Source of the DNA: Clostridia bacterium
GTDB lineage: Bacteria > Bacillota > Clostridia > Oscillospirales > SIG627
Assembly (NCBI GenBank): GCA_017440805.1
Contig: JAFSGN010000022.1
Coordinates: forward strand, 186,225 to 250,224
Direction: 5' to 3'
DNA: 64,000 bases
The notes below the pieces were generated by a model. The model saw only the letters and a program-made list of their open reading frames with translations. It made no database searches and was not told the origin of the DNA. Both the position numbers and the translations under genes were made by a program. How positions within the stretch are numbered: position 1 is the first letter of the stretch; each line of letters starts with the position of its first letter. Positions 1 to 64,000 of the stretch are shown one piece after another.

Positions 1-231
1 ATTACCACCAAAAATTATATGGACAGTATTGAAGTCAGAGTTGAACTTACTGATTCTTCCCTTCTTGAAAAATATTCGGAACTCGAAAATCTTGAAAAAA
101 CCATTTACAATAAAATCAAGACTGTTCTCGGAATTGATGTAAAAATCACACTCTTGCAACCTAAATCCATAGAGCGTACAGCAGGTAAAGCAAAACGCAT
201 TGTGGATATGAGAGATAAAAAAACAATATAA
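1..231 (+). CDS. paaK: Phenylacetate-CoA ligase, C-terminal end (cut by window edge)
   Basis: The open frame runs in from the left edge without a start and gives the last 76 residues of an AMP-forming aryl-CoA ligase. The tail ERTAGKAKRIVD is the typical C-terminal end of PaaK-family enzymes, whose small C-terminal domain carries the catalytic lysine of the thioesterification step. The family is usually about 430 residues, so most of the gene lies outside the window. It activates phenylacetate or related aryl acids to CoA thioesters using ATP. The next genes are iorA and iorB, which oxidise aryl-pyruvates to aryl-acetyl-CoA. That pairing is common in anaerobic amino-acid fermenters and suggests work on products of Phe, Tyr or Trp. 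Confidence 0.85.
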   Translation: MTTKNYMDSIEVRVELTDSSLLEKYSELENLEKTIYNKIKTVLGIDVKITLLQPKSIERTAGKAKRIVDMRDKKTI

Positions 232-260
232 AGTAAAATAAAGAAAAAAGGATTTTTGAT

Positions 261-2003
261 ATGGCTAAAACAATAATGCTCGGCAATCAGGCTGTCGCAC
301 AGGGCTTATACGAATCAGGATGCGTTCTTGTTTCAAGTTACCCCGGTACTCCAAGTACAGAAATAACTGAATTTGCCGCAAAATATGACGAAATTTATGC
401 AGAATGGGCACCTAACGAAAAAGTTGCTCTTGAGGTTGCTTTAGGCGGTGCTATCGCTGGCGGAAGAACATTTTGTGCTATGAAACATGTTGGACTTAAT
501 GTTGCCGCTGACCCGTTATTTATAACCTCGTATACCGGAATAAACGGCGGTATGATAATCGCTGTTGCAGACGACCCGGGTATGCATTCTTCTCAAAACG
601 AACAGGATTCACGCCACTATGCCGCTGCGGCAAAACTTCCCATGATAGAACCCAGTGACAGCGGTGAATGTCTTAATTTTGTGAAAATAGCTTACGAAAT
701 GTCCGAGAAATATGACACACCGTTTATTCTCAGACTTTCAACAAGAGTTTCCCATTCCCAGAGTATTGTAGAAACATCTCCCCGTCAGGAAATCGCATTA
801 AAAGACTACGAAAAAAATCCCCAGAAATATGTAATGATGCCCGCAAATGCCAAACTTCGTCATGTCGTTGTTGAAGAACGGCTCGACAAACTTGTTGAAT
901 GGACGGATAACGGATGTCCTTTTAATAAAGTTGAGTACAATTCCAAAAAAATAGGTATTGTTACATCTGGTATAAGTTATGACTATGCAAAAGAGGTGTT
1001 CGGAGAAGATGCATCATACTTTAAACTTGGTATGGTATATCCGCTCCCCGAGAAGGCTCTCGTTGAATTTGCATCACAGGTTGAACGGGTTATCGTTATA
1101 GAAGAACTTGACGATATATTTGAAACACATCTTAAAAAATTGGGAATAAAAACCGACGGAAAAAATCTGCTCCCCAAAATTTCCGAGTTTTCTCACGAAC
1201 TCATTCGTGAAAAACTTCTGGGAATCAAAGCAGAGTTTTCAGAACTTGACCAGACACTTCCCAATCGTCCTCCGGTAATGTGCCCCGGTTGTCCTCACAG
1301 AGGTCTGTTCTACACATTAAAGAAAATGAAACTGACTGTATCGGGAGACATAGGCTGTTATACTTTAGGTGCAGTCCCCCCTCTTGGTGCAATCGACACC
1401 ACTCTTTGTATGGGTGCTTCTGTTTCGGCACTTCACGGTTTTGACAAAGTACGAAATAATCCTAAAAACACTGTTGCGGTTATAGGAGATTCCACCTTTA
1501 TGCACTCGGGTATTACCGGTCTTTGCAACATTACATACAATCAGGGAATTTCGACAGTTCTTATTCTTGACAACAGCATTACAGGTATGACCGGTCACCA
1601 GCAAAATCCCACAACTGGCCTGACACTTAAAAATCAGCCCGTAACTCCTATTTCAATCGAAAAAATATGTGAGGGTGCAGGTGTTTCCCCCGAACACATC
1701 AGAGTGTGCGACCCTGCCGACCCAAAACAACTTGAAAAAGTTATAAAAGAAGAGATTGATTCGGATGTTCCGTCTGTTATCATAGTCAGACGCCCATGTG
1801 CTCTTTTGAAAAAAGTACCCAAAGACACCTATTATATTATTAATCCCGACACTTGCCGTTCCTGCCGTGCTTGTATGAGTATTGCCTGCCCGGCAATCTC
1901 AATGACCGGCAGCAAACCGACAATTGATACTTCGTTATGTATTGGCTGCGGACTTTGTAAAAACATGTGCCGGTTTGACAGCATTACCCAGGTTGTAAGA
2001 TAA
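261..2003 (+). CDS. iorA: Indolepyruvate:ferredoxin oxidoreductase, alpha subunit
   Basis: Catalytic subunit (580 aa) of the cytoplasmic TPP- and ferredoxin-dependent enzyme that decarboxylates indolepyruvate and other aryl-pyruvates to aryl-acetyl-CoA. The N-terminal pyrimidine-binding part has the SSYPGTPSTEI stretch (about residues 24-34). A CPGC pair lies near residues 341-344. The TPP-binding segment starts GDSTF near residue 409. The C-terminal 50 residues are a two-cluster ferredoxin domain with cysteines at 532, 535, 538 and 543 and at 560, 563, 566 and 570. The length is normal for the family. The start follows an AAAAGGA site. iorB begins 14 bases downstream, so the two subunits are co-transcribed, probably with paaK and the ACT gene. 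Confidence 0.95.
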   Translation: MAKTIMLGNQAVAQGLYESGCVLVSSYPGTPSTEITEFAAKYDEIYAEWAPNEKVALEVALGGAIAGGRTFCAMKHVGLNVAADPLFITSYTGINGGMIIAVADDPGMHSSQNEQDSRHYAAAAKLPMIEPSDSGECLNFVKIAYEMSEKYDTPFILRLSTRVSHSQSIVETSPRQEIALKDYEKNPQKYVMMPANAKLRHVVVEERLDKLVEWTDNGCPFNKVEYNSKKIGIVTSGISYDYAKEVFGEDASYFKLGMVYPLPEKALVEFASQVERVIVIEELDDIFETHLKKLGIKTDGKNLLPKISEFSHELIREKLLGIKAEFSELDQTLPNRPPVMCPGCPHRGLFYTLKKMKLTVSGDIGCYTLGAVPPLGAIDTTLCMGASVSALHGFDKVRNNPKNTVAVIGDSTFMHSGITGLCNITYNQGISTVLILDNSITGMTGHQQNPTTGLTLKNQPVTPISIEKICEGAGVSPEHIRVCDPADPKQLEKVIKEEIDSDVPSVIIVRRPCALLKKVPKDTYYIINPDTCRSCRACMSIACPAISMTGSKPTIDTSLCIGCGLCKNMCRFDSITQVVR

Positions 2004-2017
2004 GAGAGGTGTTTTAA

Positions 2018-2599
2018 ATGGTTAAAAATATTATGATAGTCGGTGTCGGCGGTCAGGGCTCACTTCTTGCCAGTCGTATAGTGGGCAACGCCGCAATGGC
2101 ACAGGGATATGATGTAAAAGTAAGTGAAGTTCACGGAATGTCACAGCGTGGCGGTTCAGTTGTAACCTATGTACGCTACGGTGACAAAGTTCACTCTCCT
2201 GTTATAGGACGGGGTGAGGCGGATATTATAATTTCATTTGAACAACTTGAAGCGGCAAGATGGCTTTCTTTCCTTAAAAAAGATGGCGTTCTGATTACTT
2301 CTACTCAAAAAATCATGCCCATGCCGGTTATTACAGGTTCAACACAATATCCCGATGAATTGATTTCTCAGATAAAAGAAAAAAATATTAAGGTTGTTGC
2401 TATTGACGCATTATCAAAAGCAGAAAAAGCAGGCTCAATCAAGGCAGTAAATGTTGTCCTGATAGGTGCTATGACACATTACAGCAATTTTTCAAAGCAA
2501 CAACTCCTTGATGCTTTAAAAACTTCTGTTCCCCAGAAACTTCTTTCGGTAAACCTGAATGCTTTTGAATCTGGTTACGAGTGTGAGCAAACACTTTAA
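2018..2599 (+). CDS. iorB: Indolepyruvate:ferredoxin oxidoreductase, beta subunit
   Basis: Small subunit (193 aa) that completes the IorAB complex and corresponds to the gamma domain of 2-oxoacid:ferredoxin oxidoreductases. The N-terminus has the glycine-rich GVGGQGSLLASRI segment (about residues 8-20) and then HGMSQRGGSV, both typical of IorB. The start follows GAGAGGTG, 14 bases after iorA. The CDS ends about 80 bases before the ACT gene with no terminator between them, so the operon probably continues. Confidence 0.94.
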   Translation: MVKNIMIVGVGGQGSLLASRIVGNAAMAQGYDVKVSEVHGMSQRGGSVVTYVRYGDKVHSPVIGRGEADIIISFEQLEAARWLSFLKKDGVLITSTQKIMPMPVITGSTQYPDELISQIKEKNIKVVAIDALSKAEKAGSIKAVNVVLIGAMTHYSNFSKQQLLDALKTSVPQKLLSVNLNAFESGYECEQTL

Positions 2600-2681
2600 T
2601 AAAATTTCCGGATAAAACAATTTCCCGTTCAGACGGCAATGCAAAACATGTTACAGATAAACAGAAATATGAGGAAAAATT

Positions 2682-3098
2682 ATGATATTAAAACAAATTT
2701 CCATTTTTGTTGAAAACAAGCCCGGCAGACTTGCCGAAATAACTGAAATTATTGCTGAAAGCAATGTAGACATCCATGCTCTTTCCATTGCAGACACAAC
2801 AAACTTCGGTATCCTTCGTATAATTGTTGACAATCCAGAAGATGCAGAAAAAGCACTTAAAGCCGCAGACCTTACTGTTTCTATTACAAGCGTTATTTCA
2901 GTTACAGTTGAAGACAAGCCGGGAGGACTTGCAGGCTGTCTGCGTCTTCTTGCCGATAAAAACATACCTGTAGAATATGCCTATGCTTTTGTTTCTCAAA
3001 CCACTGACAAGGCTTGTGTTGTTTTGAGAATTGAAAAAGATTTTGAGGCTATGCAGGTTCTGACAGAAGCCGGTTATACAGGTCTTGACATACAATAA
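2682..3098 (+). CDS. Tandem ACT-domain protein
   Basis: A 138-residue protein made of two ACT domains (about residues 1-66 and 68-138) and nothing else. Each opens with the usual ACT pattern: an FVENKPGRLAEIT-type strand and helix, repeated as VEDKPGGLAGCL. ACT domains bind small ligands, mostly amino acids. Stand-alone tandem ACT proteins are often found beside paaK and ior genes, where a role in sensing aromatic amino acids is assumed rather than proven. The start follows GAGGAAAAA. The last 14 bases overlap the pseudouridine synthase gene. Confidence 0.85.
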   Translation: MILKQISIFVENKPGRLAEITEIIAESNVDIHALSIADTTNFGILRIIVDNPEDAEKALKAADLTVSITSVISVTVEDKPGGLAGCLRLLADKNIPVEYAYAFVSQTTDKACVVLRIEKDFEAMQVLTEAGYTGLDIQ

Positions 3099-4032
3099 AT
3101 TTACGGTCAATTCCAATGACAGCGGACAACGCCTTGATAAATTCCTTTCCAAAGCACTTCCTTCTCTCCCCTTTTCAATGATGTATAAAGCCATTCGCAC
3201 CAAAGATATCAAAGTCAACAAGAAACGCACTTCACATGATTTCCGATTATGCGAGGGCGATATTGTCGAAGTGTATCTGAAGGAAGATTTTTCGAAAAAG
3301 ATTGAATTTGATTTTAAAAAACTTGTTCCGGATGTTCAGGTTGTTTATGAAGATGAAAATCTTCTTATTGTAAATAAACCTCAGGGTGTATCGGTACATC
3401 CCGATGCTGTTCAGGAAAAATCAACACTAATTGACCATATAAAAGCATACCTGTACCAAAAGGGTGAATACATTCCGGAAAATGAAAATTCATTTGCTCC
3501 GTCACTGTGTAACCGTATTGACCGAAACACCACAGGAATGGTTATTTGTGCAAAGAACTCTGCTTCTTTGCGACAAATAAATCAAATGATAAAAAACAAC
3601 AAGGTATGTAAAAAGTACCTGTTGCTTTGTCATGGTCTTTTGAGCAAAAAAAGCGGAACACTGACTAATTATCTTGAAAAAAATTCTGACAAAAACATTG
3701 TGCATATTCTTAATTCACCAACAAGAAATACGGTGACTGCAATTACAAAGTATACTGTAATCCGTGAAAACAAGGCATTGAATATTTCACTTTGTGAGGC
3801 TGAACTTATGACAGGCAGAACTCACCAGATACGCGTACAATTTGCCCATATAGGTCACTCATTGGTAGGTGACGGCAAATACGGTATAAATCGTGATGAC
3901 ATAAAAATGGGTTTCAAATATCAGGCTTTGTGTTCCTATTCGCTGGAATTTTTTCCCGACAAAGATTCTTTTCTGAACTATCTTTCCGGTAAGTGCTTTA
4001 CTATCTCTGTACCCTTTTCTGATTTTATTTAG
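3085..4032 (+). CDS. RluA-family pseudouridine synthase
   Basis: A 315-residue RNA-modifying enzyme that isomerises uridine to pseudouridine in rRNA or tRNA. An S4 RNA-binding domain (about residues 10-70, with GQRLDKFLSKALP) precedes the catalytic domain. The active-site motif is NRIDRNTTG near residue 143, with the catalytic aspartate inside it, and TGRTHQIRVQ lies further on. Residues homologous to the family N-terminus (KFTVN) begin immediately after the chosen TTG codon, and no in-frame ATG lies close by, so the start is most likely TTG overlapping the end of the ACT gene by 14 bases. Translation is probably coupled. The exact RNA target (RluC, RluD or other) cannot be told from the sequence. 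Confidence 0.88.
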   Translation: MTYNKFTVNSNDSGQRLDKFLSKALPSLPFSMMYKAIRTKDIKVNKKRTSHDFRLCEGDIVEVYLKEDFSKKIEFDFKKLVPDVQVVYEDENLLIVNKPQGVSVHPDAVQEKSTLIDHIKAYLYQKGEYIPENENSFAPSLCNRIDRNTTGMVICAKNSASLRQINQMIKNNKVCKKYLLLCHGLLSKKSGTLTNYLEKNSDKNIVHILNSPTRNTVTAITKYTVIRENKALNISLCEAELMTGRTHQIRVQFAHIGHSLVGDGKYGINRDDIKMGFKYQALCSYSLEFFPDKDSFLNYLSGKCFTISVPFSDFI

Positions 4033-4096
4033 TCTGTAATATAAATGCTTTTTGAACAATAATTTTGAATTATAGTAATTTTTTTTAGAAAAACTA

Positions 4097-4125
4097 TTGA
4101 TTTTATTATAATTATATGCTATAAT
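4097..4125 (+). promoter_or_regulatory. Sigma-A promoter for rpmB
   Basis: TTGATT and TATAAT are separated by 17 bases, with the -10 box ending about 45 bases before the rpmB start. This is a near-consensus housekeeping promoter. Confidence 0.75.
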
Positions 4126-4169
4126 AGTCAAGTATATTGAGTTAGTAGATTATAGGAGGTGTTTTATAG

Positions 4170-4361
4170 ATGGCAAAATGTGAAATTTGCGGAAAGAGTG
4201 TGGCTTTTGGTCTTCAGGTATCCCACTCCAACAGAAAAACCAGCAGAACTTGGAAACCCAACATAAGAAAAGTTAAGATGACACTTAACGGTGCAACCAA
4301 GAAGGTAAATATTTGTTCTCGTTGTCTTCGCACAATGAACAAGGATACTGCAGCGGTTTAA
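4170..4361 (+). CDS. rpmB: 50S ribosomal protein L28
   Basis: A 63-residue basic protein that matches bacterial L28 along its whole length. It has the CEICGKS and ICSRCL cysteine pairs, which mark the zinc-binding version of L28, plus SHSNRKTSRTWKPN. L28 sits on the large ribosomal subunit. A strong AGGAGG site lies 8 bases before the ATG. The gene has its own promoter and a terminator right behind it, so it is a monocistronic unit. Confidence 0.96.
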   Translation: MAKCEICGKSVAFGLQVSHSNRKTSRTWKPNIRKVKMTLNGATKKVNICSRCLRTMNKDTAAV

Positions 4362-4376
4362 TAATAACGCAAAAAA

Positions 4377-4412
4377 GGAACTGTTACGAAAGTGACAGTT
4401 CTGTTTTTTTTT
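4377..4412 (+). terminator. Rho-independent terminator of rpmB
   Basis: A 10-bp stem (GAACTGTTAC with GTGACAGTTC, one G-T pair) around a GAAA loop is followed by a run of nine T. Confidence 0.9.
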
Positions 4413-4483
4413 ATAATTTTTTGTGTTTTTTTAAATTATTGTTCCCTACAGCCAACATATGTCCAACTTTTTTGTTGTAACTA

Positions 4484-4512
4484 TTGAATTTTTTGTTTTT
4501 TTTTGGTATAAT
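4484..4512 (+). promoter_or_regulatory. Sigma-A promoter for nadBC
   Basis: TTGAAT and TATAAT are separated by 17 bases, about 67 bases before nadB. I did not see a clear palindromic operator for a niacin regulator in the leader. Confidence 0.7.
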
Positions 4513-4579
4513 TAGTGTGGTATGTTGTATTTTGAAGAAAAAACATTTTTATTGTTATTAACTTATAGAAAGGTAAATT

Positions 4580-6136
4580 ATGCGAAGATATCTTTTTGCT
4601 GATGATATTTCAAAACTTGATATTTTCAAATACGACGTTTTGGTCATTGGAAGCGGTATAGCAGGTCTGTATTCTGCTTTACATATTGATGAGAAGAAAT
4701 CAGTCGGACTTATAACCAAAGTAGGTATTGATGAGAGCAACTCATGGTTAGCGCAAGGCGGTATCGCAGCGGTTATGTCTAAAGAGGATAAACCCGAATT
4801 ACACTTTGCAGACACACTCAAAGCAGGTGCAGGGCTCTGCAATCAAGAAGCAGTAAAGGTTCTTGTAGAGGAGGGTCCCGAAAACATACGGGAATTGGTC
4901 GAACTCAGTGTTCCCTTTGACCTTGACGCCGAAGGAGAACTCGCCATAACCCGCGAAGGCGGACACAGAATGCGCCGTATTGTTCACTGCGGGGGCGATG
5001 CTACCGGCAGAGAAACAACAAAACGACTTGGCGAAATAGTAATGCTCAGAAAGAATATTCAGCCATATTTTCATACAAATCTTGTAGATATACTTACCGA
5101 TGAAAGTGGTGTATGGGGTGCAATTTTCTATAATGCCGGACAGGATAAATATATGCTTTGTGTTTCAAGCAATATCATTCTTGCCACAGGCGGAATAGGA
5201 CAAATCTATAATTATACCACCAATCCGGTTGGGGCTGTCGGAGACGGAATTGCATGTGCTTTGCGTACAGGAGCAAGAGTTTCCGGGATGGAAATGATTC
5301 AATTTCACCCCACAACACTTATACCTTATGAAGCCTCCCCCCGCCTTTTTCTTATTTCAGAGGCAGTAAGAGGTGAAGGCGGAATTCTCAGAAATTCAAA
5401 AAATGAAGCATTTATGGCTGACAAACATGAACTCCGCGACCTTGCCCCAAGAGATATTGTAACCCGGGAAATACTTGCTGAATTAAAACGGAACGGAGAA
5501 TCAAATGTATTTCTTGATGTAAGTTCTATGGACAGGGAATTCTTTTCTCAGCGATTCCCGACAATATACGCCGAATGCACAAAACACGGAATAAATCTCA
5601 CGGAAAATTTCATACCTGTCCGTCCCGCCCAGCATTACCTTATGGGCGGAGTTGATACAAATCTCAACGGAATGACATCCATAAACGGTTTATATGCCTG
5701 CGGAGAAGTTGCCAACACCGGAATACACGGTGCAAACCGACTTGCATCAAATTCAATGCTTGAATGCCTTGTATTCGGAAGAAGAAGTGCATATCATATT
5801 AATAAAAATTTCAGAGAAATTTCCGAAAACTTCGACATTAAAACCATCAAGAACCGCATAACAGAAGCCTCCCGGGCAATAGACAACCAAAAAGTAAAAA
5901 ATGATAAACAGTTTATAAAGGATTTAATGACAACTCACCTTGGTGCAATACGAAAAACGCAAGGAATGAAGTACGCAAAAGAAAAACTGCACACTCTGCG
6001 GAATGAGTACGACAATATTCTTTGCGACACCCTTGAAAAAATGGAAATTGTTAATATGATTGAAGTTTCCTATAAAGTTATTTGCGATGCAATATCTCGT
6101 AAAGAAAGCATCGGTGCACATTACATAGAAGATTAA
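4580..6136 (+). CDS. nadB: L-aspartate oxidase
   Basis: A 518-residue FAD enzyme that oxidises L-aspartate to iminoaspartate, the first step of de novo NAD synthesis. The FAD-binding GSGIAGLYSALH lies at about residues 23-34, and the substrate-region EMIQFHPTTL and RPAQHYLMGGV motifs of the NadB/SdhA/FrdA superfamily follow in order. Length is normal. It lies 12 bases before nadC, so the two form an operon. No nadA (quinolinate synthase) is next to them, which is unusual because the three are often together; nadA may be elsewhere. In an anaerobe the electron acceptor would be fumarate or another acceptor rather than oxygen (known for the family, not visible here). Confidence 0.95.
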   Translation: MRRYLFADDISKLDIFKYDVLVIGSGIAGLYSALHIDEKKSVGLITKVGIDESNSWLAQGGIAAVMSKEDKPELHFADTLKAGAGLCNQEAVKVLVEEGPENIRELVELSVPFDLDAEGELAITREGGHRMRRIVHCGGDATGRETTKRLGEIVMLRKNIQPYFHTNLVDILTDESGVWGAIFYNAGQDKYMLCVSSNIILATGGIGQIYNYTTNPVGAVGDGIACALRTGARVSGMEMIQFHPTTLIPYEASPRLFLISEAVRGEGGILRNSKNEAFMADKHELRDLAPRDIVTREILAELKRNGESNVFLDVSSMDREFFSQRFPTIYAECTKHGINLTENFIPVRPAQHYLMGGVDTNLNGMTSINGLYACGEVANTGIHGANRLASNSMLECLVFGRRSAYHINKNFREISENFDIKTIKNRITEASRAIDNQKVKNDKQFIKDLMTTHLGAIRKTQGMKYAKEKLHTLRNEYDNILCDTLEKMEIVNMIEVSYKVICDAISRKESIGAHYIED

Positions 6137-6148
6137 CGGAGGAACAAA

Positions 6149-6979
6149 ATGTTTGGACTTGATGATATTATCCTGACTGCACTTAATGAAGATATAGGGA
6201 CAGGCGATATTACAAGCATATCAACCATTCCCGAAAACAAAATGGCTGAAGGCAGATTTATAGCAAAAGAATGTGGTGTTATTTGCGGGATTGACATAGT
6301 AGAAAGAACCTTTAAACTTATAGACAACATAACAACAGTAAAATTCTTTTTCAAAGACGGCGATACCGTTGAAAAAGGTGATATTATTGCCGAGGTCACA
6401 GGGAAAGCAAGAAGTCTTCTGACTGCCGAAAGGGTATCTCTTAATTTTCTCCAGCATCTTTCCGGAATCGCAACACGGACACATTTTGCCGCAAAGCAGA
6501 TAGAAGGCTATAAGGCAAAAATTGCCGATACAAGAAAGACAACTCCCGGCCTTCGTGTTCTTGAAAAGCAGGCGGTAAAGACAGGCGGCGGAGTAAATCA
6601 TCGGTTCAATCTTGCCGACGGCGTACTTATAAAAGACAATCATATTGTTGCGGCGGGAGGAATAAAAAACGCTGTGGAGTCGGCACGGAAAAACGCTCCT
6701 CACACTTTAAAAATTGAGGTGGAGGTTGAAAACTTCGATATGCTCCGGGAGGCATTGGATGCCGGTGCGGATATCATTATGCTTGACAATATGTCAAACG
6801 AGGATATGGCAAAAGCCGTAAAAATAATAGATGGCAGAGCCATAACAGAGGCTTCCGGTAATATGGGAGAGAAAAGCCTTGAAGATGTTGCTGCAACGGG
6901 AGTCGACCTTATTTCAATAGGAGCGCTCACACATTCCGTAAAAGCAATGGACATAAGTCTGAAATTCAAAATTGTATAA
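6149..6979 (+). CDS. nadC: Nicotinate-nucleotide pyrophosphorylase (carboxylating)
   Basis: A 276-residue quinolinate phosphoribosyltransferase that makes nicotinate mononucleotide from quinolinate and PRPP. It shows the family landmarks in order: GDITS near the N-terminus, ERVSLNFLQHLSGIAT, the active-site ADTRKTTPGLR at about residues 125-135, HRFNLADGVLIKDNH, and the C-terminal EASGNM barrel strand. It follows a CGGAGGAA site directly behind nadB, and a terminator hairpin follows. Confidence 0.95.
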   Translation: MFGLDDIILTALNEDIGTGDITSISTIPENKMAEGRFIAKECGVICGIDIVERTFKLIDNITTVKFFFKDGDTVEKGDIIAEVTGKARSLLTAERVSLNFLQHLSGIATRTHFAAKQIEGYKAKIADTRKTTPGLRVLEKQAVKTGGGVNHRFNLADGVLIKDNHIVAAGGIKNAVESARKNAPHTLKIEVEVENFDMLREALDAGADIIMLDNMSNEDMAKAVKIIDGRAITEASGNMGEKSLEDVAATGVDLISIGALTHSVKAMDISLKFKIV

Positions 6980-7039
6980 GCAGATAATTTATCTAATGAT
7001 ACACAAAAAAAGTACAGTCTGAATATTTTTAAATTATGA

Positions 7040-7087
7040 AAACTCTCATAGCAAAACCGAAACTGAACTGCCGTGAGAGTTTTTTAT
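7040..7087 (+). terminator. Terminator of nadBC
   Basis: AACTCTCA and TGAGAGTT pair across a 25-nt loop and are followed directly by a T-rich run. The long loop makes it weaker than the others in this window. Confidence 0.65.
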
Positions 7088-7178
7088 TTATTTTAAAACT
7101 ATTAAAAGTATTAATTTAATTTTCTTGTCCCGAAATACAACCTGATAAATAAAATAAACATCACCGGTTTTTTAGTAG

Positions 7179-7207
7179 TTGACTTTCTCCTATAAATATG
7201 TTATTAT
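7179..7207 (+). promoter_or_regulatory. Sigma-A promoter for the AraC-type regulator
   Basis: TTGACT and TATTAT are separated by 17 bases, about 60 bases before the regulator gene. Confidence 0.7.
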
Positions 7208-7268
7208 TTTTTTATTAAAAGACATAAGGGATTACTACCGGAAACTTTAAAAACACGAGGTTAGTAAA

Positions 7269-8174
7269 ATGAAGTATACTGATAAAATTTTCTTTTTTGA
7301 CAATGTATATTCAAAAGGTCATCTGAAACTTCCTATAGGTTCATTATATCAGGTTTCCGAACTTTCAATGATAAGAAACAGTGAAATATCCATGCATATA
7401 CAGGAGTGCGACGAGATAACATATGTAATCTCGGGAAGTGCCAGAGTTTACTCAAATGACCAAACAAGTATTATAAAAACAGGACAAATTCATTTTATTA
7501 AACAGGGAAATAAGCATAAAATTGAAGTTCTGCCCGGTGAGAACTTCCGATTTCTGTGTATAGGTATAATACCTGACCGAAATTGCGATGTAATTAATGA
7601 ATTTTACGAGAAAATCAAGTATAACACTCACTTTATTATTAACGACAACGACACAGTAAAATTCCTCTCTGAATTTCTTATCAGGGAGTTCTACAACAAA
7701 GATGAATACAGTCATGGTATAATTAATCAGTACATATATTTATTTTTTGCAGCAATGTTAAGAGTCCTATCAAACAAAAACTTCGATTATAGAACAAAAG
7801 CAAAAGAAAAATCATCAAATCACGCTATGTATCGACTTCTACGGTATATTGACAGAGAATACCTGCACATTGAAAATATAAAATCAATTTCAGAAGCAGT
7901 TTCGTACAGTGAATACTATATCCTGCATCTTTTCAAAGAAAAAATGGGAATAACCATCAAGGAATATGTTACAAAAAAGAAAATTATATATTCCACAGAA
8001 CTTTTGCGTACCAGTAATCTTACTGTAGAGCAAATTGCAACACAACTCGGTTTTTCCTGCGCATATTCATTCAGACGGACTTTTAAAAAATATATTAATG
8101 CGACTCCAAATGAATACAGGAACAATAGTGATAGCAGTTTTTGTTCCCCAAAACAGCAATTAAATATATTGTAA
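7269..8174 (+). CDS. AraC-family transcriptional regulator with cupin sensor
   Basis: A 301-residue regulator. The first 110 or so residues form a cupin-like sensor (MHIQECDEITYVISGSA, then a second strand set around GQIHFIKQGNKHKI). The C-terminal 100 residues are two helix-turn-helix motifs of the AraC type: VSYSEYYILHLFKEKMGIT and then VEQIATQLGFSCAYSFRRTF, ending in ATPNEYR. It lies 57 bases upstream of, and on the same strand as, a four-gene operon of sugar or polyol dehydrogenases. It most likely senses the substrate of that operon and activates it. The ligand is unknown. Confidence 0.9.
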   Translation: MKYTDKIFFFDNVYSKGHLKLPIGSLYQVSELSMIRNSEISMHIQECDEITYVISGSARVYSNDQTSIIKTGQIHFIKQGNKHKIEVLPGENFRFLCIGIIPDRNCDVINEFYEKIKYNTHFIINDNDTVKFLSEFLIREFYNKDEYSHGIINQYIYLFFAAMLRVLSNKNFDYRTKAKEKSSNHAMYRLLRYIDREYLHIENIKSISEAVSYSEYYILHLFKEKMGITIKEYVTKKKIIYSTELLRTSNLTVEQIATQLGFSCAYSFRRTFKKYINATPNEYRNNSDSSFCSPKQQLNIL

Positions 8175-8231
8175 ATACATATCAACTTGTGTATTATTTA
8201 GACAGTTTCAAACACAAGGAGGAATATGTAA

Positions 8232-9281
8232 ATGAAAATTGGTATTATTGGTTGCGGTACAATCGCAAATAACGCACACATTCCATCATATATGGAGAAT
8301 AAAAAGGCAGAAATCAAGTATTTCTGCGACATTATCCCGGAAAGAGCTGATGCAGCCGTTAAAAAATACGGATGCGGTAAAGCAGTAACAGATTACAGAG
8401 AAGTAATCAATGACCCTGAAATTGATGCAATTTCTGTTTGTACTCCCAATAAAATGCACTCTGTAATTACCATTGATGCGCTTAATGCGGGAAAACATGT
8501 TCTTTGCGAAAAACCTGCGTCTCGACTCTATTCAGAAGCCCTTGAAATGCAGAAAGTACAAAATAAAACAGGCAAAGTTCTTAATATAGGTGTCTGCAAC
8601 CGATTTAATGCCGGTGTAAACAAACTCAAGGAATTAATTGACCAGGGTGAACTTGGTGAAGTATATCATGTATATGTAAGTTTCAGAAATTTCAGAAGTA
8701 TCCCCGGACTTGGCGGTGCTTTTACAACAAGCGAAATCGCCGGCGGCGGTGTTATGATTGACTGGGGTGTACACTTCTTTGATATTGTTATGTACTGCTG
8801 CGGAGACCCCACTCCCCTAACTGTATCGGGTGAAACCTTCTCCAAACTTGGTTCTCCTATTGAAGATTATGTTTATAAAGCAATGTGGGCAGGACCTCCT
8901 GTTAAAGACGGCATTTATGATGTTGAAGAGGGTGTAACGGGAATGATTCGTACTGACGGACCCATTATTACTTTCAACGGTGCATGGGCACAGAACATCG
9001 GTGAAGACGAAATGTTTATCGATTTTATGGGTACAAAAGGCGGAATCCGTCTGAGATACGGCAGCGACTTCACATATTATTCAACAAAGAACGGTATGCT
9101 TTCAACCACAACATTCAAATTTGATATGCCGAATATGTATAAAACAGAAATTAACAGTTTTATTGACTGTATTGAAAGCGGAGAAAAACTTTCTGCTCAT
9201 ATTGACACAAACATCATAACTGCAAAAATGATGGACGCAATCTACCGCAGTGCAAAGGAACACAAGGAGGTTGTGTTATGA
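8232..9281 (+). CDS. Gfo/Idh/MocA-family NAD(P)-dependent oxidoreductase (1)
   Basis: A 349-residue oxidoreductase with an N-terminal Rossmann fold (GIIGCGTIANNAHI, residues 3-16), the CEKPAS motif near residue 94 whose lysine takes part in catalysis in this family, and a C-terminal alpha/beta substrate domain. Relatives oxidise or reduce inositols, hexoses and amino sugars. A strong AAGGAGG site precedes the ATG. The stop overlaps the next gene by 4 bases (ATGA), so it is translated together with it. Substrate cannot be inferred from sequence alone. Confidence 0.9.
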   Translation: MKIGIIGCGTIANNAHIPSYMENKKAEIKYFCDIIPERADAAVKKYGCGKAVTDYREVINDPEIDAISVCTPNKMHSVITIDALNAGKHVLCEKPASRLYSEALEMQKVQNKTGKVLNIGVCNRFNAGVNKLKELIDQGELGEVYHVYVSFRNFRSIPGLGGAFTTSEIAGGGVMIDWGVHFFDIVMYCCGDPTPLTVSGETFSKLGSPIEDYVYKAMWAGPPVKDGIYDVEEGVTGMIRTDGPIITFNGAWAQNIGEDEMFIDFMGTKGGIRLRYGSDFTYYSTKNGMLSTTTFKFDMPNMYKTEINSFIDCIESGEKLSAHIDTNIITAKMMDAIYRSAKEHKEVVL

Positions 9282-10108
9282 AAACAGTCGGATTTATTGA
9301 TTATTATCTTGACGAATGGCATGCAAATAACTACCCCAAAATGATTAATGACCTTACAAACGGTGAAATTCAGGTAAAGTATGTCTATGGCAAAATTGAC
9401 AGTCCCAACGGTATTACCAACAAAGAGTGGGCAAAAAAATACGGTGCAGAACTCCTTGACAATATAGAGGATGTTATTGTAAAAAGTGATTATCTTATCG
9501 TTCTCTCACCCGACAACCCTGAAATGCACGAAGAACTTTGCGAACTTCCGCTTAAATCGGGAAAGCCTGTATATGTAGACAAAACATTTGCTCCCGACAA
9601 AGAAACTGCTATCCGTATTTTTGAACATGCAGACAAACACGGAACACCCTGCTTTTCAAGTTCGGCACTTCGATTTTCTTCCGAGTTGAAAGATATAAAC
9701 AAGGAAAACATCTACAAGGTTTATTCAGAAGGTCACGGTGCCTACGATATGTATTCAATTCACCAGATTGAACCTGTTGTAATGCTTATGAACTGCCGTG
9801 CCAAGAGAGTGATGGGTCTGGGAGATGTCGGTCATCCTTCTGTTATCATTGAATTTGAAGACGGAAGAGTTGCACAGATACATCAATGCAGAGAAACAAA
9901 TTTTAAAATTACCGCTGTTGACAAAACAAACAGTGCGGTTGAATATCCTATAAAATCGGATTTTTTCAGTTATTTTATGGAAGCACTTGTTGAATTCTTC
10001 AAAACCGGAAAAATACCCGTAGAACATAGCCAGACAATAGATGTTATTGCTATCAGGGAAGCAGGATGCAGAGCACTCCAAAAGCCATACGAATGGATTG
10101 AACTCTAA
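9278..10108 (+). CDS. Shortened Gfo/Idh/MocA-like protein lacking the usual Rossmann glycine motif
   Basis: A 276-residue protein that aligns by context and by its middle region (SDYLIVLSPDNPEMHEELC, then GKPVYVDKTFAPD) to Gfo/Idh/MocA proteins. It differs in two ways: the N-terminus (KTVGFIDYYLDEWH) has no GxGxxG nucleotide-binding motif, and the EKP motif is replaced by DKT. It may have lost ordinary NAD(P)H binding and act as a partner or a divergent enzyme. It overlaps the gene before it by 4 bases and lies 14 bases before the next. Confidence 0.75.
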   Translation: MKTVGFIDYYLDEWHANNYPKMINDLTNGEIQVKYVYGKIDSPNGITNKEWAKKYGAELLDNIEDVIVKSDYLIVLSPDNPEMHEELCELPLKSGKPVYVDKTFAPDKETAIRIFEHADKHGTPCFSSSALRFSSELKDINKENIYKVYSEGHGAYDMYSIHQIEPVVMLMNCRAKRVMGLGDVGHPSVIIEFEDGRVAQIHQCRETNFKITAVDKTNSAVEYPIKSDFFSYFMEALVEFFKTGKIPVEHSQTIDVIAIREAGCRALQKPYEWIEL

Positions 10109-10122
10109 AAGAAGGTATTGTT

Positions 10123-11142
10123 ATGGCTAACAAAATTTATCGACTTGCTCTCATCGGCTGCGGTACCATGGGTGCAGCACATCTTGACGATATTATACAT
10201 CTTGAAAATGTTGTTATCAAATGTGTATGCGATTTGAAAATTGAAAACGCAGAGCATTATAAAAAAGTTTATCATGCGGATTATGCAGACAGGGATTATC
10301 GAGTAAGTGTGTCAAGAGAAGATGTAGATATAGTTATTATATGCACATATCCCTCAACACATCTTGAAATACTTCGTGAATGCATCAGAAACGGAAAACA
10401 TGTCATCTGTGAGAAACCCATTGCAGATAATCTTGAAAACGGAAAAGAAGCAGTAAATCTTATAAAAAACAATCCCCAATGCAAAGTTCTTATCGGCTAT
10501 ATTCTCCGCCATAACGAAACATACTGCAAAGTAGCAGAAATGATACAAGCCGGTGCTATTGGAAAGCCTGTTGTAATGCGTATGTCTCAAAATCACCATA
10601 CCATGAACTGGAACAAGTATCTTAATCTTATCAAAGATACCTCCCCTATTTTAGATTGTGGTGTGCATTATATTGATGTAATGCGCTGGTTCACGGGTGA
10701 AGAACTGACTTCGGTTTCGGGTATTGGTGCCCGTACCGAAGAAGATATTCCTGAAAACACCTATAATTATGGTCTTATGACGGCAAAACTTTCCGGTGGC
10801 TCGGTTGGATTTTATGAAGCGGGTTGGAGCAATACAATTACAGCAGAAAACACCAAAGAATTAATTGGCCCGAAAGGAAAAATACGCATAGTTTTACAGA
10901 TGAATCGTTCCATACATCAGGAAGAGGGCGATCTTATTGAATACTATACATATCCTGAAAGACGCTACGAAACAATTAATATAAATTGCAAACGCAAACC
11001 CACAGGTGCACAGTTGCAAACTCTTATTGATATGATTGAGGGCAACAACCAAGCCGTACCTTCAATTGAAGATGTGTGGGAAAGTTTCTGCTGGGCTTGT
11101 GAAGCAGACAGAGTGATTAAAAGTAATTTAGGAGGTAATTGA
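10123..11142 (+). CDS. Gfo/Idh/MocA-family NAD(P)-dependent oxidoreductase (2)
   Basis: A 339-residue oxidoreductase with a complete Rossmann motif (ALIGCGTMGAAHL, about residues 8-20), CEKPIADN near residue 98 with the catalytic lysine, and the conserved DCGVHYIDVMRW segment of the substrate domain. It is clearly different in sequence from the first oxidoreductase of the operon, so the two probably act at different steps. The stop overlaps the start of the isomerase gene by one base (TGATG). Confidence 0.9.
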   Translation: MANKIYRLALIGCGTMGAAHLDDIIHLENVVIKCVCDLKIENAEHYKKVYHADYADRDYRVSVSREDVDIVIICTYPSTHLEILRECIRNGKHVICEKPIADNLENGKEAVNLIKNNPQCKVLIGYILRHNETYCKVAEMIQAGAIGKPVVMRMSQNHHTMNWNKYLNLIKDTSPILDCGVHYIDVMRWFTGEELTSVSGIGARTEEDIPENTYNYGLMTAKLSGGSVGFYEAGWSNTITAENTKELIGPKGKIRIVLQMNRSIHQEEGDLIEYYTYPERRYETININCKRKPTGAQLQTLIDMIEGNNQAVPSIEDVWESFCWACEADRVIKSNLGGN

Positions 11143-11990
11143 TGTACCATTTTCCTATCGGTGTAATGCTGGACTCATTTAAAATAAGTACAAAAGAAGC
11201 GATTATCAAGGCTTCGCAAATCGGTGCACAAGGGCTTCAGATGTATTCAACCAACGGTGAAAACTCACCCGAAAATCTGACAACAGAAAAACGCCGTGAA
11301 CTTTTAGATATGGTTAAATCAAACGGACTTGTCTTTTCTGCCCTCTGCGGTGATTTGGGGATTGGATTCGGCAATAAAGAACTCAACCCAAAACTGATTG
11401 AAAAGTCAAAAAGAATTCTCGACCTTGCAAAAGAACTTGAAACAGACATTGTTACCACTCACATTGGTGTTATTCCCGCGGACAGTTCACACGACCGTTA
11501 TAAAATTATGCAGGAGGCTTGTTTTGAACTTTCGCGCTATGCAGACAGTATAAATTCTCATTTTGCAATTGAAACAGGTCCTGAAATTGCAACTACTCTT
11601 AAAGGGTTTCTTGATTCTCTCGGTTCAAAAGGCGTTGCCGTGAATTTCGACCCTGCAAATTTTGTAATGGTTACAGGCGATAACCCCGTTAACGGAGTGT
11701 ATACACTTAAAGATTACATTGTACACACTCACGCAAAAGACGGCAAAAACCTCCGTCAATGCAATCCTGAGGTTATTTACAGAATTATTGACGAAGAAAA
11801 AAATCAGGGTGATGCCTATATTGAACTTCCTCTCGGTGAAGGTAATGTAGACTTTGACAATTATTTAAAGGCATTGAATGACATAGGATATACAGGTTTT
11901 TTGACTATCGAAAGAGAGGTTGGCGAAAATCCGGTTAAAGATATTACCATGGCGATGGAATTTTTAAATAACAAAATCAAATCGCTGTAG
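11142..11990 (+). CDS. Sugar phosphate isomerase/epimerase (AP endonuclease 2-like TIM barrel)
   Basis: A 282-residue TIM-barrel protein of the xylose isomerase-like/IolE-IolI superfamily. Visible metal-site stretches are TTHIGVIP, FAIETGPE, VNFDPANFV, VHTHAKDG and FLTIERE, which carry the His, Glu and Asp ligands typical of these enzymes. The ATG at 11142 is preferred over the TTG one codon upstream because AGGAGG sits 7 bases before it. It closes the operon and is followed by a strong terminator. With the three Gfo/Idh proteins it suggests stepwise oxidation and isomerisation of an inositol-like or rare sugar substrate. Confidence 0.87.
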   Translation: MYHFPIGVMLDSFKISTKEAIIKASQIGAQGLQMYSTNGENSPENLTTEKRRELLDMVKSNGLVFSALCGDLGIGFGNKELNPKLIEKSKRILDLAKELETDIVTTHIGVIPADSSHDRYKIMQEACFELSRYADSINSHFAIETGPEIATTLKGFLDSLGSKGVAVNFDPANFVMVTGDNPVNGVYTLKDYIVHTHAKDGKNLRQCNPEVIYRIIDEEKNQGDAYIELPLGEGNVDFDNYLKALNDIGYTGFLTIEREVGENPVKDITMAMEFLNNKIKSL

Positions 11991-12051
11991 AATTTCATTC
12001 CGTTTAAAATATACTACGGAATATCCATAAGATTCTCCGCAAATAACATAT

Positions 12052-12088
12052 TTACCCCCTTTACTGTACAAACAGTAGAGGGGGTTAT
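12052..12088 (+). terminator. Terminator of the sugar operon
   Basis: A 14-bp stem (ACCCCCTTTACTGT with ACAGTAGAGGGGGT, one mismatched or G-T position) around an ACAA loop. The T run after it is weak, but the stem is very stable. Confidence 0.75.
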
Positions 12089-12147
12089 GTTTTGAATGGT
12101 TTAGATGCACATATTTTTAGTCATTTTTCTTGAAATACTTAATAATC

Positions 12148-12618
12148 TTAAGGAATTACAACCATGCTTTTATTAGTTATAGCCCTAGCTAAAGAAAGCT
12201 TTTTATCATCAGTTTTGGCATTTACATCGTAACTGAACATTCCTGTCACAATTCCGTAATCGCTAGAACCATATTCCTTTAATGTGGCTTCATGCATACC
12301 ATTTGTTGAAATAGTATATTTAATTTCCGTACTTACATAAACATCACCCTGCCCCATAAAATCGACGCCAGCAGCAGTTGAATTATACGAACATAAAAGA
12401 AACTGATTGCCATTCTTTTCTACAAATCTTATACTAGAACAGGTTTTACCATTATGTTTTTCCCATATACTTTTGTGTGAATATATTTTATCTACTAGCT
12501 GTTTTTCATGTTCCGAAAGCGTATATACAGATTTCTGTACATTATTACTACAAGCAGCTAAAATAAATATTGACAAAAATACAAATATTAAAGTAATACT
12601 TTTTAATGTTTTACTCAT
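12148..12618 (-). CDS. Hypothetical lipoprotein
   Basis: A 156-residue protein with a signal peptide and lipobox (hydrophobic stretch IFVFLSIFILAAC, cysteine at about residue 23), so it is probably exported and lipid-anchored. The mature part has no family I recognise. The ATG at 12618 is chosen because AAGGTG lies 7 bases upstream; a TTG 15 bases earlier would put that site inside the gene. Its start overlaps the end of the DUF2500-like gene by 8 bases, so both are one transcript. Codon and base use look more A+T-rich than in the housekeeping genes nearby, in line with transfer. Confidence 0.7.
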   Translation of the reverse strand: MSKTLKSITLIFVFLSIFILAACSNNVQKSVYTLSEHEKQLVDKIYSHKSIWEKHNGKTCSSIRFVEKNGNQFLLCSYNSTAAGVDFMGQGDVYVSTEIKYTISTNGMHEATLKEYGSSDYGIVTGMFSYDVNAKTDDKKLSLARAITNKSMVVIP

Positions 12619-12988
12619 TGTTGTCACCTTCAATCACCGTATTTATTTCAAATTTTACAAACGCATTTCCCTTTGTTGATAAAATCCCTCTATCTCCAAT
12701 AAGAATACTGTCGTATTTACTTCTATCTATAATTGCAAGTTTTTTTCGTTCATTATTCTCTGTTTCAAAAAGAATATGAGCAAAACCGAAAAATACACCG
12801 TTTGGATTTTCCGGTTCAATTTTAGATAATACAACGGCATTTTGCTTTACTATCGGTAAATCGCTATTTAGATCCTCTTTCCCAGCATCGTTTTTTAAAA
12901 GTTCGTTATGCTTAATTTTTGCAAACAAAAAGAAAATACCAAAAATTATTACCCCAATATATAAAATTATATACATCTGTTCATCCAT
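12611..12988 (-). CDS. DUF2500-like membrane protein
   Basis: A 125-residue protein with one N-terminal membrane helix (YIILYIGVIIFGIFFLF) and a small beta-rich domain. The end, IGDRGILSTKGNAFVKFE, resembles the closing part of DUF2500, a family of unknown role in Firmicutes and Proteobacteria. I prefer the ATG at 12988, which is 9 bases after AGGAG; an in-frame ATG at 12997 touches that site and is too close. It is translationally coupled to the downstream lipoprotein gene by an 8-base overlap. Confidence 0.7.
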   Translation of the reverse strand: MDEQMYIILYIGVIIFGIFFLFAKIKHNELLKNDAGKEDLNSDLPIVKQNAVVLSKIEPENPNGVFFGFAHILFETENNERKKLAIIDRSKYDSILIGDRGILSTKGNAFVKFEINTVIEGDNNE

Positions 12989-13103
12989 AAAATCCATCTC
13001 CTATCATTTCACAGTCACAAAAGGTACAAGACTAATAATATAAAATATTCTAATCAAAAACCTTTACTAAGTGAATCATATATCTTATTCCGTTTTCAAT
13101 GAT

Positions 13104-14264
13104 TTAAAAAACATTATCCATTACTTTTTTGGGATGATAGACATCTCTAAATTTTCCATTTATTATATTATCAGAATAATATATTTCACCCCACGACCAT
13201 ACAGATCCATCTTCTTTGACAACAGATACAACACGATCACTTGTATTAAATTTAAAAATATTATCCATTATCTTCACAGGCTTCTTTGAACCATCAATTG
13301 AATCGTTGGCAAATTGTCCGTTATTGTTCCCCCATACCCAAAGAGATCCATCTTTTTTCATTGCCATTGTTGTTATGTCGCCTATACATACACTTTTAAC
13401 ATTAGTCATTACCTTTAATGGGGTTTTGGCCGCTTTTGTGGAATCATTTCCAAGCATTCCATAACTCAAATTTTCCCCCCACATCCAAAGAGAACCATCT
13501 CGTTTTACTGCACCCATACAGTACAACCCCACTGCTACACTATCAACATCATTCATTATTTTAATTGGCTCATATGAATCTTTAGAGCTATCATTCCCTA
13601 ACATATACTTTCTGTTGTCGCCCCATGTCCAAAGTGTTCCATCTTCTTTAATTGCAGCACCATTATAGTGGCCCATACAAACATACTTTACATTATCCAT
13701 AATTTTTGTTGGAGTGTCATCAATTCCATGCCACGGATTATTGGTTGGAACCATAACACTTTTAGCTTTTGATCCATTCCCTAGGTTTCCTCTATTGTTA
13801 GCACCCCATGTCCAAAGTGTTCCATCTTCTTTAATAACTGCAAATGTTCCAGAGTTGGAACTTACGCTCTTAACATCGTCCATAATTTTAACCAAAGTAT
13901 CAGTATTCAAAATATTATTCCAGTAAATATCTCCGCTCGCCCAAAGAGAACCGTCATTTTTAATAACTAATACACTTCTACGGCCAACACATACATTCTT
14001 TACATCATTTGCTACAAATTGTGGTGTTGCTGGTTTTCCCGAGTAGGAGTAAATACCAAGTTTCCCGTCTACCTTATATCCTCCTCCAAATCCCCACATC
14101 CACAAATTCCCTTCACAGTCTACCACTGCACTTGTATCATTATATATACTGATTATAGGTAAGGAATCAACGTAACCCTTAGGAATTAAAGATGTTACGA
14201 TCGCTATCGTACATACAAATAATATAATAACTCCTGTAATTGATAATAAGAATGTCTTTTTCAT
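13104..14264 (-). CDS. RCC1-repeat beta-propeller protein, membrane-anchored or secreted
   Basis: A 386-residue protein that starts with a hydrophobic signal or anchor (about residues 5-27) and then repeats an RCC1-type unit. The core (E/K/R)DG(S/T)LW.WG occurs about seven times, as in EDGTLWTWGANNRGNLGNG and KDGSLWVWGNNNGQF, and the spacing of about 50 residues gives a seven-bladed propeller. Bacterial RCC1 proteins are usually surface or secreted binding proteins; the partner is unknown. Transcription is from a consensus promoter covered by palindromic operators (14282-14334). A divergent XRE regulator lies 121 bases upstream and probably controls this gene. Two further minus-strand genes downstream may belong to the same unit. 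Confidence 0.85.
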   Translation of the reverse strand: MKKTFLLSITGVIILFVCTIAIVTSLIPKGYVDSLPIISIYNDTSAVVDCEGNLWMWGFGGGYKVDGKLGIYSYSGKPATPQFVANDVKNVCVGRRSVLVIKNDGSLWASGDIYWNNILNTDTLVKIMDDVKSVSSNSGTFAVIKEDGTLWTWGANNRGNLGNGSKAKSVMVPTNNPWHGIDDTPTKIMDNVKYVCMGHYNGAAIKEDGTLWTWGDNRKYMLGNDSSKDSYEPIKIMNDVDSVAVGLYCMGAVKRDGSLWMWGENLSYGMLGNDSTKAAKTPLKVMTNVKSVCIGDITTMAMKKDGSLWVWGNNNGQFANDSIDGSKKPVKIMDNIFKFNTSDRVVSVVKEDGSVWSWGEIYYSDNIINGKFRDVYHPKKVMDNVF

Positions 14265-14281
14265 TATATAACCTCCATTTT

Positions 14282-14327
14282 AATTCCAAATTGGAATTTA
14301 ATTATATTATAATTCTAATTTGGAATT
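14282..14327. promoter_or_regulatory. Two palindromic operators for the XRE regulator
   Basis: Two 17-bp near-perfect palindromes: AATTCCAAATTGGAATT at 14282-14298 and AATTCTAATTTGGAATT at 14311-14327, centre to centre 29 bp. Each has the half-site AATTC(C/T)AA. The second fills the spacer between the -35 and -10 boxes of the RCC1 promoter; the first lies around its expected start point. A poorer dyad (AATCC and GGAAT arms, about 14333-14348) overlaps a TATAAT box at 14348-14353 upstream of the regulator gene. The pattern suggests strong repression of RCC1 and autoregulation. Assignment to the adjacent XRE protein is inference from position. Confidence 0.7.
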
Positions 14328-14334
14328 TTGTCAA
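14306..14334 (-). promoter_or_regulatory. Consensus sigma-A promoter of the RCC1 gene
   Basis: On the minus strand TTGACA and TATAAT are separated by exactly 17 bases: perfect consensus. The 17-base spacer is itself one of the palindromic operators, so a bound protein would block RNA polymerase directly. Confidence 0.85.
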
Positions 14335-14385
14335 TCCTTTTTTGGAATATAATAAAGAAAATATTTTGAAAAGGAATTATAATTT

Positions 14386-14628
14386 ATGAAAATACGAAAG
14401 CAAACATATGGTAATAAAAATTTAGTTGGCAAAAATATAGAACGATTAAGAAAAGAAAAGGGTATTAAGCAAAAAGACTTTATTGCACAAATTCAGGTTA
14501 TGGGATGCGATATGAACCCCACCAGTTATTCAAAACTTGAAGGTCAAATACGAAGTGCAACAGATAAAGAACTTTATGTTATAGCGAAAATTCTCGGTGT
14601 CCCAATTGAAGAATTGTTTGATAACTAA
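14386..14628 (+). CDS. XRE-family helix-turn-helix regulator
   Basis: An 80-residue protein that is little more than one HTH_3 DNA-binding domain: VGKNIERLRKEKGIKQKDF followed by TSYSKLEGQIRSATDKELYVIAKILGV. No sensor domain is visible. It is divergent from the RCC1 gene and shares with it a control region with two palindromes. The start follows AAGGA. A strong terminator follows the stop, so the gene is monocistronic. Confidence 0.88.
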   Translation: MKIRKQTYGNKNLVGKNIERLRKEKGIKQKDFIAQIQVMGCDMNPTSYSKLEGQIRSATDKELYVIAKILGVPIEELFDN

Positions 14629-14670
14629 AATAGCACCTGATTTATCAAAATAATCAGGTGCTATTCTTTT
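14629..14670 (+). terminator. Terminator of the XRE regulator gene
   Basis: A 14-bp perfect stem (AATAGCACCTGATT with AATCAGGTGCTATT) around a 9-base loop, followed by CTTTT. About 85 bases without any recognisable feature lie between it and the next terminator. Confidence 0.85.
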
Positions 14671-14755
14671 GTCTGTAGTTCGAGTCTGTTTCAAAACCGC
14701 TTGGCATCTACCCTTTTTTTCAAAACTGCTTTTTGCCAAAAGCCCTCAAACCATT

Positions 14756-14787
14756 GAAAAAAGCACTTCTTACGAAGTGCTTTTTTC
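14756..14787 (-). terminator. Terminator of tRNA-Lys (copy of the one at 32947-32979)
   Basis: AAAAAAGCACTTC and GAAGTGCTTTTTT pair around TTAC, directly 3' of tRNA-Lys on the minus strand. The 38 bases at 14752-14789 are identical to 32944-32981. Confidence 0.9.
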
Positions 14788-14863
14788 TGGTGACCCATCG
14801 GAGAATCGAACTCCGGACACCTTGATTAAAAGTCAAGTGCTCTACCGGCTGAGCTAATGGATC
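14788..14863 (-). tRNA. tRNA-Lys (anticodon TTT)
   Basis: The reverse strand folds into a 76-nt cloverleaf. The acceptor arms GATCCAT and ATGGGTC pair over seven positions with one T-G pair. The D-arm is GCTCAGCCGGTAGAGC. The anticodon arm is CTTGA-CTTTTAA-TCAAG with anticodon TTT, and the T-loop is TTCGATT. The 3' CCA is encoded. It has its own consensus promoter and terminator. Confidence 0.95.
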
Positions 14864-14900
14864 AAAACTATTTATATTGCCTTGTCACGACGACTTTGAT

Positions 14901-14929
14901 ATTATATCACATTTTTCTTGTTTTGTCAA
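14901..14929 (-). promoter_or_regulatory. Sigma-A promoter of tRNA-Lys
   Basis: TTGACA and TATAAT on the minus strand with a 17-base spacer: perfect consensus, ending 38 bases before the tRNA. Confidence 0.85.
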
Positions 14930-14970
14930 TAGTTTTTCTGAAAAAAGTAAAAAAATAAGTTAAAAACACT

Positions 14971-15011
14971 TAAAACTGCCAACTCTACACAAATATAGGT
15001 TGGCAGTGTTT
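14971..15011 (-). terminator. Terminator after the transposase-like fragment
   Basis: ACTGCCAAC and GTTGGCAGT (14975-14983, 14999-15007) pair around a 15-base loop; TTTTAAGTGTTTTT follows on the minus strand. Confidence 0.75.
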
Positions 15012-15017
15012 AAAATT

Positions 15018-15236
15018 TTATTCATCTGTTAAGCCATCACCGGGATTCACTACTTCAATTTCTGCCAATTCACAAAGTTTAAGAACTATTTTCTTAAAAC
15101 TTTTACTTTCGCAAAGCAGATCCCTTCTGCCGAAATTATACAGTACCCTGTGCTTGGTAGACCCATTCTCACCACGATATGATTCTACAAGATTTATGTA
15201 TTCATAATCTTTTACTTTTGTTGATTTTATAAACAT
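15018..15236 (-). pseudogene. IS1634-type transposase N-terminal fragment
   Basis: A 72-residue frame that resembles only the first part of IS1634-family (IS4 superfamily) transposases: MFIKSTKVKDYEYINLVESYR followed by TKHRVLYNFGRRD. The catalytic DDE domain is missing. No inverted repeats or rest of the element are visible on either side. It ends in a proper stop and has a terminator 7 bases behind it, so the piece could still be expressed as a small protein. I read it as a remnant of an insertion sequence, in line with the mobile character of this region. Confidence 0.6.
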
Positions 15237-15672
15237 AATTACACCATCTTCAGTATTTTTTAACTCTATTCTTTTTCATTTCGGTATATATTGTATCACA
15301 TCTTTTAAAATTTTGCAATAGTATTTTTAATAATTTATTATTTTTTGTTGTACCACAAACCTATAGCCTTTGTGTTGTATTTTTATAATTATTATACTTT
15401 TCGCAAAAACACAATCTGTAGATATTTTTTATAAATTCCAATCAATCTACAGTATATCCTCCACATTATCCCCGGTTTTTTATCAATAAATGGCGAATTT
15501 TGTAAAAATTATGTTTTTTCATTTTATCTTTTAATTTTTTGTTTCCCTACATTTATTGAGTTTCAAGTCTTGGAGTTGTACTGAAAAAAGGGGCAGTTTA
15601 TTCCATAATTGTTTTAAACAGAAAATTTTTTGTAGTATAACTGTTAAAAATGACAAATTTACTTTTTAAAAA
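15237..15672. other. Gene-free A+T-rich stretch
   Basis: About 430 bases with no supported gene between the transposase fragment and the DUF4349 terminator. It is very A+T-rich and has several T runs. I see no tRNA, riboswitch or clear repeat in it. It may be decayed sequence left by the insertion element. Confidence 0.4.
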
Positions 15673-15722
15673 AACAAAAGCCGATTTAACTCCTGAAATT
15701 ACGGGTAAATCGACTTTTGTAT
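15673..15722 (-). terminator. Terminator of the DUF4349 gene
   Basis: ACAAAAG(T/C)CGATTTA arms pair around about 16 bases and are followed on the minus strand by a T-rich tract; it lies 15 bases after the DUF4349 stop. Confidence 0.75.
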
Positions 15723-15736
15723 GTTTTTATATTTTA

Positions 15737-16717
15737 TTATTTCTTTTCTTCAGTTACCTTTTTGGCAAGTTTTCTCTTTTTAATTTTTTTCAGAACTACA
15801 ACCAAAACTATTACGAAAATCGTTATAAACACAAGATTCTCTATCCAGTTGTATGCAAATCCGATTACTGTATTTTCAATTGTCCGTGCAAAATTTTCAC
15901 ATCCGGTACGGAATGCCGAACCGAGTTTTTCCCAAAAGCCTATGGGAGGCTGTTCAATTTGAGTTATTTTATATACTTCATTAAGAGTAAGCGTTATTGT
16001 GGAGAAATCTACAAGCGAATCATATTTACGCAGTGTTCCTGTCAGGCGCTCGATAGCAAGTTCTGTTTCGGAAATTGCCGATTCAAGTGTTATAATATCC
16101 TCCATATTCTCTGCCTTTTTCAGAAGGTTCTGCAGTCTTTCAAGTTTTGTTTTCTGGGTTACAAGACGGGCTTCATTGTCATAGTACGACTCACTTATAT
16201 TGTCAACCGAACGGCTTATGGACTTAAGATTGCAAAGTTCACTTGCATAGGTGCAAAACTCTGTATAATTCAGAGACGGTATTCTTATAACATAGTGTCC
16301 GTTTCGGTAGGTGTTGTAGTTATTGACATAACTGTTTTCAAAATATCCGTTAAGGGAAACCACAAGTTGTTCAAGTTTCTCCGATGATATTTCAAACTCT
16401 GTTGTTTCAAGTACAATTTCAGCAGTATACACAAGTTTTGCATTTTCAAGTGCAGTAGTCTTCGTTGTCAATGAAGAAACATAAGTGTTTCCTCCCGACG
16501 GTCTTTCCGTACTTTCGGGAGCCATACCAAATGCTGAATCTGTTAAATATCCCATTTCTTCATCTTTGGCGTACTGATAATACGAACCGCTTGAGTTACT
16601 TTCCATCATGGAATCGTTTGCCGAGTAGTTTTTTGACGAACATCCGCACAGCACCAACATGGCACAAACAAAAATTGTTATAAGAAAAAGTTTTACGCTA
16701 CTGTTCTTTTTTGTCAT
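15737..16717 (-). CDS. DUF4349 lipoprotein
   Basis: A 326-residue exported protein. The N-terminus is a lipoprotein signal peptide (FLITIFVCAMLVLCGC, lipid-anchored Cys near residue 26). The central part (about residues 85-260) is a DUF4349 domain, with a long helical coiled region around SESYYDNEARLVTQKTKLERL. A membrane helix (LVFITIFVIVLVVVL) and a basic tail close the protein, as is typical of DUF4349. Its function is unknown; relatives occur widely in Firmicutes and Bacteroidetes at the cell envelope. AAGGAG precedes the start. Confidence 0.85.
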   Translation of the reverse strand: MTKKNSSVKLFLITIFVCAMLVLCGCSSKNYSANDSMMESNSSGSYYQYAKDEEMGYLTDSAFGMAPESTERPSGGNTYVSSLTTKTTALENAKLVYTAEIVLETTEFEISSEKLEQLVVSLNGYFENSYVNNYNTYRNGHYVIRIPSLNYTEFCTYASELCNLKSISRSVDNISESYYDNEARLVTQKTKLERLQNLLKKAENMEDIITLESAISETELAIERLTGTLRKYDSLVDFSTITLTLNEVYKITQIEQPPIGFWEKLGSAFRTGCENFARTIENTVIGFAYNWIENLVFITIFVIVLVVVLKKIKKRKLAKKVTEEKK

Positions 16718-16783
16718 AATCGTACTCCTTAAATTTTTTGTTACCGATTAGACAGTAGAAGTGTGTAAAATGTTCCAATTTTT

Positions 16784-17350
16784 CTACATTAACCCGTCGA
16801 CAAGAAATCTTACACCAATTATGCAAAGGACAATGCCCCCGCATAATTGTGCTTTGTTTTTATATTTAGCGCCGAAATTGTTTCCGATAATTACTCCTAC
16901 AAAGCATATTGCAAAGGTAATCGCTCCTATAAGTGAAACGGCAGGTAAGATATTGATATCGTCACACGCAAGTACAACGCCTACCGCCAAAGCATCTATG
17001 CTTGTTGCAATTGCCATCAGAAAAAGTTCCCCGATATTCAAAGAACAACAAGATTTACATTCATTACCGTCTTCTTCGGCATGAAGGGAATCAATCACCA
17101 TTTTTACACCCAGAAAAGCAAGTAATCCGAACGCTACCCAGTGGTCAAATTGCTCTATGTATTCCAAAAATCGATTACTTAAAAACCACCCTATGAGCGG
17201 CATAAGCGCCTGAAACCCACCGAAAAAAAGTGCTATAACCAATGTATGGGTGTAATTGATTTTGCGCATATTCAACCCTCTGCACAAAGCAACTGCAAAC
17301 GCATCCATAGAAACTACAATTCCAATAAGAACAATGTAAATAAAACTCAT
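16784..17350 (-). CDS. mntP: Manganese efflux pump MntP
   Basis: A 188-residue membrane protein with six predicted helices and the two MntP repeat motifs with conserved aspartates: VVSMDAFAVALCRG near residue 15 and AIATSIDALAVGV near residue 118. MntP exports Mn2+ and protects against manganese excess. It begins 17 bases after addA on the same strand, so it is probably read from the addBA transcript. No manganese riboswitch lies directly upstream. A cysteine and acidic stretch in the central cytoplasmic loop (HAEEDGNECKSCC) is a variable feature of the family. Confidence 0.9.
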   Translation of the reverse strand: MSFIYIVLIGIVVSMDAFAVALCRGLNMRKINYTHTLVIALFFGGFQALMPLIGWFLSNRFLEYIEQFDHWVAFGLLAFLGVKMVIDSLHAEEDGNECKSCCSLNIGELFLMAIATSIDALAVGVVLACDDINILPAVSLIGAITFAICFVGVIIGNNFGAKYKNKAQLCGGIVLCIIGVRFLVDGLM

Positions 17351-17367
17351 ACTTTCACAATCCTTTT

Positions 17368-20300
17368 TTACAATTTAATTTCTTTGCCCAACTCAAATGA
17401 ATAGATAATTTTTTCACTTACCTTTTCTCCTGTCATATCACTTACGGCATAGGAATAAAAGTCAAGTTGTGTATGATGCCGTTCAATAAACTCATCGGCA
17501 TCTGACAAACGGTCAGTTTTAAAATCCACAACTGTATAACTGCCGTCGGGATTTCTGAAAAAACAATCTATTACGCCCTGTATCAAAACCTTTTCACCCG
17601 GTGCCGAATTATCAATTTTTTCACTGTCAACCAGGATATTAAACCGCATTTCCCGACGGAGAAAAGAGGAGTGTTTTATTTTATTATTATATAATTCCGA
17701 CCTGAAAAAGCCATCAAGTTTTGAAAAGTCCAGCATCTCATACTGTTCTTGAGTAATAAACTTTTCTCTGAGCAATCGTTGTGCTTCGTATTCGCAACCT
17801 TTTCGGGCTGAAATTTCATAATCACAAAATTGAACAAAAGTGTGCATTGCTGTACCTTTGGCGGCAGCATAGTTATGTTCTCTGCCACTTATAAATGCAG
17901 GGGCACTATACGGGAACACTGTTTGCTTATCATCTGTATCGTCCGTCAGTCCCAGGTGAAGTTGACTTACCGAAAGTTTTTGAGGAACCGATGCAAATTT
18001 CGTGTTGTCATACTCAAAAATTATATCATCCGGCGCGATACTGTGTATTTCCTTTTCTTGAATTTCATTTTTCTCAATATATGAGTCCGGTGAAACAAAA
18101 CAATCATGTAATATTACATTCAAAGCAAGTTTTTCGGAATAAACAGTCTTTTCAGGCGACAAATCGCAATAACAAGGGTCACTTCGCAATGATGCAGATA
18201 TAAAATCATACAGTGTTAGCGCTTTTGAAATATCGTATCCAACTGTTACGGCGCCAAAAGGCGAAATTTTAGACTCCGGTACTGATGCTGTCAGAATAAG
18301 TCTTTCTTTTGCCCGTGTGAGCGCAACATACAACAGACGCATTTCCTCTTCGTATTGTTTATTTTTTTCAAGAATTGACGAAACTCTCCTGTGTAATGTG
18401 TCATATACAACTATTCCCTCTGCGTCAGAATGCCTTAAAGATATTCCTATTTCTTTATTAATTATAAGATTACCGTAAATATCTCTCGTATTCATTTTTT
18501 TGCTGAGTGCCGACACAAAGCATACGGGAAATTCCAGTCCTTTGGATTTATGCATTGTCATAAGATGCACTGTATCACCGTTTTGCTGAGGAACATTGAC
18601 AGAATGTCCGTTTTCAATAATATCGTTGATATAAGTAATAAAAACAAAAAGTCCTTTTAAGTCCTTTTTTTCAAACTCCTTTGCAAAATCATAAAATGAA
18701 ATCAGATTGTCTCGTGAAATATGCGTATTCATTACCGATAAAGCGGATGTATCATTATAAATTTTTCTGATAAGTGCCGATACACCAACCTCCGTACTAT
18801 ATTCACGCCACTTTTCAAACATCTCCAAAAAAGCATTGATTTTTTCACTCAGTGTATCATTTTTATTTTGTCTGTAATAATCAACAGCAGACAAAAAGCA
18901 ATCATTCCCTGCCCCAAGCAATGAATTGGCATCTGAAAAAAGCCGTATTGAATACAGTTCATCAGAAGTAAAACAGAAAAACGGTGATGTCATTGCTCCT
19001 ATAAGATACATGTCACGCCTTGGATTGTCAATAGTGTTAAGTATACATAGCATTACCAATATTTCACTTCGATCAAAAAGTGATTCCCGGTTTTCGGTTA
19101 TGCATGGCACACCATGACTGTCCAGAACAGCCTTGATTTTTAGCAGTTCCTTAGAATCCCTTGCCAGTACTGCTATATCACCGTATGAATATTTCCCCTT
19201 GCACAATCTGATAATTTCATAAGCGATATATTCCCATTCCGCTTCGCCTACAGTACCGTAATCTTCGTCACTATCCCCTCCGTTTTTATTGAACAGATGA
19301 AGTTCGGGAACTATTGTCTGGTCGCTTTTGGTACATACAAGCATATCTTCCTCAATATATGAATCAGGAGATAGTATATTCATAGTATCTGAAAACAACC
19401 TGTTAACAAAGTCAAGCACACCCCGGTTACTGCGGAAATTTTCAGACAGAAATATTTTTTGCTTTTCCGTAGTCGTTTTTTCTGTGTGATATTCGAATCC
19501 ATCTTTATATTTTCTGAAAATAGATGGATCTGCACCTCTGAAACGGTAAATGCTTTGTTTTAAGTCCCCTACCATAAAAAGATTATGGCCATTGGATATT
19601 GCATTAAATATAGCATCCTGCAAAAGATTGGTATCCTGATATTCATCTATAAATATTTCCGTAAATTCTCCGGTCAGTTTTTCTGCAAGAGGTGTTTTTT
19701 CAAAACTTCCGCTTTGATAATCAAATGTTCCCTCCCGTACAAGAGCCTCAAATGTAAGATGGCTTAAGTCGCTGAAATCAATAATAGATTTCTGTATTTT
19801 TTCCTCTCGGTCGGACATCATAAGTTCTCTTACCATATCAACAATGATACCGCCCATTTTACAGGTTTTTTCACACTGTTCAAAAATAGTTTCGCGGTCA
19901 TAGCAAAACAACTCCGTCTGAAGTCCCTTGATTGTATCTTTTACCGCTTCACGAAGTTTTTTAACCCTTTGTTTTGCATATTCATCTTCGCATTTGACAA
20001 CTCTTCCAAACGCAGTAGGCGAATAACTGTTAATCCAGTTCCTTGCCTTTATATAGTCACCGCTCTTTACCGCTGCATAGAGTGCCTCAATATAAGGCTT
20101 GTCAACTTTAAGTGCAGGCAGATATTTTTCTTCGAGAGCAGTGTCGTTATAACACAAGTCCATTGCCAAGTTCAAGCATTCATCGGCTTGTTCAAGCCGT
20201 CTGAGAGTGTATTTTTGAAAGTAACCGCCCCACACAGTGTCAAAGATATCCATTTTCCCGGCACGGCACTCATCTGTCTCCTGTCCGATACGGACATTTA

Positions 20301-20901
20301 ATGTTTCAAGAAGTTTTACGGGTTGTGGATATGCATTTATCATTTTGTATATATTGGAGAGTGTATCAAGCAGGCGTCGATCATCCCTGTCGCCTGAAAG
20401 TGTTTCCACAACAATATGAAAATCGGAACCGGGTATATTGTCATATTTTTTATAGAATTTTTCAAGAACTTCCTCTGTTTTTCGTTTAAGAAACACCTTG
20501 CTTTCCGATTCATCCATAATACGAATTCCGGCGGGAAGAGCCAGCAGATTGAAATTCTCTTTAATGAGAGACATACAAAACGAGTCTATTGTGGATATTT
20601 TTGCCTGGTCAATCAGCATTATCTGTCTGCGTAAGTGACGGTCAGAAGGATTTTGAGAAATTTTATTTCTGAGTGCCCTGGTAATCTTATTTTTCATTTC
20701 CGATGCTGCGGCACGGGTAAAAGTAACCACAAGAAAATCTGTAATTTCGCACTTGTCGTTTATAATTTTTTCTATTATACGATTGGTAAGTACCGCGGTT
20801 TTTCCTGACCCTGCCGCCGCAGAAACAAGAAGTGTGCTGTTACGGGAATTTATCGCGGACTGTTGTCCCCGAGTCCACTTTATAACATTATTCTCCGTCA
20901 C
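17368..20901 (-). CDS. addA: Helicase-nuclease AddAB, subunit AddA
   Basis: A 1177-residue UvrD-like helicase with a C-terminal nuclease that, with AddB, processes double-strand breaks for recombination. Walker A is AGSGKT at residues 30-35. FIDEYQDTN (motif II), DLKQSIYRFRGADPS (motif III) and LLYVALTRAKERL (motif VI) follow. The RecB-like nuclease motif VVDFKTDR lies near the C-terminus. I place the start at the GTG at 20901, after a GGGAGGTG site; the frame is open 36 bases further upstream, but that would take in the binding site. With this start the gene overlaps the end of addB by 14 bases. Length is normal for AddA. Confidence 0.93.
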   Translation of the reverse strand: MTENNVIKWTRGQQSAINSRNSTLLVSAAAGSGKTAVLTNRIIEKIINDKCEITDFLVVTFTRAAASEMKNKITRALRNKISQNPSDRHLRRQIMLIDQAKISTIDSFCMSLIKENFNLLALPAGIRIMDESESKVFLKRKTEEVLEKFYKKYDNIPGSDFHIVVETLSGDRDDRRLLDTLSNIYKMINAYPQPVKLLETLNVRIGQETDECRAGKMDIFDTVWGGYFQKYTLRRLEQADECLNLAMDLCYNDTALEEKYLPALKVDKPYIEALYAAVKSGDYIKARNWINSYSPTAFGRVVKCEDEYAKQRVKKLREAVKDTIKGLQTELFCYDRETIFEQCEKTCKMGGIIVDMVRELMMSDREEKIQKSIIDFSDLSHLTFEALVREGTFDYQSGSFEKTPLAEKLTGEFTEIFIDEYQDTNLLQDAIFNAISNGHNLFMVGDLKQSIYRFRGADPSIFRKYKDGFEYHTEKTTTEKQKIFLSENFRSNRGVLDFVNRLFSDTMNILSPDSYIEEDMLVCTKSDQTIVPELHLFNKNGGDSDEDYGTVGEAEWEYIAYEIIRLCKGKYSYGDIAVLARDSKELLKIKAVLDSHGVPCITENRESLFDRSEILVMLCILNTIDNPRRDMYLIGAMTSPFFCFTSDELYSIRLFSDANSLLGAGNDCFLSAVDYYRQNKNDTLSEKINAFLEMFEKWREYSTEVGVSALIRKIYNDTSALSVMNTHISRDNLISFYDFAKEFEKKDLKGLFVFITYINDIIENGHSVNVPQQNGDTVHLMTMHKSKGLEFPVCFVSALSKKMNTRDIYGNLIINKEIGISLRHSDAEGIVVYDTLHRRVSSILEKNKQYEEEMRLLYVALTRAKERLILTASVPESKISPFGAVTVGYDISKALTLYDFISASLRSDPCYCDLSPEKTVYSEKLALNVILHDCFVSPDSYIEKNEIQEKEIHSIAPDDIIFEYDNTKFASVPQKLSVSQLHLGLTDDTDDKQTVFPYSAPAFISGREHNYAAAKGTAMHTFVQFCDYEISARKGCEYEAQRLLREKFITQEQYEMLDFSKLDGFFRSELYNNKIKHSSFLRREMRFNILVDSEKIDNSAPGEKVLIQGVIDCFFRNPDGSYTVVDFKTDRLSDADEFIERHHTQLDFYSYAVSDMTGEKVSEKIIYSFELGKEIKL

Positions 20902-23900
20902 TGCTGTTTTCACCTCCCAGATAAGTCCATTCCTCACCGCTTTTTACCGAACGATAGCATCTTCCCGTTCCGTCAAATCTGCATACAGGCAGACAGTCAC
21001 AGAATTCACAGGATTTCTTTCCGATTGTAAAAGGGTTTACGGAAATATTCCCTTTTTTAAGCATATTTACATTATATGATGTTAGTTCTTTTATATATTT
21101 TTCAAGTATGCCAAACTGTTCAAGAGTAGCAAGACCGTCGGAAGAAAATGTACCGTCACGATTTGTTTTTAAAGGCAAATATACACTGCCGGGATTTTTC
21201 TCCATTGCACAAAGAATTTCCTTGTCATCAAGTACAATTCCGCTTCTTCTGAATGAATTCCGTATTTCCTCAGAAAAGTCATTTTTATCTGTCAGCAAGT
21301 CTGATTTCAATGAAGGTCGGACAGCGGGAATGTACAAAAGACCTGCAGGTATAACTTTATGATTTTCGCCGTTTAAGTTCAATCCGCCGTTCTTTATTGC
21401 AAACAGATATATAAGCATCTGGAGTTTAAAACCGTTCAATACTTCTTTCAGAGAAAATACACCTGCCGAACGCCCTGTTTTATAATCCACTACCTTTACA
21501 TATTCTTTTCCGTCTGCACTTTTATATAAATCGACGCGGTCTACTATACCTTTAAAAATCAACTTTGAGCCATCTTCAAGCGGTATTTCGTATTGTGATA
21601 TAGCACCGTTTCCTATTCGTTCTTCAAACATTATAGGTACAAACTCAGAGTTTCTCATCTCATCTGCAAGACTTAACACTGAAAGTACCGCTATTCTTGA
21701 AATTCTGCGTATAAGGTACTTAAAACGAGGAGTTTCTGAATCATATTCAGGCAAATTTTCTTTTATATATTCTTCCGTTATTTCTTCGGCAATAATGCGT
21801 ATCTGCTCGTCAGAAGCAGTTTTAATTGCATCTCCGGTACGGTTCATAAATCTTTCCAGAATACCGTGAACAAATGTTCCGACTATGGAATAATCTATTT
21901 TTACACTCTTTTCCGGCTTTGCTCCCAAAAGGTTTGACACATAATACGAATACGGACAATTAATATACTTTTCAAATGAACTTTGTGACATATATATATT
22001 CTTGTCCCTGAAAAATCCGGGAGAAAGTTTCTTTGGAGTGTTTAGATTTTCGGATGCGGATTCAAGATATAACAGTTTATTTTTGTAATCGGGATGATTT
22101 TTAAAATAACTATATAATTGCTCAAATTTTTCAGGACATTTGCCATAATTATCCAGGAGATAGTCAAAGGCTTCTTCTTTATTCACCGGAAATGCTTTAT
22201 TCAAGTCGAAGCAATACATTTTAACGCCGGGCAAAAGTGACTTTACACGAAGCAAAAAAGATGATTCTGTCCGTTCGGAGCCGGACATATCCGTTTTATT
22301 ATACAAAAGATGCAGACACTCTGACGGCCGTGAAGCCTCAATGTAAAAAAACATCCGTTCGCGGCATGAGGCAAACTCCCCTGTTTCCCCTGCATCTATT
22401 CCTGCCTCATTGATAATTCTGACTTCTTTTTCCGTAAGAAGTGCTCCACCGTCACAAACACCGGGGAACTCATTTTCGCAAAGCCCGAGAATAAATGTGT
22501 GCTTTACATTGTTACATCTCATGTGCCCCGCTTCACCGATGTTTACCTGGTCAATGGCACTGGGAATTATTGCAGACGAATAGTTTGAGCACAAAAGTTT
22601 TAATATTTCACAGAACTTCTGTGTCGAAACTTTTCGTTCACCCATAATAATCACCATCTGGTCAAGACAGTTCATAAGAATATTCCAGACAGTTATATTC
22701 TGGTCGGCAGAGGCATAGTCGCCCTTCTGTCTTAATTTTTCGCAACGACTGTTGATAGTATCAAGTATTTCTCTTCGGGAAAGAAATTCATAGAGTGCAG
22801 TACAGCGTTCTCTGACATTCTGCCGTTTCATTGACTCACTCATCTGACAAAGCGGCTCAAACACCCTTTCTCTTAATTCATTAATTTTTTCAAGGGTTCT
22901 TTTCAGTTTGTCGGTGAACGCAACTCCATATCCCTCCGGATTAACGGTCCAGGTCTTTTCCCAGGTTGACTTTCCTTTAATATTATGGGTTATAATGTAT
23001 GATTCGAGAAGATAAATCTCTTCTGACGAAAGACACGAAAAACCGCTTTTAAGATATTTCTGTACCGACTCCTTTGAAAATGAGTCACAAATGCATTCAA
23101 GGCAGGCAAACACAAAAGAAAACAGCGGTTTTAGTGTTATATCCTCTCTTGACGAAAACAAAAACGGTATGTTATATTTTTCAAAGTACATATCAATTAT
23201 TCCGCGATACTTATCAGGATTTCTGACTGCAACGGATATATCGGAATAATGTATTTTTTCACTTTTTATAATCTGACTTATCTTGTGCGCCGTTGCTGCA
23301 CATTCCTCGTATATATTCCGGCATTCGGTTATCTCAACACCATCTGTTTGACAGGAGGATGAAGCAAAGTCGTCGAATAAAAACTCTTTTAGATATTTCA
23401 GTGCTTCTGTTCGGGTACGAAAGTCATTTTCGCATTTTATAACATGGCATTCGGGTGACATTTGTTTTAACTTATTGAATGTCGTATCACCTATAATAAA
23501 ACTCTCATCACGGACATCAAAACCTCTTATAAGACTGACATATACATTATCCGCCTGATTGATAATACGGCGGATAACATTATATTCTCCTGCACAAAAC
23601 TCATAAAAGCCGTCAATATAAACATTTGTATTTTCAAAAAAAGAGAACTCATCAAGTGTTTCGCACAGTCTTTGAATATCGTCAGCCGGATCGGAATAAT
23701 TTTCATGGAGTTTGTTTTTATAACTGAGATAAATAAGTGATAAATCCCGGAGTTTCCCCTTTAAAATATCATCAAATCCACAGTTATCATCCGATAATAA
23801 CAACCGGTTCAAATCACCTATTGCTCCGCGTCGTTCAATATTTTCGAGTTGTGCCATCAAACGGGAAAGAAATTCAGTGCCGGATTTGTCGGAATATCTT

Positions 23901-24211
23901 TCCAACGAGTCACCCAGTTCCTCCAGAACAGTGTCCAGAATAAGTATTTTTCCGCCATTATCAATATATTTTTGAGACATTCCTCCGTATTCTCTGAAAA
24001 CACGATTGCAAAGACGGGTAAAATTAAGTACCTCTAAGTACATATTGCACTTATTTGAGCATAATGATACAATCTGTTTTTCAGTTATAACAGATTGTTG
24101 TTCCGGAACAATTAAATATACCTTTTTCCCATTTTCAATGTCACTTTTAATATTCCGGTATATCAATTCCGTTTTTCCGCTTCCTGATTTTCCGCATATA
24201 ATATTGAGCAT
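20888..24211 (-). CDS. addB: Helicase-nuclease AddAB, subunit AddB
   Basis: A 1107-residue partner of AddA. It has the ATP-site GKSGSGKT at residues 7-14, a degenerate helicase body, and a C-terminal RecB-type nuclease domain with VVDYKTGRSAG. The iron-sulphur cluster of AddB is visible: one cysteine in NCPYSYY and three in CEFCDCLPVC close to the C-terminus. Known AddB proteins lack active helicase function and help to recognise Chi. addB is first in the unit addB-addA-mntP. Confidence 0.93.
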   Translation of the reverse strand: MLNIICGKSGSGKTELIYRNIKSDIENGKKVYLIVPEQQSVITEKQIVSLCSNKCNMYLEVLNFTRLCNRVFREYGGMSQKYIDNGGKILILDTVLEELGDSLERYSDKSGTEFLSRLMAQLENIERRGAIGDLNRLLLSDDNCGFDDILKGKLRDLSLIYLSYKNKLHENYSDPADDIQRLCETLDEFSFFENTNVYIDGFYEFCAGEYNVIRRIINQADNVYVSLIRGFDVRDESFIIGDTTFNKLKQMSPECHVIKCENDFRTRTEALKYLKEFLFDDFASSSCQTDGVEITECRNIYEECAATAHKISQIIKSEKIHYSDISVAVRNPDKYRGIIDMYFEKYNIPFLFSSREDITLKPLFSFVFACLECICDSFSKESVQKYLKSGFSCLSSEEIYLLESYIITHNIKGKSTWEKTWTVNPEGYGVAFTDKLKRTLEKINELRERVFEPLCQMSESMKRQNVRERCTALYEFLSRREILDTINSRCEKLRQKGDYASADQNITVWNILMNCLDQMVIIMGERKVSTQKFCEILKLLCSNYSSAIIPSAIDQVNIGEAGHMRCNNVKHTFILGLCENEFPGVCDGGALLTEKEVRIINEAGIDAGETGEFASCRERMFFYIEASRPSECLHLLYNKTDMSGSERTESSFLLRVKSLLPGVKMYCFDLNKAFPVNKEEAFDYLLDNYGKCPEKFEQLYSYFKNHPDYKNKLLYLESASENLNTPKKLSPGFFRDKNIYMSQSSFEKYINCPYSYYVSNLLGAKPEKSVKIDYSIVGTFVHGILERFMNRTGDAIKTASDEQIRIIAEEITEEYIKENLPEYDSETPRFKYLIRRISRIAVLSVLSLADEMRNSEFVPIMFEERIGNGAISQYEIPLEDGSKLIFKGIVDRVDLYKSADGKEYVKVVDYKTGRSAGVFSLKEVLNGFKLQMLIYLFAIKNGGLNLNGENHKVIPAGLLYIPAVRPSLKSDLLTDKNDFSEEIRNSFRRSGIVLDDKEILCAMEKNPGSVYLPLKTNRDGTFSSDGLATLEQFGILEKYIKELTSYNVNMLKKGNISVNPFTIGKKSCEFCDCLPVCRFDGTGRCYRSVKSGEEWTYLGGENSSDGE

Positions 24212-24365
24212 ATTTCCACCGCTTCAATTCTTTTTGTTGTCAGATTCGTGTACAAAAGTCCATCAAATATTATATAACATTTATATCTTTTTTTCAATAG
24301 AGCCATGCGTTAAATTAAAATTAATTTATATTTATGTAAAATTTTTGTCATTTTTTGTTTTTTAC

Positions 24366-24395
24366 TTGACTTTATGGCAAAAAAAGGTATATAAT
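24366..24395 (+). promoter_or_regulatory. Sigma-A promoter of the mrp gene
   Basis: TTGACT and TATAAT with an 18-base spacer, about 60 bases before the start codon. The rest of the 240-base gap to addB shows nothing I can name. Confidence 0.65.
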
Positions 24396-24454
24396 AATAA
24401 GAAGGTAAAATAATAGATTTATGCGTTCTATAATAAAAAACGGAGGAAAAATAT

Positions 24455-25318
24455 ATGAGCAATCAAAATAATAACGAAAACGAATCCTGCACACACGATT
24501 GTTCCTCTTGCTCATCGAATTGTGCAAGTCGGACACCAAAAAGCCTTATAGAAAAGCCCAATGAACTCTCATCAATTAAAAAAGTTATTGGTATTGTCAG
24601 CGGTAAAGGCGGTGTCGGAAAATCTCTTGTTACTTCCATGATGGCTGTTCTCACAGCAAGAAAAGGATACCGGACTGCAATTCTTGACGCCGATGTTACC
24701 GGGCCTTCCATTCCGAAAGTGTTTGGTGTAAACTCCCGTGCAGAAGCACAGGAAGATAAAATTCTTCCCGTAGTTACCGATACAGGTATTCAGATGATGT
24801 CTATTAATCTTCTGATGGACGACGACACTACACCTGTTGTATGGAGAGGACCTGTTATAGCAGGTGCCGTTAAACAATTCTGGACAGATGTTATCTGGGA
24901 TAATGTAGATTTTATGTATGTGGATATGCCTCCCGGAACAGGTGATGTACCCCTGACAGTGTTTCAGTCTTTACCTATCGACGGCATTATTATAGTTACC
25001 TCTCCCCAGGAACTTGTTTCCATGATTGTCGAAAAAGCCGTAAACATGGCAAAAATGATGAATATACCCATTCTCGGCATTGTAGAAAACATGAGTTATA
25101 TCACCTGCCCTGATTGTAACAAAAAAATCAAAATATTCGGCGAAAGCCACATAGACGAAGTCGCCGCAAAGCATGAACTCAAGGTTCTGGGAAAAATACC
25201 CATGGACCCGGTTATTGCCGCCTCCTGTGACGCAGGCAACATTGAATTATTCGAAAATAACGCTCTTGACGCCGCAAATGACACAATTTTGAATTTTTTC
25301 AAGAGTCAACTTGCATAA
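24455..25318 (+). CDS. Mrp/NBP35-family iron-sulphur cluster carrier ATPase
   Basis: A 287-residue P-loop ATPase that holds and passes on Fe-S clusters. The deviant Walker A GKGGVGKS lies at residues 50-57, followed by DADVTGPSIPK and DMPPGTGD. The bridging-cluster CxxC is Cys218 and Cys221 (CPDC). The N-terminus has four more cysteines at 12, 16, 19 and 23, similar to the N-terminal cluster site of NBP35 and absent from many bacterial Mrp proteins. Its own promoter and the pgk promoter behind it make it monocistronic. Confidence 0.9.
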   Translation: MSNQNNNENESCTHDCSSCSSNCASRTPKSLIEKPNELSSIKKVIGIVSGKGGVGKSLVTSMMAVLTARKGYRTAILDADVTGPSIPKVFGVNSRAEAQEDKILPVVTDTGIQMMSINLLMDDDTTPVVWRGPVIAGAVKQFWTDVIWDNVDFMYVDMPPGTGDVPLTVFQSLPIDGIIIVTSPQELVSMIVEKAVNMAKMMNIPILGIVENMSYITCPDCNKKIKIFGESHIDEVAAKHELKVLGKIPMDPVIAASCDAGNIELFENNALDAANDTILNFFKSQLA

Positions 25319-25354
25319 AAGTGTTAATTTTTTGAAAACATAACAGACAAAATA

Positions 25355-25383
25355 TTGTCATATTTTGATGTATATGATATAAT
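25355..25383 (+). promoter_or_regulatory. Sigma-A promoter of pgk-tpiA
   Basis: TTGTCA and TATAAT with a 17-base spacer, 45 bases before the pgk start. Confidence 0.75.
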
Positions 25384-25428
25384 GTTTCATATTTACTAAT
25401 ATATTTCTATTTTACAAGGAGAAAACCT

Positions 25429-26622
25429 ATGGCAACAATGTATAACAAAAAATCCATTGAGGATATTCAGGTATCCGGAAAAAAAGTATTGGTAAGATGT
25501 GATTTCAATGTTCCCCTTGACGGCGAAGTAATTACCGACCCCAAGAGAATTGTTGAAGCACTTCCCACAATAAAATATCTCAAGGAGCATGGTGCAAAAG
25601 TAATTCTTACTTCCCACATGGGCAGACCCAAGGGAGAATTCAATCTTAAATACTCTCTCGCACCTGTTGCTGCCAAACTCAGCGAACTTCTCGGATGCGA
25701 AGTAACTCTTGCAAAAGATGTTATCGGTGAAGACGCAAAATCCAAAGCAGCGGCACTTAAAGAAGGAGAAATTCTTCTTCTTGAGAATGTTCGCTTCCAC
25801 AAGGAAGAAGAAAAGAACGACCCCGCTTTTTCCAAGGCACTTGCAGACATGGCTGAAATATATGTGAATGATGCTTTCGGAACTGCTCACAGAGCACATT
25901 CTTCTACTGCCGGTGTTGCTGACTATCTGCCTGCTGTTTGCGGATACCTTATTCAAAAGGAAATTAAAATCATGGGCGATGCCCTCAATAACCCCAAGCG
26001 TCCCTTCGTTGCAATACTCGGCGGTGCAAAAGTATCCGACAAAATCGGTGTCATCAACAACCTTCTTGACAAAGTTGACACTATTATTATCGGCGGCGGT
26101 ATGGCTTATACCTTTATCAAAGCCACGGGCGGTAAGATAGGTATTTCAATTTGCGAAAACGATAAACTTGACCTTGCAAAAGAACTCCTGGCAAAAGCAG
26201 AAGCAAAAGGTGTAAAATTCCTTCTTCCTGTTGACAACCGTGCCGCTACTGCTTACTCAAATGACGCACCCAGTCTCACCTGCGATTCCAACAACATTCC
26301 CGACACTCACGAAGGTCTTGACATAGGTGCAAAGAGTGTTGAACTTTTCAAGGAAGCAATAAAAGGTGCTGCTACTGTTGTATGGAACGGTCCTATGGGC
26401 GTTTGCGAATTTTCCAACTACGAATACGGTACAAAAGAAATTGCCAAAGCCGTTGTTGAAAGCGGTGCTATTTCCATTGTCGGCGGCGGAGATTCCGCAG
26501 CAGCAATTGAAAAATTAGGCTTTGCTGACAGAATCACTCACATTTCTACCGGTGGCGGAGCATCACTTGAATTCCTTGAAGGTCTTGTACTTCCGGGCAT
26601 TGCTTGTCTCCAGGACAAATAA
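25429..26622 (+). CDS. pgk: Phosphoglycerate kinase
   Basis: A 397-residue glycolytic kinase that transfers phosphate from 1,3-bisphosphoglycerate to ADP. The N-terminal signature [12 protein letters not shown] (about residues 19-30), the substrate-binding TSHMGRPKG, the hinge-region [14 protein letters not shown], and the nucleotide-site [11 protein letters not shown] and GGGDSAAA are all present. Length is normal. tpiA starts 20 bases downstream after GAGG, so the two genes form an operon. No gap gene is next to them. Confidence 0.97.
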
Positions 26623-26642
26623 TTTTAAAGAGGTTAATAAAA

Positions 26643-27398
26643 ATGAGAAAACAAGTTATTGCAGGTAACTGGAAGATGAATATGACACCTTCCAAGGCTG
26701 TTGTTCTTGCAAAGGAAATAAAAGAAAAAAACACTGCCAAGGACAAATGCGACATTGTTATTTGTGTTCCGGCAATTGATATTCCCGCTGTTTACGAGAT
26801 TGTTAAAGGAACTAATATAAAATTAGGCGCTCAGAATGTACATTTCGCACCCAGCGGAGCATTTACAGGTGAATTATCTGTAGAAATGCTCAACGAAAGC
26901 GGTGTTGAATATGTCATAATCGGTCACAGTGAAAGACGCCAGTATTTTGGTGAAACTGACCAGAGTGTTAACAAACGCGTTACTGCGGCTCTTGAGGGCG
27001 GTTTAAAAGTAATTCTTTGCGTTGGAGAACTTCTTGAAGAACGCGAGGCAGGTAAAACCACTCAGGTAGTTGATACACAGACACGCGAGGCACTTAAGGG
27101 CATCTCTGCTTCGGCACTCAAAAATCTTATTATTGCCTATGAGCCTGTATGGGCCATCGGCACAGGCAAAGTTGCAACTCCCGAACAGGCAGATGAGGTT
27201 TGCGGAATAATCAGAAATATTATCGCCGACCTTTACTCAAAGTCTGCTGCAGATGAATTTATCATTCAGTACGGCGGTTCTATGAACGCAAAGAATGCCA
27301 AAGAACTTCTTGCAATGCCCAATATTGACGGCGGTCTTATCGGAGGAGCATCACTCAAATCCGACGACTTTACCGTTATAATTGACAGTGCACAGTAA
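26643..27398 (+). CDS. tpiA: Triosephosphate isomerase
   Basis: A 251-residue TIM barrel that interconverts dihydroxyacetone phosphate and glyceraldehyde 3-phosphate. The catalytic lysine is in AGNWKMN at the N-terminus, the catalytic His in IIGHSERR and the catalytic Glu in IAYEPVWAIGTGK. The ATG at 26643 gives the standard MRKQVIAGNWKMN N-terminus; frame extensions upstream overlap pgk and are not needed. Confidence 0.97.
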   Translation: MRKQVIAGNWKMNMTPSKAVVLAKEIKEKNTAKDKCDIVICVPAIDIPAVYEIVKGTNIKLGAQNVHFAPSGAFTGELSVEMLNESGVEYVIIGHSERRQYFGETDQSVNKRVTAALEGGLKVILCVGELLEEREAGKTTQVVDTQTREALKGISASALKNLIIAYEPVWAIGTGKVATPEQADEVCGIIRNIIADLYSKSAADEFIIQYGGSMNAKNAKELLAMPNIDGGLIGGASLKSDDFTVIIDSAQ

Positions 27399-27422
27399 TA
27401 TATTTATTTAAACTCAAACAAC

Positions 27423-27458
27423 AACGCCGCAGGGTTTTAACTCCTGCGGCGTTTATTT
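27423..27458. terminator. Bidirectional terminator between tpiA and folD
   Basis: A stem of CGCCGCAGG with CCTGCGGCG around GTTTTAACT, with T runs to the right and A-rich sequence to the left. It lies between two convergent genes. Confidence 0.85.
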
Positions 27459-27460
27459 TT

Positions 27461-28306
27461 TTATTTATTTTTCTGTATCTGTTGCTTTTTGCTTTCAAGT
27501 GTATTTTGCATAAGCATTGTAATTGTCATGGGACCTACACCGCCGGGTACCGGGGTTATGTAGGAGGTTTTATCCTTCACTGCTTCAAAATCCACATCTC
27601 CGCACAGTTTGCCGTTTTCATCTCTGTTCATACCGACATCAATTACAACCGCACCATCTTTTACCATATCCTTCTTTATAAACTTGGGTATTCCTACCGC
27701 ACTTACAAGAATATCTGCATTTTTTGTCACATCTGCAAGATTTGCTGTTTTTGAGTGAGCAATTGTAACTGTTGCGTTTGCGTGAAGAAGAAGCATTGCC
27801 TGAGGCTTTCCGACAATATTGCTTCTGCCAACGACAACGGCATTTTTACCTCCGATTTCTATGTTATACGCTTTTAGAAGTTGCATAACACCCGCAGGAG
27901 TACAGGGCACATAATGAAAGTTTCCTATCATGATTTTTCCGACATTTTCGTATCCGAAAGCATCAACATCCTTTTCGGGTGAAATTGCCTGTATAACCGC
28001 TACATCATCAATATGCTCAGGCACGGGAAGTTGAACCAGAATACCGTTTATTTTATCATCGCAATTAAGTTTTTCAATAAGCAGAAGTAATTCTTCCTGA
28101 GTAGTCGAAGCAGGAAGTCTGTATTCCTCAGAATAAAATCCGCATTGCTCACAAGCAAGTTTTTTGTTTTTTACATAAGTCTGACTTGCAGGGTCATCAC
28201 CTACCAGTATTACGGCAAGTCCCGGTTTTTCGGGCAACAGTGCTGCCTCTGCTTTTATTTTTTCTCGCAAATTTGCCGATACTGCTTTTCCGTCAATAAT
28301 AGTCAT
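27461..28306 (-). CDS. folD: Bifunctional methylenetetrahydrofolate dehydrogenase/cyclohydrolase
   Basis: A 281-residue cytoplasmic enzyme that converts 5,10-methylene-THF to 10-formyl-THF. The signatures are SQTYVKNKKLACEQCGF with the catalytic lysine, GILVQLPVP, the Rossmann segment VVGRSNIVGKP, and the C-terminal PVPGGVGPMT. The start follows AAAGGAG. It ends one base before lgt begins on the same strand, so folD lies directly downstream of lgt in one unit. Confidence 0.96.
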   Translation of the reverse strand: MTIIDGKAVSANLREKIKAEAALLPEKPGLAVILVGDDPASQTYVKNKKLACEQCGFYSEEYRLPASTTQEELLLLIEKLNCDDKINGILVQLPVPEHIDDVAVIQAISPEKDVDAFGYENVGKIMIGNFHYVPCTPAGVMQLLKAYNIEIGGKNAVVVGRSNIVGKPQAMLLLHANATVTIAHSKTANLADVTKNADILVSAVGIPKFIKKDMVKDGAVVIDVGMNRDENGKLCGDVDFEAVKDKTSYITPVPGGVGPMTITMLMQNTLESKKQQIQKNK

Positions 28307-28307
28307 T

Positions 28308-29120
28308 TTATATCTCCTTTGTTTTTTTATTTTTTACCGCGTTGTAAATAAGCAAAACAAGTCCCGATACGCAACCCACAATACTTATTATAAAGGAAGC
28401 GGGTAAACCGGTTTGTGTTTTCAATATGAAAGCATCATTTCTCATAAGTTCCAAAAGACTTCTTATCAAACTGTACCAAAAAACATAACTCCAGAAAATC
28501 TGACCGTCATATTTCTTTTTACGATACATAAAATGCAAGATAGTAAATCCGATTACATTCCACAGTGCTTCATACAGGAATAACGGATGAACTTCTACAG
28601 TGCCTACAATAGCATTGGAAATACGCATTCTCCAGAGAATTGTTGTTTGACTGCCATACACCTCGGCGTTCATGAAGTTTCCCCAGCGACCTATTATCTG
28701 CCCGATAAGGACAGCAGGAGCAAGTGCATCCAGAGACTTCAAAACCGATATTTTCTTCACTTTGCAAACACAAATAACTGTTAATATTCCACCAAGAACC
28801 GCACCTAAAATGGATATTCCGCCTTTCCATATCTCTATCATTTCGTAAAATGAATCGTATTCATCAAGGCTGAAAATAACATAAAATGCTCTTGCGGAGA
28901 TTATTCCGAAGGGTATAGCAAAGAGAAGAATATCAACAAAATCATCCGATTTTATTCCTTCCTTTTTGAAATTTTTCATGGCATAAAAATATGCCAAAAT
29001 CATTCCGCAGGAAATTATTATTCCGTACCATGCAATATTTCTTCCAAAAATACTGAAAGCAACAGGATTCACATAAAAATCATCAATTCCGAGACCCGGA
29101 AAACCAATTGTTGTTTTCAT
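28308..29120 (-). CDS. lgt: Prolipoprotein diacylglyceryl transferase
   Basis: A 270-residue inner-membrane enzyme that moves diacylglycerol from phosphatidylglycerol to the lipobox cysteine of prolipoproteins. The Lgt signature GRWGNFMNAEVYG is at residues 144-156, with several hydrophobic helices around it. Its substrates in this window would include the lipoproteins at 12148, 15737 and 49827. It comes between the M16 pair (12 bases upstream) and folD (one base downstream). Confidence 0.95.
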   Translation of the reverse strand: MKTTIGFPGLGIDDFYVNPVAFSIFGRNIAWYGIIISCGMILAYFYAMKNFKKEGIKSDDFVDILLFAIPFGIISARAFYVIFSLDEYDSFYEMIEIWKGGISILGAVLGGILTVICVCKVKKISVLKSLDALAPAVLIGQIIGRWGNFMNAEVYGSQTTILWRMRISNAIVGTVEVHPLFLYEALWNVIGFTILHFMYRKKKYDGQIFWSYVFWYSLIRSLLELMRNDAFILKTQTGLPASFIISIVGCVSGLVLLIYNAVKNKKTKEI

Positions 29121-29132
29121 AATTGTCCTTTC

Positions 29133-30422
29133 TTACCTTGGAAGAATAACACTCATTGCTATAGCGTCTTTTTTATAGGTATTCATGAAGCATTCCTTAA
29201 CTTCCTGTTTTGTAATTGAGGCAACAATATCAGGATAATCCAGCATATCTCCATCCATAAAATAAAAGTCCATAAAAATGTTGGCAATATCTTCCGTACT
29301 TCCCCATTCCTGAACATTTTTGGAGTACACTACCCTTTTAACTGTCTCAAAATCTTCATCACTGAACAGTAAATCAAAGTTCTCGATATAACCAGAAAGT
29401 TCTTTTTCCACTTCTGAAAGCAATTTCTCCGGGTCACGGCTTTCACCGGAAATATCTGCAAAGGCAAAAGAAATTCCCCTCTCGTATCCACAGGAAAATT
29501 TATTGTTTATAAGTCCCTCGTTATATAGTCTGTTATAAAAATCTCCTGACTTTGAGAATATCTTTTCAAGTATTATATCATGTTCCGCCTGTTTTTTCAT
29601 GAGGGCTTTTCCGCTCAACGGGACATCATTATCTTTTATACCGATAGAAAACAAAGGAAAAGCGACTTCAAGTTTCTCGGTAATATTTTTCTGACATACC
29701 GTAGCAGGTTCATCTTCATATTTGCGTTCAATTTTAACCGGTACACATTCTTTTAACACCTTGTCACAAACCGCCTCTACCTCTTCGGGAGTGGTTTTTC
29801 CGCTTACACACAACACCATATTTCCGGGATTATAAAATGTGTTATAACAATCGTACAAAATTTCAGGAGTGATTTTGGAAATAGACTCCACAGTTCCCGC
29901 CGTATCTATACGGACAGTGTGATTATGATACAACGCACGGAGAAGGTTGAAATATACCCGCCAATTCGGATTGTCTTCGTACATTCTTATTTCCTGGGAT
30001 ATTATCCCCTGTTCCTTATCAACGGTTTGTTTTGTAAAATACGGGTGAGACACAAAATCAAGCAATATTTCCAAAGACTCTTTGAAGTTTTCGGTGCAGG
30101 AAAAAAGATATGCCGTTTTATCGGAAGATGTATAAGCATTGGCACTTGCTCCATATTCCGCATATCGCGAAAAAGTATCAACGCCATCCTCGTTTTCAAA
30201 AAGTTTATGCTCCAGAAAATGTGCAATCCCATCGGGAACAGTTATAAATTCCTTATCGGTATCCTTTTTAAAAGTGCGGTCAATTGAGCCGTATTTTGTG
30301 CCAAAAACCGAATAGTAAGTGCCTAAATCTTTTGGTATGACAAAAACATCCAATCCGCTTTTATGTTTAAAGTAATAATATTTTTCGTTTATTTTTTTAT
30401 TTTCTTTCAGGGTATAGTTCAT
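29133..30422 (-). CDS. M16-family zinc peptidase (YmfH type)
   Basis: A 429-residue member of peptidase family M16. The inverted zinc motif HFLEH is present at residues 68-72, with a downstream glutamate region around EQGIISQEIRMYEDNP, so this partner may be catalytic. The upstream neighbour is a family member without this motif, as in the ymfF-ymfH pair of Bacillus. Those two have been linked to modification of elongation factor P in Bacillus; whether that holds here is not known. The start overlaps the neighbour's stop by 4 bases (ATGA). Confidence 0.88.
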   Translation of the reverse strand: MNYTLKENKKINEKYYYFKHKSGLDVFVIPKDLGTYYSVFGTKYGSIDRTFKKDTDKEFITVPDGIAHFLEHKLFENEDGVDTFSRYAEYGASANAYTSSDKTAYLFSCTENFKESLEILLDFVSHPYFTKQTVDKEQGIISQEIRMYEDNPNWRVYFNLLRALYHNHTVRIDTAGTVESISKITPEILYDCYNTFYNPGNMVLCVSGKTTPEEVEAVCDKVLKECVPVKIERKYEDEPATVCQKNITEKLEVAFPLFSIGIKDNDVPLSGKALMKKQAEHDIILEKIFSKSGDFYNRLYNEGLINNKFSCGYERGISFAFADISGESRDPEKLLSEVEKELSGYIENFDLLFSDEDFETVKRVVYSKNVQEWGSTEDIANIFMDFYFMDGDMLDYPDIVASITKQEVKECFMNTYKKDAIAMSVILPR

Positions 30423-31681
30423 ACATTTACTCCTTTCAAGAAATATACTGTATCAAGAACTACATTTCTTGATACTTTTATAACATCTTCTTTAGTCAGT
30501 GACATGATTTTCTGAATTGCTGTTTCGGGAGTGTCAGTATTACCTGCCAAAAAGCGGCCGTAATACCAAAGTGATAAACTGTATGGGTCATCATCAAGTT
30601 CCGAGTATGCATTTATCAGTGATTTGACAGCACTGTCAAATTCCGTATCTGTAATATTGCCGTTCTGAATTTCTTCAAGTTGATTGAGTATTTCCTGTTG
30701 TGCCTTCTCTTTATTTTCAACTTCGATTCCGCTGGCAACAAAAAGAAGACCTTTGTGTGCTTCGGGTGAAGAAGAACAATAATAACATAATGAAAGTTTT
30801 TCGCGTACATTCATAAACAATTTTGAAGAGGGTGAGCCGCCGAAAATTTCGTTGAAAAGTGAAAACGCGGAATAATCCTCATCATATATAGTTGTACCGG
30901 AGCGAAAACCGAGTGTGAGTTTTCCCTGATTAATATTCATCTCTTCGGTTACTGTGTTTACACCGGACACAGATGTTATTATCTGTGGTTTAAACGATAT
31001 GCGGGAACCTGTAAGAGATGAAAACATTTTTTTAATATCGTCTGTCAGAACATCCTTATCACATTTTCCAACAAAAAATACATCTATGTCGGCAACAGAA
31101 ATAAAATTCTTATACGCCCTATAAAGTGACTCGGGAGTCACTTTTTCTGTCTGTTCTATGCTACCGTATTCGCTTATTCCGTAAGCCTCATTTTTGCACA
31201 TTTCCTCACGGCAACGCTGAACAGCATACTGATTTTTATTGTTCTTCAGAGATTTTATATAATCGATATGATTCTTCTTTTCACTTTCTACATATGACTG
31301 TAAAAAAGCACCATTGCAGAGATTAGGATTAAAAAGCAAATCATTTATCAAATCCGTAAGTCCTTTGAGAATGTCAATTTTCTCAAATGCATATTTGTTA
31401 CAAAGGCAACCGGACATAAAGCCTATAACTTGTCTTTCTCCCCTTTTGAGAACAACACCCGACATATTTGCTCCGTACAGTTGGTCCATTCTTCTGTTTA
31501 TCGACTTCATATCCGGATAATTTCCGCTTCCTCTTAACAAAACTTTCGGAAGAAGTGCATATTCGGTTGCATTTTCATATTCAAGCGGTACAGAAAAGAA
31601 AATTGAGAGGAAGTTGGTTTTGAACTTGTCTGTCTGAGAAATATTGAGGCTAATTCTGTCCGAAATTTTTTCCCTAATCAT
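30419..31681 (-). CDS. M16-family peptidase-like protein, inactive site (YmfF type)
   Basis: A 420-residue M16-family protein. No HxxEH motif is present in its N-terminal half, so it is probably a non-catalytic partner of the peptidase encoded next, as M16 pairs often form heterodimers. The middle part has FGGSPSSKLFMNVREKLSLCYY, a strongly conserved M16 segment that closes over substrate. GGAGG lies 6 bases before the ATG. It is the first gene of the unit that runs on through the second M16 gene, lgt and folD. Confidence 0.87.
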   Translation of the reverse strand: MIREKISDRISLNISQTDKFKTNFLSIFFSVPLEYENATEYALLPKVLLRGSGNYPDMKSINRRMDQLYGANMSGVVLKRGERQVIGFMSGCLCNKYAFEKIDILKGLTDLINDLLFNPNLCNGAFLQSYVESEKKNHIDYIKSLKNNKNQYAVQRCREEMCKNEAYGISEYGSIEQTEKVTPESLYRAYKNFISVADIDVFFVGKCDKDVLTDDIKKMFSSLTGSRISFKPQIITSVSGVNTVTEEMNINQGKLTLGFRSGTTIYDEDYSAFSLFNEIFGGSPSSKLFMNVREKLSLCYYCSSSPEAHKGLLFVASGIEVENKEKAQQEILNQLEEIQNGNITDTEFDSAVKSLINAYSELDDDPYSLSLWYYGRFLAGNTDTPETAIQKIMSLTKEDVIKVSRNVVLDTVYFLKGVNV

Positions 31682-31791
31682 ATCATACCTCCGTGCATTT
31701 TTTTATTTACTTTCTAATATATTAGTATAGCACATATTTTAATATAATAACAGTATAAATTGTAAAAAATTAGAAGAAAGGAATTTATATT

Positions 31792-32544
31792 ATGCAAGAT
31801 AACGCCGTATTTTATGTTAAAAACCCTTCCCCTTTTATTTTCAATATGCTTAACGAACCCTCCGACCAACTTCTTTTCGGATGGAAAGTAACCTGCATAG
31901 GAAATGCGTCTGACAATAAAATATATTGCAAGACCGATTATGGATATTCAGGATATATTGATGCAGAAAGTATTACAAATACAGAGTATATTACAACACA
32001 TAAAATTGTTTCACGATTCTGTCCCGTACTGGAAAATCCGGACTATACAAAAAAATTACTTATGACATTACCGTACGGTTCAAAAATCAGAATACTGTCA
32101 TCTGATGAAAAATTTTCAAAAGCAGATATATTCGGCAAAATCTGTTATGTGCCTTCCGCACATATATCTCCTGATGAAAACACTAAAAAAACACCACAGG
32201 ATATAATAGATACAGCATCAAAATATCTTGATACTCCATACCTGTGGGGCGGCAAAACACCGCTGGGTATTGACTGCTCAGGGCTTTGCTTTATGGCATA
32301 TTATCTTAACGGAATCACAATCTACCGCGACGCAAGATTTCCTTTCTATGAAGAATATGCTGTAAAACAAGATGACCTCCGCCCGTCTGACCTTATTTTT
32401 TATAAAGGACACATGGCACTTTATATTGGCGGCGGGAAAATTATTCACTCAAATTCCCGTGACGGAAAAGCTACGGTAAGTACTGTTGACACAGAGCATA
32501 TTGTAGGGTGCGCCTCATTATATGAGTTGCTTGAAAAAGAATAA
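31792..32544 (+). CDS. NlpC/P60 cysteine peptidase with SH3-like N-terminus
   Basis: A 250-residue cell-wall peptidase of family C40. The first 120 or so residues contain two SH3-like parts (around KTDYGYSGYID and YGSKIRIL). The catalytic domain follows, with Cys162 in GIDCSGLCF, His207 in GHMALYIGGG and a third residue, His219, in IIHSNS. Relatives cut gamma-D-glutamyl-diamino acid bonds of muropeptides. There is no signal peptide or membrane helix, which fits a cytoplasmic recycling role like that of YkfC rather than a secreted hydrolase. The window's three tandem hairpin elements start 25 bases behind it. Confidence 0.88.
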   Translation: MQDNAVFYVKNPSPFIFNMLNEPSDQLLFGWKVTCIGNASDNKIYCKTDYGYSGYIDAESITNTEYITTHKIVSRFCPVLENPDYTKKLLMTLPYGSKIRILSSDEKFSKADIFGKICYVPSAHISPDENTKKTPQDIIDTASKYLDTPYLWGGKTPLGIDCSGLCFMAYYLNGITIYRDARFPFYEEYAVKQDDLRPSDLIFYKGHMALYIGGGKIIHSNSRDGKATVSTVDTEHIVGCASLYELLEKE

Positions 32545-32568
32545 AACTATAATAAATTTCCGAAACAA

Positions 32569-32704
32569 TTGCGAATGTTTTTAGTGAAATCCTCGTTTCA
32601 CTCGGATGAAATTAAATCCGTCCTTTATCCGCCGAAGGCGATTTCATCACAAAGTGATTTCATCTGCGAAGCAGATTTATTCCGTCGCAAGACGGATTTC
32701 GCAA
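32569..32704. repeat. Composite hairpin element A
   Basis: The ends are the inverted 7-mers TTGCGAA and TTCGCAA. Inside, short hairpins alternate with a linker that reads GTGAAAT (32584) and ATGAAAT (32606) in the left half. In the right half it is inverted as ATTTCAT (32641, 32657), ATTTATT (32675) and ATTTCGC (32696). Hairpins include CGCC-GAA-GGCG (32630-32640), CAC-AAA-GTG, CTGC-GAA-GCAG (32664-32674) and CCGTC-GCAA-GACGG (32682-32695). The left hairpin at 32591-32605 pairs fully only on the minus strand, as CCGAGT-GAA-ACGAGG with two adjacent G-A pairs. No coding potential. Confidence 0.75.
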
Positions 32705-32739
32705 GTAAAAAAGCACCGACAAAAGTCGATGCTTTTTTC
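32705..32739 (-). terminator. Terminator hairpin beside element A
   Basis: AAAAAAGCA..CGAC and GTCG.ATGCTTTTTT pair around AAAA, with A and T runs on both sides, so it can act in both directions. It ends in CTTTTTTCTG like the other two in the cluster. Confidence 0.75.
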
Positions 32740-32775
32740 TGGCTTTCGGCTACATAATAGATGCAGATATATTCT

Positions 32776-32946
32776 ATGAAGCATTTGCCTGTCGGCAAAT
32801 ATGAAGTGACGGCAAAGCCGTCATGAAGTAAATTCGCTCTGCAAATTTATGAAGCAAAGCGTTCCTTAACGTTGCGATAGCAACACTTCATTAACGAAGC
32901 GTCTTCATTGTCGAAGACAACTTAATGTTCCGAAGGAACGCTTCAT
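32776..32946. repeat. Composite hairpin element B
   Basis: Four forward linkers ATGAAG(C/T) at 32776, 32801, 32823 and 32849 are followed by four inverted ones at 32885 (ACTTCAT), 32902 (TCTTCAT), 32920 (ACTTAAT) and 32940 (GCTTCAT). Hairpins between them include 32783-32800, 32808-32822, 32830-32848, GTTGC-GATA-GCAAC (32871-32884), TGTC-GAA-GACA (32909-32919) and GTTCC-GAA-GGAAC (32927-32939). The stem at 32830-32848 has a C-A mismatch on the plus strand that becomes a T-G pair on the minus strand. Confidence 0.8.
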
Positions 32947-32979
32947 TGAAAAAAGCACTTCTTACGAAGTGCTTTTTTC
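32947..32979 (-). terminator. Terminator hairpin beside element B
   Basis: AAAAAAGCACTTC and GAAGTGCTTTTTT around TTAC. It lies in a 38-base stretch identical to the tRNA-Lys terminator at 14752-14789. Confidence 0.8.
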
Positions 32980-33016
32980 TGTCTTTCACGTTCATAATAG
33001 ATGCAAGTATATTTTT

Positions 33017-33193
33017 GCGATATACTCGCTCTCGCTCGTACGATATATTTGCTTCGCAAATTCGATATAACTTCACTTCGTTTCGTTGCGATATGATATA
33101 AATTCCTTTTTCTCGTCCCGAAGGGACATATCGCATCGGAGATATATCGCGTACGAAGTACATATAGCAAATTCCGTTAGGAATTTATATCGC
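33017..33193. repeat. Composite hairpin element C (cleanest copy)
   Basis: Forward linkers: GCGATAT (33017), ACGATAT (33040), TCGATAT (33062), GCGATAT (33088). Inverted linkers: ATATCGC (33128, 33144), ATATAGC (33162), ATATCGC (33187). Hairpins between them in the right half are GTCCC-GAA-GGGAC (33115-33127), ATC-GGA-GAT (33135-33143), GTAC-GAA-GTAC (33151-33161) and AAATTCC-GTTA-GGAATTT (33169-33186). In the left half, read on the minus strand, they are ACGAGC-GAGA-GCGAGT, ATTTGC-GAA-GCAAAT and AACGAAAC-GAA-GTGAAGTT. All seven loops are GNA or GNNA type on the strand that reads outward from the centre. Confidence 0.82.
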
Positions 33194-33229
33194 TGAAAAA
33201 AGCATACTGAATTTTCAGTACGCTTTTTT
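33194..33229 (-). terminator. Terminator of tRNA-Arg
   Basis: AAAAAAGCATACTGAA and TTCAGTACGCTTTTTT pair with one mismatch around TT; the T run on the minus strand lies directly 3' of tRNA-Arg. Confidence 0.85.
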
Positions 33230-33233
33230 CTGA

Positions 33234-33307
33234 CCCACCCTACAGGAGTCGAACCTGCGACCTTCAGAATCGGAATCTGACACTCTATCCAGCTGAGCTA
33301 AGGGCGG
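33234..33307 (-). tRNA. tRNA-Arg (anticodon CCG)
   Basis: A 74-nt cloverleaf without encoded CCA (the genome continues TCA after the discriminator G). The acceptor arms CCGCCCT and AGGGTGG pair over seven positions with one G-T pair. The D-arm is GCTCAGCTGGATAGAGT. The anticodon arm is TCAGA-TTCCGAT-TCTGA with anticodon CCG, and the T-arm is GCAGG-TTCGACT-CCTGT. The identity Arg, reading CGG, comes from the anticodon. Confidence 0.93.
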
Positions 33308-33371
33308 AAATAATAAAATATTAAAAATCTCTTATTTTGTGCGTTTATATATACATATTATTGCCGTATAG

Positions 33372-33400
33372 ATTATATCATAAAAATTTAATTTTGTAAA
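33372..33400 (-). promoter_or_regulatory. Sigma-A promoter of tRNA-Arg
   Basis: TTTACA and TATAAT on the minus strand with a 17-base spacer, 65 bases before the tRNA. Confidence 0.7.
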
Positions 33401-33462
33401 TAGTTTCATACACATTTTTTCATCATCTGACATAATATATTATCAAGGAAGGAGGAAGATAT

Positions 33463-33552
33463 ATGGATTGCGGAAACTCTCTTTGCAACAATAATATCTG
33501 GGTTTGGATACTTATCATTATTGCAGTAATCCTTCTCGTAGGTATGTTCTAA
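33463..33552 (+). CDS. 29-residue membrane peptide
   Basis: ATG to TAA encodes MDCGNSLC then NNNIW and a hydrophobic helix VWILIIIAVILLVGMF. A very strong AAGGAAGGAGG site sits 7 bases before the ATG, and a strong terminator follows 11 bases after the stop, so this is a compact one-gene unit. Small proteins with a Cys/Gly/Asn-rich head and one membrane helix are common in Clostridia and include YjcZ-type sporulation peptides. I would not assign a function on this basis. Confidence 0.75.
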   Translation: MDCGNSLCNNNIWVWILIIIAVILLVGMF

Positions 33553-33562
33553 AAGTTTTACC

Positions 33563-33600
33563 CGCCACCGCGGCAGTTTTCTACTGCGGTGGCTTTTTTA
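33563..33600 (+). terminator. Terminator of the 29-residue peptide gene
   Basis: GCCACCGC and GCGGTGGC form the outer stem, with GCAG and CTAC/CTGC material inside, followed by TTTTTT. Confidence 0.85.
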
Positions 33601-33824
33601 TTATATGAAATTAAAGTTAATTTTATGATATATAACGGGAAACGACATGTTATTTCAATGCGGTAACCTTTGTTTTTTAAAGATTGCAAATTATATTTTT
33701 CTTTTAAAAGAAGCAAATCGTTGAAATATTTTTGCAAACAAATTTCAGATTTACTAAAAATACATATAAATTTGACGCATTTTTGTCAAAAACACAGAAC
33801 TTTTGAAATATTTTATTAAAACTA
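33601..33824. other. A+T-rich leader upstream of gdhA
   Basis: About 225 bases before the gdhA promoter contain no gene. I see only A+T-rich sequence with runs of A and T and no riboswitch-like fold that I recognise. It could hold sites for nitrogen regulation, but none stands out. Confidence 0.35.
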
Positions 33825-33853
33825 TTGCAATTCTTTAAAAAATAGTATATAAT
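33825..33853 (+). promoter_or_regulatory. Sigma-A promoter of gdhA
   Basis: TTGCAA and TATAAT with a 17-base spacer, 34 bases before the gdhA start. Confidence 0.72.
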
Positions 33854-33887
33854 ATATCTTGTTATTTTAAATTTTTTGGAGGTTGCT

Positions 33888-35243
33888 ATGTCGTTTACAA
33901 ATTCATATGTTGCTGAAGTTTACGCTTCTTGCGAAAAAAGAAATCCCGGTCAAACAGAGTTTTTACAGACCGTAAAGGAAGTTCTCGAAACAATCCAACC
34001 TGTTATAGAGAAACACCCCGAATACAAAGATGCTGCCATTCTTGAAAGAATGGTAGAACCTGAAAGAATTATTTCGTTCAAAGTTTCATGGATTGATGAC
34101 AGTGGCAAAGTACAGGTAAACAGAGGATGGAGAGTTCAGTTCAACTCTGCAATCGGTCCTTACAAAGGCGGTTTGCGTTTTCATCCCTCTGTTACAGAAT
34201 CTGTAATGAAATTCCTCGGATTTGAACAGACTTTCAAAAACTCACTCACTTCTCTCCCCATGGGCGGCGGTAAAGGCGGTAGTGACTTTGACCCCAAAGG
34301 AAAGAGCGACCGTGAGGTTATGGCATTCTGCCAAAGTTTCATGACTGAACTTTCAAAACATATAGGCGCAGATACCGATGTACCTGCCGGTGATATTGGT
34401 GTAGGTGCAAGAGAAATAGGATATTTATACGGTCAGTACAAAAGACTTCGTAATGAATTTACCGGTGTACTTACCGGAAAAGGTATGAGTTTCGGCGGTT
34501 CTCTTATCCGTCCCGAAGCAACCGGTTTCGGTGCTGTATACTATACTGTGGAAATGCTTAATCATTTCGGTGACAGCATCAAAGGCAAAACTTTTGCTGT
34601 TTCAGGTTTCGGAAATGTTGCATGGGGCACTATAATGAAAATTAACGAACTGGGCGGAAAAGTTGTTACCATTTCAGGTCCCGACGGATATATATACGAC
34701 AAAGACGGAATTTGCGGAGAAGAAAAAATCAATTATCTTCTTGAAATGCGTGCTTCCTGCCGGAACAGAGCACAGGACTATGCTGATAAATTCGGCGTAC
34801 CGTTCTTTGCAGGTGAAAAACCCTGGGGCGTAAAAGTTGATGTTGTAATGCCGTGTGCTACACAGAATGAAATTGCAATTGAGGAAGCAAAGAAGATTGT
34901 TGCAAACGGTGTTAAATACTGTGTTGAGGTTGCAAATATGCCTACAACCAATGAAGCAGTTGCTTATCTTAAACAAAATAATGTAATTGTTGCCCCCTCT
35001 AAAGCAGTTAACGCCGGTGGTGTTTCTGTTTCAGGTCTTGAAATGTCACAGAACTCCATGCGTTATAATTGGACTGCAGAGGAAGTTGACCAAAAACTCC
35101 ACCAGATTATGAAAAATATTTTTGCAAATTCCATTGCTGCTGCAAAAGAATACGGAATGGAAAATGACCTTATTGCCGGTGCAAATATTGCAGGCTTTAT
35201 AAAAGTTGCAGATGCTATGTACGCACAGGGCATTGCATACTGA
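33888..35243 (+). CDS. gdhA: NADP-type glutamate dehydrogenase
   Basis: A 451-residue hexameric-type glutamate dehydrogenase that aminates 2-oxoglutarate with ammonia. The catalytic core shows RVQFNSAIGPYKGGLRFHP, LPMGGGKGGSDFDPKGKSD, and DTDVPAGDIGVGAREIG. The nucleotide-binding part has FAVSGFGNVAWG. The ATG at 33888 is preferred because TTGGAGG lies 5 bases before it; an in-frame TTG at 33876 is part of that site. The GdhA-type length (about 450) suggests an NADPH-linked biosynthetic enzyme; cofactor is inferred from family, not proven. Confidence 0.95.
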   Translation: MSFTNSYVAEVYASCEKRNPGQTEFLQTVKEVLETIQPVIEKHPEYKDAAILERMVEPERIISFKVSWIDDSGKVQVNRGWRVQFNSAIGPYKGGLRFHPSVTESVMKFLGFEQTFKNSLTSLPMGGGKGGSDFDPKGKSDREVMAFCQSFMTELSKHIGADTDVPAGDIGVGAREIGYLYGQYKRLRNEFTGVLTGKGMSFGGSLIRPEATGFGAVYYTVEMLNHFGDSIKGKTFAVSGFGNVAWGTIMKINELGGKVVTISGPDGYIYDKDGICGEEKINYLLEMRASCRNRAQDYADKFGVPFFAGEKPWGVKVDVVMPCATQNEIAIEEAKKIVANGVKYCVEVANMPTTNEAVAYLKQNNVIVAPSKAVNAGGVSVSGLEMSQNSMRYNWTAEEVDQKLHQIMKNIFANSIAAAKEYGMENDLIAGANIAGFIKVADAMYAQGIAY

Positions 35244-35267
35244 TATTGAAAACACATTATCAGAAAA

Positions 35268-35307
35268 AGCAGATACATGAGTAAAACTTATGTATCTGAT
35301 TTTTTTA
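35268..35307 (+). terminator. Terminator of gdhA
   Basis: AGATACAT (35271-35278) and ATGTATCT (35290-35297) form the stem; GATTTTTTT follows. Confidence 0.82.
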
Positions 35308-35310
35308 TAT

Positions 35311-35342
35311 AAAAAAAGCGACTTTAAAAAAGTCGCTTTTTA
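35311..35342 (-). terminator. Terminator of the 6S RNA gene
   Basis: AAAAAGCGACTTT and AAAGTCGCTTTTTTT pair around TTT on the minus strand, some 27-58 bases beyond the proposed 3' end of the RNA. Confidence 0.82.
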
Positions 35343-35368
35343 CGCATTTCTGCGTGATAAACTATTAT

Positions 35369-35547
35369 ACCCCGCCGAGCCGTGTATCCGCGGATTAAAA
35401 ACCCTGCTCTCGCAAGGGCGGTGTCCCCTCATAAACTTTGCGCTCCCAACATCCGCCAATGGCGGGAGGTCTGCATCCCGTTTTCTGAAGACAGGACTCC
35501 TATCAATCTTTGTGGGTTTAAAACACGAAAGTCACGAACTAAGCAGG
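35369..35547 (-). ncRNA. ssrS: Probable 6S RNA
   Basis: A G+C-rich, non-coding stretch of about 180 nt on the minus strand between gdhA and the DUF1292 gene. The 5' end CCTGCTTAGTTCGTG pairs with the 3' end CACGGCTCGGCGGG over about 14 positions with few bulges, giving the long closing stem of 6S RNA. The middle has TCCCGCC-ATT-GGCGG as the apical hairpin and unpaired tracts on both sides that could be the promoter-like central bubble. A promoter-like TTTACT-17-CATATT lies just upstream and a terminator downstream. 6S RNA binds sigma-A RNA polymerase. Assignment rests on size, fold and general resemblance to clostridial 6S; exact ends are estimates. Confidence 0.65.
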
Positions 35548-35585
35548 AAAATATGCTGTTAAAAGTATATGCAGTAAAAAGATAA

Positions 35586-35900
35586 TTATTCGTTATCTTC
35601 GCCCTCTGCATCGTAGTCATATTCTTCCATAAGCAAATCGTCGAAAATATCGGCTATGCGGTCAAATTCCTCGTCATCGTCAATGCTCACAAGGTCTTCA
35701 AACTCATCAGCATCGCCGTTTTCAGAAGGAATTGCCTTGAGAATTACATACTCATCCCCATCTCCGTCAACAGGAATAAGAGCAAAATAAGTAGTACCTT
35801 CGTTTTCAATATTGCCGATTATTTCAAAATCTGCCTCTACGCCGTTCTCATCAACCAAAGAAACAACATTTACTTCATCGGGATTGTATTTTTCAGCCAT
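35586..35900 (-). CDS. DUF1292 protein
   Basis: A 104-residue very acidic protein of the DUF1292 (YrzB-like) family: VNVVSLVDENGVEADFEIIG at the start, then YFALIPVDGDGDEYVILKAI, and a tail rich in Asp and Glu. The family is widespread in Firmicutes, often next to yrrK and alaS; its role is unknown. Here it stands alone between the 6S RNA gene and the EEP phosphatase gene, with GAGAGG as binding site. Confidence 0.85.
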   Translation of the reverse strand: MAEKYNPDEVNVVSLVDENGVEADFEIIGNIENEGTTYFALIPVDGDGDEYVILKAIPSENGDADEFEDLVSIDDDEEFDRIADIFDDLLMEEYDYDAEGEDNE

Positions 35901-35996
35901 ATCAATAACCTCTCAAAAACAACAATTTGTTATGTGTTTATTATACACCAAAACACACAAATAGTCAAGTGATTTCAGAAATTATCTGAACAGTTT

Positions 35997-36767
35997 TTAA
36001 AAATCAATATCACAGCACAACGGATAGTGGTCAGAAAGCCACAAACCAAAACTATTATCTTCCCATTTTTCAACAGTATAGTTATTTTCTGCTGTTTTCT
36101 TATCACAGAATATATAGTCGATTTTGAAGTTTTCACTTACATTTCCGTAGTTATGGAATGTAACACCTTCTATTCCCGCTGTGAGTTCGCAAAGTTCAGG
36201 GTCTTTGGCATTATTACATGCCATAATTGTTTCACTTTCGGGACGGGCATTAAAATCTCCCATTAAGAAGAAGGGCAACTCAATTTTTGCATTTTGTTCC
36301 TTTATGTAGGACAAAATCTGATTTATACCCAAAACTCTTGCAGGGTCGCCTTCGTGGTCGAGGTGTGTATTCAAAACTCTGAATATTTTCTTGTCTTCTA
36401 TACGGCACAGTACAGCAACAGTTGTTATACGGGGATACTCACTCTGCACCTCATATCTGGAATCGGGAATATACGGTGTGGGAGACAACCAGAAGGAATC
36501 AAGTCCGAACAAATCGTACTTATCTTTAAGGAAGGCAATATCCATATGCTCTCCTGTAAAATCTCCTGAGCGAGAACGACCTACAAATGTATAATCGGTA
36601 AGATGTTTTTTAAGAAATTCACGCATAGGGGGTGTCATTTCCTGAAACCCGATTACATCCGGTTTTTCTGTATCAATTTTTTCAAGTATTAATCCTTTTC
36701 TGTTTCTGAATCTGTTTTCCTTATCAAGGGGAATATCAACACGAAGATTAAAAGTAACTATTTTCAT
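35997..36767 (-). CDS. Endonuclease/exonuclease/phosphatase family protein
   Basis: A 256-residue metal-dependent hydrolase. The EEP-fold landmarks appear in order: TFNLRVD, DVIGFQEM, a central NTHLDHEGD, the metal-binding GDFNARPES, and the terminal SDHYPLCCDI. Relatives cleave phosphodiesters in nucleic acids or lipids. There is no signal peptide, so it is probably cytoplasmic. It lies 15 bases behind divIC on the same strand and is probably transcribed with the yabP-yabQ-divIC group. Substrate unknown. Confidence 0.88.
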   Translation of the reverse strand: MKIVTFNLRVDIPLDKENRFRNRKGLILEKIDTEKPDVIGFQEMTPPMREFLKKHLTDYTFVGRSRSGDFTGEHMDIAFLKDKYDLFGLDSFWLSPTPYIPDSRYEVQSEYPRITTVAVLCRIEDKKIFRVLNTHLDHEGDPARVLGINQILSYIKEQNAKIELPFFLMGDFNARPESETIMACNNAKDPELCELTAGIEGVTFHNYGNVSENFKIDYIFCDKKTAENNYTVEKWEDNSFGLWLSDHYPLCCDIDF

Positions 36768-36782
36768 AATAATGTCCTTTCT

Positions 36783-37058
36783 TTAACTTACTTCATATAT
36801 TATTTCATTGCTCAAATAATATCCAAGAGTTTCCCTTGCAAGTTCACGCATAACTTCATCGGTTATCGGCTCCTCAAATTCCGCCTGAACCCGCTCAATT
36901 TCACGATTGATGTATTCTAACCTGGACACATATTCTTCTTTTTCTTTTTTTAGTGCATTTATGGTCATGTTCTCATTTATTATAAGAAAAACAAACGAAA
37001 GGCACACTATTGCAAATGCAACACGAAGCGATGCAGTTTTCTGCGTCTTCCTACCCAT
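36783..37058 (-). CDS. divIC: Septum formation initiator, DivIC/FtsB family
   Basis: A 91-residue bitopic membrane protein. A short basic cytoplasmic head (MGRKTQKTASLR) is followed by one membrane helix (about residues 12-30) and an extracellular coiled coil (INALKKEKEEYVSRLEYINREIERV). A RETLGYYLSNE end is in line with DivIC. DivIC works with FtsL and DivIB in the division septum. The start at 37058 is chosen for the AAAGGAG before it. Position directly behind yabQ is the same as in Bacillus. Confidence 0.85.
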   Translation of the reverse strand: MGRKTQKTASLRVAFAIVCLSFVFLIINENMTINALKKEKEEYVSRLEYINREIERVQAEFEEPITDEVMRELARETLGYYLSNEIIYEVS

Positions 37059-37071
37059 AAAAACACTCCTT

Positions 37072-37572
37072 TTATAATCCAAAACCTCTTACCGCATTAA
37101 ATAAAAGTCCGGTAAGATAAAGCCTTTTTTTTATTTTTACAATCAAATTGTCAATCCAAACGAAAACATACTGTAAACCCCTGAAAAAAGCAGCCGTTAA
37201 AAAATCGGATACTCTTAATATGGGTTTTATAATGTTGTTTTTTACAAATCTTATTATTGCATCAGACACCGCAATTACCGCTTTTCCCACAGTCTCGCGA
37301 TATATGTAAAATCCGCACATCCATCCGAAGAAAGAGAACCATCTTACAACACCGTAGTTTGCGCAAAAAACAAATAATATCAGCATCACAGTGCAAATCA
37401 GACAGAACAAAATATCCTCAAAAAACACGGAAAGTGCATTATGCTGAACCGCTATGCGAACAATTCTGAATACATCATATATAATTCCCGCCACAGCACC
37501 AAATAATATAGAATACAAAAAAAACATACATTGCTGTGTCATTGAAATTTCTATATCCCGGAATACTGTCAT
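37072..37572 (-). CDS. yabQ: Spore cortex biosynthesis protein YabQ
   Basis: A 166-residue membrane protein with four predicted helices in the first 110 residues, matching YabQ from MTQQCMFFLYSILFGAVAGIIYDVFRI onward. In Bacillus YabQ is needed for the spore cortex and sits in the forespore outer membrane. The ATG at 37572 lies 5 bases after the yabP stop; a longer frame upstream would overlap most of the yabP end and is not supported. Confidence 0.87.
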   Translation of the reverse strand: MTVFRDIEISMTQQCMFFLYSILFGAVAGIIYDVFRIVRIAVQHNALSVFFEDILFCLICTVMLILFVFCANYGVVRWFSFFGWMCGFYIYRETVGKAVIAVSDAIIRFVKNNIIKPILRVSDFLTAAFFRGLQYVFVWIDNLIVKIKKRLYLTGLLFNAVRGFGL

Positions 37573-37576
37573 ACAA

Positions 37577-37852
37577 TCAACCCAAAAGCCTCTGCAAAAA
37601 GTTTTTCTTCGGCACTTGTGGTTCTTCATAGGATAGAGTTTGTATTTCTCCCATGACAATGAGGTCGCCGGACTCTAAATTCAACTTGTCAATATGTAGG
37701 GACTCTCCCTCAATAACAAGCTGACCGAACGGTGTTACCACAGTAATCATATGTTCGTCAAATCCGATGACCTCTTTAATTCCGTTTATATTCAATAAAC
37801 TTTTATCGCTGAGCGACAAAACATGATGTGCACCCATAGAATCATAAGACAT
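37577..37852 (-). CDS. yabP: Sporulation protein YabP
   Basis: A 91-residue protein of the YabP/YqfC family: SHVLSL-like HHVLSLSDKSLLNINGIKEVIGFDEH near the N-terminus, then TPFGQLVIEGESLHIDKLNLESGDLIV. In Bacillus it is made in the mother cell and is needed for spore cortex formation together with YabQ. The ATG at 37852 is preferred over an in-frame TTG that precedes the GGGGG site. Confidence 0.9.
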   Translation of the reverse strand: MSYDSMGAHHVLSLSDKSLLNINGIKEVIGFDEHMITVVTPFGQLVIEGESLHIDKLNLESGDLIVMGEIQTLSYEEPQVPKKNFLQRLLG

Positions 37853-37916
37853 AATATACCCCCAAAACAAATACTTATGCTATATATTATGCTATAAAGG
37901 GGAAATATATTACTTC

Positions 37917-38156
37917 TCAAACAATTTCATAAAGTTCGCTTGCCTCGTTTTTTCCGACATGCTCGCTTACTTTAAGAACTCTGACCTTTAAAACGCGTTC
38001 TCCAAATGCAATCTCGATAATGTCGCCAACCTTGACATCGTATGACGCCTTTGCCGGTCTTCCGTTAACACTGACATGAGCGTTATCACAGGCATCGTTG
38101 GCTACTGTTCTGCGTTTTATAAGACGCGACACCTTGAGGAACTTGTCAATCCGCAT
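37917..38156 (-). CDS. rqcP: S4-domain protein RqcP (YabO/Hsp15-like)
   Basis: A 79-residue protein that is one S4 RNA-binding domain: MRIDKFLKVSRLIKRRTVAND then VSVNGRPAKASYDVKVGDII. RqcP binds the 50S subunit and helps RqcH to add alanine tails to stalled nascent chains. Its start overlaps the stop of the HU gene by one base (TAATG), so translation is coupled. Confidence 0.92.
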   Translation of the reverse strand: MRIDKFLKVSRLIKRRTVANDACDNAHVSVNGRPAKASYDVKVGDIIEIAFGERVLKVRVLKVSEHVGKNEASELYEIV

Positions 38157-38431
38157 TATTTATTGATTGCTTCCTTTAATGTCTTGCTTGCGCTGAATGT
38201 GCAGTGATTTGATGCAGGAATCTTAATTTCCTGTTTTGTGTGAGGATTTCTTCCTGTTCTTGCTTCTCTGCGTTTAACAGCGAAGGAACCGAAACCGGTA
38301 ACCTGAACCTTGTCGCCGGCAACCATTGCTTCAGTAATTGCTGCAAATACTGCATCTACTGCTGCAGTAGCATCTTTCTTCTTGAGACCTGTTTTTGCTG
38401 CGAGAGCGTCAACGAGTTGAGTCTTGTTCAT
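38156..38431 (-). CDS. hup: HU-family DNA-binding protein
   Basis: A 91-residue nucleoid protein. The HU signature GFGSFAVKRREARTGRNPHTKQEIKIPA, with the DNA-bending arm and its RNP tip, lies at about residues 46-73. The N-terminus MNKTQLVDALAAKTGL is typical. It has its own promoter, and read-through from it would cover rqcP, yabP, yabQ, divIC and the EEP gene. In Bacillus HU is not at this position, but in many Clostridia it is. Confidence 0.95.
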   Translation of the reverse strand: MNKTQLVDALAAKTGLKKKDATAAVDAVFAAITEAMVAGDKVQVTGFGSFAVKRREARTGRNPHTKQEIKIPASNHCTFSASKTLKEAINK

Positions 38432-38487
38432 AATAATTACTCCTTAAAATTAAATTTTGTAAAATAAATATTACATTGTTTGGTGAT

Positions 38488-38516
38488 ATTATATCATTAT
38501 TTTTATAACTATGCAA
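38488..38516 (-). promoter_or_regulatory. Sigma-A promoter of the HU-rqcP-yabPQ-divIC unit
   Basis: TTGCAT and TATAAT on the minus strand with a 17-base spacer, 57 bases before the HU start. Confidence 0.75.
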
Positions 38517-38596
38517 GTGTTTTTTGTGCAATTATTTCAGTTTTTTGATAATTTTGGACACTTTTAACTATTTATTTACATTTACGAAATTATAAG

Positions 38597-39391
38597 TTAA
38601 TTATTTTTCTTAATGTTTTCCCATATTTCGTCTAATTTTCCCATATTTTCCGCTTTCATCTCTATATTTTGTGTTGCCGCAATTTCCTCAACCCTACCAA
38701 AACGGGTAACAAACTTAGCATTTGCATTATACAGTGCTTCTTCGCTGTCCACGCCCAACTTTCGTGCAAGATTAACAACACTGAACAAAAGGTCGCCTAT
38801 TTCTTCTTTTATATTTTCTCCATTATTTTGCGTCATTGCGCACGACACCTCTTCTATTTCTTCCCTGACTTTTAACATTGCACCTTCTGCATTTTCAAAG
38901 TCAAATCCCACCTTGGCGGCTTTTTTTCCAATCTTATCTGCTCGGACAAGAGCGGGCAACGAAGCAGAAATACTGTCCATTACCTGTTTCTGCGTTGTCT
39001 GGTTTTTGCGGGATTTTTTGATTTCATCCCAATTTTTAAGAACTTTCTCGGATGTTTCGGCAACTACATCTCCAAAGACATGAGGATGACGGACAATAAG
39101 TTTTTTACAAACCTCATCAGCCACATCATTTATATTAAACTCCCCTGCTTCCTCGGAAATACGGGCGTGAAACACAACCTGCAGAAGAACATCTCCCAAC
39201 TCTTCACGCAGAAGTTCCGTGTTATCGTTATCTATGGCTTCTATGGCTTCATATACTTCCTCAATAAAATTATTCCGTATGCTTTTATGGTTCTGTTCTC
39301 TGTCCCAGGGACAACCTCCGGGGGCTCTGAGCAACTCCATTATTGCAACAAGGTCCTGAAATCCGTAGTATTTTTTTTCCTGAAATTTCAT
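38597..39391 (-). CDS. mazG: Nucleoside triphosphate pyrophosphohydrolase MazG
   Basis: A 264-residue two-domain MazG that hydrolyses NTPs to NMPs and pyrophosphate. The first domain has LRAPGGCPWDREQNHKSI and EEVYEAIEAID with the Mg-binding EExxE-like set; EELGDVLLQVVFHA follows. The second domain repeats EEIEEVSCAM and EEIGDLLFSVVNLARKL. In Bacillus YabN the MazG part is fused to a methyltransferase-like domain; that N-terminal domain is absent here. A 165-base gap with the HU promoter separates it from the next unit. Confidence 0.94.
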   Translation of the reverse strand: MKFQEKKYYGFQDLVAIMELLRAPGGCPWDREQNHKSIRNNFIEEVYEAIEAIDNDNTELLREELGDVLLQVVFHARISEEAGEFNINDVADEVCKKLIVRHPHVFGDVVAETSEKVLKNWDEIKKSRKNQTTQKQVMDSISASLPALVRADKIGKKAAKVGFDFENAEGAMLKVREEIEEVSCAMTQNNGENIKEEIGDLLFSVVNLARKLGVDSEEALYNANAKFVTRFGRVEEIAATQNIEMKAENMGKLDEIWENIKKNN

Positions 39392-39400
39392 TTTATTCTC

Positions 39401-41038
39401 CTAAATCAAATTATATTTAATAAGTATTTTATTGATTTTATCTCCTCCGGGAAGCATACTCACATCTTCACGGTCGAGACCTTTTATCATAAGTATTGCA
39501 ACTGTATATATCACAACCGCCGCAAGTATTGAAATCAGTGTGCTTATTTTTCCGTGTATAAGTAATTTTTCAAGAAGCATACGAACTCCCACCGCACCAA
39601 ATCCGCATAACACGGCTGCAATAAAAGGCTTTACAAAAAACTTTTTCATACTTGGTACAATTCCGGTATATCTTACCATGAAATAAATATTAGACATCAT
39701 TATAACCAGATAACAGAGTGCCGTACTCATAGGTATTCCGTAAACACCTATCTGAGGCACACCGATAAGAAAGTACGCACTGATAAATTTTGTAACTATA
39801 CCCAGACAGGTAGATACAATGGTTGTCATTTCCTTACCGTACGCCTGAAGAACAGAGTTTGTAACCGAAATCATTCCCATAAAGAAAATTGCAACCGCAA
39901 GTATTGAAAGCATAGGTCCTGATACTCCGTTTGCGGTAATATCACTTTTATCAAGTGCCGTACCTATAACCTCGTCACGAAACAAAAGGTCTATAATGGG
40001 TTTCGAAAGTGATGACATTCCTATTGCACAGGGAAGTGAAATAAGCGAGGCTATACGGAATGTGGATTCAACAGTTGCTTTCGACCTTGCAAAATCCCTG
40101 TTCACAAACGACGCCGAAAGAACCGGTATGATACTTATGGCAAACGGATAAATCAGTGTAGGCGGCATATTAAAGAGAGTAACCGCAGACGAAGTATACG
40201 AGCCGTAATATGCTTTTGCCAAATCGGAAGAAACGCCTATATCCATAAGGCGATTCACAACAACCACAGTGTCTATTACATTTGTAAGGGACATAATTGA
40301 TGAACTTATTGTAATAGGAATTGCTATTTTTATAAGTTCAAGAGAAATACCCCCTATGCTTCTGGAGACCGCCTCAGGTGAATCGTTAAGTTGATTATTT
40401 GCCGGAGATACCTTTGCAATTGCAAGATAAAGTGTATTCGCTATGACACCTATTGTAACACCCAGAATTACAAATGCAGCGACCTGTGCGTCGTCGTATC
40501 CTGCCTGTATTGCAATGTTTCCCGCCAGAAGTCCGATACCGGGTTTTCCGACCGCTTCTATAACCTGAGATACCGAAGTCGGTATCATATTCTGAAGACC
40601 CTGGAAATATCCTCTGTAGGAGGAAGTAATACAAATAAAGAACAGTGTTGGTGCTATTGCAACAATACTCAGATAAAGTTCCTCACCGATTCCGGTTGAC
40701 GCTGCAAAGGATTTTGAAAAAAGCACCATAATAGCCGTACCTATTACACCAACCACAAAAAACATTGCCATAGAAACCCTGAATATCCGCTTAACCTCAG
40801 GCTTGTTTCCCTTTGCATTGGCAGCAGCAATCATACGGGAAATGGCAACCGGCAAACCGGCTGTGGAAATCATATAAAACAACACATAAAAACTGTAGGC
40901 TGAATTGAAATATGCCATTGCCTCTACGCCTACAAGATTACGAAGCGGTATTTTAAATATGGCTCCAAGCAACTTTACAATTATATTTGACGCCATAAGC
41001 AGAACCGCGCCATGAACAAAAGATTGTTTTCTCGACAT
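39401..41038 (-). CDS. MOP-superfamily flippase (SpoVB/YabM type)
   Basis: A 545-residue protein with about 14 membrane helices and the polysaccharide biosynthesis/MviN-like fold. The start MSRKQSFVHGAVLLMASNIIVKLLGAIFKIPL is typical of SpoVB and YabM. Such proteins flip lipid-linked cell-wall precursors; SpoVB acts in spore cortex formation. The position directly upstream of mazG is that of yabM in Bacillus, so it is probably the YabM counterpart, though SpoVB and YabM cannot be separated safely by eye. It begins 10 bases after the kinase gene. Confidence 0.88.
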   Translation of the reverse strand: MSRKQSFVHGAVLLMASNIIVKLLGAIFKIPLRNLVGVEAMAYFNSAYSFYVLFYMISTAGLPVAISRMIAAANAKGNKPEVKRIFRVSMAMFFVVGVIGTAIMVLFSKSFAASTGIGEELYLSIVAIAPTLFFICITSSYRGYFQGLQNMIPTSVSQVIEAVGKPGIGLLAGNIAIQAGYDDAQVAAFVILGVTIGVIANTLYLAIAKVSPANNQLNDSPEAVSRSIGGISLELIKIAIPITISSSIMSLTNVIDTVVVVNRLMDIGVSSDLAKAYYGSYTSSAVTLFNMPPTLIYPFAISIIPVLSASFVNRDFARSKATVESTFRIASLISLPCAIGMSSLSKPIIDLLFRDEVIGTALDKSDITANGVSGPMLSILAVAIFFMGMISVTNSVLQAYGKEMTTIVSTCLGIVTKFISAYFLIGVPQIGVYGIPMSTALCYLVIMMSNIYFMVRYTGIVPSMKKFFVKPFIAAVLCGFGAVGVRMLLEKLLIHGKISTLISILAAVVIYTVAILMIKGLDREDVSMLPGGDKINKILIKYNLI

Positions 41039-41048
41039 TTTTTAACCT

Positions 41049-41984
41049 CTAATCGTATTTAAAATAATCTCCGCCCAGAAACTCCTGTAAAAGAGAATTT
41101 CCCGGGACAAGATTTTCGTTTATTTCCGGAACAAGATTCAATTTATCGCACATTACTTTTGCATATTCGTAATGGACACTGTCACTGTTTATCTTATTTA
41201 ATGCATTTACAGTTTGTTTTTTTAATGCACACGCCTCATATTCAAATACTGAATTTATTTTAAAGTCGGCATGACCTGCAAACGGGTGTATATACTTAAT
41301 CTCTCCCTCAAGGACCTTTTCCCATAAATTCATAGTATTTTCAGGTGTCGAACCACGGAATTTCATGTCCCGGATTATCCGCCTGAAAAGTCTTAAATCA
41401 ATGCCCGAAAAAAGTTTCTTTCCGTCAAGAAGTACATTTTCTTCCGCATCAATGAAAATACGGTAAAATTCATCGTCAGATATACCATAGTACATCGTAT
41501 CATTAAGTGCATGAAGTCCTTCCAGTACAATTATATCCTTAGATGACGGAGTATACTGTTCATACTTATCTGTTCTCTTTCCGCTTACAAAATCATATTT
41601 CGGCAAATATACTTTTCTGCCTTTCATCACTGCCTCAAGAGTAGAATGTAACAAATCTATGTTGACAAAATTCGGACTTTCATAATCAGGCTTACCGTCT
41701 TCACCTATCGGTCCCAATTTTCTGTCATAAAAGAAGTCATCTATAGACAAAGTACGAACCCAGAGATTATAGTCCTCAAGTTGCATAGTCAACTTAAAGG
41801 AAGTAGTTGTTTTTCCCGCACAGGAAGGACCTGCAAGTCCACAAAGGCGAATGCTCTTTTTTTGCGATATTTTATAAGCGATTTCCGCCAGTTTGTCATC
41901 ATATTCTTTTTCACATTGCTTTATATAGGTTCTTTTCTGTATATCATTCATAAAAAGAATTTTTTGGGTATCAATATTATACAT
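41049..41984 (-). CDS. Uridine kinase/phosphoribulokinase-family nucleoside kinase
   Basis: A 311-residue P-loop kinase with Walker A GPSCAGKT at residues 52-59 and SIDDFFYDR shortly after, as in uridine kinases. LEGLHALND and the lid region RRIIRDMKFRG follow. It lacks the TGS-like N-terminal domain found in some clostridial relatives; here the first 45 residues are helical. The start at 41984 has GGGGGAGG 3 bases before it, which is close; a TTG or ATT further upstream is less likely. Substrate unproven. Confidence 0.82.
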   Translation of the reverse strand: MYNIDTQKILFMNDIQKRTYIKQCEKEYDDKLAEIAYKISQKKSIRLCGLAGPSCAGKTTTSFKLTMQLEDYNLWVRTLSIDDFFYDRKLGPIGEDGKPDYESPNFVNIDLLHSTLEAVMKGRKVYLPKYDFVSGKRTDKYEQYTPSSKDIIVLEGLHALNDTMYYGISDDEFYRIFIDAEENVLLDGKKLFSGIDLRLFRRIIRDMKFRGSTPENTMNLWEKVLEGEIKYIHPFAGHADFKINSVFEYEACALKKQTVNALNKINSDSVHYEYAKVMCDKLNLVPEINENLVPGNSLLQEFLGGDYFKYD

Positions 41985-42013
41985 AACCTCCCCCTTTCCC
42001 GGAACAATAAAAA

Positions 42014-43417
42014 TCAAGTCATTTTTTCTTTTAAAAATTGGATTTTTCTGTTCCTTTTTTCATTATTTTCTATATATTCCTTTGGATATTTACAATCAAA
42101 AAAACTTTCTGTTCTGTCTGTACTCTTACCGGAAGATACGATTTTGGTGGATGCACCTGCACCGAGTGCTATTGTTGAATTCAACTCACTCATCATACAG
42201 ATATTATACACACACTCAAATCCTTTTTTTGAATATCCGATATTTTCAAGACCGGAAACAGCATTTTTTTGCTTATATAAATAATATGGCACATAATCAT
42301 TATTATGACACATACTCTCTGAGAACTCAAGAAGTTTTGAAAGTTGCTCTTGTTTGCGGACAAAACCGTCCTCCCTCATATATGCCGAGTTTTTCACACA
42401 AAGAGTATGTATGGTAAGATTTTCGGGAGAAAGACTTATCACATCTTCAAGACTTTTCTCAAATGTATCATTTTCAAATCCCGCTATCAAATCCGTATTT
42501 ATACATGGCACACCCATACTCCTTGCCAGTCTGAAGGCTTTGTAGTAATTTTCCGCACTATGACACCGTCCTATGTTCTCAAGCACACTGTCATTTGTTG
42601 TCTGGGTGTTTATGCTGATGCGGTTTACACCGTACTGTAAAGCTGTTTCAAGTTTTTTTTCATTTATCGTATCAGGTCTTCCCGCTTCCAGAGTAAATTC
42701 AATCCCTTTTATATCAAAACAACTTTTCAAGGTTGCAAGAAGTCTTTCCAGTTGCACCTCGTCAAGTACGGTAGGAGTTCCGCCTCCGATATAAATGGTA
42801 TTAAGTTCAATATTCTTCATTACATCGGCAGTGTCTTTTATCTCTTTGCAAAGTGTATCAAGGTATTGAGGAAGAAGCCCGGAAAGAGAGGAATTTGCCG
42901 ATATAAACGAGCAGTATTTGCAGCGTGTGGGGCAAAACGGAATGGAAACATAAAGATTATAACTGTTTTTCGGAAGTTTCTGACCCACAGAATATTCATA
43001 ATCGCCTATCCGACTCACAAGTTGGGCTTTTTTATCTGATACAAGGTAATTTTCCTTGAGTATTTTTTCTCCGCAAAGTCCCGATTCCTTGAGATTGAGA
43101 TATAGCCGGACAGGTTTTACACCGTCTATTATACCCCATTCGGGATTAAAACCGCATATTTCACTTGCACAACGCCAGAATGCCCGTGCCGTACAGATAA
43201 TTTTTTGTTTTTCCGGCATAAGCGGAGAGTCAATCAATATGCTTTCATACACATCAACTTTCTTATTTCCGGCATCAAGAGACATCTTACATCCGTAATC
43301 GTCGTACTCCCAATCAAGTTTTGCCAAACCCTCATTCAAAAGGTCAAACATACGGGTGTTTCCCAGTGAAAAAGACATGGCGAGTTGTAAAATATGTTTA
43401 TATACCGTTTCCTTCAT
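42014..43417 (-). CDS. hemZ: Radical SAM coproporphyrinogen III oxidase-like protein HemZ
   Basis: A 467-residue radical SAM protein. An N-terminal HemZ-specific domain of about 150 residues precedes the radical SAM core with CPTRCKYC (cluster cysteines spaced CxxxCxxC) and the IYIGGGTPT motif of the HemN/HemW group. It is annotated HemZ by this two-part layout. No other haem genes are near, so haem synthesis is not proved; HemW-like roles in haem transfer are possible. The start is placed at the ATG 5 bases after the dtd stop; a TTG 12 bases upstream overlaps dtd. Confidence 0.85.
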   Translation of the reverse strand: MKETVYKHILQLAMSFSLGNTRMFDLLNEGLAKLDWEYDDYGCKMSLDAGNKKVDVYESILIDSPLMPEKQKIICTARAFWRCASEICGFNPEWGIIDGVKPVRLYLNLKESGLCGEKILKENYLVSDKKAQLVSRIGDYEYSVGQKLPKNSYNLYVSIPFCPTRCKYCSFISANSSLSGLLPQYLDTLCKEIKDTADVMKNIELNTIYIGGGTPTVLDEVQLERLLATLKSCFDIKGIEFTLEAGRPDTINEKKLETALQYGVNRISINTQTTNDSVLENIGRCHSAENYYKAFRLARSMGVPCINTDLIAGFENDTFEKSLEDVISLSPENLTIHTLCVKNSAYMREDGFVRKQEQLSKLLEFSESMCHNNDYVPYYLYKQKNAVSGLENIGYSKKGFECVYNICMMSELNSTIALGAGASTKIVSSGKSTDRTESFFDCKYPKEYIENNEKRNRKIQFLKEKMT

Positions 43418-43421
43418 AATG

Positions 43422-43877
43422 TCACGCAATTTCTGAACTTTCTATTATAAGTGTTACAGGTCCGTCAGCCACCATATCAATTTCCATATCCGCACCAAAA
43501 ACTCCGGTTTGTACTGTCTTGACCTCACTTTTCAGAAGTGAAACAAAATATTCATACAGTTCTCTGGCAATCCCCGGCTTTTCGGCTTTAAAAAAATCCG
43601 GTCTTCTTCCCTTCCGGCAGTCACCGTAAAGAGTAAAGTTTGACACAACCATTATTTCACCGTTTATTGCCAAATCGTTTATATTAAGATTCATTCTTCC
43701 GTCTTTATCTTCAAAAATACGCAGATTGACAATTTTGGATGCCAACTTTTCCGCATCCTTTTTTGTGTCCCCTGTGCATACTCCTAAAAGCACCAACAGA
43801 CCTTTACTTGTTTGAGAGTAATGCTCTCCGTCTGCCTTGAGAGAACATTCCTTTACCCGTTGCAATACTGCCTTCAT
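43422..43877 (-). CDS. dtd: D-aminoacyl-tRNA deacylase
   Basis: A 151-residue enzyme that frees D-amino acids and glycine from mischarged tRNA. The two active-site motifs are present: SNFTLYGD (family SQFTL) and DGPVTLIIE with the cross-subunit Gly-Pro. MKAVLQRVKECSLKADGE is the usual N-terminus. It lies between relA and hemZ, in the same relative place as in Bacillus (relA-dtd). Confidence 0.95.
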   Translation of the reverse strand: MKAVLQRVKECSLKADGEHYSQTSKGLLVLLGVCTGDTKKDAEKLASKIVNLRIFEDKDGRMNLNINDLAINGEIMVVSNFTLYGDCRKGRRPDFFKAEKPGIARELYEYFVSLLKSEVKTVQTGVFGADMEIDMVADGPVTLIIESSEIA

Positions 43878-43902
43878 TTTTTGTTCCTTTCACAGTATGG
43901 AT

Positions 43903-46104
43903 TTACATATATCCTCTTGATACCTCTATTATATCGTCAAGTTTTTTTAATCTTGAAACTATAGAGTTAAAGTGTTCCGTATTTTTTGTTCGCACAACTA
44001 TGGCTATATTAACACTGTCGGTTTCCTCTTTGGCACGGGAATTTATAGACAAAATGCCTATATGCATTTCTGCAAGAACCGAGGAAATTTCCGCAAGAAG
44101 AGTTAATGAATTATGGGCATAAATATTAAGAAGTGCTTCAAAACTCGCCTCGGAACTATCGCTTGACTTACCTTCCCAATGTGCAGATATCCAACGGTCT
44201 GCGTTGGTAATATCCGACCTGCCGTGAATTACATTGGGACAGTCATTTTTATGAATGGATATACCATACCCTTTGGTAATAAAACCAACAATGGTGTCGC
44301 CGGGAAGCGGGTTGCAGCACTTTGCAAATTTAACCTGGCAATTGTCAATACTGTCAACAATAACCCGCTGGCTTTTACCTGTTTTTATACTCTGAGGTTT
44401 TTGTTCAATATTTGAAAACGGCTCTACAACCGCAGGAGGTATCACGACTCTCTCAAATTCATCACGAAGTTTCTTTGAAACTTTGCTCATCAAAAGTCCG
44501 CCGTAACCAATTGCATTATAAAAGTCATCTACATCATTGAAGCCTTGTCTTTTGGAAACATTGACAATAATTTCATTTTTTTGTGCTTCTGTAAACTGAA
44601 CATTATATCTTCTGAGTTCTTTTTCGGTTTCATTCCGTCCTACTTCGATGTTTTCTGTACGCTTTTCTTTTTTGAACCACTGACGGATTTTGTTTTTTGC
44701 TTCGCTTGTTTTTACCACCTTCAGCCAATCACGGTTAGGTCCTTTGGATGCCTGGGAAGTGAGTACAGCAACTATCTGCCCGTTCTGGAGAACGGTATCT
44801 ATAGGCGTAATCATACCGTTCACTTTGGCACCTACCATTTTATTTCCTATTTCCGAATGTATCGCATAGGCAAAATCAATGGCACAGGAACCGCTGGGCA
44901 AACTTATTACATCCCCCTTAGGTGTGAATACAAATGTTTCATCGCCAAAAAAGTCAGTTTTAAACGGTCTTAAAAACTCATCCGGCTCTGCGGAATCCTT
45001 TTCGGTTTCAATAAGAGTTCTTATCCATGCAAGTTTCTCGGCAATATTCTTTTTATCCGAAACACCATCTTTATACTTCCAGTGTGCCGCAATACCATAC
45101 TCTGCTATGCGGTGCATTTCCCATGTGCGTATCTGCACTTCAAAAGGTATTCCGTCCCTTCCGATAACCGTTGTATGCAAAGAACGATACATATTGGGCT
45201 TGGGGGTGGATATATAATCTTTAAATCTGCCCGGCATCGAATTGAACATCTCATGAATTATTCCCAGAACAGTGTAACACTCAAGTTCGGTATCAACCAG
45301 AATCCGTATGGCATAAAAGTCATATATTTCGTCAAAAGATTTATTCTGATTATACATTTTCCGATAAATGCTGTATATAGTTTTAACTCTGCCTTCCATG
45401 CCGAACTTTATGTGTTGTTCGTGCATTTTTTCAGAAAGCATATTTTGTGCCCGTTCCAGAAAATCCTTATTCATGCCGTATTTTTTTTCAATATCCTTTT
45501 TAACCTCATCTGTTCCGATTGGGTCAAGATACTGAATTGCCAACATTTCAAGTTCCTGCTTTATCTTCTGTATACCGAGGCGGTGTGCCAAAGGAGCGTA
45601 AACATGCATTGTTTCAAGCGCAATAGTCCTCTGCTTTGCCTCTGTATGCGAATTAAGTGTCCGCATATTGTGAAGTCTGTCACAAAGTTTTATAAATATT
45701 ACTCTTAAATCTTTAGACATTGCAAGAAACATTTTACGCAGATTTTCAATATGTTCCTCTTCCTTGTCATCAAAAGGAATGGAAACAAGTTTTGTAAGTC
45801 CGTCAACAAGTTCTGCCACTTCACTTCCGAACTTTTTCCGTATAATATCAATGTCAACCTTGTCACCGCAGTCTTCCAGTGTGTCATGCAGAAGTGCTGC
45901 GCAAATAGAGTCGGTGTCCAGTTGCAGTCCCGCTACTATTTCTGCAACCGCAACCGGATGCATAATATACGGTTCTCCGGATTTTCTGAATTGACCTTCA
46001 TGAAGAAGTTTGGCATACTCGTACGCCTTCATTATTTTCTCAAAATCGTAACTGTAACCTGTAGCAGCAAGTCTTGACATCAATTTGGAAATGTCATTTC
46101 CCAT
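43903..46104 (-). CDS. relA: Bifunctional (p)ppGpp synthetase/hydrolase RelA/SpoT
   Basis: A 733-residue Rel protein that makes and degrades (p)ppGpp, the stringent-response alarmone. The HD hydrolase domain has His49 and His73-Asp74 (LLHDTLED). The synthetase domain has the RFKDYISTPKPNMYRSLHT region. TGS (around TPKGDVISLPSGSCAIDFAYAIH), a zinc-finger-like CCNPLPGDTIVGF segment and a C-terminal ACT domain follow. The hydrolase site looks intact. The ATG at 46104 is chosen because AGAGGTG lies 6 bases before it. Confidence 0.95.
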   Translation of the reverse strand: MGNDISKLMSRLAATGYSYDFEKIMKAYEYAKLLHEGQFRKSGEPYIMHPVAVAEIVAGLQLDTDSICAALLHDTLEDCGDKVDIDIIRKKFGSEVAELVDGLTKLVSIPFDDKEEEHIENLRKMFLAMSKDLRVIFIKLCDRLHNMRTLNSHTEAKQRTIALETMHVYAPLAHRLGIQKIKQELEMLAIQYLDPIGTDEVKKDIEKKYGMNKDFLERAQNMLSEKMHEQHIKFGMEGRVKTIYSIYRKMYNQNKSFDEIYDFYAIRILVDTELECYTVLGIIHEMFNSMPGRFKDYISTPKPNMYRSLHTTVIGRDGIPFEVQIRTWEMHRIAEYGIAAHWKYKDGVSDKKNIAEKLAWIRTLIETEKDSAEPDEFLRPFKTDFFGDETFVFTPKGDVISLPSGSCAIDFAYAIHSEIGNKMVGAKVNGMITPIDTVLQNGQIVAVLTSQASKGPNRDWLKVVKTSEAKNKIRQWFKKEKRTENIEVGRNETEKELRRYNVQFTEAQKNEIIVNVSKRQGFNDVDDFYNAIGYGGLLMSKVSKKLRDEFERVVIPPAVVEPFSNIEQKPQSIKTGKSQRVIVDSIDNCQVKFAKCCNPLPGDTIVGFITKGYGISIHKNDCPNVIHGRSDITNADRWISAHWEGKSSDSSEASFEALLNIYAHNSLTLLAEISSVLAEMHIGILSINSRAKEETDSVNIAIVVRTKNTEHFNSIVSRLKKLDDIIEVSRGYM

Positions 46105-46115
46105 CACATACACCT

Positions 46116-48254
46116 CTATTCTATGTGTGTATAAACTGCACGCGATTTAAGTGAGCGCAGCAACATGGAGTTTTCAAGCGGATTTTTCGCAGCATAAGGG
46201 TTAACTTTCACCCTTCTTATTTCCGGATTTGCATTATCTTCAGTGTAACCAATTATATTAAGTTCTTTAAAAACATCAAAAATAATAAAGAGTTTATGCA
46301 AATCAAACCGTTTCGGTCTTTTCTGGGAAAGTTGACGGCAAAGTTGGATTAAATCTATTGTACTTTCGCAGGTTTCTCCGTTTTTGCAAATCACGGCATA
46401 GACTTCTTTGAATTCATCTCTGGATGGTATAACAGACGCACTGACAGGTGCATCGGGATTATTTTTGCATTCAAGATATGACTTGATTTTAAATGAAAAA
46501 TAATCTGTCAAATCTGAAGAAATCCGTATGTCCCGTATTACAAACTGCAACTGTTTCTGATTTCTGAAATTATTCACATCGAGATTACATGCAATATCTA
46601 TTTTATCGTCAATATAATATTTCAATGAAGTTGCAGGCATACCAAAAAATAATGCATTTATTGTAATATTGCCGTTTTGGAGTAACAATTTTGTGTGCTT
46701 GTTTTCAGCCAGGGGTGTAACAGACAAAATTGTTGACCCCGCAAAATAAAAAAGCGGAACAGGATTTGCACAACCGTAAGGTTCGAGAAAATTTATTTCA
46801 TCCATTGTTTTGAAATTGACATCTTCGCTTTTTATTTCGCAATCAAGAACTATGGATTTATTCAGCATTTCGGTTGTAAGTTTTTCCCGGGCATAATCGT
46901 TTATCTTCTTTTTAAACGCATCAAGATTTGCTTTTTCGATGGAAAGACCTGCAGCAAGTTCATGTCCGCCGTATTTCAAAAGAAGTTCTGAACAATGTGC
47001 AAGTGCCAGATTCAGGTCAAGCCCCTTTATGCTTCTTCCCGAACCCTTTCCGATATCCTCTCCTCCCTCATATCCCTCGTTTTTAAACGAAATAAGAATT
47101 GACGGCAAATTATACCGTTCTGTTATTCGTGAGGAAACAATACCTATTACCCCATGATGCCATGTATCATCATCAAGTATTATGACTCTGTCATTCTCAA
47201 AATCATGTTCCGCTTCAATTTTGGCAATGGCACTTTCAATAATATCGTTTTCAACAAGTTGCCTTTGTTTGTTTGTAGCACAAAGTTCTATAGCAATATG
47301 TCTTGCGGCAGTCATATCCTCTGCCAGAAACATTTCCACCGCTCTTATGGCATTTCCCATCCGTCCTGCCGCGTTTATACGGGGGGCAATAATAAATCCT
47401 ATTGCCGCAGAAGTAATTTTACGGCTTTTGTCTTTGACACCCGACTCCTCTATAAGTGCTTTAAGTCCCCAGTTGGATGTATGTTCAATATGTTCAAGAC
47501 CCGTATCTACAATAACACGGTTTTCACTCATAACAGGCATAACATCCGCAATAGTGCCTATTGCAACAAGGTCACTGTATTCATCACATATTTTATTAAT
47601 GCTTTCCAATTCGCTTCGGGCAAAAAACACTTCGTCTATTGCACATATAAGTTTAAAAACAACTCCAACACCTGCAAGTTCTTTAAAAGGATAGTTACAA
47701 TCGTGACGCTTGGGATTTATAACCGCAGATGCTTTCGGAAGAATTTCGCGGCACTCATGATGGTCTGTGACAACAACATCAACACCGCATTCAGCAGCAT
47801 AATCAACCTCTTCCAGCGCTGTAATACCGGTATCTACCGTAATAATCAATTTACCTTTGCTTTCGGCAAATTCTTTTATTATTCCCTTGTTCAGTCCGTA
47901 CCCCTCTCCAGTTCTTGAGGGAATATAGTATTCTGCAATACCGCCTATGGAGCGTATATATTTGTAAAGAACGGTAGTGGATGTAACCCCATCAACATCA
48001 TAGTCACCGTAAACCATAATTTTTTGTCTTCCGTTTACAGCGGCAATTATGCGTTCTACCGCCAGATTCATATCCTTCATCAAAAACGCACTGAAAAAAC
48101 TGTTATATCGTTTGTTCAGAAATCTTTGTGCCTCGTCACAAGACTTTATCCCCCGATTTGCAAGGATTACTGCGGTAGTATGCTGAAGTCCCATTCTGTT
48201 TTTAAGTTCATCAACCAATTCTTTATCGTATTCTCTTATAATCCAGTTTTTCAT
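46116..48254 (-). CDS. recJ: Single-strand-specific exonuclease RecJ
   Basis: A 712-residue 5'-to-3' ssDNA exonuclease of the DHH family. The metal-binding DYDVDG lies at residues 84-89, and VVTDHHE near 160 and GRMG (within NAAGRMGNA) near 300 follow in order. DHHA1 (GGHELAAGLSI) and an OB-fold are seen, then a C-terminal extension of about 130 residues found in Firmicutes. CGGAGG precedes the start. It is the first gene of the unit that runs through relA, dtd, hemZ, the kinase, the flippase and mazG, with gaps of at most 30 bases. Confidence 0.94.
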   Translation of the reverse strand: MKNWIIREYDKELVDELKNRMGLQHTTAVILANRGIKSCDEAQRFLNKRYNSFFSAFLMKDMNLAVERIIAAVNGRQKIMVYGDYDVDGVTSTTVLYKYIRSIGGIAEYYIPSRTGEGYGLNKGIIKEFAESKGKLIITVDTGITALEEVDYAAECGVDVVVTDHHECREILPKASAVINPKRHDCNYPFKELAGVGVVFKLICAIDEVFFARSELESINKICDEYSDLVAIGTIADVMPVMSENRVIVDTGLEHIEHTSNWGLKALIEESGVKDKSRKITSAAIGFIIAPRINAAGRMGNAIRAVEMFLAEDMTAARHIAIELCATNKQRQLVENDIIESAIAKIEAEHDFENDRVIILDDDTWHHGVIGIVSSRITERYNLPSILISFKNEGYEGGEDIGKGSGRSIKGLDLNLALAHCSELLLKYGGHELAAGLSIEKANLDAFKKKINDYAREKLTTEMLNKSIVLDCEIKSEDVNFKTMDEINFLEPYGCANPVPLFYFAGSTILSVTPLAENKHTKLLLQNGNITINALFFGMPATSLKYYIDDKIDIACNLDVNNFRNQKQLQFVIRDIRISSDLTDYFSFKIKSYLECKNNPDAPVSASVIPSRDEFKEVYAVICKNGETCESTIDLIQLCRQLSQKRPKRFDLHKLFIIFDVFKELNIIGYTEDNANPEIRRVKVNPYAAKNPLENSMLLRSLKSRAVYTHIE

Positions 48255-48443
48255 TTAATGCCTCCGCAATATTACCATATATAATCAATATGCGTAACAT
48301 TTACATACTTATATTAATATTATATTATACAATATTTTACCGGAAATTACAAGTCCGCCACGCCATAAAAACATACACCAAAAGAAATTTACATAAAAAT
48401 TTACAATATTTATTCTTTATTTTTTGATTTTACAAAATACCAA

Positions 48444-48472
48444 TTGACTTTTATTTGATAGTGTTATATAAT
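48444..48472 (+). promoter_or_regulatory. Sigma-A promoter of the zinc-ribbon gene
   Basis: TTGACT and TATAAT with a 17-base spacer, 41 bases before the start codon. The rest of the gap to recJ is A+T-rich without other visible features. Confidence 0.78.
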
Positions 48473-48513
48473 TTAAGTGTATAAAGTATGATATCAAACG
48501 GAGGTAGTATTTC

Positions 48514-48885
48514 ATGGATGATTTTGCAAAAAAACTGAACGATTTTGGTCAATCTGCGTTAAAAGGTGCAAAAAAGTTAAAAGATGTTGCCGCTGTGGGA
48601 ATTGATATTGCCGCAGAAGAAAGCCAACTCAAAGACTACTATGTAAAATTAGGTAAGTTATATTACAGACACCATGCGCAAAATCCCGACTCAGAAATGT
48701 CCGAACTTTGCCGCATAATATCAAACTCCGAGGAAAAACTTTGCAAAATGAGAAAACAACTTTCTTCGCTGAAAGGCACAGAAATATGTGACGGTTGCGG
48801 TAAAGAAATAAAAAGTGATTTAGTGTTCTGTCCGTATTGCGGAAAAGAAACAGTCGTAAAAAATGAAATTGATGATATAGAATAA
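48514..48885 (+). CDS. Zinc-ribbon protein with helical N-terminus
   Basis: A 123-residue protein. The first 85 or so residues are charged and probably helical (MDDFAKKLNDFGQSALKGAKKLKD, then a coiled stretch around SEEKLCKMRKQLSSLK). The end is one zinc ribbon with four cysteines, CDGCGKEIKSDLVFCPYCGKE. There is no signal peptide. The role is unknown; zinc-ribbon proteins of this size are common in Clostridia. The HAD gene starts 30 bases downstream. Confidence 0.8.
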   Translation: MDDFAKKLNDFGQSALKGAKKLKDVAAVGIDIAAEESQLKDYYVKLGKLYYRHHAQNPDSEMSELCRIISNSEEKLCKMRKQLSSLKGTEICDGCGKEIKSDLVFCPYCGKETVVKNEIDDIE

Positions 48886-48915
48886 TAATAATAATAATAT
48901 CGGAAGGACTTCAAA

Positions 48916-49722
48916 ATGGGATATTTAGACCAACTTATAACCACAGATACATCTGCGATAAAATCAAAAAAAGGCTTTATCTGCGATATGGATGGTGTTA
49001 TATATCACGGAAACAAACTTCTGGACGGTGTTCCGGAATTCTTAGACTGGCTCAACAAGGAAGGAAAAAACTTTCTTTTTCTGACAAACAGCAGTGAGCG
49101 TTCGCCTTCTGAACTTTCGGCAAAGTTAAAACGCCTTGGACTTGATATATCTTCCGACCATTTTTATACAAGTGCACTGGCAACTGCTTCCTTTCTCGCC
49201 TCTCAATGCCCGGGAGGAAGTGCCTATGTAATCGGAGAACCTGGATTGGTTTATGCACTGTATGAAGCAGGTATAAGCATGAATGACTATAATCCCGACT
49301 ATGTTGTAATCGGTGAAAGTCGTTCATACAACTTTGAGAAAATTGAAATTGCTATTCGTCTTGTAAATAAGGGTGCAAGGCTTATCGGAACAAACACAGA
49401 CCTTACAGGACCTATTGAAAACGGTATTGCCCCCGCTTGTCGTGCACTCATCTCCCCGATTGAACTGGCAACTCAGCGCGAAGCATATTTTGTCGGTAAA
49501 CCAAATCCCCTTATAATGCGTTCCGCTATGAAAAAACTTGGAACTCACCGTGCCGATACCGTTGTTGTAGGCGACAGGATGGACACCGATATTCTTTCGG
49601 GCGTTCAGACTGAAATTGATACTGTTCTTGTTCTCTCGGGTGTCACAGGGGAAAAAGAATTGCGTGAAAAAGCATACCGTCCCACATACATACTGAACGG
49701 TGTGGGAGATATTCCGAGATAA
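48916..49722 (+). CDS. HAD-IIA family phosphatase (NagD-like)
   Basis: A 268-residue haloacid dehalogenase-type hydrolase. Motif I is CDMDGVIYHG with the nucleophilic Asp near residue 24; motif II is FLTNSSERSP; motif III/IV is VGKPNPLIMRSAM and VVGDRMDTDI with the Mg-binding Asp. The cap inserts between motifs II and III, which defines the IIA class. Relatives dephosphorylate nucleotides and small phosphates. It is in one unit with the zinc-ribbon gene. Confidence 0.9.
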   Translation: MGYLDQLITTDTSAIKSKKGFICDMDGVIYHGNKLLDGVPEFLDWLNKEGKNFLFLTNSSERSPSELSAKLKRLGLDISSDHFYTSALATASFLASQCPGGSAYVIGEPGLVYALYEAGISMNDYNPDYVVIGESRSYNFEKIEIAIRLVNKGARLIGTNTDLTGPIENGIAPACRALISPIELATQREAYFVGKPNPLIMRSAMKKLGTHRADTVVVGDRMDTDILSGVQTEIDTVLVLSGVTGEKELREKAYRPTYILNGVGDIPR

Positions 49723-49781
49723 AATATCAGTGAATAGTTTGCGGTATAACTATATTACAAAGATGTACTGTATTTTTACAA

Positions 49782-49822
49782 CAAATGACCTCCGAAAGAT
49801 TATTCTTGTCGGAGGTCATTTT
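49782..49822. terminator. Bidirectional terminator between the HAD and DUF5050 genes
   Basis: AAATGACCTCCGA and TCGGAGGTCATTT pair around 13 bases, with T and A runs on the two sides; the flanking genes converge. Confidence 0.88.
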
Positions 49823-49826
49823 TCTT

Positions 49827-50987
49827 TCATTTCAATACACTTTTTTCCAGGGATTCAACATCAATTAAGCAAAAAACAGGGGCGTCATAATAATTTTCAA
49901 AAAAATAAATTTTCCGGTTTATAACAGACATTCCGTAGATTGAACCCTCCGATATAATAAGGCGGGTTTCACCTCCGTTGAGGTTATATTCATACAGGGA
50001 TATTGTTTCTGCAGGGTCATTTTCAGATGCAGGGGAAACCAACATAGCGTAATAAATATATCCGTCGGTAACATTTATTCTGCGGCAAGTCTGATGTTCC
50101 TCAAATTGAATGACAGTCCGCGTTTCCAGTCCGTCAAAATCACAACTTACTATCCGGTTTTCCGGTGAATCATAATAATAAACGCGACGGTCATATATGT
50201 TTATATAGTTTAAATCGTCTGAATAGTCACTGATAATCACATTATCTCCCAGACTGCTCATGCAGTGAACAGTATGGTCGGAATATTTGTAATAGAAAAT
50301 ATTTTCACCCTCTGCTCCAACAAGCGAAACACCCCAATCTTCAGGGGCATCCAGCAAAACCTCAAATTCTGTCTGGTCGGGCTTCATACGATATATTTTC
50401 CCATTACATTCATAAATCATAAAACCGTGGGCAAAATATATGGAATTTACAAATATATTGGTATCTTCGGGCAAATTATCATGCAAAAGTATTTCGTTTC
50501 CCGTTTGGGTATCAAATTCCAACAAATGCCGTCCTCCGCCGCTGCCGCTTGAATAATACAGTTTATTATCATACATAAACATATCAATGGTGGCAAAATA
50601 CGGTTCAAAAACTGTCTCCGTCTCTCCGGTAAAATCGCTTTTTATCTTACATATTCTGTGATGTCCGCCCATAAATTCATCTGTCGGGTCGACTACGAAT
50701 GTATCGTAGTAAATATAGTCTCCGCATAAAAGAGCAGAGGCGTTATTTATGAGATTGCCATTGCTGTTTACATAATATTCAACCTGTTTATTATCACTTT
50801 TGTTTTCCTCCGGTACAGGAGGATTGTCAACAATTTCATAATGCACTTCTTCTTTTTCGTCCTGCACGATTTCGGGAGTAATGTCAGGCACCGACACAAC
50901 CTCGTTTTGCGGAATGTTATCATCACTAACACATGAATATAACATTAGTGCCACTAAAATTATGCTGAATAAAAAAATTTTTTTCAT
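49827..50987 (-). CDS. DUF5050-type lipoprotein
   Basis: A 386-residue exported protein. The N-terminus MKKIFLFSIILVALMLYSC is a lipoprotein signal with the lipobox cysteine at residue 19. A Pro/Glu/Val-rich linker (about 25-70) follows and then repeats of a beta-propeller kind (GDYIYYDTFVV, DNKLYYSSGS, GENIFYYKYSD, DRRVYYYDSPEN, DGYIYYAMLVS, NRKIYFFENYY). These (N/D)xx(I/V)YY motifs are the DUF5050 signature. Function is unknown. The start at 50987 has GGAGG 9 bases before it. Confidence 0.82.
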   Translation of the reverse strand: MKKIFLFSIILVALMLYSCVSDDNIPQNEVVSVPDITPEIVQDEKEEVHYEIVDNPPVPEENKSDNKQVEYYVNSNGNLINNASALLCGDYIYYDTFVVDPTDEFMGGHHRICKIKSDFTGETETVFEPYFATIDMFMYDNKLYYSSGSGGGRHLLEFDTQTGNEILLHDNLPEDTNIFVNSIYFAHGFMIYECNGKIYRMKPDQTEFEVLLDAPEDWGVSLVGAEGENIFYYKYSDHTVHCMSSLGDNVIISDYSDDLNYINIYDRRVYYYDSPENRIVSCDFDGLETRTVIQFEEHQTCRRINVTDGYIYYAMLVSPASENDPAETISLYEYNLNGGETRLIISEGSIYGMSVINRKIYFFENYYDAPVFCLIDVESLEKSVLK

Positions 50988-51063
50988 TATGTTTGCCTCC
51001 TTTTCTATATTTTTATCATATCCGAACGACATTTTCAATACAAAATTTGTAAATTATAAAAAA

Positions 51064-51093
51064 TCAAGGGTACCGAACGGTACCCTTAATTAT
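51064..51093 (-). terminator. Terminator of serCA
   Basis: AAGGGTACC and GGTACCCTT pair around GAAC; T-rich sequence follows on the minus strand. Confidence 0.82.
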
Positions 51094-51105
51094 CTTTAAA
51101 ACATC

Positions 51106-52263
51106 TTATTTCACAAAAGCCTTGATTATTCCATCTACTGCGGTAATGTCATCTAAAATCTTCTGAGGAACATCTCCGTTTACTTCAATCATGGTATATG
51201 CATAATCCTTTTTGGATTTATTCTGCATATTCTCAATATTAATTTTATCTTCCGCAAGAACTGTGGAAATTTTGGATATGATTGTAGGAATGTTCTTGTG
51301 AAGTACACAGATGCGCTTATCTGTTGAACGGGGAAGAACAACATTCGGGAAGTTAACCGAGTTCTTGATATTTCCGTTTTCAAGGAAGTCAACAAGTTGG
51401 TCTGCAGCCATAACAGCACAGTTATCCTCCGATTCGGGAGTTGATGCACCCAGATGAGGAATTGCTATAATATTTTCAACACCAACAACATCTGCTGTGG
51501 GGAAATCTGTTACATAAGTTGCAATCTTGCCTGACTTAATTGCTTCTTTTGTGTCATCTGTATTGAACAAATCGGCACGGGAAAGATTTATAAGTCTTAC
51601 ACCGTCTTTCATTGTAGCAAATGCTTCTTTGTTAAACATATACTTTGTTTCGGGAGTTACAGGCACATGAACACTGATGTAATCGCAAGTTTCAAAAATT
51701 GTTTTAACATCATTTGCCTTAACTATGTTTCTGGAAAGTGCCCATGCAGCATCCACAGTAAGATACGGGTCATAACCGTATACAGTCATACCGAAATGTG
51801 TAGCGGTATTTGCTACCATAATTCCGATAGCGCCCAGACCTATTACACCAAGTTTCTTTCCCTTAAGTTCAGGACCGACAAACTGTCCTTTTCCTTTTTC
51901 AACTGCTTTTGCAACATCGTCGGATGTATCAAGAGTTTTAACCCAGTTAATACCATCAACAATTTTTCTTGAAGCAAGAAGCAATGCACACATAGCAAGT
52001 TCTTTAACCGCATTTGCATTAGCACCGGGAGTATTGAATACAACAATGCCTTTTTCAGCGCAGGAGTCTATAGGTATATTGTTTACACCTGCACCTGCAC
52101 GGGCAATTGCGCAAAGTTCGGCGGGCATTTCCATTTCGTGCATTGATGCGGAACGAACCATTATAGCATTGGGATTTTCAACATTTTCTCCCACATTATA
52201 ATCAGAGCCGAAGCGTTCGGTACCGCAGGAAGCAATTTTATTGAGAAGTTTTATATTATACAT
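51106..52263 (-). CDS. serA: D-3-phosphoglycerate dehydrogenase
   Basis: A 385-residue NAD-dependent enzyme for the first step of serine synthesis. The NAD-binding Rossmann motif GLGAIGIMVANTATHFGM lies near residue 145. VTPETKYMFNKEAFATMKDGVRLINLSRADLF and IPHLGASTPESEDN with the catalytic His are in place. The last 70 or so residues form a single ACT domain (ICVLHKNIPTIISKISTVLAEDKINI), so serine feedback is possible. It overlaps serC by one base (TAATG), and translation is coupled. Confidence 0.94.
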   Translation of the reverse strand: MYNIKLLNKIASCGTERFGSDYNVGENVENPNAIMVRSASMHEMEMPAELCAIARAGAGVNNIPIDSCAEKGIVVFNTPGANANAVKELAMCALLLASRKIVDGINWVKTLDTSDDVAKAVEKGKGQFVGPELKGKKLGVIGLGAIGIMVANTATHFGMTVYGYDPYLTVDAAWALSRNIVKANDVKTIFETCDYISVHVPVTPETKYMFNKEAFATMKDGVRLINLSRADLFNTDDTKEAIKSGKIATYVTDFPTADVVGVENIIAIPHLGASTPESEDNCAVMAADQLVDFLENGNIKNSVNFPNVVLPRSTDKRICVLHKNIPTIISKISTVLAEDKINIENMQNKSKKDYAYTMIEVNGDVPQKILDDITAVDGIIKAFVK

Positions 52264-53342
52264 TACTTGTTTTCCTCCTCAAACTTTTTCATAAATTCCA
52301 CGAGTTTTTCAACACCCTCAATAGGCATTGCATTGTAGATAGACGCACGCATACCGCCGACAGAACGGTGTCCTTTGATATTTACAAAGCCGTTTGCCTC
52401 CGCTTCTTTGCAGAACTTCTTATCAAGGTCTGCGTCACCTGTAACAAAGGTAACATTCATCATAGAACGGGAATCCTTTTCAACAGGAGCAATAAAGCGC
52501 TTGGAGTTGTCAAGATAATCATAAAGAATTTTGCACTTCTTCTGATTAATCTCTTTCATTTTTTCAAGACCACCCAGGCTTTCAACCCATTCAAACACGA
52601 GTTTTGCAATGTAAATAGCATAGCACGGGGGTGTATTATACATAGAGTCGTTATCCGCCATTGTTTTGTAGTCAAACATAACGGGGGAATTTTCTCTGAT
52701 ATTGCCGATAAGATCCTCTCTTACAATAACAACTGTAAGTCCGGAGGGTCCCATATTTTTCTGTGCGCCGGCATAAATCAAACCAAACTTTGAAACATCA
52801 AAGGGTTCGGAAAGAATGCAACTGGACATATCAGCAACCAAGGGAATGTCGCCTGTATCGGGAATTTCGGGGAATTTTGTACCGAAAATTGTGTTGTTAA
52901 AGCAAATATGAACATAGTCGGCGTCAGGGCGGATATCTTCTTTTTTAAACTTGGGAATGTAAGTAAAGTTCTTGTCTTCGCTGGAAGCAAGTACTCTGAC
53001 ATCGCCAAATTTTTTGGCTTCCTGGTAAGCCTTTTTAGAGAACTGACCGGAAACTACATAATCTGCCTTGCCGTTTTTATTCATAAGATTAAGGGGTACT
53101 GCCGCAAACTGAGTTGTGGCGCCTCCCTGCATGAAAAGCACCTTATAGTTATCAGGAATGCCCATAACTTTTCTGAAAGTTGCCTGAGCATCTGCTATAA
53201 TTTTTTCATATACCGGGGAACGATGACTCATTTCCATTACCGACATACCGGAATTCTGGTACTCGGTCATTTCACTTGCTGCTTTTTCAAGTACCGAAAG
53301 AGGTAACGAAGAAGGTCCTGCAGAAAAATTATAAACTCTCAT
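52263..53342 (-). CDS. serC: Phosphoserine aminotransferase
   Basis: A 359-residue PLP enzyme that makes phosphoserine from phosphohydroxypyruvate and glutamate. The PLP lysine is Lys195 in AGAQKNMGPSG. NFSAGPSSLPLSVLE at the start and CFNNTIFGTKFPEIPD near 148 are typical. It is first in serC-serA, driven by a consensus promoter. The third enzyme, SerB, is not in the window. Confidence 0.95.
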   Translation of the reverse strand: MRVYNFSAGPSSLPLSVLEKAASEMTEYQNSGMSVMEMSHRSPVYEKIIADAQATFRKVMGIPDNYKVLFMQGGATTQFAAVPLNLMNKNGKADYVVSGQFSKKAYQEAKKFGDVRVLASSEDKNFTYIPKFKKEDIRPDADYVHICFNNTIFGTKFPEIPDTGDIPLVADMSSCILSEPFDVSKFGLIYAGAQKNMGPSGLTVVIVREDLIGNIRENSPVMFDYKTMADNDSMYNTPPCYAIYIAKLVFEWVESLGGLEKMKEINQKKCKILYDYLDNSKRFIAPVEKDSRSMMNVTFVTGDADLDKKFCKEAEANGFVNIKGHRSVGGMRASIYNAMPIEGVEKLVEFMKKFEEENK

Positions 53343-53379
53343 TGTTATATCTCCTTTTGTAGACTAAATAATTAAATAT

Positions 53380-53408
53380 ATTATACACTATTTTTTTTAT
53401 ATAGTCAA
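53380..53408 (-). promoter_or_regulatory. Sigma-A promoter of serCA
   Basis: TTGACT and TATAAT on the minus strand with a 17-base spacer, 38 bases before serC. I see no T-box leader. Confidence 0.8.
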
Positions 53409-53482
53409 TAGTTGGAAATGTATTTTTTCATTTTTTGTATTTTTTGTTATTCTTCCCGTCACTCAAATCCGCATCCGAATAT

Positions 53483-54190
53483 TCATCCCATTGCCAACCA
53501 TAATTTCCGCCATAAATCTTCAGAATATGTATATCGGTCAAGATATTCGCGTGTCTGGGAGGTAAAGCCGCATTTTTCGCAAACAAGGGAGGCGTAGTCC
53601 GTTTTTTCCTCATAATTTTTACGGTATACCTCACTCACCTTTTTTCTGAAAGTATCCATTGTCCAGCCGTATCTTTTAAGCCAGTGATCGCAATCTCCGT
53701 GATTTGACGCATAGCCTTTTTTGTATGCTTCAGCATGAGAAACGATATCTGAAATATCAATACGGAAAATATAGCACAAATACGCACAATATTCTATTGC
53801 TTCACTAAATACCTTTTCAAAATACGACCTGTTGTTCAAATTATCTTCGCATATCTCAAACTGAATATGGCTGGAATTATAACTTCCCTTACCTCCCTGT
53901 CCGCATCCCCAGCATGCCATATTGTAGGGAAGAATCTGCGCCACCCTGATATTTTGTCCGGCATCATAGCCTATAAATGCATGAACACATACTTTTCTGC
54001 CGCCCGGAGAAGGATTGTTCCAATGGTTATTATAAATATTCTCACCCAACTCTGCAGGCGAATCAACATATCGCCTGAGATAAGGATTGTTTGCCCCTGT
54101 GGAATGTACCACTATTCCCACAGGTACAAGGCGTTGTGCCGCTTTGTAGCAGTCATTTTTTACAGCATATGATACAATATGTTCTTTCAT
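53483..54190 (-). CDS. N-acetylmuramoyl-L-alanine amidase (amidase_2 type)
   Basis: A 235-residue zinc amidase that cuts between muramic acid and the stem peptide. GIVVHSTGA carries the first metal His (residue 29), VHAFIGYD continues the fold, HIQFEICED has the conserved Glu, and SHAEAYKKGYASNHGDCDHWL carries the further metal ligands. There is no signal peptide and no wall-binding repeat, and the closest-looking relatives are phage-type endolysins. It could be a domesticated lysin or a spore or mother-cell enzyme. AAAAGGAG precedes the start. Confidence 0.86.
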   Translation of the reverse strand: MKEHIVSYAVKNDCYKAAQRLVPVGIVVHSTGANNPYLRRYVDSPAELGENIYNNHWNNPSPGGRKVCVHAFIGYDAGQNIRVAQILPYNMACWGCGQGGKGSYNSSHIQFEICEDNLNNRSYFEKVFSEAIEYCAYLCYIFRIDISDIVSHAEAYKKGYASNHGDCDHWLKRYGWTMDTFRKKVSEVYRKNYEEKTDYASLVCEKCGFTSQTREYLDRYTYSEDLWRKLWLAMG

Positions 54191-54367
54191 TTCGTATATA
54201 ACTCCTTTTGATTATTATTTTTAGTAATTATATCACATTATTTACGAAATGTCAATATGCTTTATAACTCTTTTATGATTTTTCATAACTCATACTTACA
54301 GAACATATAAACTATCAAAATATATATTTTCATTAAGGATTGGATTATACGCGGTTAAAAATCCCGA

Positions 54368-54400
54368 CAAAAAAGTGAGTATGCTGACATACTCACTTTT
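54368..54400 (-). terminator. Terminator of the zinc-ribbon membrane protein gene
   Basis: AAAAGTGAGTATG and CATACTCACTTTT form a perfect 13-bp stem around CTGA. It touches the stop codon of the gene. Confidence 0.88.
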
Positions 54401-54804
54401 TATATTATTCTTACATCAAATTTTGTCTGACAAAGAGGGCATTTTACCGTATGTTTTCCGCATTTTTTTGTAAGTCTGAGCCGAGCCTTGCAACCTGGGC
54501 AGACTCTGTAGCGGAATTTATTTATATCCCTCAACGCAACATAAACATGATTAACCTTTTTTCTGATGCCTTTAAACCATTTCATAAACTTTATATTCTC
54601 TGCACGGCGCTTGTATATATTTTTTGAAAAAATACGGAACAGAATAACCGCAATCAGCCCAAATTCGAGAAGACTGAAGATGAAAACACCTGTAAAAGAA
54701 TTGGCAACCACCATTACAAAATACAGGCACAGCAACGCCATATTCAATCCGTCGTTACCGTATATTCCGTTGAATAATCTCAAAAATCTTTCCTTAAAAC
54801 TCAT
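54400..54804 (-). CDS. Membrane protein with C-terminal zinc ribbon
   Basis: A 134-residue protein. Two adjacent hydrophobic helices lie at about residues 20-65 (NMALLCLYFVMVVANSF and LLEFGLIAVILFRIF). A basic linker follows, and the C-terminal 35 residues are a zinc ribbon: CPGCKARLRLTKKCGKHTVKCPLC. Function unknown; similar small proteins in Clostridia are annotated as hypothetical. It has its own terminator and an ACGGAG site. Confidence 0.78.
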   Translation of the reverse strand: MSFKERFLRLFNGIYGNDGLNMALLCLYFVMVVANSFTGVFIFSLLEFGLIAVILFRIFSKNIYKRRAENIKFMKWFKGIRKKVNHVYVALRDINKFRYRVCPGCKARLRLTKKCGKHTVKCPLCQTKFDVRII

Positions 54805-55011
54805 AAAAACTCCGTTACCTGTTATTTATACCTGTGTGTAATATTATTGTAACATCAATATTTTAAATTCATTGGTACAATTTTTAAATATAAAAGAACG
54901 ATATTTTTAAAAAAGTATAATCAGAATAAGAATTATTTAAGTTTTACTTGCTTTTTACAGTGTATTTATGATATAATATTTATATAATTAATTAAAATGG
55001 AGGATTATGTG

Positions 55012-57243
55012 ATGATAAAACTTATCAGAAACGGTGTTTTATATAAAAATGACACAATTGTTTCATCAGACGAGAAACTTTCTGCAGAAAATATCCCGGA
55101 ACTCCGCAAAAACACTCTCTCATATCCCATACTTCAAAAGCACAATACTTCCGGCAATCCCGACAAACTAAAAATAAAGTTTGATGCCATGGCATCACAT
55201 GATATTACATATGTGGGTATAATTCAGACTGCCCGTGCAAGCGGACTTGAGAAATTTCCCCTGCCCTATGTTCTGACCAACTGCCATAACAGTCTTTGTG
55301 CCGTAGGAGGTACAATCAACGAAGACGACCATATGTTCGGTCTTTCGGCGGCAAAGAAATACGGCGGTATGTATGTACCCGCACACATCGCAGTTATTCA
55401 TCAATATATGCGTGAAGTAATGAGCGGTTGCGGCAAAATGATTTTAGGTTCAGACAGCCATACCCGTTACGGTGCGTTAGGTACTATGGCAATCGGAGAA
55501 GGCGGTCCCGAACTTGTTAAACAACTGCTCAACAAAACATACGACATAAATAACCCCCAGACAGTTTGTGTTCATCTCCACGGAGAAATTCAGAACGGTG
55601 TAGGTCCGCAGGATGTTGCACTGGCTATTATCGGTGCGGTTTTCCCCGACGGTTTTGTAAAAAACAAAATTCTTGAGTTTGTAGGTTCAGGTATCAAAAA
55701 TCTTCCCATTGAATTCAGAAACGGTATAGATGTAATGACTACCGAAACAACCTGTCTTTCTTCAATCTGGGAAACAGACAGCGTTGTTGAAAACTATTTC
55801 AAAATGATGGGCAGAGCAGATGCATACAAAGAAACGAAAGCAGACAACGCATATTACGACTGTGCGGTAGATGTAGACCTTTCCAGAATAAAGCCTATGA
55901 TTGCACTTCCCTTCCATCCCAGCAACGCTTTCACTATTGAAGAATTCAACAAAAACTGCGAGGCAATACTCAACGATGTTGAAAAGAGTGCTGTTGAACA
56001 GTTAGGCGTTAAAATGGATTTGAGAAGCAAAATCAAAAACGGAAAACTTATAATTGACCAGGGTGTTATTGCAGGATGTGCCGGAGGTACTTTTGACAAC
56101 CTTTGTGTTGCGGCTAAGATACTTGAAAACTCGTCAATAGGTGCAGATGAGTTTGCACTGAGTGTTTACCCTGCAAGCCAGCCTGTATATATGGAACTTG
56201 TTAAAAACGGTTGTGCCGCAAAACTTCTGGAGTGCGGTGCAACAATACGGACTGCTTTCTGCGGTCCATGTTTCGGTGCAGGCGATGTACCCTCAAACAA
56301 TGGTCTGAGTATCCGTCATTCCACAAGAAACTTCCCCAACCGTGAAGGTTCAAAACCCGGAGCAGGACAAATTGCATCGGTTGCTCTTATGGATGCCCGT
56401 TCAATTGCAGCGACTGCAAAAAACAAAGGCGTTCTTACTCCTGCAACAGACCTTGACATTGACCTTTCGGTACCCCAGTATCACTTTGACGACAAGATTT
56501 ACAGAAACCGTGTATACAACGGTATAGGAAAACCCGACAGTTCTGTTCCACTCAAATTCGGCCCCAACATAACCGACTGGCCCAAGATGAGTGCACTCAC
56601 AGAAGATTTGCTTCTGAAAACAGTCAGTGTTATTACTGACCCTGTAACAACTACCGATGAACTTATTCCCTCGGGAGAAACTTCTTCCTACCGTTCAAAT
56701 CCGCACAAACTTTCGGAATTTGCTCTTTCAAGAAAAGACCCTGCCTATGTTTCCTGTGCAAAAGAAGTACGAAGTCTTGAGGAAATCCGTGTAGGCGGCG
56801 GTAAGGTTACGGAACTTGACGAAATATACAAACTTATCAAATCGGTTAATCCATCTGCATGTGAACAAAACATCGGTATCGGAAGTACAATTTTTGCAAA
56901 CAAGCCGGGTGACGGCTCGGCAAGAGAACAAGCCGCATCCTGCCAGAAAGTTCTGGGCGGTTGGGCAAACCTTGCACTTGAATACGCAACAAAACGATAC
57001 CGTTCAAATCTTATCAACTGGGGAATGCTTCCTTTTACGGTTAAAGAAAATATTTTTGAAAAGGGCGACTACATTTACATTCCCAATATCCGTCAGGCAG
57101 TAAAAAACGCCGTAACCGATATCAAAGCATATATTATCCGTTGTGGAAAAACAACTGAAATCACCCTTACATTAAACGAACTCACCCCCGATGAAAGAGA
57201 TATTATTCTTGCCGGATGTCTTATAAATTACTATAACATTTAG
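55012..57243 (+). CDS. Aconitase-family hydratase
   Basis: A 743-residue protein of the aconitase superfamily. The Fe-S cysteines are Cys356 ([10 protein letters not shown]) and Cys417 and Cys420 (FCGPCFGAG), close to the spacing in true aconitases. The C-terminal swivel domain has [20 protein letters not shown] near residue 635 and NWGMLPFTV after it, also as in aconitases. Overall sequence is divergent from citrate-cycle aconitase, and such clostridial proteins are usually called hydratase with unknown substrate. The start at 55012 lies 8 bases after GGAGG; a frame start at 54997 includes that site. It stands alone between a terminated neighbour and its own terminator. Confidence 0.87.
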
Positions 57244-57275
57244 TTAGTTTGAGCATATTAAATTATAAAGATAAA

Positions 57276-57317
57276 AAACTGCGTCAGAATCCGGTACAAT
57301 TCTGACGCAGTTTTTTA
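57276..57317 (+). terminator. Terminator of the hydratase gene
   Basis: AACTGCGTCAGAAT and ATTCTGACGCAGTT form a 14-bp stem around 8 bases, followed by TTTT. Confidence 0.9.
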
Positions 57318-57330
57318 GTGTTTTTGACAA

Positions 57331-57360
57331 TAGGGTACTTGCCTAATGGCAAGTACCCTA
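57331..57360 (-). terminator. Hairpin behind the secreted-protein gene
   Basis: TAGGGTACTTGCC and GGCAAGTACCCTA form a perfect 13-bp stem around TAAT, 20 bases after the stop. The T run on the minus strand is poor, so it may be a stability hairpin rather than an intrinsic terminator. Confidence 0.6.
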
Positions 57361-57380
57361 TCTTAAATCCTGTTCAGTTA

Positions 57381-60300
57381 TTATTTAAGGCTTGCTTCGT
57401 ATTTTTCAACGATTTCCTTAGATTCAACATAACTTCTTGCTTCATCACCGTTTGTGAAGAACAAGATGGACGCAAGATCAAATGTAGCATTAACCTTATC
57501 CGGGAAGTCAAATCTCAAATAACGGAAGCTACCTTTGAAGTCATAAGGTGCAATACCCGCGTTGGATTGACCGTTCCATGAATCGGATACATTAAGTCCG
57601 GATTTCTTCATTGCAGCAGGTGAAGAATAGTCAATAACAATGTTCTTCCATTCTTCGTTTGTCTTCTTGAATGCTGCAGAAGAATCATAGTATGCCGCTT
57701 GCTTGTACCATTCGTAACCTACATTATTCTTCTGGTAGAAGTCGGTTTCGTAGTAGCAAGCGATACCGTTGTTGGAGTATTCTTTGTTTGTTCTGTATGT
57801 GAATACGAGAACAGGGTGTTCGGAAAGTTCGAGCATAGCAGCGCCACTGGGAGTAATTCTAATACCCAAGCCACCGCCGATATTTTTAACTCTGTAGAAA
57901 ACTACGCCGTTTTCTTCGTTCTTTGTAACTTCAGAGTTTGTAGAAGTGAATGCAATGTCGTTACCTGATGCATCGGAATAATCAAACTTGATGAAGTTCC
58001 ATTCGGTGTTTTCGTAAACTTCAAGTGCTTCGTAGTACTTGAGTTCGTCTTCGGAGGGTTCATAGCCGGAGTCCATAATAACATATTCGCCGCCTATGGA
58101 ACGCATCTTTGCAACACCATTAACAACCGGTGCATGTTCAACAAGTTCAAGCAGGTTGTCTCTCTGGTTGTATTTGTAAACATCGAGATACTTGTCGTTG
58201 TATTCTTCGCCAACTTCAAAGCCGAATTTGCCCTTGAACGGCATAGAACGGTCTCTTACAAACTTATGACGGAAGTATACACTGGAAACAACTTCGCCTT
58301 CTTTTTCAGCAGCAAGTTCAGAAATTGCCTTGTGATTTGTGGTGAAGTCTTTAGAACCGTCAAATGCAACTTCAAGGTCATAGTACCATGTAGCAGCATT
58401 GTCAAGAAGGTTCTTGGGATAGAATTCATAGAAATATCCGTCAGCCTTGAGAGTAATCAGTTTACCGGGAATTTCATCTCTAAGTTCGGTAAGTGCAATT
58501 CTTGAAATACGGGAGTTAGAGTCAATTGCATACTCTATCTGGTCAGCCTCGATATCAATCTGTTCGATTGTGATATAGTCGGTCATAACCTTGGTAACAA
58601 CTTTCCAGGTTGCAGAAACTTTGGGAGGCTGTGCAACTGTACCGTCAAATGCGGTAGACTGGTCAGCAAATTCAAAGAAATTTACAGAAGAAAGTGTGAA
58701 AGCATCATTTGCGGAAAGTCCGCCGATACCAATTTCAACATTTTCGATATTTCCTGTCCATTCTGCATTAGCACTGTGATCAATCAATGCAATAGCATTT
58801 GCAGAGGAGAAGTCAAGAACCATCTTGTTGAGACCGTAGTTTACAGCCTCGTTGCTGATAGGAGTAACAGCACCAACAGCAGGCCATGTGAAGTTTACTG
58901 TAACAGCAGCCTGTCCTTCGGGCTTGAATTTGATGTATGCGGGTTTACCTGCAAGAACATCGCCTGAATATGCAACAGAAATATAGGGGAAGGATGCAAC
59001 ATCCTCAAGTCTCTGAGCACTCTTCAAGTGAATATCTGTAAGAGAGAGAGTAACTGCTCCGTCTTGTTTTGCAGTAACTGTAATTGTATCGGGGCCGGAA
59101 ATGTTGTCGCCTGCATTGAACTCTACATCGCCGTTTTCAGGCTGGAGTACATAGAAAAGGTCAATGTCGGCAAAGTTCCACCAAATTGCGTCGTCGTACT
59201 CAATGGTACCTGAAACGCCGGGGAAGGACGCATAACCGAGTTTATATGCAGCAGCATCTGCATTATTGATAAGGAATGCAATAGAAGAAATAGTTACATC
59301 TTTGTCTGCCTTAATTGAAAGTTTGTTGAAGTTAGCAGGCATGTTTGCGTCATCGGTAAAGTCAACAATTGCTTCGTTCTTGTTTGCTTTGAGTTCAATT
59401 TCGCCTACTTTAACACCGTCTTCAAAGAGTGAAAGTTTGGTGTCCTGAACAGCGTTGTAAAGAACTTTAACTACAGAATATCTGTTAAGGTCGAATTTGT
59501 CTTTGGTCTTAATGAATGCAAGGTAGTCGGTGTTAGCGAGAAGTTTCGCACCATTTTCATAAGCAACCATTCCACCGAAGAAATCGTTGGTGAAGTTTAC
59601 ACCGTTGATAGATTCGTCAACATCGGGAGTTGCCGCGTCATCTTCATCAACAAATTCCCAAGCTTTAACATCAAGTTCGGGAAGTTCGCTGCCCGGAGTA
59701 CGATTTGCACGCCATTCAGCATACTGGTTGCCGTCTGCAAAGAAACCAATATATTCGATTTCTATATTTGCATTTGAAGAACCGCCACCGTAGTTTGCAT
59801 AGTCCCAACGCAAATCATTGAGAGTATGGTCTGTATTAGAAAGTATTGCAGAGAAGTCGTTAACTCTTTCTTCCCACTTATTCATAGGCAATGGAAGTTC
59901 TTCACTCGCTAAGAATGTAGATGTGGGGAACTCTCTACCATTGGTAGCAACATGGAAATATCCTCCAGCATGATCGCCACTAATCCATCTGTACTTACGA
60001 ACCATCAAAGGGGTTTTTGTAAGGTCAATGTCTATCCCACTAAACCAAAGGGAAGGATTATTTCCCAATATAGTTGTGCGAACAGCAGAATCTACACCAT
60101 TTTCACCACCACCGGGAATAAGGCTAACAGGTGCATCACCAGAAGTAATCACACTCATAAGGTCTTCCGCGTCCCATACGATAGGTTTAACAATTTCAAC
60201 ATATCCGGTAACTTTAATTTCGTTGGAAACGAATTTATCGTTAGTGTCGGTTGTTACTACTGCGTAGTAGAAGTCTGTGCCTTCGGTATAACTGCTGATA

Positions 60301-60551
60301 GTAAGGGTTGTTCCGGTTTCCTGGAGTTTAAGTCCGTTTCTGTCGGAAGCAGCCTTTTTGTACCATTCAATTGTACCGTTAATGGAGTTTGTCAAAGTGA
60401 TAACTGTGGGATATGTAGATTCTACATTCATTTCAGGGTCGCCCTGAGTTCTTGTAAGAACTACTTCGCCCGCTGCGGAAACCATTGCTGTCATCGCAAA
60501 CAAAGTAACGATAACCATCAAAAGTGCCACAAAAGAAAGTTTTTTGCTCAT
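57381..60551 (-). CDS. Large secreted protein of unknown function with repeated beta modules
   Basis: A 1056-residue protein with a cleavable signal peptide (LSFVALLMVIVTLFAMTAMVSA, cut near residue 26). The mature start (TRTQGDPEMNVESTYPTVITLTNS, then IEWYKKA) looks like an Ig-like or adhesive domain. The rest seems to be several beta-sandwich modules of 100-200 residues that close in a similar way (IEIEYIGFFADG, VTISSIAFLINN, FTLSSVNFFEFA, FDLASILFFTNG), as in carbohydrate-binding modules. There is no LPXTG, SLH or C-terminal anchor, so it may be released. Codon use is even and rich in GAA, GCA and AAC, as in strongly expressed genes. I do not recognise a family. Confidence 0.75.
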   Translation of the reverse strand: MSKKLSFVALLMVIVTLFAMTAMVSAAGEVVLTRTQGDPEMNVESTYPTVITLTNSINGTIEWYKKAASDRNGLKLQETGTTLTISSYTEGTDFYYAVVTTDTNDKFVSNEIKVTGYVEIVKPIVWDAEDLMSVITSGDAPVSLIPGGGENGVDSAVRTTILGNNPSLWFSGIDIDLTKTPLMVRKYRWISGDHAGGYFHVATNGREFPTSTFLASEELPLPMNKWEERVNDFSAILSNTDHTLNDLRWDYANYGGGSSNANIEIEYIGFFADGNQYAEWRANRTPGSELPELDVKAWEFVDEDDAATPDVDESINGVNFTNDFFGGMVAYENGAKLLANTDYLAFIKTKDKFDLNRYSVVKVLYNAVQDTKLSLFEDGVKVGEIELKANKNEAIVDFTDDANMPANFNKLSIKADKDVTISSIAFLINNADAAAYKLGYASFPGVSGTIEYDDAIWWNFADIDLFYVLQPENGDVEFNAGDNISGPDTITVTAKQDGAVTLSLTDIHLKSAQRLEDVASFPYISVAYSGDVLAGKPAYIKFKPEGQAAVTVNFTWPAVGAVTPISNEAVNYGLNKMVLDFSSANAIALIDHSANAEWTGNIENVEIGIGGLSANDAFTLSSVNFFEFADQSTAFDGTVAQPPKVSATWKVVTKVMTDYITIEQIDIEADQIEYAIDSNSRISRIALTELRDEIPGKLITLKADGYFYEFYPKNLLDNAATWYYDLEVAFDGSKDFTTNHKAISELAAEKEGEVVSSVYFRHKFVRDRSMPFKGKFGFEVGEEYNDKYLDVYKYNQRDNLLELVEHAPVVNGVAKMRSIGGEYVIMDSGYEPSEDELKYYEALEVYENTEWNFIKFDYSDASGNDIAFTSTNSEVTKNEENGVVFYRVKNIGGGLGIRITPSGAAMLELSEHPVLVFTYRTNKEYSNNGIACYYETDFYQKNNVGYEWYKQAAYYDSSAAFKKTNEEWKNIVIDYSSPAAMKKSGLNVSDSWNGQSNAGIAPYDFKGSFRYLRFDFPDKVNATFDLASILFFTNGDEARSYVESKEIVEKYEASLK

Positions 60552-60635
60552 AGTCTCTTCTCCTTTTTTATTTTTAAATTTTTTTGATTTTATGGGATAC
60601 AGATAACCACATCACACAAATCAGCTTCTATGTAT

Positions 60636-60664
60636 ACTCTACCACAGAACCATTAATTTGTCAA
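60636..60664 (-). promoter_or_regulatory. Promoter of the secreted-protein gene
   Basis: On the minus strand TTGACA (perfect) and TAGAGT with a 17-base spacer, 85 bases before the start codon. Confidence 0.6.
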
Positions 60665-61128
60665 GATATTTTAAAGATTTTAATAATAAATTTCCTGACA
60701 TTTCCCACCCGGCAGACAGAGGCATAACACCGACGACGCAGAGGGATACGGATATTCTGCAAGATGTATACACTTTCGGTTTATTATATCATATAAACAA
60801 AAAAAAATCAACACACTTTATGCATTTTCGTCATTTTCTAAAAAAAAAATCATTTTTTTGTAAATAACCGCCAAAATAAATATTAACGAATGCAAAAATG
60901 TATGTACGCACTCAAAACCGTTTCTTACAATTAATTACATTTTTGCCCTTTATGTTCCATATATATACTTTTACTCTTTTACTCTTGCATTCCAAAGTGT
61001 TTTGTTATATAATATTCACATATGAAAGGATTGCTAATTTTTCCATAAAGTTTACAGTTACTTTTTGCGGGGTGTTGTACTATAATATAGTATGCGGCAC
61101 TGCCGAAATAATTTATGGGGAGATTAGT
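60665..61128. other. Gene-free region between the secreted-protein gene and mecA
   Basis: About 460 bases, A+T-rich, with no gene that I can support. A possible promoter for mecA is TTACTT-17-TATAAT (61058-61086). A short G+C-richer part near 60700-60750 has no fold that I recognise. An open frame runs through 60898-61128 in phase with mecA, but it lacks a ribosome binding site and the promoter-like boxes lie within it. Confidence 0.45.
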
Positions 61129-61698
61129 ATGGAATTACTCAGGATAACCGATAATGAATTGAAGATTATACTGTCAAAGCAAGACCTGAACGAATTCGAC
61201 CTGACAGTCAGGACCATTGACTACAACACAACCAAGACAAGAAAAGCAATGTGGGAAATCTTTGACAGAGCCAAAGCACAGACAGGTTTTGACGCGGCAA
61301 AAAACAGAATATATGTCAGGTTGTTTCCTCTTTCTGACGGAGGGTGCGAAATGTATGTTTCAAAGATTCCCCGTGTCAGACCTTCTTATGTTCCCCATGC
61401 AACAAAAAAAGTTCTTTTTTACAAAGGATACGACTGTGCGTATATGTTTGAGAGTTATGAAGAACTTTGTTCGGCATGCGATATAATCGGGCGACAGAAA
61501 TTTTCTTCTCTCTATGTCGGAAACAATGGCAGTTACATTCTGCTTCTGAGGAATGTTATCTGCCGCGGGTACGAGGCAGGTATTCTGTCGGAATACGGAA
61601 AAAAGATGGCATTAAAATACATAAATGAATATCTTAACGAGCATTATACCCTTTTATGCGAAGGTAATGCCACAGAAAAAATTTGCGCAAGGCAGTAA
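61129..61698 (+). CDS. mecA: Adaptor protein MecA
   Basis: A 189-residue adaptor of the ClpC protease system that delivers substrates. The start MELLRITDNELKIILSKQDL matches the N-terminal substrate-binding domain of MecA. The C-terminal half (about residues 100-180) has VLFYKGYDCAYMFESYEELCSACDI and NGSYILLLRN, which form the ClpC-binding domain. The ATG at 61129 follows GGGGAG. The frame is open for a further 231 bases upstream, but that part reads like random A+T-rich sequence and is rejected. The UDG gene starts 27 bases behind it. Confidence 0.88.
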   Translation: MELLRITDNELKIILSKQDLNEFDLTVRTIDYNTTKTRKAMWEIFDRAKAQTGFDAAKNRIYVRLFPLSDGGCEMYVSKIPRVRPSYVPHATKKVLFYKGYDCAYMFESYEELCSACDIIGRQKFSSLYVGNNGSYILLLRNVICRGYEAGILSEYGKKMALKYINEYLNEHYTLLCEGNATEKICARQ

Positions 61699-61725
61699 AT
61701 ACATATACCGGAAAGGACTCACAAA

Positions 61726-62292
61726 ATGTCAAAGGATTTACAACTGGATACAATTAAGGAAAAGTGCGAGCAATGTAAAAAATGTAATCTTTACAAAACA
61801 AAAACAAATACGGTTTTCGGCACGGGCTCAGGCAATGCCGAGGTTATGTTTGTGGGAGAAGCACCGGGAGAAAAAGAGGACCTTTCGGGTATTCCCTTTG
61901 TAGGTGCTGCGGGGAAACTTCTGGACAAATACCTTGAATTTGCAGGTATACCCCGCGACTCAGTTTACATAGCAAACATTTTAAAATGCCGTCCTCCGAA
62001 AAACAGAGATCCCCTGCCCGAGGAGGAGGATGCATGTATTGACTTTCTCAGGGAACAGTTATCTGTTATCAAACCGAAAGTCATTGTATGTCTGGGACGC
62101 ATTTCCGCCATGCGTATTATCAAGCCCGACTTTAAAATTACTGCGGAACACGGCAAATGGTTTAAAAAAGGTGCATACAAAATCATGGCTGTATACCACC
62201 CTGCCGCACTTCTGAGAGACCCGAGAAAAAAAGAGGATATGGCGGAGGATTTTCTGAAAATTGCCGCCGAATTGTCTGAAAATGATGATTAG
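61726..62292 (+). CDS. Uracil-DNA glycosylase, family 4 (Fe-S)
   Basis: A 188-residue DNA-repair enzyme that removes uracil from DNA. The active-site motif GEAPGEKEDLSGIPFVGAAG lies near residues 43-62. The four Fe-S cysteines are Cys17, Cys20, Cys88 (KCRPP) and Cys104. The second motif HPAALLRDPRKK is near the C-terminus. The two extra motifs define family 4 rather than the Ung family. It is transcribed with mecA. Confidence 0.92.
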   Translation: MSKDLQLDTIKEKCEQCKKCNLYKTKTNTVFGTGSGNAEVMFVGEAPGEKEDLSGIPFVGAAGKLLDKYLEFAGIPRDSVYIANILKCRPPKNRDPLPEEEDACIDFLREQLSVIKPKVIVCLGRISAMRIIKPDFKITAEHGKWFKKGAYKIMAVYHPAALLRDPRKKEDMAEDFLKIAAELSENDD

Positions 62293-62323
62293 TGTATTAT
62301 TTTGTAAATTTAACAAATTAGTG

Positions 62324-62352
62324 TTGAAAAAATGACAATATTATGATATAAT
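62324..62352 (+). promoter_or_regulatory. Sigma-A promoter of metK, upstream of the hairpin element
   Basis: TTGAAA and TATAAT with a 17-base spacer. The -10 box ends 325 bases before the metK start, so hairpin element D lies entirely within the metK leader if this promoter is used. Confidence 0.7.
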
Positions 62353-62377
62353 GATTTCAACAAAGTTGAAATTATTG

Positions 62378-62542
62378 ACTAAGTTTGCCTATGGCAAGTG
62401 AAGTTATCTTGCTATAGTGAAGTTTACTAAAGTAAGTGAAGTTCTGCCTTACGGCAGAGTGGCAAACTTGACTTCATTTTTGAGAATCAAAAACTTCACT
62501 GCGTTAGCAACTTCACTTTGAACTTTTGGTTCAAAACTTCAC
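62378..62542. repeat. Composite hairpin element D, in the metK leader
   Basis: Linkers: GACTAAGT (62378, degenerate) and GTGAAGT at 62398, 62417 and 62436, then inverted ACTTCAT (62471) and ACTTCAC (62493, 62510, 62536). Hairpins include TTGCC-TAT-GGCAA (62385-62397), 62443-62458 (minus strand loop GTAA), TTTTGA-GAA-TCAAAA (62478-62492), TGC-GTTA-GCA (62500-62509) and 62517-62535. The 9-mers AAGTTTGCC (62381) and GGCAAACTT (62461) are also inverted to each other and could close the left arm. Confidence 0.78.
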
Positions 62543-62677
62543 AAAACAGGGTGCATCCAAATCATTAACTAAGTTTACCCTGCGGCTCGATATGTCGCTG
62601 ACGCGACGAGAATTCATATATTCAATGATTTTAAAATAACTCAGAAAGATTTGTAAAAACAAAGAGGTACAATATAT
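62543..62677. other. Rest of the metK leader: direct repeat and orphan hairpin
   Basis: ATTAACTAAGTTTACC at 62564-62579 repeats ATTGACTAAGTTTGCC at 62374-62389 with two mismatches, so copies flank element D. A hairpin at 62594-62607 (GTCGC-TGAC-GCGAC; loop GTCA on the minus strand) looks like a single stray unit of the same type. The metK binding site AGAGG is at its end. No SAM riboswitch is visible. Confidence 0.6.
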
Positions 62678-63814
62678 ATGTCAAAAATACTTTTTACTTC
62701 GGAATCTGTAACCGAAGGACATCCCGACAAAATCTGCGACAGAATTTCCGACGCAGTTCTGGATGCGATACTTGAAAAAGACCCGACTGCCCGTGTGGCT
62801 TGTGAAACAACCGCAACCACGGGTATGATTTACATTATGGGCGAAATTACAACAAATGCAGTTGTGGATTTTCAGACAATTGCACGCGAAACTGTACGGG
62901 AAATAGGATATGACAGAGCAAAATATGGTTTTGACTGTGATTCCTGTGCCGTAATCAGTGCTGTCCACGGACAGTCCCCCGACATTGCGATGGGTGTTGA
63001 TACCTTAGGTGCAGGTGATCAGGGTATGATGTTCGGATATGCATGCAACGAAACTCCCGAACTTATGCCGTTGCCTATATCTCTGGCACACAAAATGGCT
63101 ATGAAACTTACCGAGGTCAGAAAAAGCGGACTTCTTACATATCTCAGACCCGACGGAAAAACACAAATTACCGCTGAATATGTTGACAGGAAACCTGTCA
63201 GAATAGATACGGTTGTATTATCAACACAGCACGATGCAAGTGTTGACATTGTGACTTTACGCCGTGACCTTACGGAAATGGTTATAAAGCCCGTAATACC
63301 CGAGGGACTTATGGATGAAAATACAAAGATTTTCATAAATCCCACAGGTAGATTTGTAATCGGCGGACCTCACGGAGATTCAGGTCTTACAGGCCGTAAA
63401 ATCATTGTTGATACATACGGCGGATATTCAAGGCACGGTGGCGGCGCTTTCTCGGGGAAAGACCCGACAAAAGTTGACAGAAGTGCTGCATACGCCGCAA
63501 GATATCTTGCAAAAAATGTTGTTGCATCCGGCATTGCGGACAGGTGCGAAATTCAAATCGCTTATGCAATAGGAATTGCACAGCCTGTTTCGGTTATGGT
63601 TGATACATTCGGAACTTCCAAAGTCGAGGATTCAAAAATTGCCGAAGTTCTGACTAAACTCTGTGATTTGTCACCTGCGGCTATTATTGAAAGATTTGAC
63701 CTGAGAAAGCCAATTTACAAGCAACTTGCCGCTTACGGTCATATGGGCCGCGAAGACCTGGGTGTCAAGTGGGAAGAAACGGATATCGCCGACAAAATCC
63801 GACAGATGATTTAA
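62678..63814 (+). CDS. metK: S-adenosylmethionine synthetase
   Basis: A 378-residue methionine adenosyltransferase that makes SAM from methionine and ATP. The landmarks are [18 protein letters not shown] near the start, [12 protein letters not shown] near residue 110, a central ISTQHD-like [10 protein letters not shown], and [24 protein letters not shown] with [23 protein letters not shown]. The length is slightly short for the family (commonly about 380-400) but all motifs are present. RBS AGAGG. It is behind an unusually long leader with hairpin element D. Confidence 0.96.
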
Positions 63815-63860
63815 CAGTGTTATTATTTTCTGCATATACTTCCAGTACGGAGGTGATGCA

Positions 63861-64000
63861 GTGAGCGAAGAAGCGAAGATTTTTTTTGAAATATTAATAT
63901 CTTTTTTTACGGTAGTGGGTTTTGTTTATCTTTGTACCGAAATAATTGCACTTTTTAAATACAGCAAAGACAGAGTGAACATTCCTGTTGCAATAAACTC
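63861..64000 (+). CDS. Hypothetical membrane protein, N-terminal end (cut by window edge)
   Basis: A frame opens with GTG after a perfect GGAGGTG site and runs to the window end without a stop (46 residues). It begins MSEEAKIFFEILISFFTVVGF and has one hydrophobic helix (ILISFFTVVGFVYLCTEIIALF), followed by KYSKDRVNIPVAIN. It lies 46 bases behind metK on the same strand. I do not recognise the family. Confidence 0.6.
   Translation, partial: MSEEAKIFFEILISFFTVVGFVYLCTEIIALFKYSKDRVNIPVAIN

What the first reader, a model, noticed from the sequence alone, without database searches (positions are those of the whole stretch)
33017..33193. A composite hairpin element: four linkers forward, four inverted, with a short hairpin between each pair
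Seen directly: element C has a 7-nt linker GCGATAT (or ACGATAT, TCGATAT) at 33017, 33040, 33062 and 33088, then its inverse ATATCGC (or ATATAGC) at 33128, 33144, 33162 and 33187. A different short hairpin fills every gap. Elements B (32776-32946), D (62378-62542) and, less cleanly, A (32569-32704) have the same plan and similar size (136-177 bp), but each has its own linker: ATGAAG(C/T), GTGAAGT and (G/A)TGAAAT. So the linker is constant within an element and unrelated between elements, while stems differ in sequence everywhere yet stay self-complementary. That asks for structural selection plus some process that makes linkers uniform within one element. Ordinary REP, BIME or MITE repeats have conserved sequence between copies, which these do not. 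Linkers 1-8, 2-7, 3-6 and 4-5 could pair into a ladder with hairpins as side branches. I know of no named family like this, but I could not search.
Basis: partly seen in the sequence, partly recalled or inferred. Interest (0 to 1): 0.85.

Follow-up and report, generated by a model that had tools for sequence, protein, structure and literature searches.

The report
Hairpin-array mobile elements of S23-type protein
The four odd hairpin clusters are gene-less copies of a small, apparently mobile DNA element whose complete versions in related gut bacteria sit next to a gene for a four-helix protein (the S23/IVP family of ribosomal-RNA intervening sequences), and each version of the protein goes with its own seven-base spacer word.

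Summary
Clusters with repeated linkers and their inverses occur 6-7 times in 451 kb of this genome and never in dinucleotide shuffles. The linkers are not unrelated: all fit roughly YGAWRT. A, B and C each match (77-87%) arrays that lie directly upstream of a gene for PF05635/TIGR02436 (four helix bundle protein, IVP, S23p) in relatives; D matches by linker and layout. All 76 testable IVP loci in a named-genome search carry such an array within 400 bp upstream (3/760 shuffles; 11/420 control windows). Linker type follows the IVP tree with the fewest changes possible (9; shuffled 37.7), not the host. IVP genes of other phyla have 7-bp words as plain tandem repeats, as in the Coxiella 23S rRNA intervening sequence. 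Hairpins behave as DNA: G·U no commoner than A·C, and loops are mostly GNA triloops, on the top strand in one half and the bottom strand in the other. An empty site in the same genus places D directly after a -10 box; elements otherwise start at the foot of a terminator or similar hairpin. Best reading: non-autonomous copies of IVP-type mobile elements whose ends are inverted arrays of heptad plus DNA mini-hairpin, bound by the IVP. Binding and catalysis are inferred.

The parts
32583..32704 (-). Element A: degraded IVP-less array, linker (G)ATGAAAT / ATTTCATC
   Evidence: 80% over 143 bp to the array upstream of IVP gene L297, 87% over 100 bp to L304; DNA fold z -4.3
32707..32738 (.). Terminator-like hairpin (AAAAAAGC..GCTTTTTT) just before element A, read on the minus strand
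   Evidence: sequence; same position in L047, L304 and L277
32776..32947 (-). Element B: IVP-less array, linker ATGAAG(C/T)
   Evidence: with its terminator 81% over 211 bp to the array upstream of IVP gene L277; scan hit; fold z -7.5
32949..32978 (.). Terminator-like hairpin just before element B, read on the minus strand
   Evidence: sequence; near-identical hairpin in front of the IVP-bearing array at C10
33016..33194 (-). Element C: complete IVP-less array, linker GCGATAT, four forward and four inverse
   Evidence: 86% over 182 bp to the array in front of an IVP gene in a genome of the same genus (L302); scan hit; fold z -3.9
33196..33229 (.). Terminator hairpin of tRNA-Arg; element C starts at its foot
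   Evidence: sequence; G001 has the same tRNA-Arg with a terminator but no array directly behind it
33232..33308 (-). tRNA-Arg (CCG), upstream neighbour of element C
   Evidence: ARAGORN, Rfam
62324..62352 (+). Host promoter of metK (TTGAAA, 17 nt, TATAAT) behind which the D element is inserted
   Evidence: same promoter without element in G001
62350..62376 (+). Leading hairpin of element D (TAATGATTTCAAC-AAA-GTTGAAATTATT)
   Evidence: same hairpin directly after TATAAT in about ten other copies; absent at the empty site
62378..62542 (+). Element D: IVP-less array, linker GTGAAGT
   Evidence: 86% over 237 bp to a second copy at C12, 84% over 200 bp to a copy in another family of the order; fold z -6.6
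62678..63814 (+). metK (S-adenosylmethionine synthetase), downstream gene of element D
   Evidence: ORF; named from its sequence; orthologues in most relatives

Best explanation
A-D are non-autonomous (IVP-less) copies of small mobile elements of the S23p/IVP kind. A complete unit is: a hairpin (often a tRNA terminator), four modules [7-nt linker + mini-hairpin], the same modules inverted four times, and an IVP gene (four-helix-bundle protein) either directly downstream or between the two halves. Each module, read on the proper strand, is a DNA mini-hairpin with a GNA loop next to a heptad. The IVP oligomer most likely binds the heptads beside the hairpins, in single-stranded or extruded DNA, so all linkers of one element must match one IVP clade; that keeps linkers uniform within an element while stems may change freely as long as they stay inverted repeats. 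IVP from complete units would act in trans on copies such as A-D. Insertion goes to places where it does little harm: right after a promoter -10 box or at the foot of a terminator hairpin. Shown: structure, IVP linkage, linker-IVP co-inheritance, DNA-type hairpins, one empty site at D and a tRNA locus without an array. Inferred: that IVP binds the heptads, that it mobilises copies in trans, and the (unknown) cutting and joining enzyme.
For: Array within 400 bp upstream of 76/76 IVP genes versus 3/760 shuffles and 11/420 control windows; arrays also upstream of or around many of the more divergent IVPs in relatives. A, B, C match IVP-linked arrays over 100-211 bp. Linker type on the IVP tree: 9 changes for 10 types, the minimum, shuffled mean 37.7, 0 of 200 as low; one genome (G001) has three IVP clades with three different linkers. 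IVP lies inside the array, between forward and inverse linkers, in L160, L269, L291, L301. IVP genes of other Bacillota, Nostoc, Dolichospermum and Bernardetia have tandem 7-bp repeats upstream and often the inverse downstream; Coxiella IVS has heptameric repeats before S23p (PMC4990558). Stems: 78% of 570 inter-linker segments have at least 4 Watson-Crick pairs versus 11% shuffled; G·U 12 versus A·C 14, against 74 versus 4 in tRNA acceptor stems. Loops TNCG 97:1 in the forward half, CGNA 78:9 in the inverse half; 95 of 157 triloops are GNA. Empty site at metK in the same genus. About ten promoter-context copies start 0-1 nt after TATAAT. 80-91% identity between copies in different families of the order, with patchy presence.
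Against: None of A-D has an IVP gene; D matches IVP-linked arrays only by linker and layout, not by BLAST. The 76 loci are the closest relatives of one query and not independent; among more divergent IVPs many have plain heptads or nothing. Linker-IVP agreement could arise from linkage alone, without binding. IVP has no known nuclease or recombinase motif. No target-site duplication was found, though none was systematically sought. One empty site could be a deletion in the relative. tRNA terminator stems differ between the two compared genomes, so the exact tRNA-side junction is not proven. The family is essentially chromosomal here, with few phage or plasmid hits.
Confidence: 0.7

Rival explanations
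1. Structured RNA: the arrays are transcribed (5' leaders after promoters, read-through behind tRNA terminators), fold into the ladder, and regulate IVP or downstream genes; IVP is an RNA-binding protein like Avd or a TRAP-like ring.
For: Promoter-context copies lie in the 5' leader of metK and other genes; in L302 the array is in the IVP leader; RNAalifold finds the ladder; weak Avd similarity of IVP (E 0.0013, below cut-off).
Against: G·U pairs are no commoner than A·C against 74:4 in tRNA; loops are mirror-oriented between halves, which RNA-loop selection would not give; in tRNA-context units the IVP promoter lies after the array, so most IVP mRNA lacks it.
Confidence: 0.17
2. Host operator arrays: the linkers are double-stranded operator sites by which IVP autoregulates, and hairpins are spacers.
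For: Arrays sit directly upstream of the IVP promoter in tRNA-context units; linker follows IVP clade.
Against: Does not explain about 25 IVP-less whole or partial copies at unrelated genes in this genome, self-complementary stems with GNA loops, or arrays placed around the IVP gene.
Confidence: 0.07
3. REP/RAYT or IS200/IS605-type elements moved by a Y1 transposase.
For: Hairpin plus short conserved tag is the design of REPs; Y1_Tnp occurs in 25 of 58 relatives.
Against: No Y1_Tnp in this genome nor in array-bearing G003, G008, G016, G017, G019, G024; IVP, not a transposase, lies next to the arrays.
Confidence: 0.03
4. Passive products of replication slippage and template switching at palindromes, without a dedicated protein.
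For: Near-perfect stems with no strand bias; chimeric copies joining different families (L017, L018, L055).
Against: Linkage to IVP genes, linker-clade match, precise position after -10 boxes.
Confidence: 0.03

Closest known systems
23S rRNA intervening sequences (IVS) with S23p ORF, e.g. Coxiella burnetii (PMC4990558)
   Same: PF05635 protein; complementary ends; heptameric repeats next to the ORF; sporadic distribution suggesting transfer
   Different: IVS lie inside 23S rRNA helices and are cut out by RNase III; these are intergenic, after promoters or terminator hairpins, and a mini-hairpin separates the heptads
Intergenic IVP genes flanked by plain heptad repeats (Nostoc, Dolichospermum, Bernardetia, other Bacillota)
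   Same: IVP gene with 7-bp repeats upstream, often inverse repeats downstream
   Different: No hairpins between heptads. I know of no name for these elements and found no paper on them
REP/BIME elements with RAYT transposase (PMC2817692, PMC3733652; abstracts only)
   Same: Short DNA hairpins with a short tag, non-autonomous copies dispersed between genes
   Different: No Y1 transposase in this genome; tag is a heptad specific to an IVP clade; eight hairpins in inverted arrays
MITEs
   Same: Short non-autonomous copies with inverted halves, dispersed by an enzyme presumed to come from larger copies
   Different: Ends are arrays of heptad-hairpin modules; no transposase and no target-site duplication identified
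Avd protein of diversity-generating retroelements
   Same: Weak profile similarity to IVP; from my own knowledge Avd is a pentamer that binds nucleic acid
   Different: No reverse transcriptase or template repeat seen next to the arrays

Membership tests
S23p/IVS elements | Encodes or is mobilised with PF05635 protein | tested here: inconclusive
   A-D lack the gene; homologous arrays upstream of IVP for A, B, C; 76/76 IVP loci have arrays; this genome has an IVP with TGATGT array
S23p/IVS elements | Located in a 23S rRNA helix | tested here: not met
   Intergenic, next to tRNA-Arg and metK
S23p/IVS elements | Heptameric repeats near the ORF | tested here: met
   7-nt linkers; plain heptads at other IVPs; GACAGAT repeats in Coxiella
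S23p/IVS elements | Complementary ends forming a long stem | tested here: met
   Linker ladder in 34 arrays
S23p/IVS elements | RNA excised by RNase III | not testable with these tools
   needs RNA work
REP/RAYT | Y1 transposase (PF01797) in the genome | tested here: not met
   0 in G000 (94% complete)
REP/RAYT | GTAG or CGTC tag at hairpin foot | tested here: not met
   linkers read YGAWRT; by inspection
MITE | Target-site duplication | tested here: inconclusive
   none seen at the single empty site; not systematically tested
Known structured RNA | Match to an Rfam family | tested here: not met
   only tRNA and 6S in the window, only tRNA in 15 loci

The most novel reading that the evidence does not exclude
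A class of mobile DNA in which a ring-forming four-helix protein without a known catalytic domain recognises terminal inverted arrays of heptad plus GNA mini-hairpin in single-stranded DNA and directs insertion into DNA opened by transcription (promoter start) or folded at terminators; 23S rRNA intervening sequences would be one branch of it.
Probability: 0.3. Interest if true: 0.92.

Novelty: new variant of a known kind. Interest (0 to 1): 0.8.

Why it matters
The function of S23p/IVP proteins and the origin of 23S rRNA intervening sequences have been open since about 1990 (discussion in PMC4990558). The arrays suggest a candidate ligand for the protein (its own heptad beside a DNA mini-hairpin), with a built-in specificity test: ten linker types matched to IVP clades. 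They also suggest that IVS-like elements are one form of a widespread class of intergenic elements that use promoters and terminators as landing sites.

Tried and rejected
Rfam: nothing beyond tRNA and 6S. Y1 transposase: absent here. Phage, plasmid and viral collections: two unannotated faecal phage contigs, 25 plasmids with distant IVPs, no viral contig. PADLOC: no match. Paper searches for hairpin arrays, IVP with repeats, or Avd with four-helix-bundle proteins found nothing on these arrays. D against IVP-upstream regions: no BLAST hit at 1e-4. A simple exact-6-mer detector misses arrays with varied linkers (L171, L175, L176, L186 have arrays by eye), so its counts are lower bounds. The idea that the leading hairpin is always a pre-existing host hairpin was dropped for promoter sites, because the empty site has none.

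Full report
Observation. Elements B, C and D are as described and A is a shorter, worn version. A scan that knows nothing of the linkers finds them and a few others in 451 kb of this genome and none in shuffles (some of those stretches were chosen because they held known hits). All four fold better than shuffled sequence (z -3.9 to -7.5). The linkers of A-D are variants of one theme (YGAWRT), and each element has sequence relatives, so the claim of unrelated linkers without sequence-conserved copies is wrong.

Copies in this genome. DNA searches and reading of the hits show about 25 whole or partial copies in 1.58 Mb. Two contexts recur. In the first the array follows a promoter: TTGnnn, about 17 nt, TATAAT, then with 0-1 nt between a hairpin such as GATTTCAAC-AAA-GTTGAAATC, then the array. 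D is such a case, in front of metK. In the second the array starts at the foot of a terminator hairpin, often of a tRNA gene; C follows tRNA-Arg, and A and B follow further terminators in the same row, all read on the minus strand. Some copies are chimeras of two families (L017, L018, L055).

Empty sites. In a genome of the same genus metK has the same promoter but no element: the sequence goes from TATAAT directly into a short leader. The tRNA-Arg locus there has a terminator and no array directly behind it, although the terminator stems differ.

The partner gene. Several arrays lie just upstream of a small ORF of PF05635/TIGR02436, the four helix bundle or 23S rRNA IVP (S23p) family; its solved relative is 2RLD. 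A family search found IVP genes in 36 of 58 relatives, up to nine per genome, and in none of 14 control genomes. A single search of named genomes with this genome's IVP kept 80 loci, all from Oscillospiraceae or other Clostridia MAGs. All 76 with enough upstream sequence have an array within 400 bp, against 3 of 760 shuffles and 11 of 420 control windows. The usual layout is tRNA gene, terminator hairpin, array, promoter, ribosome site, IVP. These loci are close relatives of one query. In a more varied set many carry arrays with other linkers, some have the IVP inside the array between forward and inverse linkers (L160, L269, L291, L301), and other IVP clades have plain tandem repeats or nothing. 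Window A, B and C match IVP-linked arrays at 77-87% over 100-211 bp; D does so only by linker and layout.

Linker and protein. On a tree of 57 array-bearing IVPs ten linker types need nine changes, the minimum, against 37.7 in shuffles. The same clades recur in different host families, and one host can hold several clades with different linkers. So the linker goes with the protein and not with the host. Labels were assigned by eye from the arrays before the tree was built. Linkage could give this without binding, but a change of clade changes all eight linkers of an array, which points to recognition.

Heptads elsewhere. IVP genes outside this group carry 7-bp tandem repeats upstream and often their inverse downstream, in other Bacillota and on plasmids of Nostoc, Dolichospermum and Bernardetia. 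The Coxiella intervening sequence has tandem heptameric GACAGAT repeats before its S23p ORF, and the S23p of Xanthomonas is a toroidal homopentamer (PMC4990558). The hairpin arrays are therefore heptad arrays with a mini-hairpin in each gap.

DNA or RNA. But stems are nearly always Watson-Crick (54 of 1614 pairs are not), with 12 G·U and 14 A·C, whereas tRNA acceptor stems from the same loci show 74 and 4. Loops are mirror images between the halves (97:1 and 9:78) and are mostly GNA triloops closed by C-G, on the bottom strand in the left half and on the top strand in the right half. From my own knowledge, GNA-loop hairpins are exceptionally stable in DNA. This favours a DNA-level role, or repair that keeps palindromes perfect, over RNA folding.

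Mechanism. I conclude that A-D are gene-less copies of IVP-type mobile elements whose two ends are inverted arrays of heptad plus DNA mini-hairpin, read by the IVP oligomer. Binding, action in trans, and the enzyme that cuts and joins are inferred. The choice of sites just after -10 boxes and at terminator feet suggests insertion into DNA opened or folded during transcription; that too is inference.

Known or new. No Rfam, PADLOC or REP/RAYT match explains it, and I found no paper on it in the library searched. The protein family and 23S rRNA intervening sequences are known, so I call it a new variant of a known kind.

Noticed in passing
window 62560-62627: A second, rearranged half element directly after D that joins a TGAAGT-type start (AAATCATTAACTAAGTTTACC) to CGATAT-type modules; other such chimeras are L017, L018 and L055.
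   Followed up: partly
L020, L024, L129, L139: Another short repeat, GGCATCTAAATCGTTCAC..TATAATG, lies near several arrays in this genome and relatives.
   Followed up: no
window 32739-32775 and 32980-33012; L047, L116, L220: A conserved stretch like AATATCTTTTTTGTAGCCCATAGACAGAAAAAAGC precedes terminators of several elements; degenerate copies separate A, B and C.
   Followed up: no
L134, L169, L184, L306: Array-IVP units in tandem: the same array appears again directly after the IVP gene, or the IVP end precedes the first array.
   Followed up: partly
L136, L146, L184, L185: Hairpins at the ends of upstream genes, at whose foot arrays start; left arms overlap or adjoin the stop codon region.
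   Followed up: no
L048 (C18 contig end): A second IVP gene start behind a short TGATGT array in this genome, cut by the contig end.
   Followed up: partly
window 35365-35552: 6S RNA gene (RF00013), minus strand.
   Followed up: no
L295, L298, L305: IVP units in a similar layout but with plain heptads (CACTTTT, CACTATT) instead of hairpin arrays: an apparent intermediate form.
   Followed up: partly
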